From: Kaistia adipata DSM 17808
GTDB taxonomy: Bacteria > Pseudomonadota > Alphaproteobacteria > Rhizobiales > Kaistiaceae
Length of the DNA: 64,000 nucleotides
Direction: 5' to 3'
NCBI RefSeq assembly: GCF_000423225.1
Contig: NZ_KE383991.1
Span: forward strand, 1,374,217-1,438,216
Position 1 is the first letter of the stretch. The number at the start of each line of letters is the position of its first letter. The position numbers and the translations under genes are program-made. Shown piece after piece: positions 1 through 64,000 of the stretch. The notes beneath the pieces are model-generated. The model was given only the letters and a program-made list of their open reading frames with translations. It was not told the DNA's origin and did no database searches.

Positions 1-794
1 ATCAGCTGGTCGCCATCGACGACCTCGCCATTCTCGTCGACGATGATGACGCGGTCGGCGTCGCCGTCGAGGGCGATGCCGATATCGGCGCGGACCTCGT
101 GCACCTTCTTGCGCAGCGCGTCGGTCGCCGTCGAGCCGACATCGAGGTTGATGTTGAAGCCGTTCGGCTTGTCGCCGATCGTGATCACTTCGGCGCCGAG
201 TTCCCAGAGAACCTCGGGCGCGACCTTGTAGGCGGCGCCATTGGCGCTGTCGATGACGATGCGCAGGCCCGCGAGATCGAGCGTCTTCGGCAGCGTGCGC
301 TTGGCGAACTCGACATAGCGCTCCTGCGCGCCGTCGATACGCTTGGCGCGGCCGAGATCGGCCGAGGCGGCGAGCCGGCCCGACAGGTCCTCCTCGATCA
401 GCGCCTCGATGCTGGCCTCGGTCTCGTCGGAGAGTTTGTAGCCGTCGGGGCCGAACAGCTTGATGCCGTTGTCCTCATACGGGTTGTGCGAGGCGGAGAT
501 CATGACGCCGAGATCGGCGCGCAGCGAACGCGTCAGCATGGCGACGGCGGGCGTCGGCATCGGGCCGAGCAGGAACACGTCCATGCCGGCCGCGGTGAAG
601 CCGGCGGTCAGCGCCGGCTCGATCATGTAGCCGGAAAGGCGCGTGTCCTTGCCGATCACCACGCGGTGCCGATGGCCGCCGTTCCGGAAAGCCAGCCCCG
701 CGGCGATCCCGACCTGCAACGCGAGTTGCGGCGTGATCGGAAAGGCGTTGGCCTTGCCGCGGATGCCATCCGTGCCGAAGAATTTGCGTACCAT
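1..794 (-). CDS. glmM: Phosphoglucosamine mutase, N-terminal part
   Basis: Interconverts glucosamine-6-phosphate and glucosamine-1-phosphate for UDP-GlcNAc, hence peptidoglycan and LPS, in the cytosol. The gene enters from the left edge, so only the first 264 residues are visible and the C-terminal domains are missing. The N-terminus [18 protein letters not shown] is the classic GlmM start. The phospho-serine loop ASHNP falls at residues 101-105, with Ser102 matching the family's catalytic serine, and the metal loop DGDADR is near residue 243. ATG at 794 is the first in-frame start before the conserved sequence. In many rhizobia ftsH lies directly beside glmM; here a convergent hydrolase gene separates them. 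Confidence 0.97.
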
Positions 795-1188
795 GCGTCG
801 TCGTTTCCCAAGGCGCGACCCGAAAGCTGGAGATTTTCCGGAACGGGGCCGTGCGTCAAATCAAGAACCCGAACCAGCGGCTCATCCGATCGGAGAGGCT
901 CCGCTGCGGGCATTCGCGGCAGTCATAGACTAGCATGGCGCCGAAAGGGTTCAAAAATCATGAGCGGCTGTTACACGCTCCCCTCGCCACGACCGAGACG
1001 TCGCAACCGGCATCGATCGGCACCTTAAGTAATTTTACCATAAGGTCCAGATTTTACTGAGATTTCCGGAATTCTGCGATTACCGGCAGGCCGGCGCGGC
1101 GAATGTTTCAGGACGATATGGAATGTGCATTCCGCAGCGGGAGACGGGATGGCAAGGGAGGCTTCCTTCCCCCGAGCAGGAGCTGCCC
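795..1188. other. Intergenic, divergent promoter region
   Basis: This 394-bp stretch lies between the divergent starts of glmM and the cysteine hydrolase gene. I see no convincing small gene, hairpin or RNA. The AT-richer part around 1025-1080 is the likeliest place for promoters, but no sigma-70 pair is clear enough to mark. Confidence 0.4.
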
Positions 1189-1749
1189 ATGAAGGCCCTC
1201 ATCATCATCGATATGCTGAACGACTTCTACACCGGCGTGCTGCAGAACCAGGCGCATGCCGCCAGGATCGTGCCCGTCATCCGCGATCTCATCGACCACG
1301 CCCGCGGCCGCTCCGACTGGCTGGTCGTCTATTCCAACGACGCGCATCGCGCCGACGACGCCGAGATCGCCGTCTGGGGCCCGCATGCCATGGCCGGCAC
1401 GCGCGGCGCCGACGTCATCGACGAGTTGACGCCGATCGGCGCGCCGCGCGAAATCGTCTCGCCGAAGCGCTTCTACGGCGCCTTCGACGAGACCGGGCTC
1501 GACGCGATCTTCAAGGAGTTCGGCGTCACCGACGTGGTGGTGGTCGGCCAGCACACCCATTGCTGCGTCCGCCACACCAGCTACGGCGCCTTCATCCGCG
1601 GCTACGGCATCGAGATCCCGGCCGACGGCGTCTGCGTCTTCGACGGCGTCGACAACGAAGCGGCGATCGACTACCTGCGCACGATCTACGGCGCGACGAT
1701 CACGGACTCGGCCACAATCATCGCGGCCGACATCGCCAAGGCGGCCTGA
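1189..1749 (+). CDS. Isochorismatase-family cysteine hydrolase
   Basis: A 186-residue single-domain hydrolase of the isochorismatase/nicotinamidase superfamily. The family's Asp-Lys-Cys triad is recognisable: Asp in IIIDMLNDF near the N-terminus, Lys in IVSPKRFYGAF, and Cys in GQHTHCCVRHTSYGAF followed by the usual RGY. The substrate cannot be read from sequence; family members act on isochorismate, nicotinamide, carbamoyl or other amides. ATG 1189 is chosen because a GAG-rich ribosome site sits about 7 bases upstream and the family begins at MKALIIIDM. It stands alone, convergent with ftsH, inside an otherwise conserved housekeeping neighbourhood. Confidence 0.85.
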   Translation: MKALIIIDMLNDFYTGVLQNQAHAARIVPVIRDLIDHARGRSDWLVVYSNDAHRADDAEIAVWGPHAMAGTRGADVIDELTPIGAPREIVSPKRFYGAFDETGLDAIFKEFGVTDVVVVGQHTHCCVRHTSYGAFIRGYGIEIPADGVCVFDGVDNEAAIDYLRTIYGATITDSATIIAADIAKAA

Positions 1750-1776
1750 TCCGCGCCGCGCCGAAAAGCGCGCACG

Positions 1777-1811
1777 AAAAAGGGCGGGACCGCGAGGCCC
1801 CGCCCTTTTTT
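1777..1811. terminator. Bidirectional terminator, hydrolase gene/ftsH
   Basis: AAGGGCGGG and CCCGCCCTT form a GC stem around a 10-base loop, with A-rich sequence on the left and a T-run on the right. It can therefore end transcription from both the hydrolase gene (plus) and ftsH (minus). Confidence 0.85.
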
Positions 1812-1830
1812 CATGTCTTCCGCCGCGCCA

Positions 1831-3753
<1,923 letters not shown>

Positions 3754-3879
3754 CAGAATCCCTTCAAGGGCAGGATGCGGCCGGGTGCCGCTCATTTCAG
3801 GCTAAGATAGGTGGCCCGACCGCTGAAGCCAATATGAGCATGGCCATTGAAAGCGCGGAAAATGCGGCAATGGTTTAGA

Positions 3880-5205
3880 TCAGGCGCCCGGATCGTCATG
3901 GCGGGCGGGATCGCGCATCCGCGCCGCAACCAGCGATGTCGCCGAAAAGGCGATGTCGAGCGCCGGATCCGGCGCAAGGCCGAGGGCTGGACAGGCCAGG
4001 ATCGCCCCGCCGCGCCACAGCGCGGGCAGCGCCGCGATGGCGCGCGGCATGCCGCGCGGCGCATGGTCGATCAACTGCCGCCGGCCCGTCTCGCCGAGCG
4101 GCCCGAGGACGAGGCCCGAGACCCCTCCCCCCGCCACGACCACCCGGAAGCGGCCATCCCATATCCCTTCGAACCCGGCTTCGACGACGAGCGCGGGCAA
4201 ACCGTCGCGCCCCCCTTCGCGCTGGAACCGGAACCCGTCGCCGTGGCGATCGACGACGACGCCGGCGAGCGTCCGCGCCGCGAAGGCATCCTCGGAGCCC
4301 ATTGCCGCCGCCAGCGCCTCGACGCCCTCGAGACGCGGCACATAGGCGGCGCCACCGACGGCGCGCAGGATGCGGGCCAGCGCGCGGAGGCGAATCTCCT
4401 CCGGCTCGCCGCGCCAATCGTCTCGCCGCAACCGGACCATGCCGAACGCGTCGGCCTCGGCCGCCCGCTCGAACAGCCGCCCGACATAGGTGTCGAGCGC
4501 GCTCGCGGCGCGGGCCAGCCGTTCCGCCGTGGCGGAAAGCGTCGCGGCATCGAGCCCTTCCGCCGCCAGCACGGGCATCAGCCGGCGCATGCGGACGCGA
4601 TCGAAGGAGGTATCGGAATTGTGCGGATCCTCGACCGCAACGAGCCCGGCCGCGCGCACTTCCGCGACGAGTTCGGCATGCGAGAGGCCCAGCAGGGGCC
4701 GGACGAGGCGAAGGCCGGCCCTGTCCGTCTCGGCCGCCATCGCCGCCAGCCCGTAGACGCCGGAGCCGCGCGCGAGGCGCATCAGGAAGGTCTCGGCCTG
4801 GTCGTCGCGGTGATGCGCGGTGGCGAGGTGGGTGAGGCCCTCGGCGCGGGCGGCTTCCGCGAGAAGCCGGTAGCGCGCGGCCCGGGCGGCCGCCTCGATG
4901 CCGGAAGACGGCGCCGGACCCGCCCAGCGCAGCACCCGGCACGCAACGCCGTATTGCGCGCAGACATCCGCGACGAAGCGCGCCTCGGCGGCGGATTCCG
5001 GCCGCAGGCCGTGATCGACGGTCAGGACGACGAGGTCGGGACGCCCCGGCGCGGCGGCGCGCCAGCGTTCGGCCAGCATCAGGAGGGCGAGGGAATCGGC
5101 GCCGCCCGAGACGGCGAGCCCGACACGCCGCAGGCCGGCGAAGGGCGCGAAGATCGCTTCGAGCGTCTCCGGCGCGAGCAAACCTTGTTGGTCAGCAGCT
5201 GGCAC
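3880..5205 (-). CDS. tilS: tRNA(Ile)-lysidine synthase
   Basis: Converts the wobble cytidine of the CAU-anticodon tRNA-Ile to lysidine, using ATP and lysine, so that AUA is read as isoleucine. The PP-loop SGGADS sits at residues 33-38, and the downstream HHRDDQAETFLMRLARGSG block is typical of TilS. The 441-residue length fits the family, including a C-terminal domain. The start overlaps the end of cpoB by 14 bases, which suggests translational coupling within the tol-pal-ftsH gene string. Confidence 0.96.
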   Translation of the reverse strand: MPAADQQGLLAPETLEAIFAPFAGLRRVGLAVSGGADSLALLMLAERWRAAAPGRPDLVVLTVDHGLRPESAAEARFVADVCAQYGVACRVLRWAGPAPSSGIEAAARAARYRLLAEAARAEGLTHLATAHHRDDQAETFLMRLARGSGVYGLAAMAAETDRAGLRLVRPLLGLSHAELVAEVRAAGLVAVEDPHNSDTSFDRVRMRRLMPVLAAEGLDAATLSATAERLARAASALDTYVGRLFERAAEADAFGMVRLRRDDWRGEPEEIRLRALARILRAVGGAAYVPRLEGVEALAAAMGSEDAFAARTLAGVVVDRHGDGFRFQREGGRDGLPALVVEAGFEGIWDGRFRVVVAGGGVSGLVLGPLGETGRRQLIDHAPRGMPRAIAALPALWRGGAILACPALGLAPDPALDIAFSATSLVAARMRDPARHDDPGA

Positions 5206-6160
5206 TGGCCTGTTCTTGCTTGACCCGCTGCAAGAGCGCGTTCGAGCTCTTCGGGTACTGCTTCAGCACCTCGGTATAGGTGGCGCAGGCGGCCTCGCGC
5301 TGGTTCATGCCGGCGAGCGACATGCCGAGCTTCAGAAGCATGTCGGGGGCCTTGGCGCTCTTCGGATACTGCTTGTAGCCGGACAGGAAGGCATCGGCGG
5401 CGCCGCGGAAATCCTGCCGCGCGAACTGGCTCTCGCCGACCCAGTACTGCGCGTCGGCGGCGAGCGGATCCTTCGGATGCGCCTGCAGGAACTGGCGGAA
5501 CGCCGCCTCGGCGACGTCGTAGTCGCCCTTCATGACGAGGCCGTAGGCCGCCTCGTAGTCGCCCCGCGCCGTACCGGTCGGCTGCGGCGCGCCCCCCGGC
5601 GACGGACCACCGCCCTGCGAAAGGTCGATCGGCGCGTTCGGGTCGAGCGTCAATTGTCCGAGCGCGCGTGGTGGCGCGCCAGGGCCACCCGCGGCCGGAT
5701 CCATCTCGCCGTCGGTGGAGCCGATGGTATCGCCGATCGCGTCCGATGGCGGCGGGGCGCTGCGCTGCGCCGGCGCCGCGGCGCGCGGGCGCGCCGCCGG
5801 AGCGGCGTCGGAACGCTTGCCGCCGCCCTCGACGCCCTTCAGGCGGAAATCCGTGTCCTGCTGCGCGCGCTGCAGCTGCTCCTGCAGCTGCCGCAGCTGG
5901 TAGGTCAGCTGCTCGATCTGGCCGGTCATGTCGCGCATCTGCTGCTCGATGCGGTCCATCCGCATCGCCGCCTGCGCCTCGCTCTGCGTCGATTGCGCCT
6001 GGACGACGCCACCGATCTGGCCGGGCGGCTGCAGGCCCTGCTCGGATCCGCCGCCGCCGCGAAGCTTGTCGAACAGGCCGGCGCCGGCCGGTCCCGTCGC
6101 CGTGAAGGTCAGCCCCGCCGCGAGCAGCATCGCGGCCAGGGTCGGGAGTCTCTGTCTCAT
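5192..6160 (-). CDS. cpoB: Tol-Pal system protein CpoB (YbgF)
   Basis: Periplasmic protein that couples Tol-Pal constriction to septal peptidoglycan synthesis. The 322 residues contain a signal peptide (MRQRLPTLAAMLLAAGLTF...), a coiled-coil trimerisation region rich in Gln and Leu, a Pro/Gly/Ala linker, and a C-terminal TPR domain beginning near the ARGDYEAAYGLVMKGDY segment. ATG 6160 is chosen because it starts directly at the signal peptide; the longer in-frame extension has no signal character. It lies between pal and tilS as in other alphaproteobacteria. Confidence 0.94.
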   Translation of the reverse strand: MRQRLPTLAAMLLAAGLTFTATGPAGAGLFDKLRGGGGSEQGLQPPGQIGGVVQAQSTQSEAQAAMRMDRIEQQMRDMTGQIEQLTYQLRQLQEQLQRAQQDTDFRLKGVEGGGKRSDAAPAARPRAAAPAQRSAPPPSDAIGDTIGSTDGEMDPAAGGPGAPPRALGQLTLDPNAPIDLSQGGGPSPGGAPQPTGTARGDYEAAYGLVMKGDYDVAEAAFRQFLQAHPKDPLAADAQYWVGESQFARQDFRGAADAFLSGYKQYPKSAKAPDMLLKLGMSLAGMNQREAACATYTEVLKQYPKSSNALLQRVKQEQASASC

Positions 6161-6356
6161 CAGCCCATCCGTTGAACAATCATTGCGACACGGCACCGCC
6201 GCACCGCTTCGTCGATGCATTTCAGGGGCTTGAGTTCGGCCAAAGTTGGGCCGCCCGGTCGTTTCCGCATTCCACGCAAACGCGGACGGAACCTCGCTCC
6301 ATGTCCGATCGCCTCTTCGTCACGTGAACCGATATCCGCTTCGCACGAGGCGCTCA

Positions 6357-6390
6357 AACAGAAACGGCGGCCCGAGGGCCGCCGTTCCGG
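6357..6390 (-). terminator. Terminator downstream of pal
   Basis: Perfect inverted repeat AACGGCGGCCC / GGGCCGCCGTT with a two-base centre, followed on the minus strand by a T-containing tail. It lies just past the pal stop and should separate pal from cpoB transcription at least in part. Confidence 0.75.
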
Positions 6391-6412
6391 TCAATCGTAT
6401 GGTGGAACGCGC

Positions 6413-6922
6413 TCAGGAACCGGCGTTGTTCAGCACGGTGACGGCGCGACGGTTCTGCGACCAGCACGAGATGTCGTTGCAGACCGCGACCGGGCGCTCC
6501 TTGCCGTAGGAGATGGTGCGGATGCGGTTCGGCGCGATGCCGCGCGAAACCAGGTAGTTCTTGGTGTTGGTGGCGCGACGGGCGCCGAGCGCGATGTTGT
6601 ACTCACGCGTGCCGCGCTCGTCGGCGTGGCCCTCGATCGTCACCTGGTAGCGCGGATACTGCTGCAGCCACTGCGCCTGCTTGTCGAGCGTGCCACGGTT
6701 GTTCGACGAGATGTCGGTCTGGTCGGTCTCGAAGAAGATGCGATCGCCGACATTGACGACGAAGTCCTGGGCGCTGCCCGGGGTCGCCGAACCAATGCCG
6801 CCCGCACCGAGGCCACCTGCACCGCCGGCGCCCGGCTTGTTGGCGCATGCGGCCAGCGCGAGAGCTGCGCCAATGAACACGACGAACTTGGCGCCGCGCA
6901 GAATGGGTAGAGAATTCGCCAT
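6413..6922 (-). CDS. pal: Peptidoglycan-associated lipoprotein Pal
   Basis: Outer-membrane lipoprotein that binds peptidoglycan non-covalently and interacts with TolB. It has 169 residues. The lipobox is LALAAC with the modified Cys at 26, followed by a Gly/Ala-rich linker and an OmpA-like domain carrying the TIEGHADERGTREYN motif that holds the diaminopimelate-binding residues. ATG 6922 has an AAGGAG ribosome site 7-8 bases upstream. A hairpin between pal and cpoB and one between tolB and pal suggest pal has its own promoter in the 256-bp gap upstream. Confidence 0.97.
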   Translation of the reverse strand: MANSLPILRGAKFVVFIGAALALAACANKPGAGGAGGLGAGGIGSATPGSAQDFVVNVGDRIFFETDQTDISSNNRGTLDKQAQWLQQYPRYQVTIEGHADERGTREYNIALGARRATNTKNYLVSRGIAPNRIRTISYGKERPVAVCNDISCWSQNRRAVTVLNNAGS

Positions 6923-7125
6923 GAAGATAACTCCTTGTCCACCATACTCGGACATGAGGCGGTCTTAGCAGCCCGTTGGTTAAGCACGGGTTCAAGAACG
7001 TGGTTGAGAGGAGGTTAACGCCGTCCGCTCGACCAAGGTCCGGTGGTGGAGAATGCAAGGCCCCGTCTGGGTTTCCCTATGCCTAACGCGGCGGGGAAAC
7101 ATCGTTACCGAAACGTGTTCGACAT

Positions 7126-7160
7126 AAAAAATGCCGCCGGCGCGGTGCGTCGGCGGCATG
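7126..7160 (-). terminator. Terminator downstream of tolB
   Basis: ATGCCGCCG / CGGCGGCAT stem with an 11-base loop, followed on the minus strand by six T residues. It is placed right after the tolB stop codon. Confidence 0.85.
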
Positions 7161-7178
7161 GAAATTAACCAAGCGGGC

Positions 7179-8558
7179 CTAGTTGATCAAGGGCGACCAG
7201 GCCGGGTCCGATCCGAATGCCGGGGTCGGCACCTTGAACTCGTTGTAGCCGGTCAGGTCGATCGACCAGAGCTGCGGTCCGCCATTCGCGCCAGGCGTGT
7301 CGCGGAAGAACATCAGCACGCGGCCGTTGGGCGACCAGGTCGGGCCCTCGTTGTGGAAGCCCTCCGTCAGGATGCGTTCGCCGGAACCGTCCGGCTTCAT
7401 CACGCCGATGGCGAAGCCGCCCGGCGCCTGCCGGGTGAAGGCGATCAGGTCGCCGCGCGGCGACCAGACCGGCGTCGAATAGCTGCCCTTGCCGAAGGAG
7501 ATGCGCTGCGGATTGGAGCCGTCGGCGCCCATCACGTAGATCTGCTGGCTGCCGCCGCGATCCGAGGTGAAGACGATGCGCGAGCCGTCCGGCGAGAAGG
7601 ACGGGCTGGTGTCGATCGAGGCCGAGTTGGTCAGCCGGGTCGTGCGGCGCGAGCGCAGGTCCATGGCGTAGATGTTCGCGTTGCCCTGGTCCTCGAAGCT
7701 CATGACGATGCGCTGGCCATCGGGCGAGAAGCGCGGCGCGAAGGTCATGCCGGGGAAATTGCCGACGAGTTCGCGCTGGCCGGTCTCGATGTTGAGCAGA
7801 TAGACCCGCGGCTGGTCGGCGCCGTAGGACATGTAGACGACTTCCTGCGCCGCCGGGCTGAAGCGCGGCGTCAGGACGAGGTCGTTGCCGCGCGTCAGGT
7901 AGCGCGAATTGGCGCCGTCCTGGTCCATGATGGCGAGGCGCTTGACGCGCTTGTCCTTCGGGCCGCTCTCGTCGACATAGACGACGCGGCTGTCGAAATA
8001 GCCCTGCTCGCCGGTCAGGCGCTCATAGATCGCGTCGGCGATGATGTGGGCGACGCGGCGCCAGTTCTCCGGCGTCGTGTAGAACTGCTGGCCGGCCATC
8101 TGCTGGCCCGCATAGATGTCCCACAGGCGGAATTCGGCACGCAGGCGGCCATCGGACTGGCGCGTGACGCCGCCGGTGACGAGCGCCTGGGCGTTGATCA
8201 CCGTCCAGCTCTGGAAGTTCGGCGTCTGGTTCGGGTTCGAGATCTTCTCGATGAACGAGGCCTGGTCGAGCGGCAGGAACAGGCCCGAGCGCTTCAGGTC
8301 GGCCGCGATCACGCCGGAGACGTCGGCGGCGAGCTGCGCGTCGGCCTGCGTTCCGCCGATGAAGGTCGGGATCGCGATCGGCAGCGGCTGGACGTTGCCC
8401 TGGGTGACGTCGAGCTCGATCAGCGCCTCGGCGCGCTGCGTGAAGGGCACCGTCGCCGCCACGAACGCCGCGGCGAAGAGCAGCGCCGCGCCGAAGCTCA
8501 TGCGTGTGAAGCGGCTCGAACCGGCCGCTGCGCCTTTGTCGGGGGCGTGAACCGTCAT
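7179..8558 (-). CDS. tolB: Tol-Pal system beta-propeller protein TolB
   Basis: Periplasmic beta-propeller that shuttles between Pal and TolA. The 459 residues show an N-terminal export signal (hydrophobic stretch at about 21-40, likely cleavage after AEA), the TolB N-domain, and a six-bladed propeller visible as repeated FSPDGxxI and WSPxGxxI units. ATG 8558 is preceded by GGAAC; the methionine at residue 20 (about 8501) would give a shorter, more standard signal peptide and remains possible. It follows tolA in the operon. Confidence 0.97.
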
Positions 8559-8634
8559 GGTGGTGTTCCTGTAATCCAAATCGTCTGGGTTCGGTTGTGG
8601 CCGAAGATAACGGCAGGGCGGTGACGGCGGGCGA

Positions 8635-9618
8635 TCATCCTTGCGGCGAGAACCGCATCTGGACCTCGCTCCAGAGATTGTATTTCTCGACGGGCAGCTG
8701 GTAGGGGCCGCACTGGAGCACGGCGCGCACGGCGCTTTCCGCCGCCACGGTGCCGTACTGGCTGGCCGGATATTGCTGGATCGACGGCACGCCGTTGACC
8801 GTGCCGTCCTGGTTCAGGCTGAACCGGATCGTCACCGTCACCTCGCTCGGATCGGTCCAGCCGACGGGGATGTTCCAGCAGCGCTGCACCTGCGAGCGCA
8901 GCGCGTCGATCTCGCTCTGCGTCATGCGCGCGCTCGGGTTGCGGGCCTCCTCGGCGCCGAAGGATTCCGGCTCCTGGCTGGCGGTCTCGCCGCCGGTCGG
9001 CTTCTGGCGATCGAGCAGCGCCGCGATCCGGTCGGCGTCGAATTTCGACTCCGCCGTGCTCTGGCTCTGCTGCTGGCTGGTCTTCTCGGCCGGCTTCTTC
9101 GGCGCCTCGGCCGTCTGCACGGGCTTCGGCGGCGTCGGCTTGACGCGCGGCTTCGGCGCCGGCTGCGGCGGCGCGGCCTCGGCCTGCTGCTGCGGAGCGG
9201 GCTCGGGCGTCGGCTCCGGCGGCGCGGGTTCGGGCTTGGCGGGCTCGGGCGGCGCCGGTTCCGGCGGCGCGGGCTCTGGCGGCGCGGGCGTCGGCTCGGG
9301 CGGCTTCGGCGCCGGCGGCGTCGGTTCAGCCTTTGGCGGCGGCGGCGGTGGCGGCGTCGCGGGCGGGGTCGGCTTCGGCGGCGCGGGGCTCGGCTTCGGC
9401 GTTTCCTTCTCGGCCGGCTTGTTCGGCGACGGCTTGTCCTTGACCTCGGCCGTCTTCTTGCCCTTCTGCAGGCTGGTCACCTCGGCGATCGGCACGAGGT
9501 CGACCGGCATCGCCTCGACCATGGTGACGTCGAACGGCTTGCTGCTGGGCAGCCCGATCAGTCCCCAGGCCAGCAGCGAGAGGTGGGCAGCGACGGAGGT
9601 GACGAGCCCGGCGCGCAT
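8635..9618 (-). CDS. tolA: Cell envelope protein TolA, proline-rich form
   Basis: Inner-membrane protein that bridges TolQR to the outer membrane. The 327 residues comprise one N-terminal membrane helix (about 5-25), a long Pro/Glu/Ala/Lys region built from PPEPAP-like repeats (about 60-175), and a C-terminal TonB/TolA domain in the last 100 residues. Enterobacterial TolA has an alpha-helical Lys/Ala middle domain; here the middle is polyproline and TonB-like. Identification rests on the position between tolR and tolB and on the C-terminal domain. Confidence 0.92.
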
Positions 9619-9621
9619 CGA

Positions 9622-10074
9622 TCAGCTGTCCGTGGCCTCGGTGACGAGACCGATGTTGCGATAGCCGGCGCTGGAAATGGCGCCCATGACCTTCATCACG
9701 GCGCCGTAATTGCTGGTGCGGTCGCCGCGCACGAAGATACGCTCCTCATAGCCGGCGGCGGCGATCGCCTTCAGCTTGGGAACGAGTTCGTCGAGCGGAA
9801 TCTCGGTTTCCTGCAGGAAGATCTTGCCCTCGGCGTTGATGCTCACCGAGATCGGGTCCTTGTCGGCGGTCAGCGCCTTGGCCTGGCTCTGCGGCAGGTC
9901 GAGCGGCACGCCGGCGGTCAGGAGCGGCGCCGACACCATGAAGATGATCAGCAGCACGAGAATGACGTCAACGAAGGGCGTGACGTTAATCTCGCTCATC
10001 ACGCCCGTCGAGCGGCGACGCCGGCGTCCACCGCGTCCGCCGCCTCCCGAACGACCTCCGACCGACATGCCCAT
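9622..10074 (-). CDS. tolR: Tol-Pal motor stator protein TolR
   Basis: ExbD/TolR family protein that, with TolQ, uses the proton-motive force to energise TolA. It has 150 residues: an Arg/Gly-rich cytosolic N-terminus, the hallmark MSEINVTPFVDVILVLLIIF with the membrane aspartate in the VTPFVDV segment, and a periplasmic domain. It is separated from tolA by 3 bases and from tolQ by 2 bases, so translation is probably coupled. Confidence 0.97.
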   Translation of the reverse strand: MGMSVGGRSGGGGRGGRRRRRSTGVMSEINVTPFVDVILVLLIIFMVSAPLLTAGVPLDLPQSQAKALTADKDPISVSINAEGKIFLQETEIPLDELVPKLKAIAAAGYEERIFVRGDRTSNYGAVMKVMGAISSAGYRNIGLVTEATDS

Positions 10075-10076
10075 GC

Positions 10077-10787
<711 letters not shown>

Positions 10788-11012
10788 TCGCGTACACCCT
10801 CTCGGAGTTGATCACTCGCAGCGACCGGCGCGAGGATAGGAGTCGTATCCACCATCGATCCCTGCCACGGAACATGTCCTGCAAGCATCAGGCCGGACAC
10901 GACAATCCGGCGTGGTGTCTCGCCTTCAAATTTGTTCATTTGAGGGCGTTTCCGCCAGTTCGGCCCTGCCGCCGCGACGCTTCTCTATAAGGGCGTCATG
11001 GTTAAGCAATGG

Positions 11013-11465
11013 TTATTCCGGCGCCACTGCAAATCGGGCGGCGAGGCTCTCGGGAATGCGCTGCGCGCGCCCCGCGCGGTTGACCAGCACGACGGTCACC
11101 ACCGCCTCGATCAGCACCTCGGAGCCCCTGCGGATGGTCTGGTTGAGCAGGATGCGGGCGCCGCGCACCTCCTTCGGCCGCGTCACCACCTCGACCACGT
11201 CATCGATCCGCGCCGGGCGCTTGAAGTCGATCTCCATGCGATGCACGGCGAAGGCGATCGGCTCGCCCGTCTCACCCGCGTCGAGCGCGCTGTGGTGCAC
11301 CCCGAGCAGGCGGACATAGTCCGACCGCCCGCGCTCCAGGAAGCGCACATAGGAGCCGTGATAGACGACGCCGGAAAAATCCGTGTCCTCGAAATAGATC
11401 CGGACCGGCAGGACATGGCCTTCCGGCGTATGCCGCCCGGCGAGATGCGGATGGTCGTCGGTCAT
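11013..11465 (-). CDS. ybgC: Acyl-CoA thioesterase YbgC
   Basis: Hot-dog-fold thioesterase usually encoded at the head of tol-pal clusters. It acts on acyl-CoA or acyl-ACP substrates in the cytosol and is linked to phospholipid metabolism. The 150 residues include the signature YFEDTDFSGVVYHGSYVRFLE, whose Asp is the catalytic residue in this family. The start lies 17 bases after the ruvB stop on the same strand, so it may be co-transcribed with ruvCAB. Confidence 0.94.
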   Translation of the reverse strand: MTDDHPHLAGRHTPEGHVLPVRIYFEDTDFSGVVYHGSYVRFLERGRSDYVRLLGVHHSALDAGETGEPIAFAVHRMEIDFKRPARIDDVVEVVTRPKEVRGARILLNQTIRRGSEVLIEAVVTVVLVNRAGRAQRIPESLAARFAVAPE

Positions 11466-11482
11466 CTGGGGCCTCTGCGCGG

Positions 11483-12520
11483 CTATTTGCCGGGATCGAA
11501 CATCTGGATCTGCGCCGCGACGTCTGTGGTCGGCACGGCCAGGCCGAGATGGCGGAAGGCGTGCGGCGTCAGCAGGCGGCCGCGCGGCGTGCGCTGCACG
11601 AAGCCCTGCTGGATCAGATAGGGCTCAACGATCTCCTCGATCGCGTCGCGCGGCTCGGACAGCGCCGCGGCGATCGTCTCGATGCCGACGGGACCGCCGC
11701 CGAACGAGACGGCGATGGTCGACATGTAGCGGCGGTCGAGCGAATCGAAGCCCATGCTGTCGACCTCGAGGCGGAGCAGCGCCCGGTCGGCGACCTCGCG
11801 CGTGATCGTGCCCGGCCCCTCGACGATGGCGAAATCGCGCACTCGGCGCAGCAGCCTTCCGGCGACGCGCGGCGTGCCGCGGGCGCGACGCGCGATCTCG
11901 GTGGCGCCGTCGGCCGTCATGCCGATGCCCATCAGCCGCGCCCCGCGCGTGACGATCAGCTCCAGCTCCTCGACCGTGTAGAACTGCAGCCGGACGGGAA
12001 TGCCGAAGCGGTCGCGCAGCGGCGTCGTCAGCAGGCCGAGGCGCGTCGTCGCGGCGACCAGCGTGAACTTGGCGAGATCGATCTTGACCGAGCGCGCCGC
12101 CGGCCCCTCGCCGATGATCAGGTCGAGCTGGAAATCCTCCATCGCCGGATAGAGCACTTCCTCGACGGCCGGGCTCAGGCGATGGATCTCGTCGATGAAG
12201 AGGACGTCGCGCTCCTCGAGATTGGTCAGGAGCGCCGCGAGATCGCCCGCCTTGGCGATGACCGGGCCCGAGGTGGCGCGGAAACTCACGCCGAGCTCGC
12301 GCGAGACGATCTGCGCCAGCGTCGTCTTGCCGAGACCGGGCGGACCGACGAAGAGCACGTGGTCCAGCGCCTCCTTGCGGGCGCGGGCGGCCTCGATGAA
12401 GACGGAGAGATTGGCGCGCGCCTGCGCCTGGCCGACGAAATCGGCCAGCACCTGCGGCCGGAGCGTCCGGTCGATGTCGTCTTCCTGCTGGGCCCCGGAT
12501 ACCAGGCGGCTATCGCTCAT
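11483..12520 (-). CDS. ruvB: Holliday junction helicase RuvB
   Basis: AAA+ motor that drives branch migration with RuvA. Of 345 residues, Walker [10 protein letters not shown] is at 59-67, Walker [10 protein letters not shown] follows, and the C-terminal winged helix ends the protein ([20 protein letters not shown]). ATG 12520 is preceded by GGGAGGA at good spacing; a longer in-frame start upstream has no such site. Confidence 0.98.
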
Positions 12521-12626
12521 TCTTCCTCCCGCGACGGCGATGGCCGCGCGCAAAATCCGTCCCGTCCGTAGCAGATGCGGCCGGCCGGCACCACGCCGGC
12601 GCCGTCAGCGCGACCGCTCGCCGCTG

Positions 12627-13244
12627 TCATCGCGCCAGTTCCTTGAGGCCGAGGCGGATCAGCGTCTCCGTCGTCGCGTCCTCGCCGGCCGAGCGCGCGG
12701 CGGCGGCGACAGCGGCGCTCGCCTGCGCCTGCTGGTAGCCGAGATTGGTGAGCGCCGAGACGGCGTCGGCGACCGCGAGCGGCGCGCGACGGTCGGCGAG
12801 ATCGTCCTGCAGCGAGATCGCGGCTGGATCGATGCTGGAGAAGGCCGGCGCCTTGTCCTTGAGCTCGGCGATGATGCGCGCCGCGACCTTGGGGCCGACG
12901 CCCGGCGCCCGCGACACCTGGGCCTTGTCCTGCATCGCGATGGCGTTGGCGAGATCGGCCGGCTTCAGCACGCCGAGAATGGCGAGCGCCACCTTGGAGC
13001 CGACGCCCTGCACAGTCATCAGCAGGCGGAACCACTCCCGCTCGACGTCGGCACCGAAGCCGAACAGCTTGATCATGTCCTCGCGGACATAGGTCTCGAT
13101 GGCGAGCTGCGCCGCCTCGCCGGGCGATGGCAGCCCCTGCAGCGTGCGGCTCGAGCAATGCACGAGATAGCCTACCCCGCCGACGTCGAGGATCACCCAG
13201 TCGTCGCCATAGGAATCGACGATGCCCTTGAGCTTACCGATCAT
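12627..13244 (-). CDS. ruvA: Holliday junction DNA helicase subunit RuvA
   Basis: Tetrameric Holliday-junction-binding protein that loads RuvB. The 205 residues begin [16 protein letters not shown], as usual for domain I (OB fold). The two helix-hairpin-helix segments ([16 protein letters not shown] and [16 protein letters not shown]) form domain II, and domain III at the C-terminus contacts RuvB. It lies between ruvC and ruvB with short gaps, a single DNA-repair operon. Confidence 0.98.
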
Positions 13245-13298
13245 GCTTCCCCCGCCTCCGCGAGCCGCCCGACGCGCCGGGTCCTGCCTCTGAAAGGG

Positions 13299-13805
13299 TC
13301 ACGCCATCCGCATCATGCGGTTGAGGGTGACGCGATGATGAACGTGGCAGATCGCGATGCCGAGCGCATCGGCCGCGTCGTCCGTGTCGAACTCGGCCTT
13401 GGGCATCAGCACCTTCACCATCATGCGGATCTGCTCCTTCTCGGCGTGGCCGGCGCCGACGATCGTCTTCTTCACCGCGTTCGGTGAATACTCGGCCACC
13501 GACAGGCCGGCCAGCGCCGGCACCAGCAGCGCGATGCCGCGCGCATGGCCGAGCTTCAGCGTCGCGCCGGCGTCCTTGTTGACGAAGGTCTGCTCGACGG
13601 CCGCCTCGTCGGGCTTGAACTGCGCCATCACGGCGGTCAGCCCCTGGTGCAGCGTCACCAGACGGTGCGCCAGCTCGCCGTCGAGCTGCGCCTTGACGGT
13701 GCCGGAGGCGACGAAGGAAAGCTGGTTGCCACGGCTGTCGACGATACCCCAGCCGGTGCGGCGGAGTCCGGGGTCGATGCCGATGATGCGAATCGTCTGG
13801 GTCAT
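13299..13805 (-). CDS. ruvC: Holliday junction endonuclease RuvC
   Basis: Resolves Holliday junctions by paired nicks. The 168 residues carry the metal-binding acidic residues of the family: Asp11 in IIGIDPG, the Glu in AAVEQTF, and the C-terminal [15 protein letters not shown] 13805 is preferred over a TTG two codons upstream because family members begin within a few residues of IRIIGIDPG. It is the first gene of ruvCAB. Confidence 0.97.
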
Positions 13806-13894
13806 GCCCAAGGCCTAGCCGACCCTTGCCCGCTTGGGAAGAACATTCGGGGAACATCGGTGCGGCGACCGCGCCAAAATTGGCTCCAGAACGA

Positions 13895-13924
13895 AGAAAG
13901 CCGCCCCGGTGCGGAGCGGCTTTC
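13895..13924 (-). terminator. Terminator downstream of yebC
   Basis: AAAGCCGC / GCGGCTTT stem with a GC-rich loop, ending in a TTTC tail on the minus strand, 31 bases past the yebC stop. Confidence 0.75.
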
Positions 13925-13954
13925 CGTCGATTGCCAGAAATCCGGCGCCCGGGA

Positions 13955-14704
13955 TCAGGCGGCGGTCAGCTTCTGCATGATCTCGTCCGAGACCTCGAAG
14001 TTCGTGTAGACGTTCTGCACGTCGTCATCGTCGTCGAGCGCGTCGATCAGCTTCATCACGCTCGTCGCCTTCTCCTCGTCGACGGGGACGAGGTTCTGCG
14101 GCTTCCAGATCGCCTTGACCGATTCCGCCTCGCCCAGCGTCTCCTCGAGCGCCTTGGAGACGTCGCTCAGGTTCTCGAAGGCGGTGATGATCTCGTGGCC
14201 ATCCTCGCTGCTCTGGACGTCGTCGGCGCCCGCCTCGATCGCCGCCTCGAGGACCTTGTCGGCCGAGCCGGCTTCCGGCTTGTAGAGGATCTGGCCGACG
14301 TGATCGAACATGAACGAGACGGCGCCGGTCTCGCCGAGCGCGCCGCCCGAGCGGGTGAAGTAGGAGCGCACCGCGCTCGCCGTGCGGTTCTTGTTGTCGG
14401 TCAGCGCCTCGACGACGACGGCGATGCCGCCGGGGCCGTAGCCCTCGTAGCGCATCTCGTCATAGCTCTCGCTGTCGGCGCCGGATGCCTTCTTGATGGC
14501 GCGGTCGACATTGTCCTTCGGCATGTTTTCCGCGCGCGCGTTCTGGATGGCCAGGCGCAGGCGGGCATTCATCTTCGGGTCGGGCAGGCCGAGCTTGGCG
14601 GCGACGGTGATTTCGCGCGCCAGCTTCGCGAACAGCTTGGAGCGCTTCGCGTCGGCGGCACCTTTGCGGTGCATGATGTTCTTGAATTGTGAATGTCCGG
14701 CCAT
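13955..14704 (-). CDS. yebC: YebC/PmpR family regulator
   Basis: Conserved YebC/TACO1 family. Members are described as DNA-binding regulators, and some act at the ribosome to relieve stalling on proline stretches. The 249 residues start [20 protein letters not shown], an almost invariant family N-terminus, and contain the [20 protein letters not shown] and [19 protein letters not shown] blocks. It stands next to ruvC, as in many proteobacteria, but has its own terminator. Confidence 0.96.
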
Positions 14705-14794
14705 CAGAGGCGTCCTGTCAGCGAGAATTGGGGGCGGCGCTGCGCCGCGCGATCGCCCGCTTTATAGGGGCAAGAAGGCCCGAAATAAAGCCGC

Positions 14795-15892
14795 CTAGCC
14801 TCCGGCAGGCCAGCGTTCCGCTGCGGCTTCCGCGCTTTTCCGGTCGGCATCGGGGAGCTTCGAGACGAAGTCGTCGAGCCATTCGTCCTTGACGCCGCCC
14901 TTGACGGCGATCAGGTGCCACTTGGCCGCCTGGACCGGATCGCGGGGCGTTCCCATGCCGGTCGCGAGCACGCGGGCATAGCGATTGGCGCCGACCGCGT
15001 TGCCGGCTTCGGCGGAGCGGCGGAACCAGCCGGACGCCGTGATCACGTCCTTCTTGGTGCCGGTGCCATTGAACAGGCGGATGCCGTATTCGACCGCCGC
15101 GTCGGGGTGCCCGGCCTTGGCCGCCTTGGCGATCCACATCGTCGAGATGCCGTCGTCGAGCAGCACGCCCTCGCCCTCGGCATAGAGCTGCGCCAGCGCG
15201 AACTGGGCGTCGATATTGCCCTGGCCGGCCGACTTGCTGAACAGCGAGGCCGCCTTCTCCGGGTCCTTCGGGCGGACGCCGCCTTCCAGATAGAGCAGGC
15301 CGAGATTGTAGAGCGCCTGGGGCTCGCCCCATTCCGCCGCCTGCTCGAAGGCGTCGGCGGCCTTGGCGCGGTCCTTCTTCACGCCGCGGCCGTCGAGATA
15401 GAGCACGCCGAGGGCGAGCTGCGCGTTGGGATCGCCGGCGAGCGCGCCCTGCTGGTACCAGGCGGCGGAAGCCTTGTCGTTCTGCTTGACGCCGAGGCCC
15501 TCGCCATAGAGGCGGCCGAGCAGCGTCGCGGCGGCGGCGTCGCCGCGGCCGGCGCGGTCGAGCGCGATCGCGGCGGCGGTCAGGTAGAGGCCGCGCTGGA
15601 AGGCGCCGAAGGCGACGTCGCCCTCGGCCTCGTCGCCGAGCGCGCGCCCGGACTTGAGCAGGTCCTCGGCGCTCGGCATCAGCCCCGCCTCGGGCGGCGG
15701 CACGCCCAGCGTACTGCCGCCGAGAACCGGCGCGATGGAGAGCGGCTTCGGTTCGGCCGGGCTGGTCGAGCCGGTCGGCGCCTCGCCGGTCGCCGTCTTC
15801 GGCTTCGCCACCGGAACCGGCGCCTTCTCGGCCGCGGCGGGCAGCGCCGTGGCGAGGGCAAGGACGGCGAGGATGGCGATGCGGGAGATCAT
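14795..15892 (-). CDS. Secreted Sel1-repeat protein
   Basis: A 365-residue protein with a signal peptide (MISRIAILAVLALATALPAAAEK), a Pro/Ala linker (about 25-60), and at least five Sel1-like repeats recognisable as AxxxLGxLYxxGxGV units, for example LGRLYGEGLGVKQNDKASAA and LGVLYLDGRGVKKDRAKAA. Sel1 repeats are protein-interaction solenoids; the partner is unknown. Its start overlaps the stop of the ThiE-like gene by 4 bases, so the two are translationally coupled. Confidence 0.88.
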   Translation of the reverse strand: MISRIAILAVLALATALPAAAEKAPVPVAKPKTATGEAPTGSTSPAEPKPLSIAPVLGGSTLGVPPPEAGLMPSAEDLLKSGRALGDEAEGDVAFGAFQRGLYLTAAAIALDRAGRGDAAAATLLGRLYGEGLGVKQNDKASAAWYQQGALAGDPNAQLALGVLYLDGRGVKKDRAKAADAFEQAAEWGEPQALYNLGLLYLEGGVRPKDPEKAASLFSKSAGQGNIDAQFALAQLYAEGEGVLLDDGISTMWIAKAAKAGHPDAAVEYGIRLFNGTGTKKDVITASGWFRRSAEAGNAVGANRYARVLATGMGTPRDPVQAAKWHLIAVKGGVKDEWLDDFVSKLPDADRKSAEAAAERWPAGG

Positions 15893-16560
15893 GGCGTGGC
15901 TTCGGCCTGGCGCGCGAGGATCAGGCGGTTCGCCTCGGCGACCGCGGCGGCAGGCCCCTCCGGGTGGTTCCAGATCGCGCTCCTAAGCGCGACGAACTCG
16001 ATATGCGCGTCGACCGCCGGCTCGACCGAGGCGAGCGTGTTGCCGCCCATGACGATGGCCGGGATCTCGAACATCGCCGACCACCAGGCCGCGAGGTCGA
16101 AGCTCTTGTCGAAGCTCTGTTCGCCGCTGTCGCCGTCGAAACGGCCGAAGAAGAGGTAGTCGCAGTCGGTTTCGGCGGCGAGCATGGCGTCATGCCGGGT
16201 CGCGACGCCGCCGGCGCCGACGATGTGGTCCGGCCGCAGCGCCGCGACCGCGTCCTTCAGATCGGCGAGGCCGGTGTCGACATGCAGCCCGTCGGCGCGG
16301 GCGCGGCCGAACAGGCGCGTATCATTTGCCACGATCGCGGCGACGCCGTTTTCCTGCGCCACCGGCACCAGCGCCTCGGCGAGGCGCTGCAGCTCGGTCG
16401 CGTTCGCCGTCTCCGAGACGATGAACAGGGTCGCGACGTCGCCCGCCTTCAGCGCGGCGTCGAGCACCGGCGCGAAGGTCGCGGCATCGGCGCCGGCGGG
16501 CGTGACGAGGCAGAGGCGCGCAAACGGCTCCGGCGGGGGGGACTTTTTCTTCTTGGCCAT
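15889..16560 (-). CDS. ThiE-like (thiamine phosphate synthase fold) protein
   Basis: The 223 residues follow the TIM-barrel layout of ThiE, with the DGLHVDTGLADLKDA and IVGAGGVATRHDAMLAAETDCDYLFFGRF segments corresponding to the product-binding half. The first half lacks an obvious QLRxK-type motif that in ThiE grips the pyrimidine and diphosphate, so activity as a true thiamine phosphate synthase is doubtful. Such paralogues with Sel1, IMPase and class I aldolase neighbours are common in rhizobia. The N-terminus is a Lys/Pro-rich tail (MAKKKKSPPPEP). Confidence 0.8.
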   Translation of the reverse strand: MAKKKKSPPPEPFARLCLVTPAGADAATFAPVLDAALKAGDVATLFIVSETANATELQRLAEALVPVAQENGVAAIVANDTRLFGRARADGLHVDTGLADLKDAVAALRPDHIVGAGGVATRHDAMLAAETDCDYLFFGRFDGDSGEQSFDKSFDLAAWWSAMFEIPAIVMGGNTLASVEPAVDAHIEFVALRSAIWNHPEGPAAAVAEANRLILARQAEATP

Positions 16561-16642
16561 GGTCGCTTTCGGAAACGCGCGGAAAAGACGCCACAGCCAT
16601 ATGGCGAAAGCACGACGGCGTTCAAGCCGTCGCGCGATCGGA

Positions 16643-17437
16643 TCAGCCGCGCGAGCCGGTCAGCGCGGCGAAAAGCTTGCGCTGGATCTGCTCATTGCCG
16701 CAGCAGATGCTCTTGGTCTCGATCATGCGCTCGCCGCCCCACAGGTCGGAGACGTAGCCGCCCGCCTCGCGGACGAACAGCCAGCCGGCGGCGATGTCCC
16801 AGGGACGCAGGTTCTCCTGCCAGAAGCCGTCGAGACGGCCGGCGGCGACCGAGGCGAGGTCGAAAATCGGGGCGCCACTGGCGCGCAGGCCGGCCGTCTC
16901 GATCATGACGGCCTGCATCTTGCGCACGGCGCCGGCATGGTCGGGCGTGCCGAGATGCGGGATGCCGGTACCGATCACCGCGTCGGCGAGCGCCGCGCGG
17001 CCGGCGACGCGCAGGCGCCGCTCGTTCAGGAACACGCCGGTGCCGCGCTCGGTGACGTAGAGATCGTTGGTGACCGGGTTGAACAGCACGGCCGCGACGA
17101 TCTGCCCTTCCCGCTCGAGCGCCAGCGAGATGCCGAAGACGGGAATGCCGTGCAGGAAGTTGGTGGAGCCGGCGAGCGGGTCGACGATCCAGCGATGGGT
17201 CTCGTCGGTGCCCGGCAGCTCGCCACGATCCTTGGTCAGGAAGCCGTAGCCGGGCCGCGCCTTGGTCAGTTCGGCGATCAGCGCCTGGCCGGCCTTGCGG
17301 TCGGCGGCGCTGACGAAATCGGCCGGGCCGCGCATCGAAACCTGCAGGTTCTCGATCTCGCCGAAGTCGCGGGCGAGCGGGCGGCCGGCCTTGGTGACGG
17401 CGCTGACCATGACGTTGAGAAGGGCCGAGCGGGCCAT
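16643..17437 (-). CDS. Inositol monophosphatase homologue, altered active site
   Basis: IMPase/SuhB-family protein of 264 residues. ATG 17437 has a GGAG site upstream. The fold markers are intact: ADFVSAADRKA near the N-terminus and WDIAAGWLFVREAGG near the C-terminus. The catalytic motifs are changed. The family's GEE (Glu70/Glu71 in human IMPA1) reads TKD here, and DPLDGTTNF reads DPLAGSTNF, so the second metal-binding Asp (Asp93) is Ala and the following Thr is Ser. I checked both stretches on the DNA. Phosphatase activity is therefore questionable; a structural or regulatory role is an inference. Confidence 0.88.
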   Translation of the reverse strand: MARSALLNVMVSAVTKAGRPLARDFGEIENLQVSMRGPADFVSAADRKAGQALIAELTKARPGYGFLTKDRGELPGTDETHRWIVDPLAGSTNFLHGIPVFGISLALEREGQIVAAVLFNPVTNDLYVTERGTGVFLNERRLRVAGRAALADAVIGTGIPHLGTPDHAGAVRKMQAVMIETAGLRASGAPIFDLASVAAGRLDGFWQENLRPWDIAAGWLFVREAGGYVSDLWGGERMIETKSICCGNEQIQRKLFAALTGSRG

Positions 17438-17549
17438 GGGCGAAACTCCTGCAGCATCGTCCGGCGGTGTCGATGCGAACCGCACCGGGACGGAGCAATT
17501 TCAAATGGGGGAAGCGTTTGCTTCTCCCATCACGGAATGGCGACCGCCG

Positions 17550-18371
17550 TCAACCCCAGAAGCTCGGCAGCCGCTGTTCGAGCACGCCGCCGATGGCGAG
17601 CGGCGCCACCGCCGTCGCGAGCCCGGTGGTGTCGTCGACCTCGACGCAGAGCCCGCACAAGGTCGCTTCGGCCTGCGCCGGCTGGAACCGCCCGGACGGG
17701 ACCTTGGTCAGGAAACGGCGCACCGGCTCGTCCTTCTCCATGCCGAGCACCGAATCATAATCGCCGCACATGCCGGCGTCCGACTGGTAGGCTGTGCCGC
17801 CGGGCAGGACGCGGCAATCCGAGGTCGGCACGTGGGTATGGGTGCCGACGACCAGCGTGACGCGGCCGTCGAGATGGTGGCCGATCGCCTGCTTCTCGCT
17901 GGTCGCCTCGGCGTGGAAATCGACGACGATCGCGTCGGCCTGCTCGCCGAGCGGACAGGCGGAGACCTCGCGGTCGATCACCGCGAACGGATCGTCGAGC
18001 GCGTCCATGTAGATGCGGCCCATTGCGTTGACGACGAGAACGCGGGCGCCGTTGCGCGCCACGAACAGGTTGGCGCCCTTGCCCGGCGTGCCGAGCGGAT
18101 AATTGACGGGCCTGAGGAAGCGCGGCTGGCGCTCGCAGAAGACCAGCGCCTCGCGCTGGTCGAAGGCGTGGTTGCCGGTGGTGATCACGTCGGCGCCGGC
18201 ATCGAGCACGTCGCGCACGATCTCCTCGGTGATGCCGAAACCGCCGGCGGCGTTCTCGCCGTTGATGACGACGAAATCGAGCCGGTAGCGCTCGATCAGG
18301 CCGGGCAGCTGGTCGATGACCGCGTTGCGGCCCGACCGGCCGACGATATCCCCCAGGAAAAGCAGTCGCAC
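17550..18371 (-). CDS. YmdB-family metallophosphoesterase
   Basis: TIGR00282/YmdB family. Characterised members hydrolyse 2',3'-cyclic AMP and influence sporulation or biofilm choice in Firmicutes; the role in alphaproteobacteria is unclear. The 273 residues carry the dinuclear-metal motifs GDIVGRSGR at the N-terminus, NGENAAGGFG, TGNHAFDQRE, FHAEATSEKQA and VVGTHTHVPTSD. It follows the cyclo-ligase gene by 18 bases on the same strand, so the two are probably co-transcribed. Confidence 0.92.
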   Translation of the reverse strand: MRLLFLGDIVGRSGRNAVIDQLPGLIERYRLDFVVINGENAAGGFGITEEIVRDVLDAGADVITTGNHAFDQREALVFCERQPRFLRPVNYPLGTPGKGANLFVARNGARVLVVNAMGRIYMDALDDPFAVIDREVSACPLGEQADAIVVDFHAEATSEKQAIGHHLDGRVTLVVGTHTHVPTSDCRVLPGGTAYQSDAGMCGDYDSVLGMEKDEPVRRFLTKVPSGRFQPAQAEATLCGLCVEVDDTTGLATAVAPLAIGGVLEQRLPSFWG

Positions 18372-18389
18372 ACGAACCCCCTTGATCGT

Positions 18390-18962
18390 TCAGCCGGTTT
18401 TTGGCGCAGCGATCAGTTCGGCCTCGGTCAGGATGAAATCGAGGGGGATGTCGTGCGGCTCAAAGGGCACTTTGTCGACCTCCTGCACCGCGAAGGCAAG
18501 CCCGACGAGCAGCGGACGCGCGCCCGAGGCGACGATCGCGGCGACGGCGCGGTCGTAATGGCCCTTGCCATAGCCGATGCGATGGCCGGCCCTGTCGAAG
18601 GCGGAGAGCGGCAGGAGGATGATGTCGGGCACCAGTTCGGGGGCATGCGCCGGCGGGCCGACCGTGCCGAAGCCGGCCGGCGCCAGGGTGACGCCGGCAT
18701 CCCAGCGGCGGAAGCGCAGTGTCTCGCTGTCGAGCAGCACCGGCAGCGCCACGACGGCGCCGGCGGCGCGCGCCCGCTCCAGCAGCGGCCGCGGATCCGC
18801 CTCGCTGCGAATCGGCCAATAGCCGGAAACGACCTGGCCCGGCGCGTCGAACAGCGGCCCGGCATGCTGCAGGAAGGCGGCGTCGGCCTCGGCCCGCGCC
18901 GAGGCGTCGATCGCGTCGCGACGGGCGAGCGCGTCGCCGCGCAGGATTGCCTTTGAAATCAC
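18390..18962 (-). CDS. fthC: 5-formyltetrahydrofolate cyclo-ligase
   Basis: Converts 5-formyl-THF to 5,10-methenyl-THF with ATP, returning stored folate to one-carbon metabolism. The 190 residues include the ATP/folate motif IGYGKGHYDRAVA and the YWPIRSEADPRPL stretch typical of the family. It lies directly downstream of the 6S RNA gene, the arrangement seen in E. coli (ssrS-ygfA) and in many alphaproteobacteria. Confidence 0.95.
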   Translation of the reverse strand: MISKAILRGDALARRDAIDASARAEADAAFLQHAGPLFDAPGQVVSGYWPIRSEADPRPLLERARAAGAVVALPVLLDSETLRFRRWDAGVTLAPAGFGTVGPPAHAPELVPDIILLPLSAFDRAGHRIGYGKGHYDRAVAAIVASGARPLLVGLAFAVQEVDKVPFEPHDIPLDFILTEAELIAAPKTG

Positions 18963-19002
18963 GGGATCCGGACCGCTGGCGGCAAGAGAAGCAGAGGGAA
19001 AG

Positions 19003-19168
19003 GGTGGCGAGCCACGATGGGCCGATGGAGTGATCGATCCCGGGAACCTACAGCGTAGGTGGGCGCCGTATGTCCGGAACCAGGGCTCCGGTCAGGGACA
19101 GCTCCCTTTTGGATCGATAAGGCCCCGGGGAATTGTGATCTCCTGTCGCACCGCGCAGCCTCGCCACC
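19003..19168 (-). ncRNA. ssrS: 6S RNA
   Basis: 6S RNA mimics an open promoter and sequesters the sigma-70 holoenzyme. The minus strand between zapA and fthC contains the core I associate with rhizobial 6S RNA, including GGGAGCTGTCCCTGACC, GGTTCCGGACAT and CCCACCTACGCTGTAGGTTC. The ends pair: GGTGGCGAG at 19168-19160 with CTCGCCACC at 19011-19003. This closes a rod of about 166 nt, the usual size. A TATATT -10 element lies at 19178-19173, 5 bases before the proposed 5' end. Exact ends are inferred from pairing. Confidence 0.9.
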
Positions 19169-19172
19169 TGCA

Positions 19173-19178
19173 AATATA
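19173..19178 (-). promoter_or_regulatory. -10 element of 6S RNA promoter
   Basis: TATATT on the minus strand just upstream of the paired 5' end of 6S RNA. The -35 region (CTGGCG, 18 bases further upstream) is weak. Confidence 0.6.
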
Positions 19179-19269
19179 GGCGACCGGGAAGCGCTCCGCC
19201 AGCGATCTCGGCGCGAAGCTCCCAGAAGCTTTCGCTGCCTCGGTGTCGCAGGGAACCGAAGGGGCCGGC

Positions 19270-19641
19270 TCAGTCGCGCTTGTCGCCGGAGACGAGCTTC
19301 TCGGCCAGGCTTTCGAGACGGATCGCCGCCTGCTCGATGGCGCGCGCCATGCCGGCTTCCGAATCCTCGAAGCGCTTGATCACTGCCGTCTTGGTCTCGT
19401 TCATGGCGGCGAGCTCGGCCTCGAGCCGGCGCGCCTGGCGGCGCGATTCGGCGAGCTCATCGCCCATGGTGAGCGCCGCCATCACGGTCAGCCGCTGATC
19501 GCCGATTTCGCCGAAGCTCTGGCGCAACTGCTCGATGATCTCGTTCAGCCGGTCGGCGAGGCCCTCGAGATGCGACTCCTGGCCGTCGTCGCAGGCCATG
19601 CGGTAGGTCTTGCCGTTGATGGTGACGCTGACCTGCGACAT
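19270..19641 (-). CDS. zapA: Cell division protein ZapA
   Basis: Cross-links FtsZ filaments at mid-cell. The 123 residues show the ZapA head (MSQVSVTINGKTYRMACDDG, then HLEGLADRLNEI) followed by a coiled-coil tail. ATG 19641 has GGAGAGGG immediately upstream at good spacing. It sits upstream of 6S RNA, the classic neighbourhood, and 11 bases downstream of the DUF4164 gene, which is probably in the same transcript. Confidence 0.95.
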   Translation of the reverse strand: MSQVSVTINGKTYRMACDDGQESHLEGLADRLNEIIEQLRQSFGEIGDQRLTVMAALTMGDELAESRRQARRLEAELAAMNETKTAVIKRFEDSEAGMARAIEQAAIRLESLAEKLVSGDKRD

Positions 19642-19652
19642 GCCCTCTCCCG

Positions 19653-19934
19653 TCACCCGTCCTGCCGGTCGAGCACGGAGCGAATCGTTTCCATGGCGGC
19701 GACCAGGCGGCGGGAGACTTCCTTGTTGGCTTCCTCGAGGCGCTCGGAACGGGCCTCGGCGGCGTCGACCGACTGGGCGAGGCGCGACCGGTCGAGGCCG
19801 ATGCGCTGCATTTCCATCTCGATCTCGCCGAGCCGCGCGCCGGCATTGAGCCGCCGGTCGACCGCTCCCTCCAGCCCGTCCAGCGCTGCATTCAAGCGCC
19901 GCAACGCACCGTCCATGGGCGATGCCCCACGCAT
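19653..19934 (-). CDS. DUF4164 coiled-coil protein
   Basis: A 93-residue, highly charged, helical protein matching the DUF4164 family found beside zapA in Rhizobiales. The function is unknown; the location suggests a division-related partner. Nearly the whole length is predicted coiled coil (LRRLNAALDGLEGAV... to ETIRSVLDRQDG). ATG 19934 has GGGAGA upstream, though spacing is long; ATG 19916 (MDGALRRLN) is an equally credible start giving 87 residues. Confidence 0.8.
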   Translation of the reverse strand: MRGASPMDGALRRLNAALDGLEGAVDRRLNAGARLGEIEMEMQRIGLDRSRLAQSVDAAEARSERLEEANKEVSRRLVAAMETIRSVLDRQDG

Positions 19935-20091
19935 TCTCGGCGAAATCTCCCTGTCACACCGGACTGAAACCGCTTCGGACATTAGGCAGGCCCCGAACGG
20001 GGCGTCAATGGGCTCTGACGGGCCGGTGAATATCCCGGATTTCCGAGGACTCGCGACGATTGTGGCGGCGCACCTGCGTCAGGCCGCGAGA

Positions 20092-20119
20092 TTGACTCAC
20101 CAAGGTGGTCTGGTATTTG
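20092..20119 (+). promoter_or_regulatory. Candidate sigma-70 promoter of tkt
   Basis: TTGACT (20092-20097), a 16-base spacer, then TATTTG (20114-20119), about 110 bases upstream of the tkt start codon. A GANTC methylation site (GACTC) overlaps the -35 element. Confidence 0.5.
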
Positions 20120-20232
20120 TCGCAGCGCCTTTCCGCGACGGTCCGGCGGCCTGGTAGATACCCCACAGAACAACGCGGCCGCGCGCTGCCCGACAACCGG
20201 GCAGACGCCCGGCCCATAGCGTGGAAGCAGAG

Positions 20233-22224
20233 ATGACAGCAGCTGAAACTCACAAGCGCATGGCCAACGCCATCCGTGCGCTCGCGATGGACTCGGTCGA
20301 GAAGGCCAAGTCCGGCCACCCCGGCATGCCGATGGGCATGGCCGACGTTGCCACGGTGCTGTTCTCGCGGTTCCTGAAATACGATGTCAACGCGCCGTTC
20401 TGGCCGGATCGCGACCGCTTCATCCTGTCGGCCGGCCACGGCTCGATGCTGATCTATTCGGTCCTGCACCTGCTCGGCTCGAAGGAACTGCCGATCAGCG
20501 AGCTGCAGAACTTCCGCCAGCTGCATTCGAAGACGCCGGGCCATCCCGAGAACTTCGTCACGCCGGGCGTCGAGACCACCACCGGTCCGCTCGGCCAGGG
20601 CCTCGCCATGTCGGTCGGCTTCGCGCTCGCCGAGCGCATGCTGAACGCCGAATACGGCAACGACCTCGTCGATCACTACACCTATGTGATCGCCGGTGAC
20701 GGCTGCCTGATGGAAGGCGTCAGCCACGAGGCGATCGACCTCGCCGGCCACCTGAAGCTGAACAAGCTGATCGTGCTGTTCGACGACAACAACATCACCA
20801 TCGACGGCCGCGCCGACCTGTCGACCTCGATCGACCAGGTCGCCCGCTTCAAGGCGAGCGGCTGGAACGCCGAGCGCGTCGACGGCCTCGATCCGGAGGC
20901 GGTCGCCGCCGCCATCGAGCGCGCCCGCAAGTCCGACCGCCCGACCATGATCGCCTGCAAGACGATCATCGGCTATGGCGCGCCGACCAAGGCCGACAGC
21001 CATGCCTCGCATGGCGCGGCGCTCGGCGACAAGGAAATCGCCGGTGCCCGCGAGGCGCTCGGCTGGCCCTACGCGCCGTTCGAGATCCCGGACGACGTCT
21101 ACGCCGCCTGGCATGACGCCGCCGCCAAGTCCGGCGCGCCGCGCGCCGACTGGGAGAAGCGCCTCGCCGCCGCCGACGCCGCCGTGCGTTCGGAGTTCGA
21201 GCGCCGCATGAAGGGCGAACTGCCGGCCGGCCTCGACGCCGCCGTCGACGCCTACAAGAAGTCCCTGTCGGAGACCAAGCCGAAGGTCGCGACCCGCAAG
21301 TCGTCCGAAATGGCGCTCGACATGCTGGCGACCGTCGTGCCGGAACTGGCTGGCGGCTCGGCCGACCTGACCGGCTCGAACCTGACCCGCGCCAAGGCGC
21401 AGCAGCCGCTGACGCCGGACGACTACTCCGGCCGCTACATCCACTACGGCATCCGCGAGTTCGGCATGTCGGCGGCGATGAACGGCATCGCGCTGCATGG
21501 CGGCTTCATCCCGTATGGCGGCACCTTCCTGGTGTTCACCGACTATGCCCGCCCGGCCATCCGCCTCTCGGCGCTGATGCATGAGCGCGTGATCTACGTC
21601 ATGACGCATGACTCGATCGGTCTCGGCGAGGACGGCCCGACGCACCAGCCGGTCGAGCACCTGGCGGCGCTGCGCGCCATCCCGAACCTGCGCGTGTTCC
21701 GCCCGGCCGACGCCGTCGAGGCGGCGGAAGTCTGGCAGATTGCGATCGAGAGCCAGAAGAACCCGTCGGTCCTGGCGCTGTCGCGCCAGAACCTGCCGAC
21801 GCTGCGCACCGAGCATGTCGCGGAGAACAAGTCGGCCAAGGGCGCCTATCTGCTCGCCGGCCCCGCGACCGCCGACGTGACGCTGTTCGCCACGGGCTCC
21901 GAGGTCGAGATCGCCATGAACGCCAAGGCGAAGATCGAAGCGGCCGGCCGTACGGCCCGCGTCGTCTCGGTGCCGAGCTTCGAGCTGTTCGAGGCACAGG
22001 ACGACGCCTACAAGGCTTCGATCCTCAACGGCTCGACCGTGCGCGTCGCCATCGAGGCGGCGATCCGCATGGGCTGGGACCGCTTCATCGGCGTCGATGG
22101 CATCTTCATCGGCATGAACGGGTTCGGCGCCAGCGCGCCGGCCGACAAGCTGTACGAGCATTTCGGCATCACGGCGGACGCCGCGGCCGAAGCGGCGCTC
22201 GCGCGGCTGAACACCAACGCCTGA
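20233..22224 (+). CDS. tkt: Transketolase
   Basis: Thiamine-diphosphate enzyme moving two-carbon units between sugar phosphates in the pentose phosphate pathway or Calvin cycle. The 663 residues show the substrate region [14 protein letters not shown], the ThDP/metal motif [13 protein letters not shown]...DDNNIT, and the pyrimidine-domain segment [19 protein letters not shown] 20233 is chosen over a GTG four codons upstream because GGAAG lies upstream and the family starts near [17 protein letters not shown]. It leads the tkt-gap-pgk-fba cluster on the plus strand. Confidence 0.97.
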
Positions 22225-22240
22225 ACTTTTGACTGAACCA

Positions 22241-22262
22241 CGGCCGGGCGCAGGCCCGGCCG
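22241..22262 (+). other. Hairpin between tkt and gap
   Basis: CGGCCGGGC / GCCCGGCCG with a four-base loop and no T-run. It may act as an mRNA stability element or weak attenuator between tkt and gap rather than a true terminator. Confidence 0.6.
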
Positions 22263-22302
22263 AAATGACGAAGGCGCCAAGCGCGCCTCAAGGAGATCGA
22301 AT

Positions 22303-23310
22303 ATGGCGGTGCGGGTTGCTATCAACGGGTTCGGCCGAATTGGCCGCAACATCCTTCGCGCGATTGTCGAGTCGGGCCGGACCGACATCGAGGTCGTCGC
22401 GGTCAACGATCTCGGCCCGGTCGAGACCAACGCCCATCTGCTCCGCTTCGATTCGGTCCATGGCCGCTTCCCGCACGAAGTGGTCGTCGACGGCGACACG
22501 CTCGTCATCGGCAAGAACCGGATCAAGGTGACGGCGATCAAGAACCCGGCCGAGCTGCCGCACAAGGAGCTCGGCGTCGACATCGCGCTCGAGTGCACCG
22601 GCATCTTCACGTCGCGCGAGAAGGCCGCCGCCCATCTCGCCGCCGGCGCCAAGCGCGTCATCGTCTCGGCTCCGGCCGACGGCGCCGACTACACCACTGT
22701 GTTCGGCGTCAACCATGAGGGCCTGACGAAGGACCACCTGGTGATCTCGAACGGCTCCTGCACCACCAACTGCCTGGCCCCGGTCGCCAAGGTCCTGCAG
22801 GAGACGGTCGGCATCGAGCACGGCTTCATGACGACGGTGCACTCCTACACCGGCGACCAGCCGACGCTCGACACGATGCACAAGGACCTCTACCGCGCCC
22901 GCGCGGCGGCCCTCTCCTCGATCCCGACCTCGACCGGCGCCGCCAAGGCGATCGGCCTGGTGATCCCGGAGCTGAAGGGCAAGCTCGACGGCTCGTCGAT
23001 CCGCGTGCCGACCCCGAACGTCTCGCTGGTCGACCTGAAGTTCGTCGCCAAGCGCGCCACGACGATCGACGAGATCAACGCGGCGATGAAGGCGGCCGCC
23101 GCCGGCCCGCTGAAGGGCGTGCTCGCGGTCACCGACCAGCCGAACGTCTCGCACGACTTCAACCACGACCCGCATTCGGCGACGTTCCACCTCGACCAGA
23201 CCAAGGTCATCGACGGAACCTTCGTGCGCATCCTGGCCTGGTACGACAACGAGTGGGGCTTCTCGAACCGCATGGCCGACATGACGGCCTATTTCGCCAC
23301 GAAGATCTGA
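22303..23310 (+). CDS. gap: Type I glyceraldehyde-3-phosphate dehydrogenase
   Basis: Oxidises glyceraldehyde-3-phosphate to 1,3-bisphosphoglycerate, or the reverse. The 335 residues have the N-terminal Rossmann motif [10 protein letters not shown], the catalytic cysteine in [12 protein letters not shown], the [20 protein letters not shown] segment and the C-terminal [11 protein letters not shown]. It follows tkt by 78 bases. Whether it prefers NAD or NADP is not clear from the residues I can see. Confidence 0.97.
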
Positions 23311-23370
23311 TCGGGCGCGGTTCGTCGCAAAGACGATTTGATCCGTAGAAACGAGATCAGCTAGAACCAG

Positions 23371-23400
23371 ATGGCCCGGACGCGTTCCGGGCCATTTTCA
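23371..23400 (+). terminator. Terminator downstream of gap
   Basis: ATGGCCCGGA / TCCGGGCCAT perfect stem with a five-base loop, followed by TTTTC. Confidence 0.85.
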
Positions 23401-23451
23401 CATGGGGGGCGTCGCCGCCCCGCCCGGGACGCCCGCAAGGAGTGAGCGCGC

Positions 23452-24651
23452 ATGTCGACCTTCCGCACCCTCGATACCGCAGACGTCAAGGGCAAGCGCG
23501 TCCTGATCCGCGTTGACCTGAACGTGCCGATGAAGGACGGCATGGTCACGGACGACACGCGCATCCGCGCCATCCTGCCGACCGTGCGCGACGTCTCGAA
23601 GCGCGGCGGCAAGGCGATCCTGCTCGCCCATTTCGGCCGCCCGAAGGGCGAGCGCGTGGCGGACATGTCGCTGGCGCCCGTCGTGCCGGCGCTGGAGACG
23701 CTGCTCGGCCGCCCCGTCGCCTTCGCCCATGACTGCATCGGCAACGACGCCGCCCAGGCGATCGCCAAGATGTCGGACGGCGACGTGCTGCTGCTCGAGA
23801 ACACCCGCTTCCACAAGGGCGAGGAGAAGAACGATCCGATCTTCGTCGCGTCCCTCGCCGAGCTCGGCGACCTCTATGTCAACGACGCCTTCTCCGCCGC
23901 CCACCGCGCGCACGCCTCGACCGAGGGCCTCGCCCACCATCTGCCCGCCTATGCCGGCCGCTCCATGCAGGCCGAGCTCGACGCGCTCGGCAAGGCGCTG
24001 ACCAGCCCGAAGCGCCCCGTGATCGCCATCGTCGGCGGCGCCAAGGTGTCGTCGAAGATCGACCTCCTGGAAAACCTCGTCGGCAAGGTCGACGCGCTGG
24101 TGATCGGCGGCGGCATGGCCAACACCTTCCTGCACGCGCAGGGTTTGCCCGTCGGCAAGTCGCTCTGCGAGAAGGACCTCGCCGACACCGCCCGCCGCAT
24201 CATGGCGAAGGCCGAGAGCGCCAATTGCGCCATCATCCTGCCGGTCGACGCCACCGTCGCCTACCATTTCGAGGCGCATGCCCCGAACCAGACCTACGGC
24301 GTCGACGCGATCCCCGAGGACGGCATGATCCTCGACGTCGGCGGCCTGTCGATCGAGCGCATCAGCGCGGCGATCGACGACGCCGCGACGCTGGTCTGGA
24401 ACGGCCCGCTCGGCGCCTTCGAGATGGAGCCGTTCGATCGCGGCACGGTCGCGGCCGCTCGCCACGCCGCCAAGCGGACGAAGGAGGGACACCTGCTCTC
24501 CGTCGCCGGCGGCGGCGACACGGTGGCGGCCCTCAACCATGCCGGAGTCGCCGACGACTTCTCCTATGTATCGACGGCCGGCGGCGCGTTCCTCGAGTGG
24601 CTTGAAGGCAAGCCGCTCCCCGGCGTCGAAGTTCTCCGTCGCCAGGACTGA
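23452..24651 (+). CDS. pgk: Phosphoglycerate kinase
   Basis: Reversible phosphotransfer between 1,3-bisphosphoglycerate and ADP. The 399 residues show the signature [15 protein letters not shown], the FGRPKG substrate loop, the hinge around [16 protein letters not shown], and the C-terminal [12 protein letters not shown]-binding loop. It has the normal length for the family. A GGAG ribosome site lies upstream. It is separated from gap by a terminator and so probably has its own promoter in the 141-bp gap. Confidence 0.98.
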
Positions 24652-24658
24652 AGATCTT

Positions 24659-24673
24659 TGCTGCAGTGCAGCA
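24659..24673. promoter_or_regulatory. Operator-like palindrome 1 upstream of fba
   Basis: TGCTGCAGTGCAGCA is a perfect 15-base palindrome around a central G, 8 bases after the pgk stop. It contains CTGC-N3-GCAG, which matches the motif I recall for the PhaR/AniA carbon-storage regulator of alphaproteobacteria. Confidence 0.6.
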
Positions 24674-24694
24674 CTAGTTTCGACTTTGCGACAA

Positions 24695-24713
24695 TTTGAT
24701 CCGGTCGATCAAA
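24695..24713. promoter_or_regulatory. TTTGATC-N5-GATCAAA inverted repeat
   Basis: Perfect 7-base arms with a five-base centre, between the two TGCAGTGCA palindromes. The spacing is wrong for an FNR/FixK box (TTGAT-N4-ATCAA). It may be a further operator; the protein is unknown. Confidence 0.4.
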
Positions 24714-24752
24714 CAACTTCCGTGCTTTCCCGGCGCGGGAGTTGTTTTATTT
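24711..24752 (+). terminator. Probable pgk terminator
   Basis: AAACAACT pairs with AGTTGTTT around an inner TCCCG-GCG-CGGGA hairpin, followed by TTATTTT. This suggests pgk transcription mostly ends before fba, leaving fba to its own promoter. Confidence 0.5.
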
Positions 24753-24765
24753 TGCAGTGCAAAAT
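24749..24765. promoter_or_regulatory. Operator-like palindrome 2 upstream of fba
   Basis: ATTTTGCAGTGCAAAAT is a perfect 17-base palindrome around a central G, sharing TGCAGTGCA with palindrome 1, 91 bases centre to centre. It fits between a possible -35 (TTGTTT, 24742-24747) and -10 (TCTATT, 24765-24770) with 17-base spacing, the position expected for a repressor operator. Confidence 0.65.
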
Positions 24766-24840
24766 CTATTGCGACGCGTTATGCAACGGCCGGGTGATCC
24801 GGACGGTCCGGATCCGCATCCAGTCAAGAGAACGCTCCGC

Positions 24841-25872
24841 ATGACCGAAAGCCTTCAGGATATTGCCCGCCGTCTCGTCGCGCCCGGAAAGGGCATCCTC
24901 GCGGCGGACGAAAGCTCGAGCACGATCAAGAAGCGTTTCGACAGCATCCAGCTGGAATCGACCGCCGACGCCCGGCGCGACTATCGCGAGATGCTGTTCT
25001 CGGCCGATGAGGCAATGCGCAACCATGTCTCCGGCGTCATCCTGTTCGACGAGACGATCCGCCAGCAGGCGAAGGACGGCCGCGCGCTGGTCGAGCTGAT
25101 CACCGCCACCGGCGCGATCCCGGGCATCAAGGTCGACCAGGGCGCCAAGCCCCTCGCCCTCCACCCTGGCGAGACGGTCACCGAGGGCCTCGACGGCCTG
25201 CGCGAGCGTCTGGTCGAGTACCACAAGCTCGGCGCCCGCTTCGCCAAGTGGCGGGCCGTGATCACCATCGGCGAGAACCTGCCGACGGCGAGCGCGCTCT
25301 CCGCCAACGCCCATGGCCTCGCCCGCTACGCGGCGCTGTGCCAGGAGAACGGCATCGTCCCGATCGTCGAGCCGGAAGTCCTGATGGACAACGCCAACGC
25401 CACCCACACGATCGAGACCTGCCACAAGGTCACCGAGGAGACGCTGCGCGTCGTGTTCGAGGAACTCGAGCGCGCCCGCGTCGACCTCGCCGGCATCATC
25501 CTGAAGCCGAACATGGTCGTGCCGGGCAAGGACAGCGGCCAGAAGGCCGACCCGTCCGAGGTCGCCGAGCGCACCGTCGCCGTGTTCCGCGCCACCGTGC
25601 CGGCCGCGGTTCCGGGCATCGCCTTCCTCTCCGGCGGCCAGTCGGACACGCTTGCAACCGAGCACCTGTCGCGCATCAACGCGATCGGCGACCTGCCCTG
25701 GGGCATCACCTTCTCCTATGGCCGCGCCCTGCAGGCGGCCGCGCTCAAGGCCTGGGGCGGCAAGGCGGAGAACGTCGCCGCCGCGCAGCGCGCCTTCCTG
25801 CACCGCTGCCGCATGAACGGCCTCGCCGCGCTCGGCCAGTGGAACGCAGAGCTGGAGAGCGAGGTCGCCTGA
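24841..25872 (+). CDS. fba: Class I fructose-bisphosphate aldolase
   Basis: Schiff-base (metal-independent) aldolase cleaving fructose-1,6-bisphosphate to triose phosphates, or the gluconeogenic reverse. The 343 residues include the N-terminal APGKGILAADESSSTIKKRF, the RFAKWRAVI segment and the Schiff-base lysine in GIILKPNMVVPG. ATG 24841 starts at the usual MTESLQDIARRLV; longer in-frame starts would cover the operator palindromes. This animal-type class I enzyme is common in rhizobia. The palindromes upstream suggest dedicated carbon-status regulation. Confidence 0.97.
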   Translation: MTESLQDIARRLVAPGKGILAADESSSTIKKRFDSIQLESTADARRDYREMLFSADEAMRNHVSGVILFDETIRQQAKDGRALVELITATGAIPGIKVDQGAKPLALHPGETVTEGLDGLRERLVEYHKLGARFAKWRAVITIGENLPTASALSANAHGLARYAALCQENGIVPIVEPEVLMDNANATHTIETCHKVTEETLRVVFEELERARVDLAGIILKPNMVVPGKDSGQKADPSEVAERTVAVFRATVPAAVPGIAFLSGGQSDTLATEHLSRINAIGDLPWGITFSYGRALQAAALKAWGGKAENVAAAQRAFLHRCRMNGLAALGQWNAELESEVA

Positions 25873-25900
25873 GCGGCCTCGTCCTGACGCAGACGAAACG

Positions 25901-25922
25901 CGCCGCCCCGAACGGGGCGGCG
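25901..25922. terminator. Hairpin downstream of fba
   Basis: CGCCGCCCCG / CGGGGCGGCG stem with a two-base centre, 28 bases past the fba stop. There is no clear T-run, so termination may be partial. Confidence 0.55.
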
Positions 25923-26063
25923 CATCATGCCGCAGTCCCATGCCGCAGTCCCATGGCTCGGCGCGGCAACCCCGGCGAACGGCGGACAGCCGCCTGATTG
26001 TCGCGTTCTAGCCCCGCTCGTCCGCGCCAGCACGGCAGGACGCGCCCACGGCGGACGGAGCCT

Positions 26064-27908
26064 CTACGCAACCGGCAGCACGCGGCCTTCCTGCACGGTA
26101 CCCCAGACCGCAATGTCCTTGATCCCCATCGGATCGACGGTGACGGGATTGTCCGAGAGGATCGTGAAATTGGCGAGCTTGCCAGGCACGATGCTGCCGA
26201 CATCCTTTTCCATCTGGAGCGAATAGGCGGCATCGAGCGTGACGGCCCGCAAGCCGCCAAGACGGCTGACGCGCTGCTCGGGCCCCCGCAGGTTGCCCTC
26301 GTTCGTCACGCGATTCACGCCCGACCAGATCAGGAAGAGCGGCTGGCCGGGAGCCATCGGCATGTCCGAGTGGAAGGAATAGGAGATCCCCGCCCTCTCG
26401 ACATCCCCCATGCGGACCATCTTGTCGGCGCGCTCCGGATCGAGGCCGTTGGCGCGATAATTGTCGGCGAGCGCGACGGGGTAGTACGGATTGCCACTGA
26501 CGATCGCGCCCAGACGCCGGATCCGCTTCACCTGGTCCGGGGTGGAGATCGCGAAATGGATGATGACCGTGCGATGATCGGGGCGCGGATGGCGGCGCAT
26601 GTTGAGCTCGAGCTGATCGAGCACCATGTCGAGCCCCTTGTCGCCGTTGACATGGACATGAAGCTGGTAGCCGAGGTCCCAGTAGACACGGAATGTCCGG
26701 GCGAAGAAGTCCGGATCCATCATCCACTCCCCCCTGTGCCCATCCGTGTATCCGCCATTCATCTGCATGGCCTGCGAGAAGATCGCGCCATCGGCGAAGA
26801 GCTTCACCTGCTTCGGAAGGTAGGCGGTCATGCCCCGGCCCCAGGAGAGCAACCTTTCGCTCTCGGCGGCAACCTGGTCGTCCGGATAGGCGCCGGTGAT
26901 CGACTTGCCGTCGGCGATGAAATAGAAGCGGAAGGGCGAGGAAGCGTCGCTGAGGACGGCGTTCTGCGCATCCTGCATCGTCTTCGAGGCCATGCCGCCG
27001 GGTTCGCAACCGAGCGTCACGCCATTGGCGTGATAATAGGCCTTCACGAACTCAAGCCCGGAACGCACCCGCTCGGGAGAGGCGATGGCCGGGGCAATCA
27101 GGGGCATGACGGCGAAGGCGCCCTGCTCCCAATAGTGGGAGTTGGCGAAGTCCGACTGCGCCCTCGCGCTGTCCGTCAGCCGGTCGAACCACTCCCGGGT
27201 CACGCCGTATTTCTTCTCGGCAACGGCATTGAGGAAGAACTCATGCCCGGAACGGTGCCAGACGATGATGGGACGGCCGGTGCTGATGGCGTCGAGGTCG
27301 GATCTCTTGAGCTCCCCGTGGAAGTATTGATGGTACCCCCACGTCAACAAGGCCTCGTTCGCGGGCTTCAGCCTCGCGTTCGCTTCGGCAAGACGCGCGA
27401 GATACTCGGAGCGGTTCCTGGCGGCCTTCGCCGTGCGCCCCGGCAGCCGCCAGTCCTCGATCGCGATGATCTCGCTTGTCATCGTCAGGGCGGCTAGCAT
27501 CGGGTGGTCATGCTGGGCGATGAAGCCCGGCACGATGACCTGATCGGCGAAGGTCGTATCCACCTTGTAGGGTTGATCGCCGGCCGCCGTCGCAAGCTCC
27601 TCGAACGAGCCGACAGCGAGAATGCGGTCTCCCACCACGGCGACCGCCTCGGCGGTGGGCCTCGCCGGATCGAGCGTCACGATCTCCCTGGCGCGGAAGA
27701 TCGTCGCCTCCGGCAGCGCCTTCGTGTCGAACTGGTCCGCGATGTCCTGCAGCGAGGCGGTTGCCGCCCGCGCGGGTCCTTGCCCCACCGTCTCGCAAGC
27801 GAAAGCGCCGGCCGCCACCGTTGCGGCCCCTCTCAGGATGTGGCGTCGGGACGGAAGAAGGAGGCGACGGAAGGCCTCGGCGAACGCCGGATTGCAGTTG
27901 ATGCACAT
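26064..27908 (-). CDS. Tat-exported amidohydrolase family 3 protein (YtcJ-like)
   Basis: Metal-dependent amidohydrolase of 614 residues in the YtcJ/NfdA-like family 3. The N-terminus MCINCNPAFAEAFRRL precedes a twin-arginine signal, SRRHILRGAATVAAGAF, so a folded, metal-loaded protein is probably exported to the periplasm. Metal and active-site motifs are AQHDHPML (HxH), KLFADGAI, HVHVNGDKG and SFHSDMPMAPG. The substrate is unknown; relatives act on N-substituted formamides and amides. ATG 27908 has GGAG 8 bases upstream and begins the conserved Cys-containing leader. It stands alone between fba and the proton-channel pair. Confidence 0.88.
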   Translation of the reverse strand: MCINCNPAFAEAFRRLLLPSRRHILRGAATVAAGAFACETVGQGPARAATASLQDIADQFDTKALPEATIFRAREIVTLDPARPTAEAVAVVGDRILAVGSFEELATAAGDQPYKVDTTFADQVIVPGFIAQHDHPMLAALTMTSEIIAIEDWRLPGRTAKAARNRSEYLARLAEANARLKPANEALLTWGYHQYFHGELKRSDLDAISTGRPIIVWHRSGHEFFLNAVAEKKYGVTREWFDRLTDSARAQSDFANSHYWEQGAFAVMPLIAPAIASPERVRSGLEFVKAYYHANGVTLGCEPGGMASKTMQDAQNAVLSDASSPFRFYFIADGKSITGAYPDDQVAAESERLLSWGRGMTAYLPKQVKLFADGAIFSQAMQMNGGYTDGHRGEWMMDPDFFARTFRVYWDLGYQLHVHVNGDKGLDMVLDQLELNMRRHPRPDHRTVIIHFAISTPDQVKRIRRLGAIVSGNPYYPVALADNYRANGLDPERADKMVRMGDVERAGISYSFHSDMPMAPGQPLFLIWSGVNRVTNEGNLRGPEQRVSRLGGLRAVTLDAAYSLQMEKDVGSIVPGKLANFTILSDNPVTVDPMGIKDIAVWGTVQEGRVLPVA

Positions 27909-28303
27909 CAACGGAACTCCACAGCGCGGCAAGCAGCCGACTAGGCTCCCCGCGGTCGCGGATGTCAACGACTTGCCAGTACGACCCGGTCTCGCGTCCG
28001 GCCCGGCCCTGCCCACGCCCCTCTGGTGCCGGCGCGCCGGGCCAGGCCGGTGTTCATAAGGCTGGCCTGCGACCACCTCTGGCCGCGGGTCCATCGGTCC
28101 GTGTCCTTGGGGCCGGCGCCAATCGAGAAGGAGGCACTTCCTATCCTGCGGCAAATCACGCTAAACCTTGATCCGCGCGATGCGTTCCCGCCTTGGAAGG
28201 GGCGCATCGCGGCAAGGACTTGGCGCGACGATCCGGCCATGCAGTCTGTCTTGGCCGGCACGCGCGGAGTGAAACGGGACGCAGCGTGATCCGGCGGCAA
28301 AAG
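27909..28303. other. Intergenic, divergent promoter region
   Basis: 395 bp between divergent genes. I see no gene, RNA or strong hairpin. Open frames run through it in several phases, but none has a ribosome site or recognisable product. Confidence 0.4.
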
Positions 28304-29314
28304 ATGGCAAGAGATTTCGACCCCTACAAACTTGCCAGCCCGCAGGTTTATCTCTGGCGCATGATCATCTTCCTGGTCATCGCGGCCTTCGTCGCCCTGA
28401 TCCTCTATCGCCAGGTCTACACCTCCTTCCTCGCCAATCCGGCGCTGAACGGCGTCATCATCGGCGTCCTGTTCATCGGCATCCTGCTCGCCTTCCGCCA
28501 GGTGATCCGCATCTTCCCGGAGGTGCGCTGGGTCAACGGCTTCCGCAACTCCGACCGCTCGATCGAGCTGGAGCGCGCGCCCGTGCTGCTGGCGCCGATG
28601 GCCGCCATTCTCGGCGACCGCATCGGCCGCATGTCGATCTCGACCCAGACCATGCGCTCGGTGCTCGATTCGATCCTGATGCGCCTCGACGAGGACCGCG
28701 ACACCTCGCGCTACCTGACGGGCCTGCTCGTCTTCCTCGGCCTGCTCGGCACCTTTTGGGGCCTGCTCGAGACCGTCGGCGCCGTCGCCGACGCGATCCG
28801 CGGCCTCAATATCGGCGCCGGCGACAGCGCCGTGATCTTCGAGGACCTGAAGGCCGGCCTCGAGGGCCCGCTGACCGGCATGGGCACGGCGTTCTCGTCC
28901 TCGCTGTTCGGTCTCGCCGGATCGCTGATCCTCGGCTTCCTCGACCTGCAGGCCGGCCAGGCGCAGAACAAGTTCTACACCGAGCTGGAAGACTGGCTCT
29001 CCACCGTCACCGATCTCGACCCGAGCATGCTCGACGTGCGCGAGGGCGCCTCGACGGGCGAGGATCTGCGCGCCGCGATCGAGCGTCTCACCGCGGTGGT
29101 GCAGGAAGGCGGCGGCGGATCGAGCGGCACCAACCAGCGCGCCACGGCCGCCATGGCCAATCTGGCCGAGGGCATCCAGGGCCTGGTCCAACACATGCGC
29201 AGCGAGCAGCAGGTGGTGCGCGGCTGGGTCGAGCAGCAGGCCGACCAGCAGCGCGAGATGCAGCAATTGCTTGAACTGATCGCCAAGGCCCTCAAGCACC
29301 CGGCCGGAGAATAG
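28304..29314 (+). CDS. MotA/TolQ/ExbB-family proton channel protein
   Basis: A 336-residue membrane protein. Hydrophobic segments lie at about 14-36 and 46-66, then a pair at about 142-168 and 190-216. The latter pair contains LLVFLGLLGTFWGLLETVGAV and SSSLFGLAGSLILGFLDLQAG, the conserved channel helices of the family. The C-terminal third is hydrophilic and Gln-rich. The start (MARDFDPYKLASP) is the ATG nearest the first helix. The next gene begins 2 bases later and supplies the plug/peptidoglycan-binding partner, so the two probably form a stator-like complex separate from TolQR. Confidence 0.88.
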   Translation: MARDFDPYKLASPQVYLWRMIIFLVIAAFVALILYRQVYTSFLANPALNGVIIGVLFIGILLAFRQVIRIFPEVRWVNGFRNSDRSIELERAPVLLAPMAAILGDRIGRMSISTQTMRSVLDSILMRLDEDRDTSRYLTGLLVFLGLLGTFWGLLETVGAVADAIRGLNIGAGDSAVIFEDLKAGLEGPLTGMGTAFSSSLFGLAGSLILGFLDLQAGQAQNKFYTELEDWLSTVTDLDPSMLDVREGASTGEDLRAAIERLTAVVQEGGGGSSGTNQRATAAMANLAEGIQGLVQHMRSEQQVVRGWVEQQADQQREMQQLLELIAKALKHPAGE

Positions 29315-29316
29315 TC

Positions 29317-30345
29317 GTGGCCGCGCGCGCCCGCCGCCGTGAGGCCAGGAGCGATGTCTGGCCCGCCTTCGTCGACGTGCTGTCGAACCTTCTGCTCGTC
29401 TTCATCTTCCTACTCTCGATCTTCGCGCTGCTGCAGTTCCTGCAGAGCCGCGAGATCACCGGCAAGGACACGGTGCTGAACCGGCTGAACAGCCAGATCG
29501 CCGAGCTGACCGAGCTGCTCGCCATGGAGCGCGCCGGCAAACAGGACGCGACCGACCAGATCTCCAACCTGCAGGCGAGCCTCGCCTCGATCGAGGCCGA
29601 GCGCGACCGGCTCCGCAGCGCCGCCGACAGCCAGTCCGCCGCCGCCGGCTCGGCCGAGGGCCAGATCGCCATCATCACCAAGGCGCTGGAGGACGAGAAG
29701 GTCGTCAGCCAGAAGGCGCTGTCGCAGGTCGAGATCCTGAACCAGCAGATCGCCGCGCTGCGCCGCCAGATCGGCGCGCTGGAGGAGGCGCTGAACGCCT
29801 CGGAGAAGCGCGACACCGAGAGCCAGACCAAGATCGCCGATCTCGGCCGCCGCCTGAACGTCGCGCTCGCCCAGCGCGTGCAGGAACTGTCGCGCTACCG
29901 CTCCGACTTCTTCGGCCGCCTGCGCGAGATCCTCGGCAACCGGCCCGACATCACCATCGTCGGCGACCGCTTCGTGTTCCAGTCGGAAGTTCTGTTCCCG
30001 TCCGGCTCGGACGAGATCAACGCCGAGGGCCGCGTCGAGCTGGCCAAGCTCGCCGAGGCGCTGAAGACGCTCGAGGGCGAGATCCCGCCGGAGATCGCCT
30101 GGGTGCTGCGCGTTGACGGCCACACCGACGCCCGCCCGCTCTCAGGCTCCGGCCGCTTCCGCAACAACTGGGAACTGTCGTCGGCCCGCGCCATCGCGGT
30201 CGTGCGCTTCCTGGTCGAGCAGGGCGTGCAGCCGATCCACCTGGTCGCCGCCGGCTTCGGCGAGTTCCAGCCGCTCGAAGCGGGCTCCACCGACGCCGCC
30301 TACGCCAGGAACCGCCGCATCGAGCTGAAGCTGACCGAGCGGTAG
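29317..30345 (+). CDS. MotB/OmpA-like peptidoglycan-binding protein
   Basis: The 342 residues begin with a short basic segment and one membrane helix (VWPAFVDVLSNLLLVFIFLL), whose Asp corresponds to the proton-carrying aspartate of MotB/TolR/ExbD. A long coiled coil (about 45-190) leads to an OmpA domain with VDGHTDARPLSGSGRFRNNWELS and ARNRRIELKL, which binds peptidoglycan. The start is GTG with a GGAGA site and near overlap with the upstream channel gene. The architecture resembles MotB and ZorB, but no flagellar or Zorya partner genes are nearby. Confidence 0.88.
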   Translation: MAARARRREARSDVWPAFVDVLSNLLLVFIFLLSIFALLQFLQSREITGKDTVLNRLNSQIAELTELLAMERAGKQDATDQISNLQASLASIEAERDRLRSAADSQSAAAGSAEGQIAIITKALEDEKVVSQKALSQVEILNQQIAALRRQIGALEEALNASEKRDTESQTKIADLGRRLNVALAQRVQELSRYRSDFFGRLREILGNRPDITIVGDRFVFQSEVLFPSGSDEINAEGRVELAKLAEALKTLEGEIPPEIAWVLRVDGHTDARPLSGSGRFRNNWELSSARAIAVVRFLVEQGVQPIHLVAAGFGEFQPLEAGSTDAAYARNRRIELKLTER

Positions 30346-30385
30346 GCGCGCGAACACGATAGACACCGCAGCAGGTCGATCCGCA

Positions 30386-30424
30386 CTTCCCTTCACCTCT
30401 CCCTGAGGGAGAGGTGAAGGGAAG
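30386..30424. repeat. 39-bp perfect palindrome, CACCTCTCCCTGAGGG family
   Basis: A perfect palindrome with 19-base arms around a central G (30405), containing CACCTCTCCCTGAGGGAG. The same core occurs twice more at 33131-33259. It is a dispersed intergenic element and can also act as a transcript end for the OmpA-like gene. Confidence 0.85.
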
Positions 30425-30520
30425 CGCTCGCCATCTGGGCCTGACACCAAAGGCGGTCTTTGTGCCGGAAAGCGATCGCAATAGGGTGATCACCGCATTC
30501 CTCGACCGAGGCCCACGCCG

Positions 30521-30718
30521 ATGAAAACCGCCTATGACAGCGAGACCGACGCGCTCTATCTCCGCTTCACGGACGCCGCGATCCTGGAGAGCGAGGAGAT
30601 TCGTCCAGGCCTGATTCTCGACTTCGACCAGAACGGCAAGATCGTCGCCGTCGAGATTCTCGACGCCTCGCAGCATCTCGCGCCGGGAACCGACCTGGCG
30701 CGCCTCGTCGCGGCCTGA
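30521..30718 (+). CDS. DUF2283 protein
   Basis: A 65-residue protein of the DUF2283 family (MKTAYDSETDALYLRF, then ILDFDQNGKIVAVEIL), function unknown. The family often appears as single small genes or near mobile or defence loci; nothing of that kind is evident here. Its stop codon abuts the stop of the convergent ABC transporter gene with no intervening base. Confidence 0.85.
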   Translation: MKTAYDSETDALYLRFTDAAILESEEIRPGLILDFDQNGKIVAVEILDASQHLAPGTDLARLVAA

Positions 30719-30728
30719 TCAGGCCGCG
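30709..30728. terminator. Palindrome joining two stop codons
   Basis: CGCGGCCTGATCAGGCCGCG is a perfect 20-base palindrome whose centre TGATCA is the TGA stop of DUF2283 and the TGA stop of the ABC gene back to back. There is no T-run. It may slow or end both transcripts. Confidence 0.5.
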
Positions 30729-32539
30729 TCGTCGCGGAACTGCAGCCGCGCCAGGCGAGCATAGAGGCCGCCCTGGCGCACCAGCTCCTCATGCGTGCCT
30801 TCCTCGACGATCTCGCCGCCATCCATCACGAGGATGCGGTCGGCCTTGAGGATGGTCGCGAGCCGGTGCGCGATGACGATCGTCGTGCGGCCGACCATCA
30901 GTTCGTCCAGCGCCTGCTGCACCGCCACCTCGCTCTCGGCGTCGAGCGCGCTCGTCGCCTCGTCGAGCAGCAGGATCGGCGCGTCCTTGAGGATGGCGCG
31001 CGCGATGGCGATGCGCTGGCGCTGGCCGCCCGAAAGCGTCACGCCGCGCTCGCCGAGCTCGGTCTCGTAGCCCTGCGGCAGCGCCGCGAGGAAATCGTCG
31101 GCATGCGCCGAGACCGCGGCGCGGCGGATCGCCGCCTCGTCGGCGCCGGGACGGCCGAGGGCGATGTTCTCGGCCGCGCTGGCGGCGAAGATGAAGGTAT
31201 CCTGCGGCACGATGGCGATCCGGCCGCGCAGCGCCACCGGATCGAGGTCGCGGACGTCGATGCCATCGAGCGTGACACGGCCGCGCTGCGGGTCGTAGAA
31301 GCGCAGCAACAGGTTGAACAGCGTGCTCTTGCCGGCGCCGGACGGGCCGACCACGGCGACGCGCTCGCCGGGCGCGACATGGAACGAGACGTCGCGGATC
31401 GCCGCGCCCCTGCCCCCTTCTGGATAGCCGAAGCCGACAGCGTCGAAGGTGACCGCGCCCTTGACCGGCTCGGGGAGGACGGAAGGCCGGGTCGGCGCCG
31501 CGATCGACGGTTTCTCCGCCAGGATCTCGGCCAGGCGCTCGGCCGCGCCGGTGGCGTTGGCAATATCGCCCCAGACCTGCGACAGCTCGCCGAGCGCGCC
31601 GGCGGCGATCACCGCATAGATCAGGAACTGGCCGAGCGTGCCCGGCGTCATGCGGCCGGCAAGCACGTCCTGCGCGCCCCACCAGAGCACCGCCACCATG
31701 CTGGCGAACACCATGAAGATGCCGAAGCCGGTCAGCGCGGCGCGGGCCCGCGTCGAATTGCGCGCCGCGACGAAGGCGTTCTCGACGCTTCCCGCGAAGC
31801 GCCGCGACACGCTCGCCTCGGCCGTGAACGACTGCACGATGCGCATCGCGCCGATCGCTTCCGACGCGTAGGCCGACGCATCGGCCAGCATGTCCTGCGC
31901 CTTGCGCGAGCGCAGCCGGACGCGGCGGCCGAAGCCGACCAGCGGCAGCACGATGATCGGCAGCGCCAGCAGGACGAGGCCGGACAGCTTCGGGCTGGTG
32001 AAGATCATCATCGCCGCGCCGCCGAGGAACATCACGAGATTGCGCAGCGCGATCGAGATGTTGGCGCCGGCGACCGCCTTGATCTGGGTGGTGTCGGCCG
32101 TCAGCCGCGCGGCGATCTCGCCGGAGCGGTTGCGGTCGAAGAAGTCGATGCCGAGGGCGGCGAGATGGCGAAACACGTCGGCGCGCAGATCGGCGACGAC
32201 GCGCTCGCCGAGCCAGGTGACGAAATAGAAGCGCAGGCTGGAGGCGAGCGCCAGCACGGCGACGACGCCGATCAGCGCCATGAAATAGGTGTTGATCGCG
32301 CCGGCCCCGTCCGCCGTGAAGCCATGGTCGATCATGCGGCGGACGGCGAGCGGAACCGTCAGCGTCGCGAGCGCCGCCAGCACGAGGGCGAAGCCGGCGC
32401 CGGCGAGCTGGGGCTTGCGCCGCAGGACGTAGGGCAGCAGCATGGCGAGCGGCTTCAGCGAGCGGCGGCCCGCCCTGCCCGGCTCGTCGGCGCGGGATCG
32501 ACCCTCTGCATCGGTCGGCATCGTGTCTCGAACGGCCAT
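30719..32539 (-). CDS. ABC exporter, MsbA-like fused ATPase/permease
   Basis: A half-transporter of 606 residues: an N-terminal six-helix exporter domain (about 35-335) followed by an ATPase domain. Walker [10 protein letters not shown] is at about 398-406, the signature is [14 protein letters not shown], Walker B is [11 protein letters not shown], and the switch histidine is in VIAHRLAT. Closest by type to the bacterial lipid/multidrug ABCB group; the substrate is unknown. ATG 32539 is preferred over a GTG two codons upstream, and ATG 32518 is also possible. It is divergent from rpmE. Confidence 0.92.
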
Positions 32540-32629
32540 CGGCACCCGTCAACGATCTGGACTGGGGGCCTCGGCCCCGGTTGCGCCTAGATGCACCGAT
32601 GACCGCGGTGTTTCAAGGCAAGCCGCCTC

Positions 32630-32658
32630 TTGTGCCGGCCCGAACGCTGGGCTATATC
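32630..32658 (+). promoter_or_regulatory. Candidate sigma-70 promoter of rpmE
   Basis: TTGTGC (32630-32635), a 17-base spacer and TATATC (32653-32658). Transcription would start near 32665, leaving a leader of about 115 nt before the rpmE start. Confidence 0.6.
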
Positions 32659-32778
32659 GTCGCCCCACAGGACGGCCCGTCGCAGGCAGCCGTTTTTCCC
32701 ATTGATCAGGACGGCGCCTCCGCCTTGGCGGGCGACGACCATGCGGTCCCGAACGGACCGAGCCGCGAGGACCAGACG

Positions 32779-33003
32779 ATGAAGAAAGACATTCATCCCG
32801 ACTACCACACGATCAAGGTCGTGATGACGAACGGCACCGAATACTTCACCAAGTCGACCTATGGTGAAGAGGGCTCCGTCATGAACCTCGACATCGACCC
32901 GACGACGCACCCCGCCTGGACGGGCGGCAACCAGACGCTGCTCGATCGCGGCGGTCGCGTCTCGCGCTTCAACAACAAGTTCAAGGGCTTCATCGGCGGC
33001 TAA
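32779..33003 (+). CDS. rpmE: 50S ribosomal protein L31
   Basis: The 74-residue L31 of the large subunit, located at the subunit bridge. It starts [19 protein letters not shown], which is typical. It lacks the CxxC zinc-binding cysteines, so it is the zinc-independent form frequent in alphaproteobacteria. The downstream hairpin with a long T-run is a textbook terminator. Confidence 0.97.
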
Positions 33004-33028
33004 GCTGCCCCGAAGCACTTCGGATAGG

Positions 33029-33057
33029 AAAACCCGGCCTCTGGCCGGGTTTTTTTG
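33029..33057 (+). terminator. Terminator of rpmE
   Basis: AACCCGGCC / GGCCGGGTT stem with a three-base loop, followed by seven T residues. Confidence 0.93.
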
Positions 33058-33130
33058 TTTTTGCGGTCGTCAAGAGCTCGAGCGTCATCCCGGCGAAGGC
33101 CTGTTCTTCGGCGGGGTCCAAAATATCCTA

Positions 33131-33259
33131 CTTCACCTCTCCCTGAGGGAGAGGTCGACGGCCGAAGGCCGGCGGGTGAGGGTTTAGGGAACCATCCGGT
33201 GAGGCCGTAAACCCTCACCCGGAGCTTCGCTCCGACCTCTCCCTCAGGGAGAGGTGAGG
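33131..33259. repeat. Inverted pair of CACCTCTCCCTGAGGG repeat elements
   Basis: Two copies of a roughly 50-bp element in opposite orientation, separated by about 18 bp. Each has the small palindrome CCTCTCCCTGAGGGAGAGG at its outer end, a variable GC hairpin in the middle (GGCCGAAGGCC or GGAGCTTCGCTCC), and GGGTGAGGGTTTA at the inner end. The whole can fold as one long cruciform. The preceding bases 33085-33102 (GTCATCCCGGCGAAGG) resemble another dispersed repeat also seen near 49512. Confidence 0.8.
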
Positions 33260-33296
33260 ACAGCGCTCTTCACTCGGTCGCGCCAAGGCATGCGCC

Positions 33297-33824
33297 CTAC
33301 TCGCGGCCGCCGCCAAAAGCGCGCGCCAGCTGGCCGAGCTGGCGGCTGACCGGGTTCTCGGCCGGTGTCTCGGCATTGGCGGCGTTGTAGATGGCGTCGT
33401 CGAGCCGGATGACGCGCTCCTGCAGGCGGATCGAGCGCTCGATCAGGTCGCGCAGCCGCTCCGGCAAATCGTCCCAGCCCGCCCCTTCCGTCGCCGAGCC
33501 GAAGCCCCGCAGCCGCACCTTGGCCTTTTCGGCCCCGGCCTGCTCGAAGGTCATCTCGCCCTCGTTGACGGCGCGCTGCAGCAGCAGCCACGACGCCAGC
33601 TGCATCAGCCGCGTCGTCAGCCGCATCGATTCGGTGGCATAGCTGAGCGAACCGCCGCGCGGCAGGTCGCGCGAATCGGCCCGACCGTCACCGTCGAGAT
33701 AGGCGGCGGTCTCCTCGACCAGTAGCATGCCCTCGCGAAACAGGCCGCGAAAGGTGTCGGAATGCGCGAAACGCTGGCCGAATACGATCGGCGCGTCGAG
33801 ATGCCCAGGGCTGTCGTCTGTCAT
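33297..33824 (-). CDS. rcdA: DUF1465 protein, RcdA family
   Basis: A 175-residue helical protein of DUF1465, the family of Caulobacter RcdA, an adaptor that helps ClpXP degrade the cell-cycle regulator CtrA. Recognisable segments are TFRGLFREGMLLVEETAAYLDG and LSYATESMRLTTRLMQLASWLLLQRAV. ATG 33824 starts at MTDDSPG; a longer frame upstream crosses poorly conserved sequence. That this copy acts as RcdA is inferred from the family and from other cell-cycle genes in the window (trcR, gapR). Confidence 0.85.
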   Translation of the reverse strand: MTDDSPGHLDAPIVFGQRFAHSDTFRGLFREGMLLVEETAAYLDGDGRADSRDLPRGGSLSYATESMRLTTRLMQLASWLLLQRAVNEGEMTFEQAGAEKAKVRLRGFGSATEGAGWDDLPERLRDLIERSIRLQERVIRLDDAIYNAANAETPAENPVSRQLGQLARAFGGGRE

Positions 33825-33916
33825 GAAGTCGTTCCGTCGCGCCAGCATGCCGATCCCGCGCGGATTCGGGCGGGGCGCAAGTTTCACGGATTTTGCCGCC
33901 GATCGGATCCGAAGTC

Positions 33917-34014
33917 AAAAAAAGAGCCGCGGGAAACGGCTCTTTTGAGGCGACAGAGGGAGGAGTCCAACAGAGAAGTTACCACTCACATCCAGATCGC
34001 TGGATGGCATGATT
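33917..34014 (-). ncRNA. Candidate small RNA with anti-Shine-Dalgarno motif
   Basis: On the minus strand this gap shows a 7-bp hairpin (CATCCAG-CGAT-CTGGATG, 34006-33989), then a single-stranded stretch with CTCCTCCC (33965-33958), then a strong terminator (AAAAGAGCCG / CGGCTCTTTT plus T-run, 33946-33917). That is the layout of the rhizobial small RNAs carrying CUCCUCCC anti-SD motifs. A TTAA-N7-TTAAC box lies just upstream. The 5' end is not resolved. It could instead be the 3' UTR of the DUF1192 gene. Confidence 0.55.
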
Positions 34015-34028
34015 ACGCGCCCATAACC

Positions 34029-34044
34029 TTAACGAGTCGTTAAC
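34029..34044. promoter_or_regulatory. CtrA-type box overlapping a GANTC site
   Basis: TTAA-CGAGTCG-TTAAC matches the TTAA-N7-TTAAC consensus of the cell-cycle regulator CtrA exactly. The spacer contains GAGTC, a CcrM methylation site. It lies between DUF1192 and the candidate sRNA. Confidence 0.6.
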
Positions 34045-34078
34045 GGGCCTGGCCTGCGGACGCGGCGTCTCCCTCCGG

Positions 34079-34270
34079 CTAGCTCTTGAAGAACGAGGAC
34101 GCCGCGGCGCGCGATGCCGTCTTGGCCGAGATCGCCTCGCGCAGGCGGCCGATCTCGCCCTCCAGCAGTTCGATCCGCGCCTCGAGTTCATCGATCGAAA
34201 GGCGGCCCAGCTCCTCCCCGATCCGGTGCGGCGCCGGCTTCTCCACCGGCAGATCGTCGAAAAGTGCCAT
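34079..34270 (-). CDS. DUF1192 protein
   Basis: A 63-residue protein of the alphaproteobacterial DUF1192 family, starting MALFDDLPVEKP and containing the conserved SIDELEARIELLEGEIGRL coiled-coil segment. The function is unknown. ATG 34270 lies in the 5' region of the divergent oxidoreductase gene, 95 bases from its start. The order rpmE, DUF1465, DUF1192, quinone oxidoreductase recurs, as far as I recall, in Rhizobiales. Confidence 0.88.
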   Translation of the reverse strand: MALFDDLPVEKPAPHRIGEELGRLSIDELEARIELLEGEIGRLREAISAKTASRAAASSFFKS

Positions 34271-34365
34271 GGTGCACTCCGTCTCGTTTTGGCTCCCGTC
34301 TGGCCCTAAGAATAGCAACATCGCGCCGGCCTGCCAGCCGCGCCGCCCTCGAGAGGAGTTCCGCG

Positions 34366-35382
34366 TTGTCCACGCCCGCCGAATCCGCCCTGCCCGCCAC
34401 CATGACCGTGATCGCGATCTCCGAGCCCGGCGGCCCGGACGTCCTGCGGCCCGAGACGCGGCCGCTGCCGCATCCCTTCGAGCACGAGATCCTGATCCAG
34501 GTGGCGGCCGCCGGCGTCAACCGGCCCGACGTCGTGCAGCGCCAGGGCCATTATCCGCCGCCGAAGGGCGCCTCCGACCTGCCCGGGCTGGAGGTCGCCG
34601 GCCATGTCGTGGCGCTCGGCCGCAATGCGAGCCGCTTCAAGCTCGGCGATGCCGTGACGGCGCTCGTCGCCGGCGGCGGCTATGCCGAATATGTCGCCGT
34701 CAACGAGACCAATGCGCTCCCCGTCCCGGCCGGCCTGTCGCTGGTCGAGGCGGCGGCCCTGCCGGAAACCTTCTTCACCGTCTGGCACAACGTGTTCGAG
34801 CGCGCCGGCCTGAAGCCGGGCGAGACGCTGCTCGTGCATGGCGGCTCCTCCGGCATCGGCACGACGGCGATCCAGCTCGGCCGCGCCTTCGGCGCCACGG
34901 TGCTGGCGACGGCCGGCTCGGCGGAGAAATGCGCCGCCTGCCTCGAGCTCGGCGCCAGCCGCGCCATCAACTATCTCAAGGAGGATTTCGTCGAGGCGGT
35001 GAAGGAGGCGACCGATCGCAAGGGCGCCGACGTCATCCTCGACATGGTCGGCGGCGACTATATCGAACGCAATTTCGACGCCGCGGCGCTCGACGGGCGC
35101 ATTGCTCAGATCGCCTTCCTGAACGGTCCCGTCGTCGAGGTGAACTTCAACCGCCTGCTCACCAAGCGGCTGACGCTGACCGGCTCGACGCTGCGCCCGC
35201 GCACCGTCGCCTTCAAGGGTGCGCTCGCCGCGGCATTGCAGGAAAAGGTCTGGCCGCTGATCGAGAACGGCACGATCCGGCCGCGCATCGACGCCACCTT
35301 TCCGCTCGCCGGGGCCGCCGAAGCGCATCGCCGGATGGAAAGCTCCGGCCATATCGGCAAGATCGTGCTGACCGTCGGTTAA
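34366..35382 (+). CDS. NAD(P)H-quinone oxidoreductase, PIG3/zeta-crystallin type
   Basis: Zinc-free medium-chain dehydrogenase that reduces quinones with NADPH. The 338 residues carry the PIG3-type stretch GVNRPDVVQRQGHYPPPKGA, the nucleotide loop VHGGSSGIGTTAIQLG and the KGADVILDMVGGDYI segment. The proposed start is TTG 34366 because GAGAGGAG ends 7 bases upstream; ATG 34402 (MTVIAISEPGGPDVL) would shorten it by 12 residues and matches the usual family start. Confidence 0.9.
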   Translation: MSTPAESALPATMTVIAISEPGGPDVLRPETRPLPHPFEHEILIQVAAAGVNRPDVVQRQGHYPPPKGASDLPGLEVAGHVVALGRNASRFKLGDAVTALVAGGGYAEYVAVNETNALPVPAGLSLVEAAALPETFFTVWHNVFERAGLKPGETLLVHGGSSGIGTTAIQLGRAFGATVLATAGSAEKCAACLELGASRAINYLKEDFVEAVKEATDRKGADVILDMVGGDYIERNFDAAALDGRIAQIAFLNGPVVEVNFNRLLTKRLTLTGSTLRPRTVAFKGALAAALQEKVWPLIENGTIRPRIDATFPLAGAAEAHRRMESSGHIGKIVLTVG

Positions 35383-35669
35383 CCATGGCGGCACGAAATC
35401 CGGTCGTCCCTGCAACCACGCCGCGCTTTTGCCGTTGGATCACCGCAGGCGGCCCCGCGACGATCAGCATCCCCTAGCGTCAGCTCCGGTCTCCGCCTGT
35501 CGAACCCCTCGGCCGACAGGCTGAGGCGGCGCGGAAGGCTATCGCCGAGGTCGCCGGCGAGTAGAATTTCGACGCCGAAGAGACGTGACGCCACGTTTCC
35601 TCTTCGTGGAACGGGTTGATTCGATGTAAGATTGCGACCGCCGGTGCAACTCGCACCCCGGAGGACAAC

Positions 35670-35945
35670 ATGCAACGCCAAAATACTTGGATATGGGTCG
35701 TCGTGGTGATCATCGTTCTGGTGATTGCCTATTTCTGGTGGAAGTCGAGAACGCCCGTCGCACCGCCCACGCCGCCCGCGGCCGAGCAGTCCGCTCCGGC
35801 GCCCGCGCCGGCTACCCCGGCACCGGAAGCACCGAAGCCCGCCGAGCCTGCGCCTGCGCCGACGCCTCCGGCGGCCGAGCCCGCTCCGGCTCCGGCCACG
35901 CCGGCCCCGGCCGAGCCCGCGACGCCCCCGGCCACGACGCCGTAG
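35670..35945 (+). CDS. Small membrane-anchored Pro/Ala-rich protein
   Basis: A 91-residue protein with a GAGGA ribosome site. A single membrane helix (TWIWVVVVIIVLVIAYFWW, about 6-24) is followed by a low-complexity tail of Pro, Ala and Glu with PAPAP-type repeats. The tail is probably an extended periplasmic rod. No known family is recognised, although similar short anchored proteins are frequent in Rhizobiales. Confidence 0.75.
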   Translation: MQRQNTWIWVVVVIIVLVIAYFWWKSRTPVAPPTPPAAEQSAPAPAPATPAPEAPKPAEPAPAPTPPAAEPAPAPATPAPAEPATPPATTP

Positions 35946-36198
35946 CCGGACGCCAGCGCGCGCGGGCCTCGCCCGCGCGTCGCGCCATCACGGGGTCCGC
36001 CGGCGCAGGGGCACGGCGGGCCCCTTTTCGTCTGCGAGGACGGCGCGGCCCGGCCGGTCGCGCGATTTTGACGGCGATCGTCGCGCAAGCTTCGTTTGCG
36101 TCGCTGCGGGCAGCGGTCTATATATCGGCCATTCCCGTCATTCAGACGTTTTGCTCAGCTCCCCCGGCGACCACCTGGAGAGCGACCAGGAGAGAATT

Positions 36199-36921
36199 AT
36201 GTCGACTATCCCGCTGATGCCGAAGGCAACCGCCGTATGGCTCGTCGAGAATACCTCTCTCGGCTTTGACCAGATCGCCGACTTCTGCAAGCTGCACCCG
36301 CTCGAGGTGAAGGCGATCGCCGACGGCGAGGCGGCCACCACGATCAAGGGTCTCGATCCCGTCTCGACGGGCCAGCTGACGCGCGAGGAGATCGACCGCG
36401 CCCAGCGCGATCCGAAGTACCGCCTGAAGATGGCCGAGACGCGCGTCCGCGTGCCGGTGCAGAAGCGCAAGGGCCCGCGCTACACCCCGGTCTCGCGCCG
36501 CCAGGACCGTCCGAACGCCATCCTCTGGCTGCTCAAGAACCACCCCGAGCTCAAGGACGCGTCGATCATGCGCCTCGTCGGCACCACCAAGCCGACGATC
36601 GATTCGATCCGCGACCGCAGCCACTGGAACTCGGCCAACCTGTCGCCGATGGATCCGGTGACGCTCGGCCTCTGCTCGCAGATCGATCTCGACTTCGAGG
36701 TCGAGAAGGCCGCCAAGAACGCGCCGCCGCGCGAGCCGGGCGCCGAGGGCGAGGTGCTGCTGCCGGCCGAGGAGACGACCGCCGCCGACGCGCTGGCCGC
36801 CGCCGCGCTGCGCTCCTACCGCCGCGACGAGGCGAAGGAGGACGAGCTCGACGCCGACGCCGTCTTCGCCAAGCTGAAGTCGCTGAAGGGCCCGGTCGAG
36901 GACGACGAGGACGACCAGTAA
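36199..36921 (+). CDS. trcR: DUF1013 protein, TrcR family
   Basis: A 240-residue member of DUF1013. The Caulobacter member TrcR travels with RNA polymerase and affects the cell cycle and antibiotic tolerance. The conserved start MSTIPLMPKATAVWLVENTSLGFDQIADFC is followed by a helix-turn-helix-like region (NAILWLLKNHPELKDASIMRLVGTTKPTIDSIRDRSHWNSANL) and an acidic Asp/Glu tail. CAGGAGAG lies upstream of ATG 36199. The gene name is by family homology. Confidence 0.9.
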   Translation: MSTIPLMPKATAVWLVENTSLGFDQIADFCKLHPLEVKAIADGEAATTIKGLDPVSTGQLTREEIDRAQRDPKYRLKMAETRVRVPVQKRKGPRYTPVSRRQDRPNAILWLLKNHPELKDASIMRLVGTTKPTIDSIRDRSHWNSANLSPMDPVTLGLCSQIDLDFEVEKAAKNAPPREPGAEGEVLLPAEETTAADALAAAALRSYRRDEAKEDELDADAVFAKLKSLKGPVEDDEDDQ

Positions 36922-36950
36922 GGTCCGAATCGCGCCCCGCGCCTCGAACA

Positions 36951-36980
36951 GAGCCCTCGCCCATCGGCGGGGGCTTTTCT
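36951..36980 (+). terminator. Terminator of trcR
   Basis: AGCCCTCGCC pairs with GGCGGGGGCT (one G-T pair) around a four-base loop, followed by TTTCTTT. Confidence 0.8.
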
Positions 36981-36990
36981 TTCGCAGCCT

Positions 36991-37015
36991 CCGCGACTCG
37001 CCCGGCGAGTCGCGG
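36991..37015. other. Near-perfect 25-base palindrome upstream of rpsU
   Basis: CCGCGACTCGCC and GGCGAGTCGCGG separated by one base, directly after the trcR terminator. There is no T-run. Two GANTC-type GACTC/GAGTC sites lie in the arms. The role is unknown. Confidence 0.5.
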
Positions 37016-37155
37016 ACCTGCCGAAACGGCAGGAAATGCGTTTCACCCCGCGCACGGCGCTGTTGCGATTCCGCCGCTGCCGCCCCGAACCGGCCCGAAA
37101 ATGCAGGCCCCGGCAGGCAAAAAGCCGATTTTCCGGCATTGCGGGGCGGTTCGCT

Positions 37156-37184
37156 TTGACAGGCGCCGGGCGCTTCTGCTAATA
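37156..37184 (+). promoter_or_regulatory. Sigma-70 promoter of rpsU
   Basis: TTGACA (37156-37161), a 17-base spacer and CTAATA (37179-37184). The strong -35 suits a highly expressed ribosomal gene; the leader to the GTG start is about 95 nt. Confidence 0.75.
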
Positions 37185-37284
37185 GACGCCCCACAATCGG
37201 GACGATGTTTCCTAGCGGCTTTCGCTGCACTCCTCGTCTCGCCCGAGAATTCATCCGGATCGGATCAAGATAGGACGCTCCCGC

Positions 37285-37515
37285 GTGCAGGTACTCGTTC
37301 GCGACAACAACGTCGATCAGGCGCTCAAGGCTCTCAAGAAGAAGATGCAGCGTGAAGGCATCTTCCGCGAGATGAAGCTCCGCAACTTCTACGAGAAGCC
37401 CTCGGAGAAGAAGGCTCGCGAGAAGGCCGAGGCCGTCCGCCGCGCCCGCAAGCTGGCCCGCAAGCGCGCCCAGCGCGAAGGTGGCCTGGTCGCCGCGCCG
37501 AAGGCGAAGCGCTGA
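37285..37515 (+). CDS. rpsU: 30S ribosomal protein S21
   Basis: The 76-residue S21, which assists initiation by contacting the anti-Shine-Dalgarno region of 16S rRNA. It starts with GTG, giving [22 protein letters not shown], with the basic C-terminal tail [15 protein letters not shown] and the slightly extended alphaproteobacterial C-terminus. A strong promoter and two tandem hairpins make it a single-gene transcription unit. Confidence 0.97.
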
Positions 37516-37516
37516 C

Positions 37517-37538
37517 AAGCAGGGCGCGCGCCCTGCTT
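37517..37538 (+). other. Hairpin immediately after rpsU
   Basis: AAGCAGGGCG-CG-CGCCCTGCTT is a perfect 22-base palindrome starting 2 bases after the stop, followed by a weak T-rich tail. It acts in tandem with the next terminator. Confidence 0.65.
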
Positions 37539-37569
37539 TCGCCTGCTTTTTCGCTATGAAGTTCTAAGT

Positions 37570-37600
37570 AACGAGCCCGGTTCGCCGGGTTCGTTGCTTT
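37570..37600 (+). terminator. Main terminator of rpsU
   Basis: AACGAGCCCGG / CCGGGTTCGTT around a TTCG tetraloop, then GCTTTTTG. Confidence 0.88.
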
Positions 37601-37652
37601 TTGCCATCTGCGCTCACCTCATCCGCATGGGCGCCGCCTAGGAGCATTGCCC

Positions 37653-38540
37653 ATGATTGGGTTCGGCAGGATCGCGCGCGTGAACTTGGCTACGGACCCG
37701 ACGGCGACCGGACGCCGTCCGCTGCCGGGGCCTGCCATGGCCGCGCTCCTGGGCGCGCTGGCGCTGGCCGGCTGCCAGTCCTCCGGACCGCATGATTTCG
37801 GCAACGACGTCGACCGCGCCATGGGCTCGGAGGCGAACATCTCGTCGCTCAGCGCCGTGGTGAACCAGAACCCGAGCGACGCCTCCGGCTACAATGTGCG
37901 CGGCACCGCGCTCGGCCGCGCCGGCCGCTACGAGCAGGCGCTGGCGGACTTCAACAAGGCGATCGAGATCAATCCGGGCTTCTACCAGGCCTACTCGAAC
38001 CGCGCGCTGGTCAAGCGCAACCTGAAGCAGGACGGCGCGGCGCTGGCCGACTACAACACCTCGATCCAGCTCAACCCGAGCTATCACGAGGCCTATGTCG
38101 GGCGCGGCAACCTCTATCGCTCGCAGGGCCAGATGGATTACGCGCTCGCCGATTTCTCCAAGGCGATCGAGCTCGAGCCAAACGATCCGAAGGCCTACAA
38201 CAACCGCGCGCTGATCTACCAGGGCCGTGGCCGGCACGAGGACGCGATCGCCGACTTCACCGCCGCGCTGACCTACGCGCCGAACGCCGTGCCGCCGCAC
38301 CAGGCGCGCGGCCTCTCCTATCTCGCCACCGGCGACTACAAGTCGGCGCTCGACGACTTCTCCGCCGTCGTCCGCGCCGACAAGAACAGCTACGAAGGCT
38401 GGACCAACCAGGGCATCGCGCTGGAGAAGCTCGGCGAGCGCGACGCGGCGCATGCCGCCTTCGCCCGCGCCCAGCAGCTGAACTCGGGCTATGCCCCGGC
38501 GCGCGACGGCCTCCGCCGCACGGCCAAGGCCGGCGTCTGA
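37653..38540 (+). CDS. TPR-repeat lipoprotein
   Basis: A 295-residue protein with a lipobox LALAGC (Cys41), then six or so TPR units with the W-LG-Y-A-F-A-P pattern, for example RYEQALADFNKAIEINPGFYQAYSNRALV. The layout resembles NlpI, a periplasmic lipoprotein that scaffolds peptidoglycan hydrolases; that function is inferred. AGGAG lies 8 bases before ATG 37653, but this leaves an unusually long region before the hydrophobic core, and ATG 37737 (MAALLGALALAGC) would give a standard lipoprotein signal. Confidence 0.85.
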   Translation: MIGFGRIARVNLATDPTATGRRPLPGPAMAALLGALALAGCQSSGPHDFGNDVDRAMGSEANISSLSAVVNQNPSDASGYNVRGTALGRAGRYEQALADFNKAIEINPGFYQAYSNRALVKRNLKQDGAALADYNTSIQLNPSYHEAYVGRGNLYRSQGQMDYALADFSKAIELEPNDPKAYNNRALIYQGRGRHEDAIADFTAALTYAPNAVPPHQARGLSYLATGDYKSALDDFSAVVRADKNSYEGWTNQGIALEKLGERDAAHAAFARAQQLNSGYAPARDGLRRTAKAGV

Positions 38541-38655
38541 GCGGACGCGCGACGTCGCCGCGATTCCTCCCGACGAATCGACGAGACCTTTGAACCCGAA
38601 TCGCGACGGCGGACCGATACGTCATCCGCCGTCTTGACGAGATCCGGCCCCGGCC

Positions 38656-39135
38656 TCAGTGCCGGACGGCCATTTCGCCGGCGAGGATGTCGGCCAGCCG
38701 GTCCAGCCCCGCCTCCGTCCCCGCCAAGCGCTGATCCCGGGCCCCTGCCCCGCCTCCGATCATCGCGACCTGCTCGGTGAAGGTCATCCGCGTCTTCGCG
38801 CCCACCGGCGCCAGCAGGATCGTCACCAGCGACGCCGACAGCCGCGCCCCGGCGAAGCTCATCTCATAGGCGTAGATGATCCGGCTCGGCGCGACGATAT
38901 CGAGATAATGCGCGTGAAAGGTCTGCTCGGCGCCGTCGGGCGTGCGCCAGCGCTTGGCCTCGGTGCCGCCGGCGCGAAAGTCGCACCGGTCTTCCAGAAC
39001 GGTCCAGTCCGGATGGCAGCTGTTCCAGCGCGCCTTCAGATCCGCGTCCGACCAGAAGCGGAACGCATGCGCCGGACTGGCGGAAAAATCCCGCTCGATG
39101 ACGAAGCTCGTATGCTCGACGCGTTCGGCCGTCAT
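38656..39135 (-). CDS. SRPBCC (AHSA1-like) domain protein
   Basis: A 159-residue protein of the START-like SRPBCC superfamily, AHSA1 subgroup (FVIERDFSASPAHAFRFWSD, LDIVAPSRIIYAYEMSFAG, MTFTEQVAMIGG). Such proteins bind hydrophobic ligands; their role beside ArsR regulators is not established. It overlaps the ArsR gene by 4 bases (ATGA), so it is translationally coupled and presumably controlled by it. Confidence 0.88.
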   Translation of the reverse strand: MTAERVEHTSFVIERDFSASPAHAFRFWSDADLKARWNSCHPDWTVLEDRCDFRAGGTEAKRWRTPDGAEQTFHAHYLDIVAPSRIIYAYEMSFAGARLSASLVTILLAPVGAKTRMTFTEQVAMIGGGAGARDQRLAGTEAGLDRLADILAGEMAVRH

Positions 39136-39470
39136 GGATCCTGCTCCTCCTCGGGAAAGGCCAGCATCGCACGCTCGAGCCGGTCGAACGAGGCGTTCAG
39201 CATGGCCTCGCGCTGCGCCACCCAATGCTGGATGGCACCAAAGGCGGTGGGGCTGATCGCATAGGTGCGGACCCGGCCCGTCTTGCTGGAGACGACGATG
39301 CCGCCCTCCTCCAGCACCCTGAGATGCTTGAGCGCGGAGGGAAGCGCCATGCCGGCGGGCTCGGCCAGTTCCTTGACCGAGGCGGGATGACGACAAAGTC
39401 GCTCGACCATGCCCCGCCGGCCCGGATCAGCCAGCGCGCTGAACACGCGATCGAGTGTCGACGAATCCAT
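39132..39470 (-). CDS. ArsR-family transcriptional regulator
   Basis: A 112-residue winged-helix protein: DRVFSALADPGRRGMVERLCRHPASVKELAEPAGMALPSALKHLRVLEEGGIV carries the HTH, followed by VRTYAISPTAF. No metal-binding cysteine pair is present, so a non-metal inducer is likely. ATG 39470 has AAGGGG six bases upstream. The ArsR-SRPBCC pair is a recurrent two-gene module; here a GST gene precedes it by 11 bases. Confidence 0.88.
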   Translation of the reverse strand: MDSSTLDRVFSALADPGRRGMVERLCRHPASVKELAEPAGMALPSALKHLRVLEEGGIVVSSKTGRVRTYAISPTAFGAIQHWVAQREAMLNASFDRLERAMLAFPEEEQDP

Positions 39471-39481
39471 CATCCGCCCCT

Positions 39482-40171
39482 TCACGCCTCCGCGGGATCG
39501 AGGAAGCGCCGCGGCATCTTCTCGCGATAGGGGTAGAGGTGGAAATAGGGGCGCGCCTCGTCGAGCGTGCGCCGCACCGAGGGCCGCGCCATCAGATCCT
39601 CGAAATAGGCCGCGAGCCTCGGTTGGTCCGGCGCGAAGGGATGCACGATCGACGCATAGAAGAGTGCCGGCGTCGCCGCGCAATCGGCGATGGTGAAGGC
39701 CTCCCCGCGTACGATCGGCCCGCCCGCCAGCCGCGCCTCGATCATGCCATAGGCCATGTCCAGCGCCCGGTGCGCCTCGGCCAGGCCGGCGGGGTCCTTG
39801 CTCCCCTCGGGGCGCATGCGATCGAGGACGATCTTCTGCATCGGCACATGCACGTAGAGATCGAAGAAGCGATCCCAGAGCCGCGCCTCGAGCCGAGCCT
39901 CGGGATCCCTCGGCAGCAGCGCGACGGGGCCGGGATAGCGCCGGTCGAGATATTCGATGATGATGCTGGTTTCGGGAATGACGCGATCCTTGGCGCTGTC
40001 ATGCAGCACCGGGATCTTGCCGACCGGCCATTTGTCCAGGAGCGCCGCCGTCGACCCCTCGTCGGCGAAATCGACCATCCGCGGCGTGAACGGCGTGCCG
40101 TTCTCATAGAGCGCGATCAGCACCTTGTGGCAGAAGGAGGCGAGCGGATGCAGGTAGAGCGTCAACGACAT
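39482..40171 (-). CDS. Glutathione S-transferase family protein
   Basis: A 229-residue cytosolic GST. The thioredoxin-like N-domain contains HPLASFCHKVLIALYENG, KWPVGKIPVL (cis-Pro) and PETSIIIEYLDRRY (glutathione gamma-glutamyl contact). The C-terminal helical domain has GEAFTIADCAATPALFYA. The substrate is unknown. It heads an operon with the ArsR and SRPBCC genes, consistent with a small detoxification or stress unit. Confidence 0.92.
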   Translation of the reverse strand: MSLTLYLHPLASFCHKVLIALYENGTPFTPRMVDFADEGSTAALLDKWPVGKIPVLHDSAKDRVIPETSIIIEYLDRRYPGPVALLPRDPEARLEARLWDRFFDLYVHVPMQKIVLDRMRPEGSKDPAGLAEAHRALDMAYGMIEARLAGGPIVRGEAFTIADCAATPALFYASIVHPFAPDQPRLAAYFEDLMARPSVRRTLDEARPYFHLYPYREKMPRRFLDPAEA

Positions 40172-40425
40172 GGCGGCGGGCTCCGGTTCAGTTTCCCTGA
40201 GCGGAAACTCTCCTTCGCGGCGCGACGCCTGTCAAGAATGGTTTCCGCAGCTGGAAAGTAATTCCCGCGCCCGCCACGAGCTCACGAGGCCAACAGGCGA
40301 CCGACGCGCAATAGGGGCCGAAGAATGGACTGGGGCAGTCGGGGCTTGGCCCGCCAAGGTTCAGCCCGGCATTTCCGGCTCGGCACCGGACCGACTGGCC
40401 GCGCCATAGACGAAGGATTTTTTTC

Positions 40426-41229
40426 ATGAATCTGGATGACGCCTTGCCGGACGGTTCGCAAGGCCGCTGGCTGCCCTTCAGGAACGGCGAGTCCGGCGAC
40501 CGGGTCTATCGCCGGGAGGATGGCCTCGCCTATGCGAAGCTTGTGCCCGCGACCCGCGCCCGCGAGCTGGCCGGGGAACGCGATCGGCTCGCCTGGCTTC
40601 GCGGCCGCGACATCGCCTGTCCCGAGGTCGTCGACTGGCTCGATACCGGGGACGAAGCCTGCCTGGTGATGACGGCGATCCCCGGCATACCGGCGGTCGA
40701 TTTGTCGGGCGCCGAGCTGCTCAGGGCCTGGCCGTCCATGGCGCGGAGCCTGACAGCCATCCATCGGCTGCCGGCTGACCAGTGCCCGTTCGAACGCGGC
40801 CTGGCGTCCATGTTCCGGCGCGCCGTCGATGTCGTGTCCCGCGACGCCGTCAACCCGGACTTCCTGCCCGATGACGACAAGGACAGGCCCGCCGCGGAGC
40901 TTCTGGCCCGCGTCGAACGAGAAATGCCGACCCGGCTCCGCCAGGAAGCCGCCGACAGGGTGGTGTGTCATGGCGACCCCTGCCTGCCCAATTTCATGGT
41001 CGATCCGGACAGTCTCCAATGCACCGGGCTGATCGATCTCGGTCGTCTCGGAACGGCGGACCGCTATGCCGATCTGGCGCTCATGGTCGCCAATGCCGAA
41101 GAGGGCTGGACAACGGCCGACCAGGCCGACGACGCCTTCGCCGCCCTGTTCGCGAGCCTCAACATCACGACGCCGGATCGCGACCGCCTGGCCTTCTATC
41201 TGCGCCTCGATCCGCTCACCTGGGGCTAG
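40426..41229 (+). CDS. Aminoglycoside O-phosphotransferase, APH(3'')-like
   Basis: A 267-residue kinase. Its length and much of its sequence match what I remember of streptomycin 3''-phosphotransferase StrA/APH(3'')-Ib, including shared blocks PSM...CPFER, RAVDVVSR, AVNPDFLPD, VVCHGDPC, GLIDLGRLGTADRYADLAL and the C-terminal FYLRLDPLTWG. Catalytic residues are in place: the ATP-binding Lys38, His182-Gly-Asp184, Asn189 and Asp204. It would phosphorylate streptomycin with ATP. No strB partner, transposase or integron is near, so it looks like a resident chromosomal gene, diverged from the clinical form. Confidence 0.88.
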   Translation: MNLDDALPDGSQGRWLPFRNGESGDRVYRREDGLAYAKLVPATRARELAGERDRLAWLRGRDIACPEVVDWLDTGDEACLVMTAIPGIPAVDLSGAELLRAWPSMARSLTAIHRLPADQCPFERGLASMFRRAVDVVSRDAVNPDFLPDDDKDRPAAELLARVEREMPTRLRQEAADRVVCHGDPCLPNFMVDPDSLQCTGLIDLGRLGTADRYADLALMVANAEEGWTTADQADDAFAALFASLNITTPDRDRLAFYLRLDPLTWG

Positions 41230-41280
41230 CGTCCGCATCGGCAGCTCATCCTTTGGAGCGTGCCTGACGCGCCCCCAATG

Positions 41281-41310
41281 AAAAAGGCCGCCCCGGGGGC
41301 GGCCTTTCTG
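41281..41310. terminator. Bidirectional terminator, aph-like gene/pntB
   Basis: AAAGGCCGCC / GGGCGGCCTTT stem with A-rich and T-rich flanks, between convergent genes. Confidence 0.85.
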
Positions 41311-41334
41311 TATCGCGTGCCGAAGGCCTCGAGC

Positions 41335-42741
41335 TCAGTCGAGCGCCTTGACGATGCTCTCGACCATCTTCTTCGCGTCGGCGAAGAGCATCATCGTGTT
41401 GTCCTTGAAGAACAGCTCGTTCTCGACGCCGGCATAGCCGGAACCCATGCCGCGCTTGATGAACAGCACCGTGCCGGCCTTCTCGACGTCGAGGATCGGC
41501 ATGCCGAAGATCGGCGAGGTCGGGTCGGTCTTGGCGGCCGGGTTGGTGACGTCGTTGGCGCCGATGACGAAGGCGACGTCGGCCTGGGCGAACTCCGAAT
41601 TGATGTCCTCGAGCTCGAAGACCTCGTCATACGGCACGTTCGCCTCGGCCAGCAGCACGTTCATGTGGCCCGGCATGCGGCCCGCCACCGGATGGATGGC
41701 GTACTTCACCTCGACGCCCTCGGCCTTCAGCTTGTCGGCCATCTCGCGCAGCGCGTGCTGCGCCTGCGCCACCGCCATGCCGTAGCCCGGCACGATGATG
41801 ACCTTGGACGCGTTCTTCATGATGAAGGCGGCGTCGTCGGCCGAGCCCTGCTTGACCGGACGCTGCTCGACCGCGCCGCCGGCTGCCGCCGCGGCCGTCT
41901 CGCCGCCGAAGCCGCCGAGGATGACCGAGATGAACGAGCGGTTCATGCCCTTGCACATGATGTAGCTGAGGATCGCGCCCGACGAGCCGACCAGCGCGCC
42001 GGTGATGATCAGCGCGGTGTTGCCGAGCGTGAAGCCGATGCCGGCGGCGGCCCAGCCCGAATAGGAGTTCAGCATCGACACGACGACGGGCATGTCGGCG
42101 CCGCCGATCGGGATGATGATGAGACCGCCGAGCACGAGCGAGACGATCACGATCAGCCAGAACACCAGGTGGCTCTCGGTGAAGACCAGCGCGATGATCA
42201 GCGCCACCAGCAGGATGGCGAGGCCGGCATTGATCATGTGGCGACCGGCCAGCAGGATCGGCTTGCCCGACATGTTGCCATTGAGCTTGGCGAAGGCGAT
42301 GACCGAGCCGGTGAAGGTGATCGCGCCGATGGCGACGCCGAGCGACATCTCGACCAGCGCCTGGCCGTGGATGTGGCCGATGTCGCCGATGCCGAAGGCG
42401 GCGGGCGCGTAGAGGGCCGCGGCCGCCACCATGACGGCGGCGAGGCCGACCAGCGAGTGGAAGGCGGCGACCAGCTGCGGCATCGCCGTCATGGCGATGC
42501 GGCGGGCGATCACCGCGCCGATGCCGCCACCGATGGCGAGACCGACGATGATCAGGCCCCAGGCGGTCGCGCTCTTCGGCGCGGCCAGCACCAGCGTCGT
42601 CAGGATGGCGATCGCCATGCCGACCATGCCGTAGAGATTGCCCTGGCGCGAGGTGGCGGGGCTCGAGAGCCCGCGCAGCGCCATGATGAAGAGGACGCCG
42701 GAGACGAGGTAGAACAGCGCCGTGATATTTGCGGTTGTCAT
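41335..42741 (-). CDS. pntB: NAD(P) transhydrogenase subunit beta
   Basis: Membrane and NADP-binding subunit of the proton-translocating transhydrogenase, which makes NADPH from NADH using the proton-motive force. The 468 residues contain about nine membrane helices in the first 280, then the domain III NADP site (VIIVPGYGMAVAQAQHAL, VIGANDVTNPAA, FIKRGMGSGYAGVENELF). It lies 10 bases downstream of pntAB in a three-gene pnt operon. Confidence 0.97.
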   Translation of the reverse strand: MTTANITALFYLVSGVLFIMALRGLSSPATSRQGNLYGMVGMAIAILTTLVLAAPKSATAWGLIIVGLAIGGGIGAVIARRIAMTAMPQLVAAFHSLVGLAAVMVAAAALYAPAAFGIGDIGHIHGQALVEMSLGVAIGAITFTGSVIAFAKLNGNMSGKPILLAGRHMINAGLAILLVALIIALVFTESHLVFWLIVIVSLVLGGLIIIPIGGADMPVVVSMLNSYSGWAAAGIGFTLGNTALIITGALVGSSGAILSYIMCKGMNRSFISVILGGFGGETAAAAAGGAVEQRPVKQGSADDAAFIMKNASKVIIVPGYGMAVAQAQHALREMADKLKAEGVEVKYAIHPVAGRMPGHMNVLLAEANVPYDEVFELEDINSEFAQADVAFVIGANDVTNPAAKTDPTSPIFGMPILDVEKAGTVLFIKRGMGSGYAGVENELFFKDNTMMLFADAKKMVESIVKALD

Positions 42742-42751
42742 CGGCGCGGCC

Positions 42752-43243
42752 TCACTTCGACTTCTTCTTGTACATGGCGAGCATGCGACTGGTGACGAGG
42801 AAACCGCCGAAGATGTTCACGCTGGCGAGGATCAAGGCGATGAAGCCGAAGCCCTGCGCCCAGGCGTGGCCGGAGGCCGACGCCGCATCGACCGCCGCGT
42901 CGACGCCGACGGCGAGCAGCGCGCCGACGACGATCACCGAGGAGATCGCGTTGGTGACCGACATCAGCGGCGTGTGCAGCGCCGGCGTCACCTGCCAGAC
43001 GACGTAGTAGCCGACGAAGATCGCCAGCACGAAGACGGAAAGCTGGAAGATGAACGGGTCGATCGCGCCACCGGAGACGGCGTGAGCGGCCGCGCCGGCG
43101 ACGTTGCCGAGGCCGCTGGCGGCCTGCTCGGCATAGAGCTGGGCGGCGACGGCCGCCTCATGCGCGGCGCTGGCCGCGGCGCTCGCCGCGTCGGCGGCGG
43201 ACTTGGCGGCGCTGGCCGCCTGCTCGGGCGTAAGATTTGCCAT
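42752..43243 (-). CDS. pntAB: NAD(P) transhydrogenase subunit alpha part 2
   Basis: Membrane portion of the alpha subunit, encoded separately as usual in alphaproteobacteria. The 163 residues begin with an unusually long Ala/Ser-rich segment (about 1-55, low complexity), then three membrane helices ([53 protein letters not shown]). It is 2 bases from pntAA. Confidence 0.95.
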
Positions 43244-43245
43244 GA

Positions 43246-44433
43246 TCAGTTGCCCCCCTGCTCGGCGACGAGAATCGGCTTCGGTTCATCCACCGGTGCT
43301 TCCTTCGGCTTGAAGGCCGGGTGCACGACGGCGCCGTCGCGCGTCAGCACGGTCGCCTTGACCAGCTCGTCGTCCCAATTGACGGCGACGGTCTTGGCGG
43401 CCTTGTCGATCAGCGTCTCGACGAAAGCGTAGAGGTTCTTGGCGTAGAGCTGCGAGGCGGTGGCGGCGATGCGGCCGGCGACGTTCATGTGGCCGACGAT
43501 CTTCTTGCCGTCGATCTCGACCGTCTCGCCGGGCCTGGCGCCCTCGACATTGCCGCCGCGCTCGACGGCGAGGTCGACCAGCACGGAGCCGGGCTTCATC
43601 GACGCGACCATGGCGGCCGAGACGAGGCGCGGCGCGGCGCGGCCGGGGATCAGCGCCGTCGTGATGACGATGTCCTGCTTCTTGATGTGCTCGGCGACCA
43701 GCGCCGCCTGCTTGGCCTGGTACTCGGCCGACATCGGCTTGGCGTAGCCGGCGGCGGTCTCGGCCTGGCGGAACTCCTCGTCCTCGACGGCGACGAACTT
43801 GGCGCCGAGGCTCTCGACCTGCTCCTTGGCGGCGGGCCGCACGTCGGTCGCCGTCACCACCGCGCCGAGGCGGCGGGCGGTGGCGATCGCCTGCAGGCCG
43901 GCGACGCCGGCGCCCATGACGAACACGCGCGCGGCCGGAACGGTGCCGGCGGCGGTCATCATCATCGGCAGGGCGCGATCATATTCGGAGGCCGCGTCGA
44001 TGACGGCCTGGTAGCCGGCGAGGTTCGCCTGGCTCGACAGCACGTCCATCACCTGGGCGCGCGTGATGCGCGGCATGAATTCCATGGCGATGGCCGTGAT
44101 GCCGGCGCCGGCCATGCCGGCGACCGCGTCCTCGTGGCCATAGGGGTCCATCGTCGCGACGACGAGGGCGCCCTTCCTGTAGCCGGAAAGCTCGGAAGCC
44201 TCGGGGCGGCGCACCTTCAGCACGATGTCGGCGCCGTCGACCGCCTCGGCGGCGGTGGCGGCGATCGTCGCGCCGGCGGCAGCATATTCCGCGTCGGGAA
44301 TGCGCGACTTGACGCCCGCGCCGGCCTGAACCGACACGCTGGCGCCGAGCGCGATGAACTTCTTGACGGTTTCAGGCGTCGCGGCGACGCGGCTCTCGAG
44401 CCCGTCGACCTCCGCCGGCACACCAATCTTCAT
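43246..44433 (-). CDS. pntAA: NAD(P) transhydrogenase subunit alpha part 1
   Basis: Soluble NAD(H)-binding domain I of the transhydrogenase. The 395 residues show the alanine-dehydrogenase-like fold, with the conserved [12 protein letters not shown] segment, the [18 protein letters not shown] dinucleotide loop, [18 protein letters not shown] and the mobile loop region. It leads pntAA-pntAB-pntB. The 104-bp gap upstream separates it from the cox IV gene on the same strand. Confidence 0.97.
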
Positions 44434-44537
44434 GGCGTTGTCCTAAGGAACGGCGGGGCCTCGCAACGCGCCCGCACAGTCAAATCAGTGGGGTATCGCG
44501 ACGTCCGATGGTCCGGCCACCAAGGACCGGCCAAAGC

Positions 44538-44663
44538 TCAGAGCAGGAAGATTGCCATGAGGATGAGGACGACCACGCAGGCGATCGTGCCCCATTTGGT
44601 CAAGCCAGTGAAGAACGCATAGGTCTTCTCGTGCTCGCGGTAGTCCATCGGGCTATCGGTCAT
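44538..44663 (-). CDS. aa3-type cytochrome c oxidase subunit IV
   Basis: A 41-residue, single-helix protein of the bacterial aa3 oxidase subunit IV family (PF07835-type): MTDSPMDYREHEKTYAFFTG, then a hydrophobic helix WGTIACVVVLILMAIFLL. It is located upstream of pntAA on the same strand, an arrangement I recall from rhizobia although the remaining oxidase genes lie elsewhere. Longer in-frame starts exist but the family begins here. Confidence 0.88.
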   Translation of the reverse strand: MTDSPMDYREHEKTYAFFTGLTKWGTIACVVVLILMAIFLL

Positions 44664-44810
44664 GGCGTCTCGGTCCTTCAGCGCAAACCAAACTGAGCGG
44701 CCTTTACAACACTTGGCTGGGGCGGGCAATCCGGCATCACGCCACGCCCCCGCAATGCCCGAAAACATCGCGATTCCGCCCTATGGAACGGGTGCGCGCC
44801 CGGGACCGCC

Positions 44811-46166
44811 TCACGCCAGCCCGACGCCGCCGAGCGCCGCGCGCTGGCGCATGGCGAGAATCTCGCGATCGAATCCCTCGATCGTCGCGGCGAACAGCTG
44901 GTGGAAGTTCATCTCGGCCTTCAGATGCAGGAACACGGAGCCGAGCCCGACCGCCGCGCGGTCCATGAACACGAACTCGCGCGGCACCGTCACCGGCCCC
45001 TTCTCGCGCAGCACCTGGTGCACCTGGAAGGCCTCGCGGCGGCCATATTCCGAAGGCGCCACGCCGTCGGCGATGGTGCGGACACGATCGTCGATCAGCG
45101 GTCCGTAGATGAAGCGCGCCCAGATGTTCAGGGCCTCGATCAGTTCGTTCGAGAGGCCGGCAAAGCCCCAGACCTCGTAGGCGGAGACGATCCGGTCGCG
45201 GTCGTTCTCGCGCAGGCCGTGGAACAGGTTGACGACGCCGTCGACGAAGGCGGCCGGGAAGATCCGGACGCAGCCATAGTCGAGCAGGTTGATGCCGCCC
45301 GCCTCGCCGGCCTCGTTCTCGAACACGGTGTAGTTGCCGAGATGCGGGTCGCCATGGATGACGCCATATTGCGCGAACGGCGCCCACCAGGCGCGGAACA
45401 TGGCGGTGGCGATGCGGTTGCGCTCCTCGAGCGACCGGTCGCGATAGTCGAGCACGCGCTTGCCGTCGAGCCAGTCCATCGCCAGCAGCCGGCTGGTCAG
45501 GAGCGCCGGCTCGACGCCCGGCACCCGCACCAGCGGCTCGCCGTCGAGCATGATCTTGTAGAGCAGCGCATGCCGCGCCTCGCGGTCATAGTCGAGCTCC
45601 TCGCGGATGCGGCTGCCGATCTCCTCGTAGATCTCGCTGGTGTCGATCGAGCGGTCGACACGGCGATAGATCGAGAACAGCACCTTCAGCTGGGCGAGGT
45701 CCGCTTCCACGGCCGACTGCATGTCGGGATATTGCAGCTTGACCGCCAGCGCCCGGCCATCGGCGGCGATGGCGCGGTGCACCTGGCCGAGCGAGGCGGC
45801 GGCGGCCGGCTGCCGCTCGAACAGCTGGAAGCGCTTCTCCCATCCCGGGCCGAGCTCCGACTGCATGCGGCGCTTGACGAAGGGCCAGCCCATCGGCGGC
45901 GCGTTCGACTGCAATTGCGACAGTTCCTCGGCATATTCCGGCGGCACGAGATCGGGCACGGTCGAGAGAATCTGGCCGACCTTCATCAGCGGCCCCTTCA
46001 GCCCGCCGAGCGCGGTCGCCAGCTCCGAGGCGTGCTTGCCCTTGTCGAGCGAGGTTCCGAACAGCCGCGCGCCCGCCACCTTGGCGGCGACGCCGCCGAC
46101 ATTCATGCCGACGCGGGCATAGCGCGACAGGCGGCCGGAGAGACGGTTGCGTTCGGAATCGGACAT
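44811..46166 (-). CDS. ABC1/AarF-family (UbiB-like) atypical kinase
   Basis: A 451-residue member of the ABC1/ADCK/UbiB family of atypical ATPases linked to ubiquinone biosynthesis and lipid handling. The family KxGQ motif (K62-V-G-Q65) and Ala-rich nucleotide loop (AAAASLGQVHRA) are intact. So are GVIHGDPHLGNYTV, which holds the catalytic Asp/Asn, and LLDYGCVR, equivalent to DFG. It lacks the C-terminal membrane helices of true UbiB, so it resembles the soluble AarF group. ATG 46166 has GAGAGAG upstream. Confidence 0.9.
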   Translation of the reverse strand: MSDSERNRLSGRLSRYARVGMNVGGVAAKVAGARLFGTSLDKGKHASELATALGGLKGPLMKVGQILSTVPDLVPPEYAEELSQLQSNAPPMGWPFVKRRMQSELGPGWEKRFQLFERQPAAAASLGQVHRAIAADGRALAVKLQYPDMQSAVEADLAQLKVLFSIYRRVDRSIDTSEIYEEIGSRIREELDYDREARHALLYKIMLDGEPLVRVPGVEPALLTSRLLAMDWLDGKRVLDYRDRSLEERNRIATAMFRAWWAPFAQYGVIHGDPHLGNYTVFENEAGEAGGINLLDYGCVRIFPAAFVDGVVNLFHGLRENDRDRIVSAYEVWGFAGLSNELIEALNIWARFIYGPLIDDRVRTIADGVAPSEYGRREAFQVHQVLREKGPVTVPREFVFMDRAAVGLGSVFLHLKAEMNFHQLFAATIEGFDREILAMRQRAALGGVGLA

Positions 46167-46321
46167 GGGCTCTCTCTTCGAGCGCTCGTCACGAGCGCTC
46201 CTCTCAAGGGCGGACCTGCCGGACAACAACCCGGCCGGCTGGGACGGAATCGATCAGGCGTGCTCCTAAGATGCGGTGCGTAGCGGCGGGCGCAAGCCAC
46301 GCCGACCCAACAGGCCCCGCG

Positions 46322-46714
46322 CTACTCCGTCGCTGGCGGCGACCGGTCACGGATCCAGCGGGCGAGGCTCTCTTCCGAGATTTCGCCCGCGGCCAGGCCG
46401 AGGATTGCAGCGGTCGCCTCGGCCGGCGGCGGCGCAAAGCGAAGATCGTTCAGGCGCAGGAACATCATCAGGGCGACAAACGCCGCGCGCTTGTTGCCGT
46501 CGATGAAAGGATGGTTGCGCGCAATGCCGAACGCATAGGCGGCCGCGAGGCTGGCTAGATCGGTCTCGCCATAGGCGAATTTGTTGACGGGACGGCCGCG
46601 CGCCGATTCCAACGCTCCCAGATCCCGGATCCCGTGCGGCCCGCCGAACCTTGCAATCTGGCGGTCATGCGCGACCAGAATCTCCTCGAGGGTGAGCCAG
46701 CGCGGCTCTCTCAT
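46322..46714 (-). CDS. doc: Doc-type (Fic fold) toxin
   Basis: A 130-residue death-on-curing toxin. The Fic/Doc motif NHPFIDGNKRAAF starts at His68, and the N-terminus LEEILVAHDRQIARFGGPHGIRDLGALESA is typical. Doc toxins modify EF-Tu and stop translation. Its start overlaps the AbrB-type antitoxin stop by 4 bases. The motif has Lys after GN, as in Doc kinases, rather than the HPFxxGNGR of AMP-transferring Fic proteins. Confidence 0.92.
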   Translation of the reverse strand: MREPRWLTLEEILVAHDRQIARFGGPHGIRDLGALESARGRPVNKFAYGETDLASLAAAYAFGIARNHPFIDGNKRAAFVALMMFLRLNDLRFAPPPAEATAAILGLAAGEISEESLARWIRDRSPPATE

Positions 46715-46935
46715 TTGGCGAGTTCTCTCAGGGTATCGCGGTACTCGTCCATGATGTCATCGACGATCCGCATGGCCTTGTCGAACTCGGGATCAAATGG
46801 CGAAAGACGGATCGAACCATCGGCATTTTCGGTCACGTTCAGCCACTGGCCCTGCTGCAGATCGAGCCGGGTCAACAATTCCTTCGGCAGGATCAGTCCC
46901 GTCGAGTTGCCGATCTTCTTGATCTCGAGCTTCAT
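46711..46935 (-). CDS. AbrB/MazE-type antitoxin
   Basis: A 74-residue protein with an N-terminal swapped-hairpin DNA-binding domain (MKLEIKKIGNSTGLILPKELLTRLDLQQG) and a helical, acidic C-terminus that would wrap the toxin. It is encoded first, as in most type II modules, and overlaps doc. Promoter and operator lie directly upstream, so autorepression is likely. Confidence 0.9.
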   Translation of the reverse strand: MKLEIKKIGNSTGLILPKELLTRLDLQQGQWLNVTENADGSIRLSPFDPEFDKAMRIVDDIMDEYRDTLRELAK

Positions 46936-46944
46936 GGCGCGCAC

Positions 46945-46987
46945 TCCGTTGTACATTCAGTATAACGGAATGTCGTAACCTCGACAA
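46945..46987 (-). promoter_or_regulatory. Promoter/operator of the toxin-antitoxin pair
   Basis: On the minus strand, -35 TTGTCG (46987-46982), a 17-base spacer and -10 TATACT (46964-46959). Two nested inverted repeats, TCCGTT...AACGGA (46945-46969) and ACATTC...GAATGT (46953-46973), straddle the -10, as expected for an autorepressor operator. Confidence 0.7.
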
Positions 46988-47237
46988 CGAGGCACGAAAC
47001 GTGCCTTGCCGCGACACGCTGCGGGTACCTTGGAGAGGCGTTTTGGCCGGACAGCGGATCATTGCATCCGGTGCCGAAAAGCCACGCCCCGAGGGTTTCC
47101 GCCAAACCGGCATTGCCGGGAGCGGGCCTGCAGGACCATAGTGCCGCTTCGTTACGCGAAAACCCGGGAGCCTCCGATGACAGCCCTCATGTCCCAGCAG
47201 AAAGGAGCCTTTGAAAATCATCAGGATATGACGTTCC
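46988..47237. other. Intergenic before ABC exporter gene
   Basis: Region between the divergent TA module and the second ABC exporter. A short open frame starts at 47177 (MTALMSQQKGAFEN...) and overlaps the exporter start out of frame. It could be a leader peptide, but it has no recognisable features. Confidence 0.3.
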
Positions 47238-49136
47238 ATGCTTATCCGTTCCCCGGACCCGCAAGCACGCGCCGACGCCCCTAGCGCCAGCGACCTCCCC
47301 CCTCCTCCGCTTCCCTCCGCCGAAGTCGGCGGCCGCGCCAAGGCGCGAGCCGGATCGCTGTCGGAGGACGACCCGAGCCCGGCCACGCCGCCGCTGACGC
47401 GTGCGCGCCTCGCCAAGTTCCTCGGCTATTACCGGCCCTACCTGCCGCTCCTGCTGCTCGATCTCGCCTGCGCCGTGCTCGTCTCGGTGACGGCGCTGCT
47501 GCTGCCGCTCTGCGCCAACTACGTGACGCGCCTGCTCGTCGCGGCGGAGGATCCGTCGTCGGTGCTTCCCGCCATCTACGCCACGGGCGGGCTGATGCTG
47601 GCGCTTCTCGTCGCGCAGGCGCTGGCGACGCTGTTCGTCGACTATCAGGGCCACATGATGGGCGCGAAGATGGAGGCGGCGCTGCGGCGCGAGCTCTTCG
47701 CCCACTGCCAGAAGCTCTCCTTCGGCTTCTATGACAGGCAGCGCGTCGGCCAGCTGATGAGCCGCATCACGCATGATCTGTTCGACGTCGGCGAGCTCTA
47801 TCACCACGGGCCGGAGGAGCTCGCCATCGCGGTCCTCAAATTCGCCGGCGTGACGGCGATCCTCTTCACCCTGGACGTCCCGCTCGCCCTGATCGTCCTG
47901 ACCACCCTGCCGCCGGCGGCCGTCTTCTCGATCCACTTCAACAACCGCGTCAACGCGGCGATGCTGCGGGTGAAGGAGCACATCGCGGGCGTCAGCGAGC
48001 GGGTCGAGGACTCGCTCGCCGGCATCCGCGTCGTGCAATCCTTCGCCAACGAGGCGCTGGAAAACCGGCGCTTCGACGTCGCCAACCGGCGCTTCCTCGA
48101 GGGGCGGCGCATCGGCTATCGCAGCGAGGCCTATCTCTGGGCCGGCACCACGGTCTTCCCGCAGCTGGTGACCGTCCTGGTCATCGTCGCCGGCGCGGTC
48201 CGCGTCGCGCAGGGGGCGCTCGGGCTCGCCGAACTGCTGACCTTCCTGCTCTGCATCGCCGTGCTGGTCGATCCGATCAATCGCCTCGCCAATCTCGCCC
48301 GCCTCTGGCAGACCGGCTTCACCGGTTTCGTGCGCGTCATGGAGATCTTCGAGACGGAGCCCGACATCGTGGGCCGCCCCGGCGCCATTGACCTCGGCCG
48401 GGCGCAGGGCGGGATCGCCTTCGAAGACGTCGGCTTCCGCTATGACGAGGACGGCCCGCATGTGCTCAGGAACCTGTCGCTCGCGATCAAACCCGGCGAA
48501 TTCGTGGCGCTCGTCGGTGCTTCGGGCGCGGGAAAGAGCTCGCTCTGCGCGCTGATCCCGCGCTTCTACGACGTGACGGAGGGACGGATACTCATCGACG
48601 GCGTCGACATCCGCGACATCCGGCTCGACGCGCTCCGGCGCAACATCGGCATCGTCCAGCAGGACGTCTACCTGTTCGCCGGGACCGTGTTGGAGAACCT
48701 CCGCTATGGCCGACCCGACGCCACCGACTCCGAAATCGAGGCGGCGGCGCGGGCGGCCAACGCGCATGACTTCATCCTGGCGCTGCCGGACGGCTACCAG
48801 AGCGACATCGGCCAGCGCGGCGTGAAGCTCTCCGGCGGGCAGAAGCAGCGGCTGACGATCGCCCGCGCCATCCTGAAGGACGCACCAATCCTCATCTTCG
48901 ACGAGGCGACCAGCGCGCTCGACAATGAAAGCGAGCGGGCCGTGCAGCAGGCGTTGCTGACGCTGGCACGTTCCCGCACGACACTCGTCATCGCCCACCG
49001 CCTGTCGACGGTGCAGCGGGCCGACCGGATCCTGGTGCTGACCGAGGCGGGAATCGTCGAGGAAGGCAGCCACGAAGCTCTCATCGCGGCGAACGGCGCC
49101 TATGCCCGGCTCTACCGGGCGCAGGCGAGTCTTTAG
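47238..49136 (+). CDS. ABC exporter, fused permease/ATPase
   Basis: A 632-residue half-exporter. An unusual Pro/Ala-rich N-terminal extension (about 1-55) precedes six membrane helices and an ATPase domain with Walker A GASGAGKSS (near 430), the Q-loop around GIVQQDVYLFAG, signature LSGGQKQRLTIARA, Walker [13 protein letters not shown] and switch VIAHRLST. The Walker A ends in Ser-Ser where the usual sequence is Ser-Thr, which is tolerated. The substrate is unknown. It is not closely similar to the ABC exporter at 30.7-32.5 kb outside the motifs. Confidence 0.92.
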   Translation: MLIRSPDPQARADAPSASDLPPPPLPSAEVGGRAKARAGSLSEDDPSPATPPLTRARLAKFLGYYRPYLPLLLLDLACAVLVSVTALLLPLCANYVTRLLVAAEDPSSVLPAIYATGGLMLALLVAQALATLFVDYQGHMMGAKMEAALRRELFAHCQKLSFGFYDRQRVGQLMSRITHDLFDVGELYHHGPEELAIAVLKFAGVTAILFTLDVPLALIVLTTLPPAAVFSIHFNNRVNAAMLRVKEHIAGVSERVEDSLAGIRVVQSFANEALENRRFDVANRRFLEGRRIGYRSEAYLWAGTTVFPQLVTVLVIVAGAVRVAQGALGLAELLTFLLCIAVLVDPINRLANLARLWQTGFTGFVRVMEIFETEPDIVGRPGAIDLGRAQGGIAFEDVGFRYDEDGPHVLRNLSLAIKPGEFVALVGASGAGKSSLCALIPRFYDVTEGRILIDGVDIRDIRLDALRRNIGIVQQDVYLFAGTVLENLRYGRPDATDSEIEAAARAANAHDFILALPDGYQSDIGQRGVKLSGGQKQRLTIARAILKDAPILIFDEATSALDNESERAVQQALLTLARSRTTLVIAHRLSTVQRADRILVLTEAGIVEEGSHEALIAANGAYARLYRAQASL

Positions 49137-49157
49137 GGGGCTGACCGACAGCCCCCC
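49136..49157 (+). terminator. Hairpin at the end of the ABC exporter gene
   Basis: GGGGGCTG / CAGCCCCC with a five-base loop, beginning at the stop codon. It has no T-run. Confidence 0.45.
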
Positions 49158-49657
49158 AACACGCTCCGCCATCATCCTGAGGGTCGGGTCACAAACAGCC
49201 GGCGCGTGGAGCGCGGCATGACGCGAGGGACGCGCTAAACGTCCCGAGCGATGCGCACCGCCTTCCCCCTCCCCCTTGTGGGGAGGGCCGGGGTGGGGGT
49301 ACCACCTCGGCCCGCCGAGCTTCGAGCGGCACTCCTGCCTTGAGGCGGAGCCGGTACCCCCTCCCTAACCCTCCCCACAAGGGGGAGGGAATTTCGAGCT
49401 TCTCCTTCGAAGCCCGGCTGCGCCGGGCGCCTCAGGATGAGGGATGTCCGGGGAATACGGCCAGAGAGAAGGTGCCGGGCGACCGTTCGCAGCCTCCATC
49501 CGACCCTCGCCGTCATCCCGGACGCAGCGCAGCGGAGATCCGGGATCCATCCAGCCGAGGACTCGGGTATTTCGCTCAGCTGTCAGTACGAAAACCCTGC
49601 GAACCCGGCGGCATGGATCCCCGCCTTCGCGGGGATGACGCGAGCCAACCCACAAAA
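49158..49657. repeat. Cluster of dispersed intergenic repeats
   Basis: This gene-free stretch carries several repeat types. Between 49263 and 49392 two arms of about 40 bp (CCCTCCCCCTTGTGGGGAGG core) face each other around a 50-bp loop. At 49400-49442 CTTCGAAGCCCGGCTGCGCCGGG runs into CAGGATGAGGG. At 49510-49550 GTCATCCCGGACGCAGCGC runs into ATCCGGGATCCA, answered at 49612-49640 by ATGGATCCCCGCCTTCGCGG and GGATGACG. All resemble short palindromic elements common in Rhizobiales intergenic DNA. I see no gene. Confidence 0.75.
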
Positions 49658-49693
49658 AAGCCCGGCGCCGTCCGATCGGGACAGCGCCGGGCT
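49654..49693 (-). terminator. Terminator of pepF
   Basis: AGCCCGGCGC / GCGCCGGGCT stem with a 14-base loop; on the minus strand a TTTTTT run follows. Confidence 0.88.
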
Positions 49694-49718
49694 CAACATC
49701 GGAACGAAGATGAAGGCC

Positions 49719-51554
49719 TCAGGCCTCCATCGCCTCCAGCTCGCTGATGAAGCCTTCCAGCACGGAAAGACCCTTCTGCCAGAAGGAGGGGTCGGTCGCG
49801 TCGAGGCCGAAGGGGGCCAACAGCTCCGAATGGTGCTTGGTGCCGCCGGCCTTCAGGAGGGCGAAATACTTGTCCTGGAAGCCGCTCTCCGACTGCCGGT
49901 AGACGGCGTAGAGCGAGTTCACCAGGCAGTCGCCGAAGGCATAGGCATAGACGTAGAACGGCGAGTGGATGAAGTGCGGGATGTAGGTCCAGAACGTCTC
50001 GTAGCCGGAGCCGAGGCGGATCGCCGGGCCGAGGCTCTCGGCCTGCACCTCCATCCAGATCTCGTTCAGCCGGTCCGACGTCAGCTCGCCCTCGCGGCGG
50101 GCGATGTGAACCTTGCGCTCGAAGGAATAGAAGGCGATCTGGCGGACGACCGTGTTGATCATGTCCTCGACCTTCGAGGCGAGCATCGCCTTGCGCTGGA
50201 TCGGATCTTTCTGCGCGTCGAGCAGGGCGCGGAAGGTCAGCATCTCGCCGAACACGCTGGCCGTCTCGGCGAGCGTCAGCGGCGTCGGCGCCATCAGCGC
50301 GCCCTGCGGGCCGGCCAGCACCTGGTGCACGCCATGGCCGAGCTCATGCGCCAGCGTCATCACGTCCCGCGTCTTGCCCTGGTAGTTCAGGAGCACATAG
50401 GGGTGCGCCGACGGCACGGTCGGATGCGCGAAGGCGCCCGGCGACTTGCCGGGACGGACCGGCGCGTCGATCCAGTTCTTGTCGAAGAAATCGCTCGCGA
50501 TTGACGCCATCTCGGGCGCGAAGGCGCCATAGGCGGAGAGCACCGTGTCGCGCGCCTCGGTCCAGGGGATGGTGCGGCTCGGCACCTTCGGCAGCGGCGC
50601 GTTGCGGTCCCAGTGGTCGAGCGCGTCCTTGCCGAACCACTTCGCCTTCAGCTTGTAGTAGCGGTGCGACAGGCGCGGATAGGCGTCGCGCACGGCGGCG
50701 ACCAGCGCGTCGACCACTTCCGGCTCGACCCGGTTGGCGAGATGGCGCGAGGCGGCGACATCCTCGAAGCCGCGCCAGCGGTCGGAGATTTCCTTGTCCT
50801 TGGCCAGCGTGTTGGTGACCAGCGTGAACAGGCGGATGTTCTTGCCGAAGGTCGCGGCAAGCGCCTCGGAGGCGGCCTTGCGCTTCGCCTCGTCCGGGTC
50901 CTGCATCAGGTTCAGCGTCGGCTCGAGCGTCAGTTCCTCGCCGTTCACGTCGAAGCGGAGCGAGGCCATGGTCTCGTCGAAGAGCCGGTTCCAGGCGCCG
51001 CGGCCGGTGACCGACTTCTCGTGGAAGAGCTGCTCGACCCGGTCCTCGAGCTGGTAGGGCTTCTCCTTGCGGACGTCCTCGATCCAGGGGCGGTAGTGGG
51101 CCAGCGCCGCATCGGCCTGCATCGCCGCCTCGAGAACCGAATCCTCGACGCGGTTCAGCTCCAGCGTGAAGAACAGCAGATGGGTCGAGGCGTCGGTGAT
51201 CTTCTGCTGCACGTCGCCATAGAACTTGGCGCCGACCGGATCCGTGGTGTCGCCGGAATAGACGAGGCCGGCATAGGAGATGATGCGGCCGAGCAGTTCG
51301 TCGAGCGCCTCATAGGCGCGGATCGCCTCGACCAGACCGCCGTCGCGGGCGAGCGCGTCGAGCTTGCCCTTGTAGGCGGTCTCGAAGGCGACCGAATCGG
51401 TCTGCGCCCTGGCGAGGTCGGCGACCAGAACCGGCGAATCCATGCCCGGATAGAGGTCGGCGAGGTTCCATTCCGGCAGGGGCCCGAGCGCCGCCGCCTC
51501 GGCGGGCTGGGTCGCGAGGGTGGAACTCATGGGAAGCGGTGTGGTGGGGAACAT
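49719..51554 (-). CDS. pepF: M3-family oligoendopeptidase F
   Basis: Cytosolic zinc oligopeptidase of about 611 residues. The zinc site HELGH is at 403-407 with the third ligand Glu in LAETASVFGEML. Other family blocks are LPEWNLADLYPGMDS near the start and YVYAYAFGDCLVNSLYAVY near the end. It probably recycles short peptides. ATG 51554 has GGA upstream; ATG 51530 (MSSTLATQPAEA) is an alternative. It is divergent from the NtrC-like regulator gene. Confidence 0.95.
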   Translation of the reverse strand: MFPTTPLPMSSTLATQPAEAAALGPLPEWNLADLYPGMDSPVLVADLARAQTDSVAFETAYKGKLDALARDGGLVEAIRAYEALDELLGRIISYAGLVYSGDTTDPVGAKFYGDVQQKITDASTHLLFFTLELNRVEDSVLEAAMQADAALAHYRPWIEDVRKEKPYQLEDRVEQLFHEKSVTGRGAWNRLFDETMASLRFDVNGEELTLEPTLNLMQDPDEAKRKAASEALAATFGKNIRLFTLVTNTLAKDKEISDRWRGFEDVAASRHLANRVEPEVVDALVAAVRDAYPRLSHRYYKLKAKWFGKDALDHWDRNAPLPKVPSRTIPWTEARDTVLSAYGAFAPEMASIASDFFDKNWIDAPVRPGKSPGAFAHPTVPSAHPYVLLNYQGKTRDVMTLAHELGHGVHQVLAGPQGALMAPTPLTLAETASVFGEMLTFRALLDAQKDPIQRKAMLASKVEDMINTVVRQIAFYSFERKVHIARREGELTSDRLNEIWMEVQAESLGPAIRLGSGYETFWTYIPHFIHSPFYVYAYAFGDCLVNSLYAVYRQSESGFQDKYFALLKAGGTKHHSELLAPFGLDATDPSFWQKGLSVLEGFISELEAMEA

Positions 51555-51748
51555 GGGGGATCCGGTCGCACGAGAATGGGTGCTCTTACTTAGGGGTCTC
51601 CCCCCGCCCGGATCAACCCGCGAGCGCGGCATGCCGCACGGCCGTGGACCGGAGGGCGGCGTTGCCGGAAGGGTAACAGGACGTTAACGCCCCGCCCCGA
51701 TCATGACCGCCATCCGCCTGCCGATCCCCTCCCGCGAAGCGCCTGCCG

Positions 51749-53191
51749 ATGCCCGCCCCGATCCTCATCGTCGACGACGATCCCGCCGAGCGGAGCCGGC
51801 TGGCCGAGGCGTTGGCGCAGCAGGGCCATGCCGTCGAGGCCTTCGGCGACGGCGCAGCGGCGCTCGCGCGCCTTGCGGCGGCGGACGGCCCTCGCTTCCA
51901 GCTTATGATCCTCGACCTCGTCATGCCGGAACTCGACGGCATCGGCGTGCTGCGTCGGCTTTCCGAAAACGGCAGCAGGATCAAGGTGATCGTCCAGGCG
52001 ACGGTGGCCGGGGCCGACCGCGTATCCGACGCGATCCGCGCCGGAGCGGTCGACTTCCTCGTCAAGCCGGCAGCGCCGGAACGCCTCGCGGTCACCGTCC
52101 GCAACGCGCTCCGCCTATCCGCGCTGGAGGACGAGGTTTCGCGCGCGCACCGAGCCGCCGATGGCCCCACCGGCTTCGACGACATCGTCGCGACCGACCC
52201 GGGCATGGAACGGGCGCTGACGCTCGCCCGCCGCGCCGCCCATGTCGAGCAACCGGTGCTGATCGAGGGGGAACCCGGTACCGGCAAGGCCCTCCTCGCC
52301 CGCGCCATTCATGGCAGCGGCGACCGGCGGAGCCGGCCGTTCGTCGTGGTTTCCTGCGATGAGACGGAGCCGGACCGCGCCGGCCGCGCGCTGTTCGGCG
52401 CGGATCCGGCGACCAACCGGGTCCAGGCCGCCCGGCACGGCACGCTGCTGATCGAGGAAGTCGGTCGGCTACCGCTCGACGCGCAGGCGAAACTGATGGC
52501 CCTGCTCTCGGCGGCGGAGGACGACCAGCCGAGCGGCAGGAAACCCGTCCGCCCCGACATCCGGCTGATCGCGACCACGAGCGACGACCTGCAGGAGCGC
52601 GTCCGCGCCGGGCGTTTCCGGGAAGACCTCTATTATCGCCTGAATATCCTGCCGATCCGCGTGCCGCCGCTCCGCAGCCGCCCCGAGGCCATCCCGGAGC
52701 TGGCCAGGCGCTTCACGACTCGCTTCGCAGCCGAGCATGGCAGGACGGTGCAGGACATCGCGCCGGAGGCCATCGAACAGCTGGGCCGCCGGCCATGGAC
52801 CGGCAATGTCCGAGAACTTGAAGCGGCGATTCTTCGCGCCGTCATGCTGGCGGAAGGACCGTTCCTGACGTGCACCGACTTTCCCGCCGAGGAAGACGCC
52901 GACTCGAACCGGACCGCGTTGAGGCTCGTCCCAAGCACTAGCGCGGCCCAAGCTGCGGAGGCGAGCCACGGCACGCCGGTCCCGGCCGGCCGGCTGAGCG
53001 CGCTGTCGCCGGATGGCGAGATCCGCCCCCTCGCGGAGATCGAGGCCGAGATGATCGGGCTGGCGCTCGAACACTACCGTGGCCGCATGGCAACGGTGGC
53101 GCGCAAACTCGGCATCGGACGATCCACCCTCTATCGGAAGCTGAAGGAACTCGGCATTTCCGACAGCGCGGAGAAAATCGCGGCGGAGTGA
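51749..53191 (+). CDS. NtrC-like response regulator lacking the GAFTGA loop
   Basis: A 480-residue protein with receiver, AAA+ and Fis-type HTH domains. The receiver is complete (Asp9-11 acidic pocket, phospho-Asp56, Thr85, Lys106). The AAA+ domain is atypical: Walker A reads GEPGTGKA (174-181), Walker B has Glu-Glu (LLIEEVG) where Asp-Glu is usual, and the expected GAFTGA loop is replaced by ADPATNRVQAA (218-228). GAFTGA contacts sigma-54, so this protein probably does not activate sigma-54 promoters. The HTH (MATVARKLGIGRSTLYRKLKELG) is intact. No sensor kinase gene is adjacent; the next gene is an L,D-transpeptidase. Confidence 0.9.
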   Translation: MPAPILIVDDDPAERSRLAEALAQQGHAVEAFGDGAAALARLAAADGPRFQLMILDLVMPELDGIGVLRRLSENGSRIKVIVQATVAGADRVSDAIRAGAVDFLVKPAAPERLAVTVRNALRLSALEDEVSRAHRAADGPTGFDDIVATDPGMERALTLARRAAHVEQPVLIEGEPGTGKALLARAIHGSGDRRSRPFVVVSCDETEPDRAGRALFGADPATNRVQAARHGTLLIEEVGRLPLDAQAKLMALLSAAEDDQPSGRKPVRPDIRLIATTSDDLQERVRAGRFREDLYYRLNILPIRVPPLRSRPEAIPELARRFTTRFAAEHGRTVQDIAPEAIEQLGRRPWTGNVRELEAAILRAVMLAEGPFLTCTDFPAEEDADSNRTALRLVPSTSAAQAAEASHGTPVPAGRLSALSPDGEIRPLAEIEAEMIGLALEHYRGRMATVARKLGIGRSTLYRKLKELGISDSAEKIAAE

Positions 53192-53307
53192 CCGGGATCG
53201 CAGCGGGGCCGACGGAGTTGATGCTATAGGGGTCGCACCATCAGGCTCGGATCGGACAGGATCCGGCCGGTGCGGCGGACGCGGAAGGCAAGGAAGGGCA
53301 CGACGAC

Positions 53308-54969
53308 ATGATCCGGAAGGCGACGAAGGCACTGCTGGCGAGCGTGGCGCTGATCGGGTTCACCGTCGGCGCAGCCCATGCCTACCTGCCCGAAGGCAAG
53401 ACGTTCCGCGAGCGCGCCGGCAGCGCCGCCAGCCTCGCCATGGCCGACGCCGCGAGCGATCCGGCCGCCCAGGCGCTGAAGGTGCTTCTGGCCGCGCAGC
53501 CGAAGACCGGCAGCTTCATCGAGAAGCGCGACCGCGCGGCGCTGGCCGAGTTCTACGCCGAGCGCGACTACCAGCCGGTCTGGATGGTCGACGGCGCCTA
53601 CACGCCGCAGGCGCGCGCCGTGATGGCGCGGATCGCCGCCGCCGAGGAGGATGGCCTCGACCCCGCCGCCTATCGCCTGCCGCCGGCGACGATCGGCGCC
53701 ACGACGCCCGCCGGCGCCGAGATCGCCGCCTCGGTCGACCTGGTGCTCAGCCAGGCGGTGCTGCTCTATGCGCGCCAGGCCTATGCCGGCCGCCTCGACC
53801 CGTCGTCGATCAGCAAGCTGATCACCATCAAGCCACTGCTGCCCGATCCGATCGAGGTGCTCGCCAGCGTCTCGTCGGCCAGCGACGGCGCCACCGCGAT
53901 CGCCAGCTTCAACCCGCCGCATGAAGGCTATCTGCGCCTGAAGAAGGCGCTGGCCGACGCACGCGCGACCGAGACGGGCCCTCGCCTCGCCCGCGTTCCG
54001 GAAGGCAAGTCGATGAAGCTCGGCCTCGCCGATCCGCGCGTGCCGCTGCTGCGCGCCCGGCTCGAAGTGCCCGCGCCGAGCGAGGCGCCGGAAGTCTATG
54101 ACGAGGCGCTCGCCGCGGCGGTGAAGAGCTTCCAGTCCAGCAAGGGCCTGACGGCCGACGGCATCGCCGGCAACGCCACCGTCGCCTATGTCAACGGCAC
54201 CGGCCGTTCGCATACGGCCGAGATCATCGCCAACATGGAGCGCTGGCGCTGGCTGCCGCGCGATCTCGGCGCGTTCCACATCATGGCCAACGTGCCGGAA
54301 TATCTGGTGCGCGTGGTCGACAACGGCGTCGTCGTCCATACGACCCGCACCGTGGTCGGCAAGATGACCAACCAGACGCCGATCTTCTCCGACCAGATGG
54401 AATCGATCGTCGTCAATCCGAGCTGGAACGTTCCCGCCTCGATCACGACCAAGGAAATGCTGCCGGCGGCCCGGCGCGATCCGAGCTACATGTCGCGCAA
54501 GGGCTACCAGGTGCTCGCGAATGTCGACGGCAAGTACCGGCCGATCGATCCGCAGATGGTCGACTGGAGCAATGTGAACCCGCGCCAGATCATGATCCGC
54601 CAGCCGCCGGGCGACGACAACGCCCTCGGCAGCGTCAAGTTCCTGTTCCCGAACGAGCACGCGGTCTACCTGCACGACACCCCGTCGAAGAGCTTCTTCA
54701 AGCGCGACGCCCGGGCGCTCAGCCATGGCTGCGTGCGCGTCCAGGACCCGCTCGAATTCGCCGATGTCCTGCTCACGCACCAGGGCGGCTGGACCAAGCA
54801 GCGGCTGCGGAAAATGATCGGCGGCAAGGAAAAATGGATCAATTTGCCGAATCGGATCCCGATCCATCTCACTTATTTCACCGCCTTCGTCGGTGATTCC
54901 GGCTCGCTGGAGACCCGTCCGGACGTCTATGGCTTCAACGCCCGCGTTGAAAAGGCACTCGGCCTCTAG
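53308..54969 (+). CDS. L,D-transpeptidase, YcbB/LdtD type
   Basis: Periplasmic enzyme forming 3-3 cross-links in peptidoglycan. The 553 residues comprise a signal peptide (ATKALLASVALIGFTVGAAHA), an N-terminal scaffold domain, a peptidoglycan-binding helical bundle (VKSFQSSKGLTADGIAGNATV), and the YkuD catalytic domain with SHGCVRV, the catalytic Cys being residue 475. ATG 53308 directly precedes the signal peptide. It is followed by its own terminator and a DUF882 peptidase, a cell-wall-remodelling neighbourhood. Confidence 0.94.
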   Translation: MIRKATKALLASVALIGFTVGAAHAYLPEGKTFRERAGSAASLAMADAASDPAAQALKVLLAAQPKTGSFIEKRDRAALAEFYAERDYQPVWMVDGAYTPQARAVMARIAAAEEDGLDPAAYRLPPATIGATTPAGAEIAASVDLVLSQAVLLYARQAYAGRLDPSSISKLITIKPLLPDPIEVLASVSSASDGATAIASFNPPHEGYLRLKKALADARATETGPRLARVPEGKSMKLGLADPRVPLLRARLEVPAPSEAPEVYDEALAAAVKSFQSSKGLTADGIAGNATVAYVNGTGRSHTAEIIANMERWRWLPRDLGAFHIMANVPEYLVRVVDNGVVVHTTRTVVGKMTNQTPIFSDQMESIVVNPSWNVPASITTKEMLPAARRDPSYMSRKGYQVLANVDGKYRPIDPQMVDWSNVNPRQIMIRQPPGDDNALGSVKFLFPNEHAVYLHDTPSKSFFKRDARALSHGCVRVQDPLEFADVLLTHQGGWTKQRLRKMIGGKEKWINLPNRIPIHLTYFTAFVGDSGSLETRPDVYGFNARVEKALGL

Positions 54970-55284
54970 CGCCCCGGAAGCCGCGGATTTCCGCCCTTTT
55001 TTCCAAACAGGCGAAAGCCCGACCTACGGGCGCGGACGAGATGACCGCGGCCGCCCACCACGAGAAGATGTGCAACCGCGCCGGTGCGACCGCCTGCGCG
55101 GTTTTCTTTTTGCCCCTCAAATGCCACGATCTGCTTCGAATGATGTCGAGATGAAATTGCCGTGATCGGCAGGTGAGGCCCCGCGAGGGGCACGAAAAGG
55201 TCGCTTACGGTAAATGCTCGTTAACTCTCATCAAGCATTCTGCCCTTACGGGGGCCCATTGTCGGGCAAGGACGCAGAAGCACT
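54970..55284. other. Intergenic with terminator and CtrA-like box
   Basis: 315 bp. Near 55074-55112 AACCGCG pairs with CGCGGTT and is followed by TTCTTTTTG, the terminator of the transpeptidase gene. At 55210-55225 GTAA-N7-TTAAC differs by one base from the CtrA consensus, 60 bases before the DUF882 start. No gene is seen. Confidence 0.6.
55074..55112 (+). terminator. Terminator of L,D-transpeptidase gene
   Basis: AACCGCG / CGCGGTT stem with a 16-base loop, then TTCTTTTTG. Confidence 0.65.
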
Positions 55285-57030
55285 TTGATTAAGCAGATCG
55301 ATCAGAATCGGCGAGACCGGGGCCTGCTGCAGCGTTGCGGCACCGCGCTTCGCACGCTCCTCGCCACTGCGCTCGTGACCAGCACCATGGTGGCGACGGC
55401 GCCTGTGCAGGAAGCCGAGGCCGCCGCGGGCGACCGCGCGCTGAAGCTCTTCAACGTGCACACCAAGGAATCGGCGACCATCGTCTTCAAGCGCGGCAAT
55501 CGCTACGACGCCGCCGGCCTGAAGCAGATGAACCAGTTCCTGCGCGACTGGCGCCGGAACGAGCCGACCAAGATGGATCCCCAGCTCTTCGACCTGATCT
55601 GGAGCGTGTACCAGCAGAGCGGTTCGCGCCAGCCGATTCACGTCGTCAGCAGCTATCGTTCGCCCGCCACCAACGGCATGCTCCGTTCGCGTTCGCGCGG
55701 CGTCGCCAAGAAGAGCCAGCACATGCTCGGCAAGGCGATGGATTTCTACCTGCCCGACGTCCAGCTTGCGAAGCTGCGTGCCATCGGCCTGAAGATGCAG
55801 ATCGGCGGCGTCGGCTTCTATCCGACCTCCGGCTCGCCCTTCGTGCACATGGACACCGGCAGCGTCCGCCACTGGCCGAAGATGTCGCGCGACCAGCTGG
55901 TCCGCATCTTCCCGGACGGCAAGACCCTGCACGTTCCCTCCGACGGCAAGCCCCTGCCCGGCTATGAGCAGGCCCTCGCCTCGTACAAGGCCCGCAAGGC
56001 CGGTGGTGGCGCCGCCATCATGATGGCCAGCGCCGAGCCCGCCAAGAAGGGCAAGTCCTGGTTCGCCCGCCTCACCGGCACGGATGCCTCGGACGAGGAC
56101 GATATGCCGAATGCCCCGGCGGAGGCCGCTCCGGCCGAGAAGCCCACCAAGGCTGCGCCCGCCGAGGTCGACGCCGTCCAGGTCGCGGCCGTCGCGCCGG
56201 AAGCCGAGACGGTTCCGTTCGCGACCGCTTCGGCCCCGCTGCCCCGCCCTTCGCCGGGCCGCGATGCCGAGCCCATGCTCGTCGCCGCCGCCGAGACGGA
56301 CGCCGCCTTCCCGCCGGCGCCGCGCCGCTCGCCGGTCGTGCGCCCGATGACGACGCTGGCCAGCGTCGCGCCGATCCCGCAGGCCGCGCCGCTGCAGCCG
56401 ACGCCCAATTACGGTTCCGGCATCACCGACACGCTGGCCGCGCTCGAGCAAACGGCGCCGGATGGCCCGGCGCTGCCGCGTCCGCGCGGCTCGGCCGCCG
56501 ACGCCATCGCCGACGCGATCGGCAAGCCCAAGGCGAACAGCGACGCGATGATGGCCTATGCCGCCCCGCTCGCGGCCGACGAAGCGCTCACCCACATCGA
56601 CGCCGCCACCGGCGCCCTCGTGACCAGCAAGCCGGCTCCCGCCCGTCCCGCGGCGAACGAGCCGCGCGTCGCCTCGCTCGGCGGCGAGATCAGCCTCGAC
56701 GCCGGCGCTCCGGCCGAGGCCGGTGCGCGCATCGGCCAGGATCCGCTGGCCCAGTTGACGCCCGTCGCCTACCAGGCGACGACGATCGAGCTCGTGACCC
56801 GGACCGGCTCGACGCGGCAGAAGGCCTATGCGGAGCTGCAGATGCCTCAGCCCTTCGCCATGCCGCAGCTGTTCACGGCGCCCGAGCGCTCGATCCGCCT
56901 CGGCTTCGGACGGATCGCCTATGAGGGCCTCCGCACCGATCGCTTCGCCGGACCGCTGGTCCATCATCTCGGCACGCAGGATTTCGCGATGCTGACGACC
57001 GGAAGCCGGACCGCCCTGCTGAAGCGCTGA
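55285..57030 (+). CDS. DUF882 M15-like murein peptidase with long disordered tail
   Basis: A 581-residue exported protein. After a signal region (TLLATALVTSTMVATAPVQEAEA), residues about 50-215 form the DUF882/peptidase M15 domain. Its zinc-ligand pattern is H146...D153 (HMLGKAMDF) and H188 (FVHMDTG), as in D,D- or L,D-endopeptidases that trim peptide cross-links. Residues about 240-480 are Ala/Pro-rich and probably disordered; the last 80 residues look folded again. The start is TTG 55285 with a GGA-containing leader. It follows the transpeptidase gene. Confidence 0.9.
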   Translation: MIKQIDQNRRDRGLLQRCGTALRTLLATALVTSTMVATAPVQEAEAAAGDRALKLFNVHTKESATIVFKRGNRYDAAGLKQMNQFLRDWRRNEPTKMDPQLFDLIWSVYQQSGSRQPIHVVSSYRSPATNGMLRSRSRGVAKKSQHMLGKAMDFYLPDVQLAKLRAIGLKMQIGGVGFYPTSGSPFVHMDTGSVRHWPKMSRDQLVRIFPDGKTLHVPSDGKPLPGYEQALASYKARKAGGGAAIMMASAEPAKKGKSWFARLTGTDASDEDDMPNAPAEAAPAEKPTKAAPAEVDAVQVAAVAPEAETVPFATASAPLPRPSPGRDAEPMLVAAAETDAAFPPAPRRSPVVRPMTTLASVAPIPQAAPLQPTPNYGSGITDTLAALEQTAPDGPALPRPRGSAADAIADAIGKPKANSDAMMAYAAPLAADEALTHIDAATGALVTSKPAPARPAANEPRVASLGGEISLDAGAPAEAGARIGQDPLAQLTPVAYQATTIELVTRTGSTRQKAYAELQMPQPFAMPQLFTAPERSIRLGFGRIAYEGLRTDRFAGPLVHHLGTQDFAMLTTGSRTALLKR

Positions 57031-57046
57031 GCCCTCCACATCGCAT

Positions 57047-57082
57047 GCAAAAAGCGCCGCAGCCGAGCTGCGGCGCTTTTTC
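57047..57082 (+). terminator. Terminator of the DUF882 gene
   Basis: AAAAAGCGCCGCAG / CTGCGGCGCTTTTT with a five-base loop and flanking T-run. Confidence 0.93.
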
Positions 57083-57214
57083 TTTGCGCAATCGCCGGAC
57101 AGCGGATGCGCCCGTTCGGAGCCATCCGCGCAGCCTGCGACAGCGCCCGCGGTGGATCCGCAACGACGGGTGCTCTAAACTTGGCGGCGAGCCCCCCACA
57201 GGAAAGCCTCAGCC

Positions 57215-57388
57215 ATGACCGAACAGAGCGACCGCTTCAAGAAAGCTCCGCGCAAGAAAGCCGCCCCCGCCAAGACGGTGGCGCTGTCGGCAGAGGCCCG
57301 CAAGGCCTATGAGGAGATGATGCGCAGCCGCGACGAGCGCGACCGCAGCTACGGCCAGCACCTGCCGGCCGACGCCAAGGCACGCTAG
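57215..57388 (+). CDS. Small basic protein of unknown function
   Basis: A 57-residue reading frame: MTEQSDRFKKAPRKKAAPAK, then an amphipathic, charged helix (ALSAEARKAYEEMMRSRDERDRSYGQHLP). GGAAAG lies 10 bases upstream. It is rich in Lys and Arg and has no membrane helix. I recall similar short proteins next to gapR in Rhizobiales but cannot name a family. A perfect 18-bp-arm hairpin begins 2 bases after the stop. Confidence 0.65.
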   Translation: MTEQSDRFKKAPRKKAAPAKTVALSAEARKAYEEMMRSRDERDRSYGQHLPADAKAR

Positions 57389-57389
57389 C

Positions 57390-57430
57390 GCGTCATCGGG
57401 CGATCCGGACGACGGATCGCCCGATGACGC
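57390..57430. other. Perfect 18-bp-arm hairpin
   Basis: GCGTCATCGGGCGATCCG, a five-base loop, then its exact complement. It lies between the small basic protein gene and convergent gapR. There is no T-run on either side; transcript stabilisation or bidirectional termination are both possible. Confidence 0.65.
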
Positions 57431-57612
57431 CGCGATGGGACAAGGAGGATCCCTTCGACGTCGCTTCGCGCGATGAAGGGAAAGAATGGAGGCACCTGCC
57501 TCCATAGCGCCTGGATCGGCGCGCCCGTCGAAACGGAACTTTCCGGCCGCCCGGGCCGTCGCCGGCGGCCGAACGTCATCGGCCCGCGCGAGCGCGGGCC
57601 GAATGAGCCGCC

Positions 57613-57864
57613 TCAGACCATGCCGAGGGCGTTCTTGTAGAGTTCGAGGATCGCTTCTTCCTCTTCGCGCTCGTTCGCGTCCTTCTTGCGGAGCGCGACG
57701 ATCTTGCGCAGGGCCTTGGTGTCGTAGCCATTGGCCTTCGCCTCGCCGTAGACGTCCTTGATGTCGTCGGCGATCGCCTTCTTCTCTTCCTCGAGGCGCT
57801 CGATGCGCTCGACAATGGACCGGAGCTGGGCGGCGGCGATGCCCTGGACTTCGTCTTCAGCCAT
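57613..57864 (-). CDS. gapR: GapR-family nucleoid protein (DUF2312)
   Basis: An 83-residue DUF2312 protein. Caulobacter GapR binds overtwisted, AT-rich DNA and supports replication and cell-cycle progression. The conserved core is [45 protein letters not shown] 57864 has GAGG at normal spacing. It is a single gene downstream of DUF1244, 88 bases apart on the same strand. Confidence 0.93.
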
Positions 57865-57952
57865 GTTGGGAAACCTCAATAGTTTGGCGCAGGCGTGGGT
57901 GAGTGCCCGAGTTGGGCGTGGGGGTCAAGCCCGTCAGGAGCGTGGCGGGACG

Positions 57953-58270
57953 TCAATGATCGGGACGGTTGGCCGCGAAGGCCGCCAGCTTTTCGGGCGA
58001 GGCCTCGGTCTGGTTGCGCTTCTGCCATTCCGCATAGGGCATGCCGTAGATGATCTCGCGGCTCTCCTCCTTGGAGAGGGCGATGCCCTTCGCCTCCGCC
58101 GCCTCGCGATACCAGTTGGCGAGGCAGTTGCGGCAGAAGCCGGCCAGATTCATCAGGTCGATGTTCTGGACATCGCCGCGCTCGCGCAGATGCGCCAAGA
58201 GCTGGCGGAAGGCGGCAGCCTCGAGCGCGGTCGTCGTCGCCTCGTCGAGGGATTCGGGGGTGCTGGACAT
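57953..58270 (-). CDS. DUF1244 protein
   Basis: A 105-residue DUF1244 family protein: AAFRQLLAHLRERGDVQNIDLMNLAGFCRNCLANWYREAAEAKG is the family core, with a conserved Cys pair (FCRNC). The function is unknown. It lies 13 bases downstream of the N-formylglutamate amidohydrolase gene, probably co-transcribed, as commonly seen in rhizobia. Confidence 0.92.
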   Translation of the reverse strand: MSSTPESLDEATTTALEAAAFRQLLAHLRERGDVQNIDLMNLAGFCRNCLANWYREAAEAKGIALSKEESREIIYGMPYAEWQKRNQTEASPEKLAAFAANRPDH

Positions 58271-58283
58271 GATGGGAACCCTT

Positions 58284-59105
58284 CTACTCGATCAGCGGGC
58301 CGGTGAGGGACCCGAAATGCTCGATCGCGTGCGGCGTGGAGCCGATGTTCAGTTCGGTCAAGACGCCCGCGAGCCGGTCGGCCCAGGCGGCGACGCCGGC
58401 GGGGTCGGCGATCAGGTCCTGCCGGACCTCGACCAGCGCATGCGCCAGGCCACGCCGCGTCGCGTGACGATAGAGCGTGTCGCCCTTGAGGGCGCCGTGA
58501 TAGGGCTCGTTGTCGCCGACGACGATGGCGGGATCGCGCGCCAGCCCGTCGATCAGCGGCCGCGCCAGGCGCGGATCCGCATCCCAGAGGATGCCCGCGT
58601 GCCAGGGACGCGGCACGCCCTTCCAGCTGGCCGTGAAGCTATGGATCGACAGCACCATCGGCAGCCGGCCGCTCGCCATGCCGGCCTCGATCGTCGCGTT
58701 CACCGCGTCGTCATAGGGACGGTAGAAGCGCGCGATGCGGCGTGCCCGCTCCGCCGCGTCGATCTTCGCGTTGCCGGGCACCACCGCGCCATCCGACAGC
58801 CGCATGATCAGGGTCGGATCGTCGAGGCCGCGATTGGGATCGATCAGCAGGCGCGAGAAATGCGACAGCACCGCCGGCACGCCGAAGCGAGCGGAGAGCG
58901 CCCGGGTCAGCGCCGCAGCGCCGATGTCATAGGCGATGTGCCGTTCGAACTCGGACGGCGGCAAGCCGAGCGAGCCATATTCCGGCGGGACATGGCTCGA
59001 CGCATGGTCGCAGATCAGCACGAGGCCGGCGTCGACACGGCCGGCGATCACTTCAAACGCGGCTGCGCCATCGGCGGCCGGCACGGTATCCAATTCGGTG
59101 CGCAT
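58284..59105 (-). CDS. N-formylglutamate amidohydrolase family protein
   Basis: A 273-residue protein of the N-formylglutamate amidohydrolase family, related to histidine catabolism (HutG-type), although no hut genes are present here. Motifs: LICDHASSHVP, HFSRLLIDPNRG, and LSIHSFTASWKG, which carry the expected metal-binding His/Asp/Glu residues. Its substrate may be another formyl-amino acid. ATG 59105 begins the conserved region; the in-frame extension upstream looks non-coding. Confidence 0.88.
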   Translation of the reverse strand: MRTELDTVPAADGAAAFEVIAGRVDAGLVLICDHASSHVPPEYGSLGLPPSEFERHIAYDIGAAALTRALSARFGVPAVLSHFSRLLIDPNRGLDDPTLIMRLSDGAVVPGNAKIDAAERARRIARFYRPYDDAVNATIEAGMASGRLPMVLSIHSFTASWKGVPRPWHAGILWDADPRLARPLIDGLARDPAIVVGDNEPYHGALKGDTLYRHATRRGLAHALVEVRQDLIADPAGVAAWADRLAGVLTELNIGSTPHAIEHFGSLTGPLIE

Positions 59106-59484
59106 GACCGGATGATAGTGGCCCGGCGGCCCGGCTGCCACCGGAATGTGCCGCCGCCCGGTCAGGCCCCCTCGCCTTCCCGACGGGCGCGGTCCCCGTG
59201 ACATGATCGGGGCCGCGGCGCGCGCCGACGGTGGCGCCTCAACCCGCGCGGGACGGGACCGATACCTCCCCCGCAGGGCATCGCGCCGCCACGGTTTCAG
59301 CCATCATGCCGCCGCGATCTTTTTGGACATCAGGTCCATGCGATTCCTCGACCCGAAAGCCGCGGCCAGCCCGCGCCCTGCGCCGGCGCCGGACCCGGCC
59401 GACTCGATCCCGTCCTGGTTGACAGCCGGAAAGCCGCGGCGGCATAAAGCTGCCTCCAGCGTCAACCGGTTCGCGACCCTCTCG
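59106..59484. other. Intergenic, divergent promoter region
   Basis: About 380 bp between the N-formylglutamate gene and the DUF1036 gene. An in-frame ATG at 59338 could extend DUF1036 by 49 residues, but that segment is Pro/Ala-rich and would bury the signal peptide. No other feature is seen. Confidence 0.4.
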
Positions 59485-59946
59485 ATGCGATCATGCCTGC
59501 TTCGATCCTGGCCGCGGACGGCCCTCCTGGCCTCGGCGGCCGCGTTCGCAGCCCTGTTCCTGCAGACCGCGCCGGCCTCCGCCGACCTCCGGCTCTGCAA
59601 CAAGACGCCCAGTCGAGTTGGCGTCGCCATCGGCTACAAGGACAAGAAAGTCTGGACCACTGAAGGATGGTGGAACGTACCGGTCAATAGCTGCGAAACG
59701 CTCGTCAGCGGCACGCTCGTGTCACGCTACTATTACGTCTATGCGGTCGACTACGACCAGGGCGGAGAATGGAGCGGCAAATACGTGATGTGCACCAAGG
59801 ACAAAATGTTTACCATCGAGGGCACCGAAGATTGCGTGCCGCGTGGATTTAATCGTTCCGGCTTCTTCGAAGTCGACACCGGCGAACAAACCAGCTGGAC
59901 CATCCAGCTCAACGAACCTGCCCAGCAAGGAGCAAATCGAAAATGA
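59485..59946 (+). CDS. DUF1036 secreted protein
   Basis: A 153-residue exported protein. A signal peptide (LLASAAAFAALFLQTAPASA) is followed by the DUF1036 domain (DLRLCNKTPSRVGVAIGYKD, WTTEGWWNVPVNSC, YYYVYAVDYDQGGEWSGKY, MCTKDKMFTIEGTEDC). Paired cysteines suggest disulphides. The function is unknown. Start 59485 is chosen because it gives a normal signal peptide. Its stop overlaps the pyk start by 4 bases. Confidence 0.86.
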   Translation: MRSCLLRSWPRTALLASAAAFAALFLQTAPASADLRLCNKTPSRVGVAIGYKDKKVWTTEGWWNVPVNSCETLVSGTLVSRYYYVYAVDYDQGGEWSGKYVMCTKDKMFTIEGTEDCVPRGFNRSGFFEVDTGEQTSWTIQLNEPAQQGANRK

Positions 59947-61382
59947 GACGGTCGCGTAAGGTCAGAATTCTCGCGACCCTAGGTCCAGCCTCTTCCGACA
60001 AGACGACGATCGAGGCCCTGTTCCGGGCTGGCGCCGACGTCTTCCGCATCAATATGAGCCACACGGCGCACGACAAGCTCAACGAGCTGGTTCGCATCAT
60101 TCGCACCGTGGAAGCCGATGTCGGCCGTCCGATCGGCATCCTCGCCGATCTGCAGGGTCCCAAGCTGCGCCTCGGGACATTCGCCGACAAGGCGGTCGAG
60201 ATCACCGTCGGCCAGAACTTCGTGCTCGACAGCGATCCGACGCCTGGCACCCCCGGCCGCGTCTACCTGCCCCATCCGGAGATCCTCGAGGTTCTCGAGC
60301 CCGGCCATCGCCTGCTGATCGACGACGGCAAGGTTCGGCTCCGCGTCATCTCCGCCGACGGCAAGAGCGCGCTCACCACGGTCGAGGTCGGCACCAAGCT
60401 TTCCGACCGCAAGGGCGTCAGCGTCCCGGATTCGACGATCAAGACCGGCGCGCTGACCGAGAAGGACCGCGCCGACCTCGACGCCGCCCTGCAGGCCAAT
60501 GTCGACTGGATCGCGCTCTCCTTCGTGCAGCGTCCGGACGACGTCGCCGAAGTGCGCAAGATCGCGGCCGGCCGAGCCGGCATCATGTCGAAGATCGAGA
60601 AGCCGCAGGCCGTGCAGCGCCTGGCGGAGATCATCGAGATCTCCGACGCGTTGATGGTCGCGCGTGGCGATCTCGGCGTCGAGATGCCGCTCGAGCAGGT
60701 TCCGGGCATCCAGAAGCAGATCACCCGCGCCTGCCGCCGCGCCGGCAAGCCGGTGGTCGTGGCGACGCAGATGCTCGAATCGATGATCACCGCCCCGGTG
60801 CCGACCCGCGCCGAGGTGTCGGACGTCGCCACCGCCGTCTACGAGGGCGCCGACGCGATCATGCTGTCGGCCGAATCCGCGGCGGGCGCCTTCCCGATCG
60901 AGGCTGTCGCGACGATGGACCGGATCGCCACCCAGGTGGAGCTCGATTCGAACCATCGAAACATCATGCACGCGCAGCGCACCGAGCCGGAGGCGACCGG
61001 CGCCGACGCCATCTCTGCCGCCGCGCGCCAGATCGCCGAGACGCTGAACCTCGCCGCGATCTGCTGCTACACGGCCTCGGGCTCTACCGGCCTGCGCGCC
61101 GCCCGCGAGCGGCCGCTGACGCCGATCATCGCGCTGTCGCCGATCGTCTCGACCGCGCGCCGGCTCTCGATCGTCTGGGGCCTGCACTGCGTCGTCAGCG
61201 ACGACGCCTACAACCTCGACGACATGGTGAACCGCGCCTGCTTCATCGCCAATCGCGAAGGCTTCGCGAAGAGCGGCGACCGGATCATCATCACCGCCGG
61301 CGTGCCGCTGCGCACGCCGGGCGCGACCAACATGCTGCGCATCGCCTTCGTCGGCACCGGCACCGAGGACGGCCGGCGCTGA
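59943..61382 (+). CDS. pyk: Pyruvate kinase
   Basis: Last step of glycolysis, phosphoenolpyruvate plus ADP to pyruvate plus ATP. The 479 residues show KVRILATLGPASSD at the N-terminus, LADLQGPKLRLG, the catalytic lysine region IMSKIEKPQAVQ, MVARGDLGVEMPLEQVP and MLSAESAAGAFP. The regulatory C-domain is present (YTASGSTGLRAARERP). The ATGA overlap with DUF1036 indicates translational coupling. Confidence 0.98.
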   Translation: MRRSRKVRILATLGPASSDKTTIEALFRAGADVFRINMSHTAHDKLNELVRIIRTVEADVGRPIGILADLQGPKLRLGTFADKAVEITVGQNFVLDSDPTPGTPGRVYLPHPEILEVLEPGHRLLIDDGKVRLRVISADGKSALTTVEVGTKLSDRKGVSVPDSTIKTGALTEKDRADLDAALQANVDWIALSFVQRPDDVAEVRKIAAGRAGIMSKIEKPQAVQRLAEIIEISDALMVARGDLGVEMPLEQVPGIQKQITRACRRAGKPVVVATQMLESMITAPVPTRAEVSDVATAVYEGADAIMLSAESAAGAFPIEAVATMDRIATQVELDSNHRNIMHAQRTEPEATGADAISAAARQIAETLNLAAICCYTASGSTGLRAARERPLTPIIALSPIVSTARRLSIVWGLHCVVSDDAYNLDDMVNRACFIANREGFAKSGDRIIITAGVPLRTPGATNMLRIAFVGTGTEDGRR

Positions 61383-61415
61383 CCGCGCCGCGCGTCCCAG
61401 CGAGCCTGCAAAGCC

Positions 61416-61451
61416 AAACGGCCACCCCTCCCAGCGGAGGGGTGGCCGTTT
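61416..61451 (+). terminator. Terminator of pyk
   Basis: AAACGGCCACCCCTCC / GGAGGGGTGGCCGTTT, perfect 16-base arms and a four-base loop. The A and T flanks make it usable from both strands. Confidence 0.85.
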
Positions 61452-61524
61452 GCATTAGAAGCCCCTGCAACACGCGGGGAAGCCGACTGTATCGTCCCGG
61501 CGCGAACCTGCGCGGCGGAAGGAG

Positions 61525-62124
61525 CTAGATCTCCCGGCCCGCCACCTCGGGCTCCAGCGACTTGACCGTGTCGCGGACCTGGTCGTCGAGATAGGGATCG
61601 ATCACCAGCGCCTGCTGCAGGGCGGCGAGCGCCTCCTTCTTACGGCCGATCTCGTTCAGGATCATTCCGAGGCCGGACAGCGCCCCGAAATGGCGCGGCT
61701 CGAGCGCCAGCACCTTCTCCAAGTCGGAGATCGCCTTGCCGTAGTCGTCCTGCAGGAAGAAGAGCGTCGCGCGCCGGTTCCAGCCTTCGGCATAGTTCGG
61801 CTTGAGCGTCACCACCGCATCGAGGAAATCGAAGGCACGCGGATAATTCTTCGTGGCCACGGCCTCGGCCGCCCACTGCATCAGCAGGTCGATGGTGTCG
61901 CTGCCGGACGCCAGCCAACGCCGCTGGATCTCCGCCTCGGCGGCGGAGCCCGCCTGCTCGTCGCCGGGCGTGCCGAGCGTCGCAAAGAGCTGCTCGAGGC
62001 TCTGGCTGCCGAGATCGCCGGGCGACGGCGCGTCCTTCGCCAGTGAAAGCGACGGCGCGGCCAGAGCGGCCAGGGCGACGAGAGAAACGACAAATGCCCG
62101 CATGATGGCCATCATAGCCTTCAT
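61525..62124 (-). CDS. Exported TPR-repeat protein
   Basis: A 199-residue protein with a signal peptide (MRAFVVSLVALAALAAPSLSLA) and three tandem TPR units (NYPRAFDFLDAVVTLKPNYAEGWNRRATLFFLQDDYGKAISDLEKVLALEPRHFGAL...). The partner is unknown. The start is uncertain among ATG 62124, 62112 and the methionine just before RAFVVS. It is downstream of rpmJ on the same strand. Confidence 0.82.
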   Translation of the reverse strand: MKAMMAIMRAFVVSLVALAALAAPSLSLAKDAPSPGDLGSQSLEQLFATLGTPGDEQAGSAAEAEIQRRWLASGSDTIDLLMQWAAEAVATKNYPRAFDFLDAVVTLKPNYAEGWNRRATLFFLQDDYGKAISDLEKVLALEPRHFGALSGLGMILNEIGRKKEALAALQQALVIDPYLDDQVRDTVKSLEPEVAGREI

Positions 62125-62174
62125 GCGGGCATCGTCAAAACCAAATCCAGCCGGCGCGCGACGCGCGCCCTTCA

Positions 62175-62300
62175 TCAGCCCTGACGGGCCTTGAAGCGCG
62201 GATTGACCTTGTTGATGATGAAAACACGGCCCTTGCGGCGAACGAGCCGGTTGGCACGATGGCGCCCGAGAAGGGACTTGAGCGAGTTCTTGATCTTCAT
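62175..62300 (-). CDS. rpmJ: 50S ribosomal protein L36
   Basis: A 41-residue L36: [20 protein letters not shown], then [21 protein letters not shown]. It lacks the CxxC...CxxxxH zinc ligands of the classical form, so it is the zinc-independent type (ykgO-like) usual in alphaproteobacteria. Together with the zinc-free L31 at 32.8 kb, both ribosomal proteins of this window are of the zinc-sparing kind. Confidence 0.95.
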
Positions 62301-62519
62301 GGCGCGACGCTCACGAAAGGGTTCCGGGAACGAAACGAGCGCCCAAGGCGCCCGCTCGAAAATTCGGGCGGACCATATGCAGCGAGCCCTCGTCTGTCAA
62401 CACGAGCGCTCCAGAATCCCGTGACGGAGGCCCGTCGCCTCGCGTTATCCGGCAAAGTTCGGAACGATTGGCCGGAACGCGGGTTCTTACACCGGACGGG
62501 GTTCATTGGAGTGAGCGAC

Positions 62520-62708
62520 ATGCCCAACAAAGACCAGCGCGGTGGATCCGGAAACTCCGTAAACGACCCGAAACGGGCCTCCGAAATGGGCAAGAAGGGC
62601 GGCGAGCCGTCCGGCCAGCGCCAGCAGAGCCAGGCGTCCGAGAGGTCGCCGCAGCAAGGCTCGCAGCACAAGAATCGCGACATGCCGCCCAAGGGCGGCC
62701 AGCGCTGA
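62520..62708 (+). CDS. KGG-motif stress protein
   Basis: A 62-residue hydrophilic protein with the GGSGNSVNDPKRASEMGKKGGE segment typical of the KGG/con-10-like stress-induced family (compare E. coli YciG). It is expected to be largely disordered. GGAG lies 8 bases before ATG 62520. A terminator follows. Expression under stress is inferred from the family. Confidence 0.85.
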   Translation: MPNKDQRGGSGNSVNDPKRASEMGKKGGEPSGQRQQSQASERSPQQGSQHKNRDMPPKGGQR

Positions 62709-62733
62709 GCGACGGCTGCACGATTCCTATCCT

Positions 62734-62763
62734 GAACCCGCCCGACAGGGCGGGTTCTTTCTT
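62734..62763 (+). terminator. Terminator of the KGG protein gene
   Basis: AACCCGCCC / GGGCGGGTT stem, four-base loop, followed by CTTTCTT. Confidence 0.85.
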
Positions 62764-62818
62764 GGGGGGCGCCCCGGAACCCCGATTCTCGACCGTGGCG
62801 GAGAATCGATTCCCATTC

Positions 62819-63277
62819 CTATCCGGGCCGGCGCGCCGACAGCACATTGCGGATGGCGAAGCTCGAATGGATGCGGGCGACGCCAGGCAGCGCCGACAGG
62901 ATCTCCTTGTGCACGCGCTCGAACCCCGCCGCCGTCTCGACCTCGACGCGCAGGAAATAGTCCGACCCGCCGGTCATCAGGAAGCATTCGCGGATCTCGG
63001 GATGCTTGCGCACCGCGGCCTCGAATCGATTGAGATAGTCCTCGGTCTGCCGCTCCAGCGTGATCTGCACGATGACGGCGATCCCCTCCCCCGCCGCGCC
63101 CGTGGCGACGAGGGCGGTGTAGCCCCGGATGACGCCGCTTTCCTCGAGGATCTTCACCCGCCTGAGGCAGGCCGAGGGCGACAGGCCGACCGCCTCGGCG
63201 AGCCTGGCGTTGCTGACCCGCGCATCCAGGCGAAGCTGGCGGATGATGTTGCGGTCGATGGCGTCGAGCCCGGACAT
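62819..63277 (-). CDS. Lrp/AsnC-family regulator
   Basis: A 152-residue Lrp-type regulator: an N-terminal HTH (LDAIDRNIIRQLRLDARVSNARLAEAVGLSPSACLRRVKILEESGVI) and the RAM ligand-binding domain. It is divergent from dadA with a 159-bp shared gap, so it is probably the DadR/BkdR-like activator that senses alanine or another amino acid and controls dadA. AAGGAAG precedes ATG 63277. Confidence 0.93.
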   Translation of the reverse strand: MSGLDAIDRNIIRQLRLDARVSNARLAEAVGLSPSACLRRVKILEESGVIRGYTALVATGAAGEGIAVIVQITLERQTEDYLNRFEAAVRKHPEIRECFLMTGGSDYFLRVEVETAAGFERVHKEILSALPGVARIHSSFAIRNVLSARRPG

Positions 63278-63436
63278 GCAGCTTCCTTCATAACGTGCGC
63301 AGGAAATTTCGAAATCGAGCCATCTATCGCACGATCTTGCGCGAATAGCTCGAACGTTCGCAGGATGGCGCAATATGATGGAGGCAGACATCTGGGCGAC
63401 GCGCGGCGGCACGGGCCGAGCGCGGACGGGGACGAC

Positions 63437-64000
63437 CATGAAGATCACCATTCTCGGCGCCGGCGTCATCGGCGTGACGTCCGCATACTATCTGGCCAAG
63501 GCCGGGCACGAAGTGACGGTCCTCGACCGCCAGCCCGGTCCTGCGCTGGAGACCAGCTTCGCCAATGCCGGCGAGATTTCACCCGGCTATTCCTCGCCTT
63601 GGGCCGCACCCGGCATCCCGCAGAAGGCGGCGAAGTGGGTGTTCATGAAATATGCGCCGCTGATCATCCAGCCGATGCTCGACGCCGACACCTGGCGCTG
63701 GGTGATGGCGATGCTCGGCAACTGCACCTCGGCCCGCTACGCCACCAACAAGAGCCGCATGGTGCGGATCGCCGAATATTCGCGCGAATGCCTGATCGAG
63801 CTGCGGGCCGAGACCGGCATCGCCTATGACGGCCGCGAACAGGGCACGCTGCAATTGTTCCGGACGCAGAAGCAGCTCGACGGCATCGGCAAGGACGTCG
63901 ACGTGCTCAGGAGGGACGGCGTGCCCTTCGAGGTGCTGGACCCGTCCGGCTGCGTCGCCGCCGAGCCCGGCCTCGCCCATGTCCGCGACAAGATCGTCGG
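63437..64000 (+). CDS. dadA: D-amino acid dehydrogenase, N-terminal part
   Basis: FAD enzyme that oxidises D-alanine and other D-amino acids to keto acids, feeding electrons to the respiratory chain. The gene runs off the right edge; 188 residues are visible. Its Rossmann start [21 protein letters not shown] (GxGxxG at 7-12) and the [20 protein letters not shown] loop are typical DadA. Divergence from an Lrp-type regulator supports the call. The alanine racemase gene dadX, if present, would lie beyond the window. Confidence 0.95.

Follow-up and report, generated by a model that had tools for sequence, protein, structure and literature searches.

Does the short intergenic stretch upstream of rcdA in Kaistia adipata hold a small RNA gene under CtrA control and, if so, to which RNA lineage does it belong? 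In the window, which is the whole 64-kb stretch of DNA analysed here, the minus strand carries, in order from 34043 to 33917, a full CtrA box, a 6-bp hairpin, a C/U-rich stretch containing CTCCTCCC and a strong terminator. The features of the locus are as follows.

34079..34270, minus strand: DUF1192 gene, conserved upstream neighbour (PF06698, 7.7e-21).
34029..34043, minus strand: CtrA box, TTAA-N7-TTAA; its predicted place is over the -35 region of the small RNA promoter, with its 5' base at about -38.
34012..34017, minus strand: putative -10-like element CGTAAT (family consensus TATWAY), from alignment column counts.
33917..34005, minus strand: predicted small RNA of about 89 nt, a diverged homologue of BjrC1505 (RF02356), with a putative start placed from the promoter layout.
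33990..34005, minus strand: hairpin 1, ATCCAG-cgat-CTGGAT, supported by covariation.
33973..33987, minus strand: weakened hairpin 2, GAGTGG-TAA-CTTCTC (family form GAGTGG...CCACTC).
33947..33972, minus strand: C/U-rich stretch with a putative pairing role, holding CTCCTCCC at 33965-33958, counterpart of the family TGTTTGACGCCTCCCTGTTAAC.
33917..33946, minus strand: intrinsic terminator, with an 11-pair stem at 33946-33920 and then a T-run; helix 3 of the covariation test.
33890..33918, minus strand: likely separate rcdA promoter, TTGACT-N17-CAAAAT, overlapping the terminator T-run.
33297..33824, minus strand: rcdA (DUF1465, the RcdA family; PF07323, 8.5e-59).
36199-36921, plus strand: TrcR (PF06242, 1.7e-67), about 2.2 kb from the RNA.

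The observation from which the original prediction started was confirmed, and its reading of the locus as a whole was partly supported. The exposed anti-Shine-Dalgarno-like sequence and the strong terminator were found as described, as were the adjoining rcdA and, at 2-3 kb, trcR. The CtrA box is present, its given form TTAA-N7-TTAAC being the plus-strand reading (the minus strand gives TTAA-N7-TTAAG), and the hairpin is also present, with six pairs counted instead of the seven claimed. The box is the sole exact full CtrA site in the window, against a mean of 0.01 in 100 shuffles. The CTCCTCCC 8-mer alone was not above chance (2 occurrences in the window versus 3.4 expected); its weight lies in its place inside a conserved RNA, not in its frequency. 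A whole-window Rfam scan at curated cut-offs returned nothing besides a 6S RNA (RF00013, 74 bits) at 19006-19164 on the minus strand.

When the region itself was scanned against Rfam at E <= 10, RF02356 (BjrC1505) was matched over its full length (model positions 1-140; 36.5 bits, E 1.2e-5), the other three matches having an E of 3.7 or more. BjrC1505 is named after a small RNA of Bradyrhizobium japonicum. The likeness extends to the three helices, the conserved C/U-rich stretch, the terminator and the kind of locus occupied across the order, with DUF1192 upstream and rcdA downstream, as in the window. The window copy differs in scoring below the curated gathering cut-off of 50, in its weakened hairpin 2 and in the change from GCCTCCCTGTT to CTCCTCCCTCTGT; moreover, the Rfam model takes in an apparent promoter. 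Judged by its sequence, the RNA in the window belongs by descent with BjrC1505, a family already known to Rfam, from which it has diverged, and not with EcpR1. CcsR (cuckoo-type) and ar14 anti-Shine-Dalgarno RNAs have a CUCCUCCC-like motif in other gene settings, and neither was matched in the region scan (E <= 10).

The proposed likeness to EcpR1 was not upheld. EcpR1 is also a cell-cycle small RNA of the same order; membership was rejected because no Rfam match to it was found in the region (cmscan, E <= 10) and its gene neighbours and mode of pairing differ. In the available parts of the literature, EcpR1 is placed by pleD-divK in S. meliloti (PMC4414408) and is described as pairing through a GC-rich stem-loop, with an Rfam model of its own (PMC12403871), and as induced by ppGpp (PMC4414408, PMC12403871, PMC7143759).

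Of the 297 genomes sampled from the order, 245 had an RF02356 match at E <= 0.001 (211 above the cut-off); a class-wide draw gave matches in 25 of 240 genomes (11 above the cut-off), and none of 14 control genomes had one. Within the window's genus, 9 of 14 genomes had a match (5 above the cut-off), and the window-type pattern occurred, among named genomes, in three records (Kaistia defluvii, K. terrae and K. granuli). The genome gave no clear second copy (68.7 bits, the next being 21.8 bits with an E of 0.19). Two loci of the class-wide draw carried weak matches to Rhodobacter SorY and SorX beside the BjrC1505 match (L127 1547-1628 and L130 1502-1560).

To compare gene order, we assembled a non-random set of 116 loci with 37 family labels, comprising the 30 best and 80 chosen among the higher-scoring order matches listed, 5 loci from a further search, and the window. 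Six loci (L008-L013) were left out, three of which (L008, L010 and L012) come from genomes that the set already covers. Of the 116 chosen loci, 114 showed RcdA on the same strand downstream of the RNA, with intervening genes allowed, and L060 and L072 gave no RcdA; 94 showed DUF1192 on the same strand upstream, and the other 22 gave no DUF1192. For both counts, L038 was entered after its orientation had been turned, and the RcdA rows labelled upstream in L047 and L062 are open frames that start before the RNA and run past it. The distance from the RNA end to RcdA (HMM start, 113 loci) ranged from 120 to 504 nt, with a single value of 1205. This last belongs to L092, in which a 271-codon frame (2251-3066), glycosyltransferase-like by eye, intervenes and both the box and the RNA are kept. 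Six of ten loci from the class-wide draw keep both neighbours (L125, L126, L129, L132, L133 and L134, with L129 belonging to the window's own order), L131 showed RcdA alone, and within the stretch covered L127, L128 and L130 showed DUF1192 alone. A coding gene in place of the RNA was rejected, since no start codon is shared (at most 16 of 116 loci).

The RNA structure was examined in 88 non-redundant RNA parts, of which 85 were aligned; L109 and L115, with odd hairpin-1 regions, and L121, with two added hairpin bases, were left out by hand, so that pairing is slightly flattered. The three helices had 98.1% standard pairs, compared with 31-54% in slid controls, and changes on both sides were observed in 11 of 19 pairs (51 such cells versus 9.5 in shuffles, with 0 of 500 shuffles reaching 51). 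In hairpin 1, 97.8% of cells were paired and 4 of 6 pairs had changed on both sides. RNAalifold independently recovered the same three helices (18 pairs). Covariation among relatives, proposed earlier as a check, was thus found in all three helices. The TGTTTGACGCCTCCCTGTTAAC stretch was unpaired in the consensus fold, with most columns at least 90% conserved. For the window itself, the fold of 34014-33915 gave a z of -3.2 and hairpin 1 formed from 34014; when folding started at 34005, the minimum-energy structure paired part of the C/U-rich stretch and did not contain hairpin 1. Hairpin 2 of the window has one U-U mismatch and a 3-nt loop, with 5 of 6 pairs possible in the alignment columns, and is absent from the lowest-energy fold.

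The CtrA box stood at one place in the alignment, with 55 exact copies, 57 with one mismatch and 3 with two mismatches (n = 115 loci, L094 having been dropped because it lies at a contig end). In a separate count over 90 nt allowing at most one mismatch, the N7 spacing occurred in 111 of 115 loci and the N4-N6 and N8-N11 spacings in 13-42 of 115; dinucleotide shuffles gave such an N7 box in about 10%. Nineteen further loci (85 nt examined) all carried a box with at most one mismatch, exact in 8, located 33-39 nt before the first position of the RNA model (58 in Shinella); one of these, L144, duplicates the genomic position of the already counted L048. The fixed position of the box before the RNA in 112 of 115 loci, across 37 family groups, suggests at the level of sequence that the RNA belongs to the core CtrA circuit. 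GANTC, the CcrM site, does sit in the box spacer of the window as GACTC, as originally noted, and is shared with one other locus (2 of the 115 aligned), so that a CcrM link was rejected as a family feature.

The distance from box to hairpin had been thought to misfit a -35/-10 layout. This difficulty is eased by a TATWAY-like element at a fixed place between the two, after the second TTAA (T67, A73, T86, A42/T38, A81, C44/T43 of 114-115 loci). If this element serves as the -10, the box begins near -38 and the RNA would start at hairpin 1. In Caulobacter, according to the available part of one study, full CtrA motifs placed with the 5' base between about -35 and -39 (-39 at ctrA P2) activate (PMC4287350). 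The layout therefore fits an activating CtrA promoter with a putative start near 34005. It follows that the 5' third of the Rfam model (positions about 1-45) is probably promoter DNA with a CtrA box and not RNA.

Homologues were also found in the Rhizobiaceae. In Sinorhizobium meliloti strain Ak57 (CP090106.1), DUF1192 and rcdA are separated by a 362-base gap in which hairpins and a terminator occur together with an exact CtrA box and a TCTCCCTGTTTT stretch. An Rfam scan of this locus at E <= 0.01 did not recover RF02356; a model built from the RNA part only (R1) matched it with 44.6 bits (E 3.6e-8), and had matches in Sinorhizobium sp. K101 and Shinella as well. The window was among the training sequences of R1, so its own score is not independent, unlike the R1 matches in M. 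bullatum, S. meliloti, Shinella and Sinorhizobium sp. K101. In each of the three Rhizobiaceae loci fetched, those of S. meliloti, Shinella and Sinorhizobium sp. K101, a further CtrA box, GATTAACCCTTTCTTAAG, lies between the terminator and rcdA (L140 2839-2853, also L141 and L143). In the predicted S. meliloti fold, sequence downstream of hairpin 1 pairs with sequence upstream of the predicted RNA start, and the start may lie further upstream in this species. The record CP090106.1, of 3.7 Mb, is filed as plasmid pSymB and carries rcdA and rpmE; it looks like a mislabelled chromosome.

Within Kaistia, hairpin 2 and the C/U-rich stretch vary. The window and its nearest relatives (L003-L007) have an eroded hairpin 2 and a C/U-rich stretch reading CTCCTCCCTCT, and the window's clade carries the CUCCUCCC module. 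Other Kaistia keep hairpin 2, as GAGTGG/CCACTT in L048 and, compensated, as GAGCGG/CCGCTC in L145-L148, which also have a longer CTCCCTCCC stretch. The CUCC-repeat stretch of these last four loci reads CTCCCTCCCTCCCTG, and the C/U-rich module thus changes fast within one genus.

Overall, RNA structure, box position, gene order and terminator are established by comparison of the loci, which supports the prediction of a discrete small RNA on the minus strand that has a terminator of its own and a CtrA promoter. We consider it fairly probable that the locus is a stand-alone small RNA gene of the BjrC1505 lineage, giving a CtrA-activated transcript of about 89 nt and acting in trans on Shine-Dalgarno sequences, with rcdA served by a promoter of its own. 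Phosphorylated CtrA would bind the box over the -35 region and activate the RNA, which would start at hairpin 1 and end at the terminator before rcdA, the latter being transcribed separately. The unpaired C/U-rich stretch would most likely pair with the G-rich Shine-Dalgarno sequences of some mRNAs, and high CtrA activity would be coupled to lowered translation of these putative targets. A stand-alone gene is supported by L092, which keeps box and RNA despite the frame before rcdA. It is weakened by the window copy's place under the Rfam cut-off, its weak hairpin 2 and the 34005 fold without hairpin 1, by the S. meliloti bases before the predicted start that pair after hairpin 1, and by the lack of a conserved long target among the genomes searched (see below). 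It is also weakened by the 104 of 115 loci in which a sigma-70-like rcdA promoter was not seen, by the second box of the Rhizobiaceae and by a CtrA motif reported, in the available part of one S. meliloti study, upstream of the start site assigned to rcdA (PMC3616915).

An alternative, which we find unlikely, is that the RNA is the leader of rcdA, a cis-acting attenuator at whose terminator transcription from the CtrA promoter would either stop or read through, tuning rcdA. RcdA does follow the RNA on the same strand in 114 of 116 loci, with the terminator between the CtrA box and rcdA. Promoter evidence bears on both sides. The sequence TTGACT-N17-CAAAAT was found once in the window versus 0.1 expected and starts in the terminator T-run in all six window-type Kaistia loci examined, where it speaks for two separate transcripts. 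Under the same rule, a sigma-70-like rcdA promoter was seen in 11 of 115 loci (1.8 expected from shuffles preserving single-base content only), namely these six and only 5 of the other 109, and this rarity outside window-type loci suits a leader. Against a leader stand the variable distance from RNA to RcdA (120 to 504 nt, and 1205 in L092 with its intervening frame), the conserved C/U-rich stretch, which the consensus fold leaves without an internal partner, and, in the part of the report available, more than one rcdA start in A. fabrum (PMC10469942).

Less probable still, and quite unlikely in our view, is that the box is a CtrA repressor site, or controls rcdA or a plus-strand transcript, the RNA being made in response to another signal. 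The box is nearly palindromic and, in the available text of Pini et al. (2015), ChIP detected CtrA binding before rcdA in S. meliloti (PMC4433202). However, the box covers the predicted -35 and not the -10, which is the activating layout in Caulobacter (PMC4287350, as available), and another box with at most one mismatch occurs within 150 nt after the terminator in only 17 of 115 loci (3% expected). That the RNA is a nuclease-cut fragment from the 3' end of the DUF1192 mRNA, with the box incidental, is very improbable: DUF1192 does precede the RNA on the same strand in 94 of 116 loci, but it was not found in 22, and the box with exact N7 spacing and the -10-like element, both fixed in position ahead of the RNA, call for an explanation.

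For the preferred stand-alone gene, trans-pairing of the C/U-rich stretch with Shine-Dalgarno sequences is inferred from its being both conserved and unpaired. No conserved long complementary target was found in 31 presumed Bradyrhizobium genomes or in 14 genomes of the window's genus. Among the former, an exact complement copy was present in 31 of 31 (checked as the small RNA locus in G061 and G236 and presumed so in the rest), and the 13 other one-mismatch matches were scattered. In the window's genus, the complement was matched in 7 of 14 genomes, with three matches off the small RNA locus. The one in the window's own genome is not beside an ATG. The other two, in G014 (L184 and L185), are near-perfect complements that are Shine-Dalgarno sequences directly before ATGs, of a sugar-binding transport protein and a DJ-1/PfpI-like protein by eye; they are a lead only, RF02356 having no match in G014. 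By duplex energy, TrcR ranked in the best 4% of 184 Shine-Dalgarno-like ATGs and DUF1192 at 16%, ranks that are not evidence as five genes were tried; the ctrA, gcrA and rcdA starts paired no better than Shine-Dalgarno-bearing ATGs generally (32%, 32% and 56%). The ctrA leader of the window's genus has a GAGGGGATT Shine-Dalgarno sequence with about six possible pairs with the RNA, no better than background. Besides the main gcrA, the window's genome has a second, weaker GcrA-like frame (G000:C2:168784-169137).

A precedent by analogy is CcnA of Caulobacter crescentus, the CCCC loop of which, in the available part of its description, pairs with GGGG in the ctrA and gcrA leaders (PMC8959179). 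Both RNAs are apparently CtrA-dependent with a C-rich element, and CcnA would thus be a case of such an RNA acting on ctrA and gcrA; CcnA differs in lying within the replication origin and not beside rcdA. The same available text states that S. meliloti has no clear CcnA homologue (PMC8959179). We regard as doubtful, though worth stating, the reading of our RNA as the rhizobial counterpart of CcnA, that is, a feedback RNA made under CtrA, placed beside rcdA since early in the class and tuning translation of ctrA or a partner.

In the literature searched, which did not include supplements or the original BjrC1505 paper, BjrC1505 was a table entry and no small RNA was described between the CtrA site and rcdA. 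The fixed CtrA promoter, the link with rcdA, the Rhizobiaceae members and the Kaistia variants of BjrC1505 were not found there and are apparently new. For Rfam, the resemblance of the 5' third of RF02356 to promoter DNA suggests a correction of the model. For S. meliloti, CtrA depletion gave no significant change in rcdA, according to the part of the study available (PMC4433202). A small RNA gene between the CtrA site and rcdA may explain binding without a change in rcdA, a simple possibility open to testing in a laboratory strain; it is complicated by the second box, the two boxes being inseparable by ChIP because fragments in that study, as available, were about 300 bp (PMC4433202). If the reading as a CcnA counterpart were true, a single intergenic stretch before rcdA would bring together the RNA and proteolysis arms of CtrA control.
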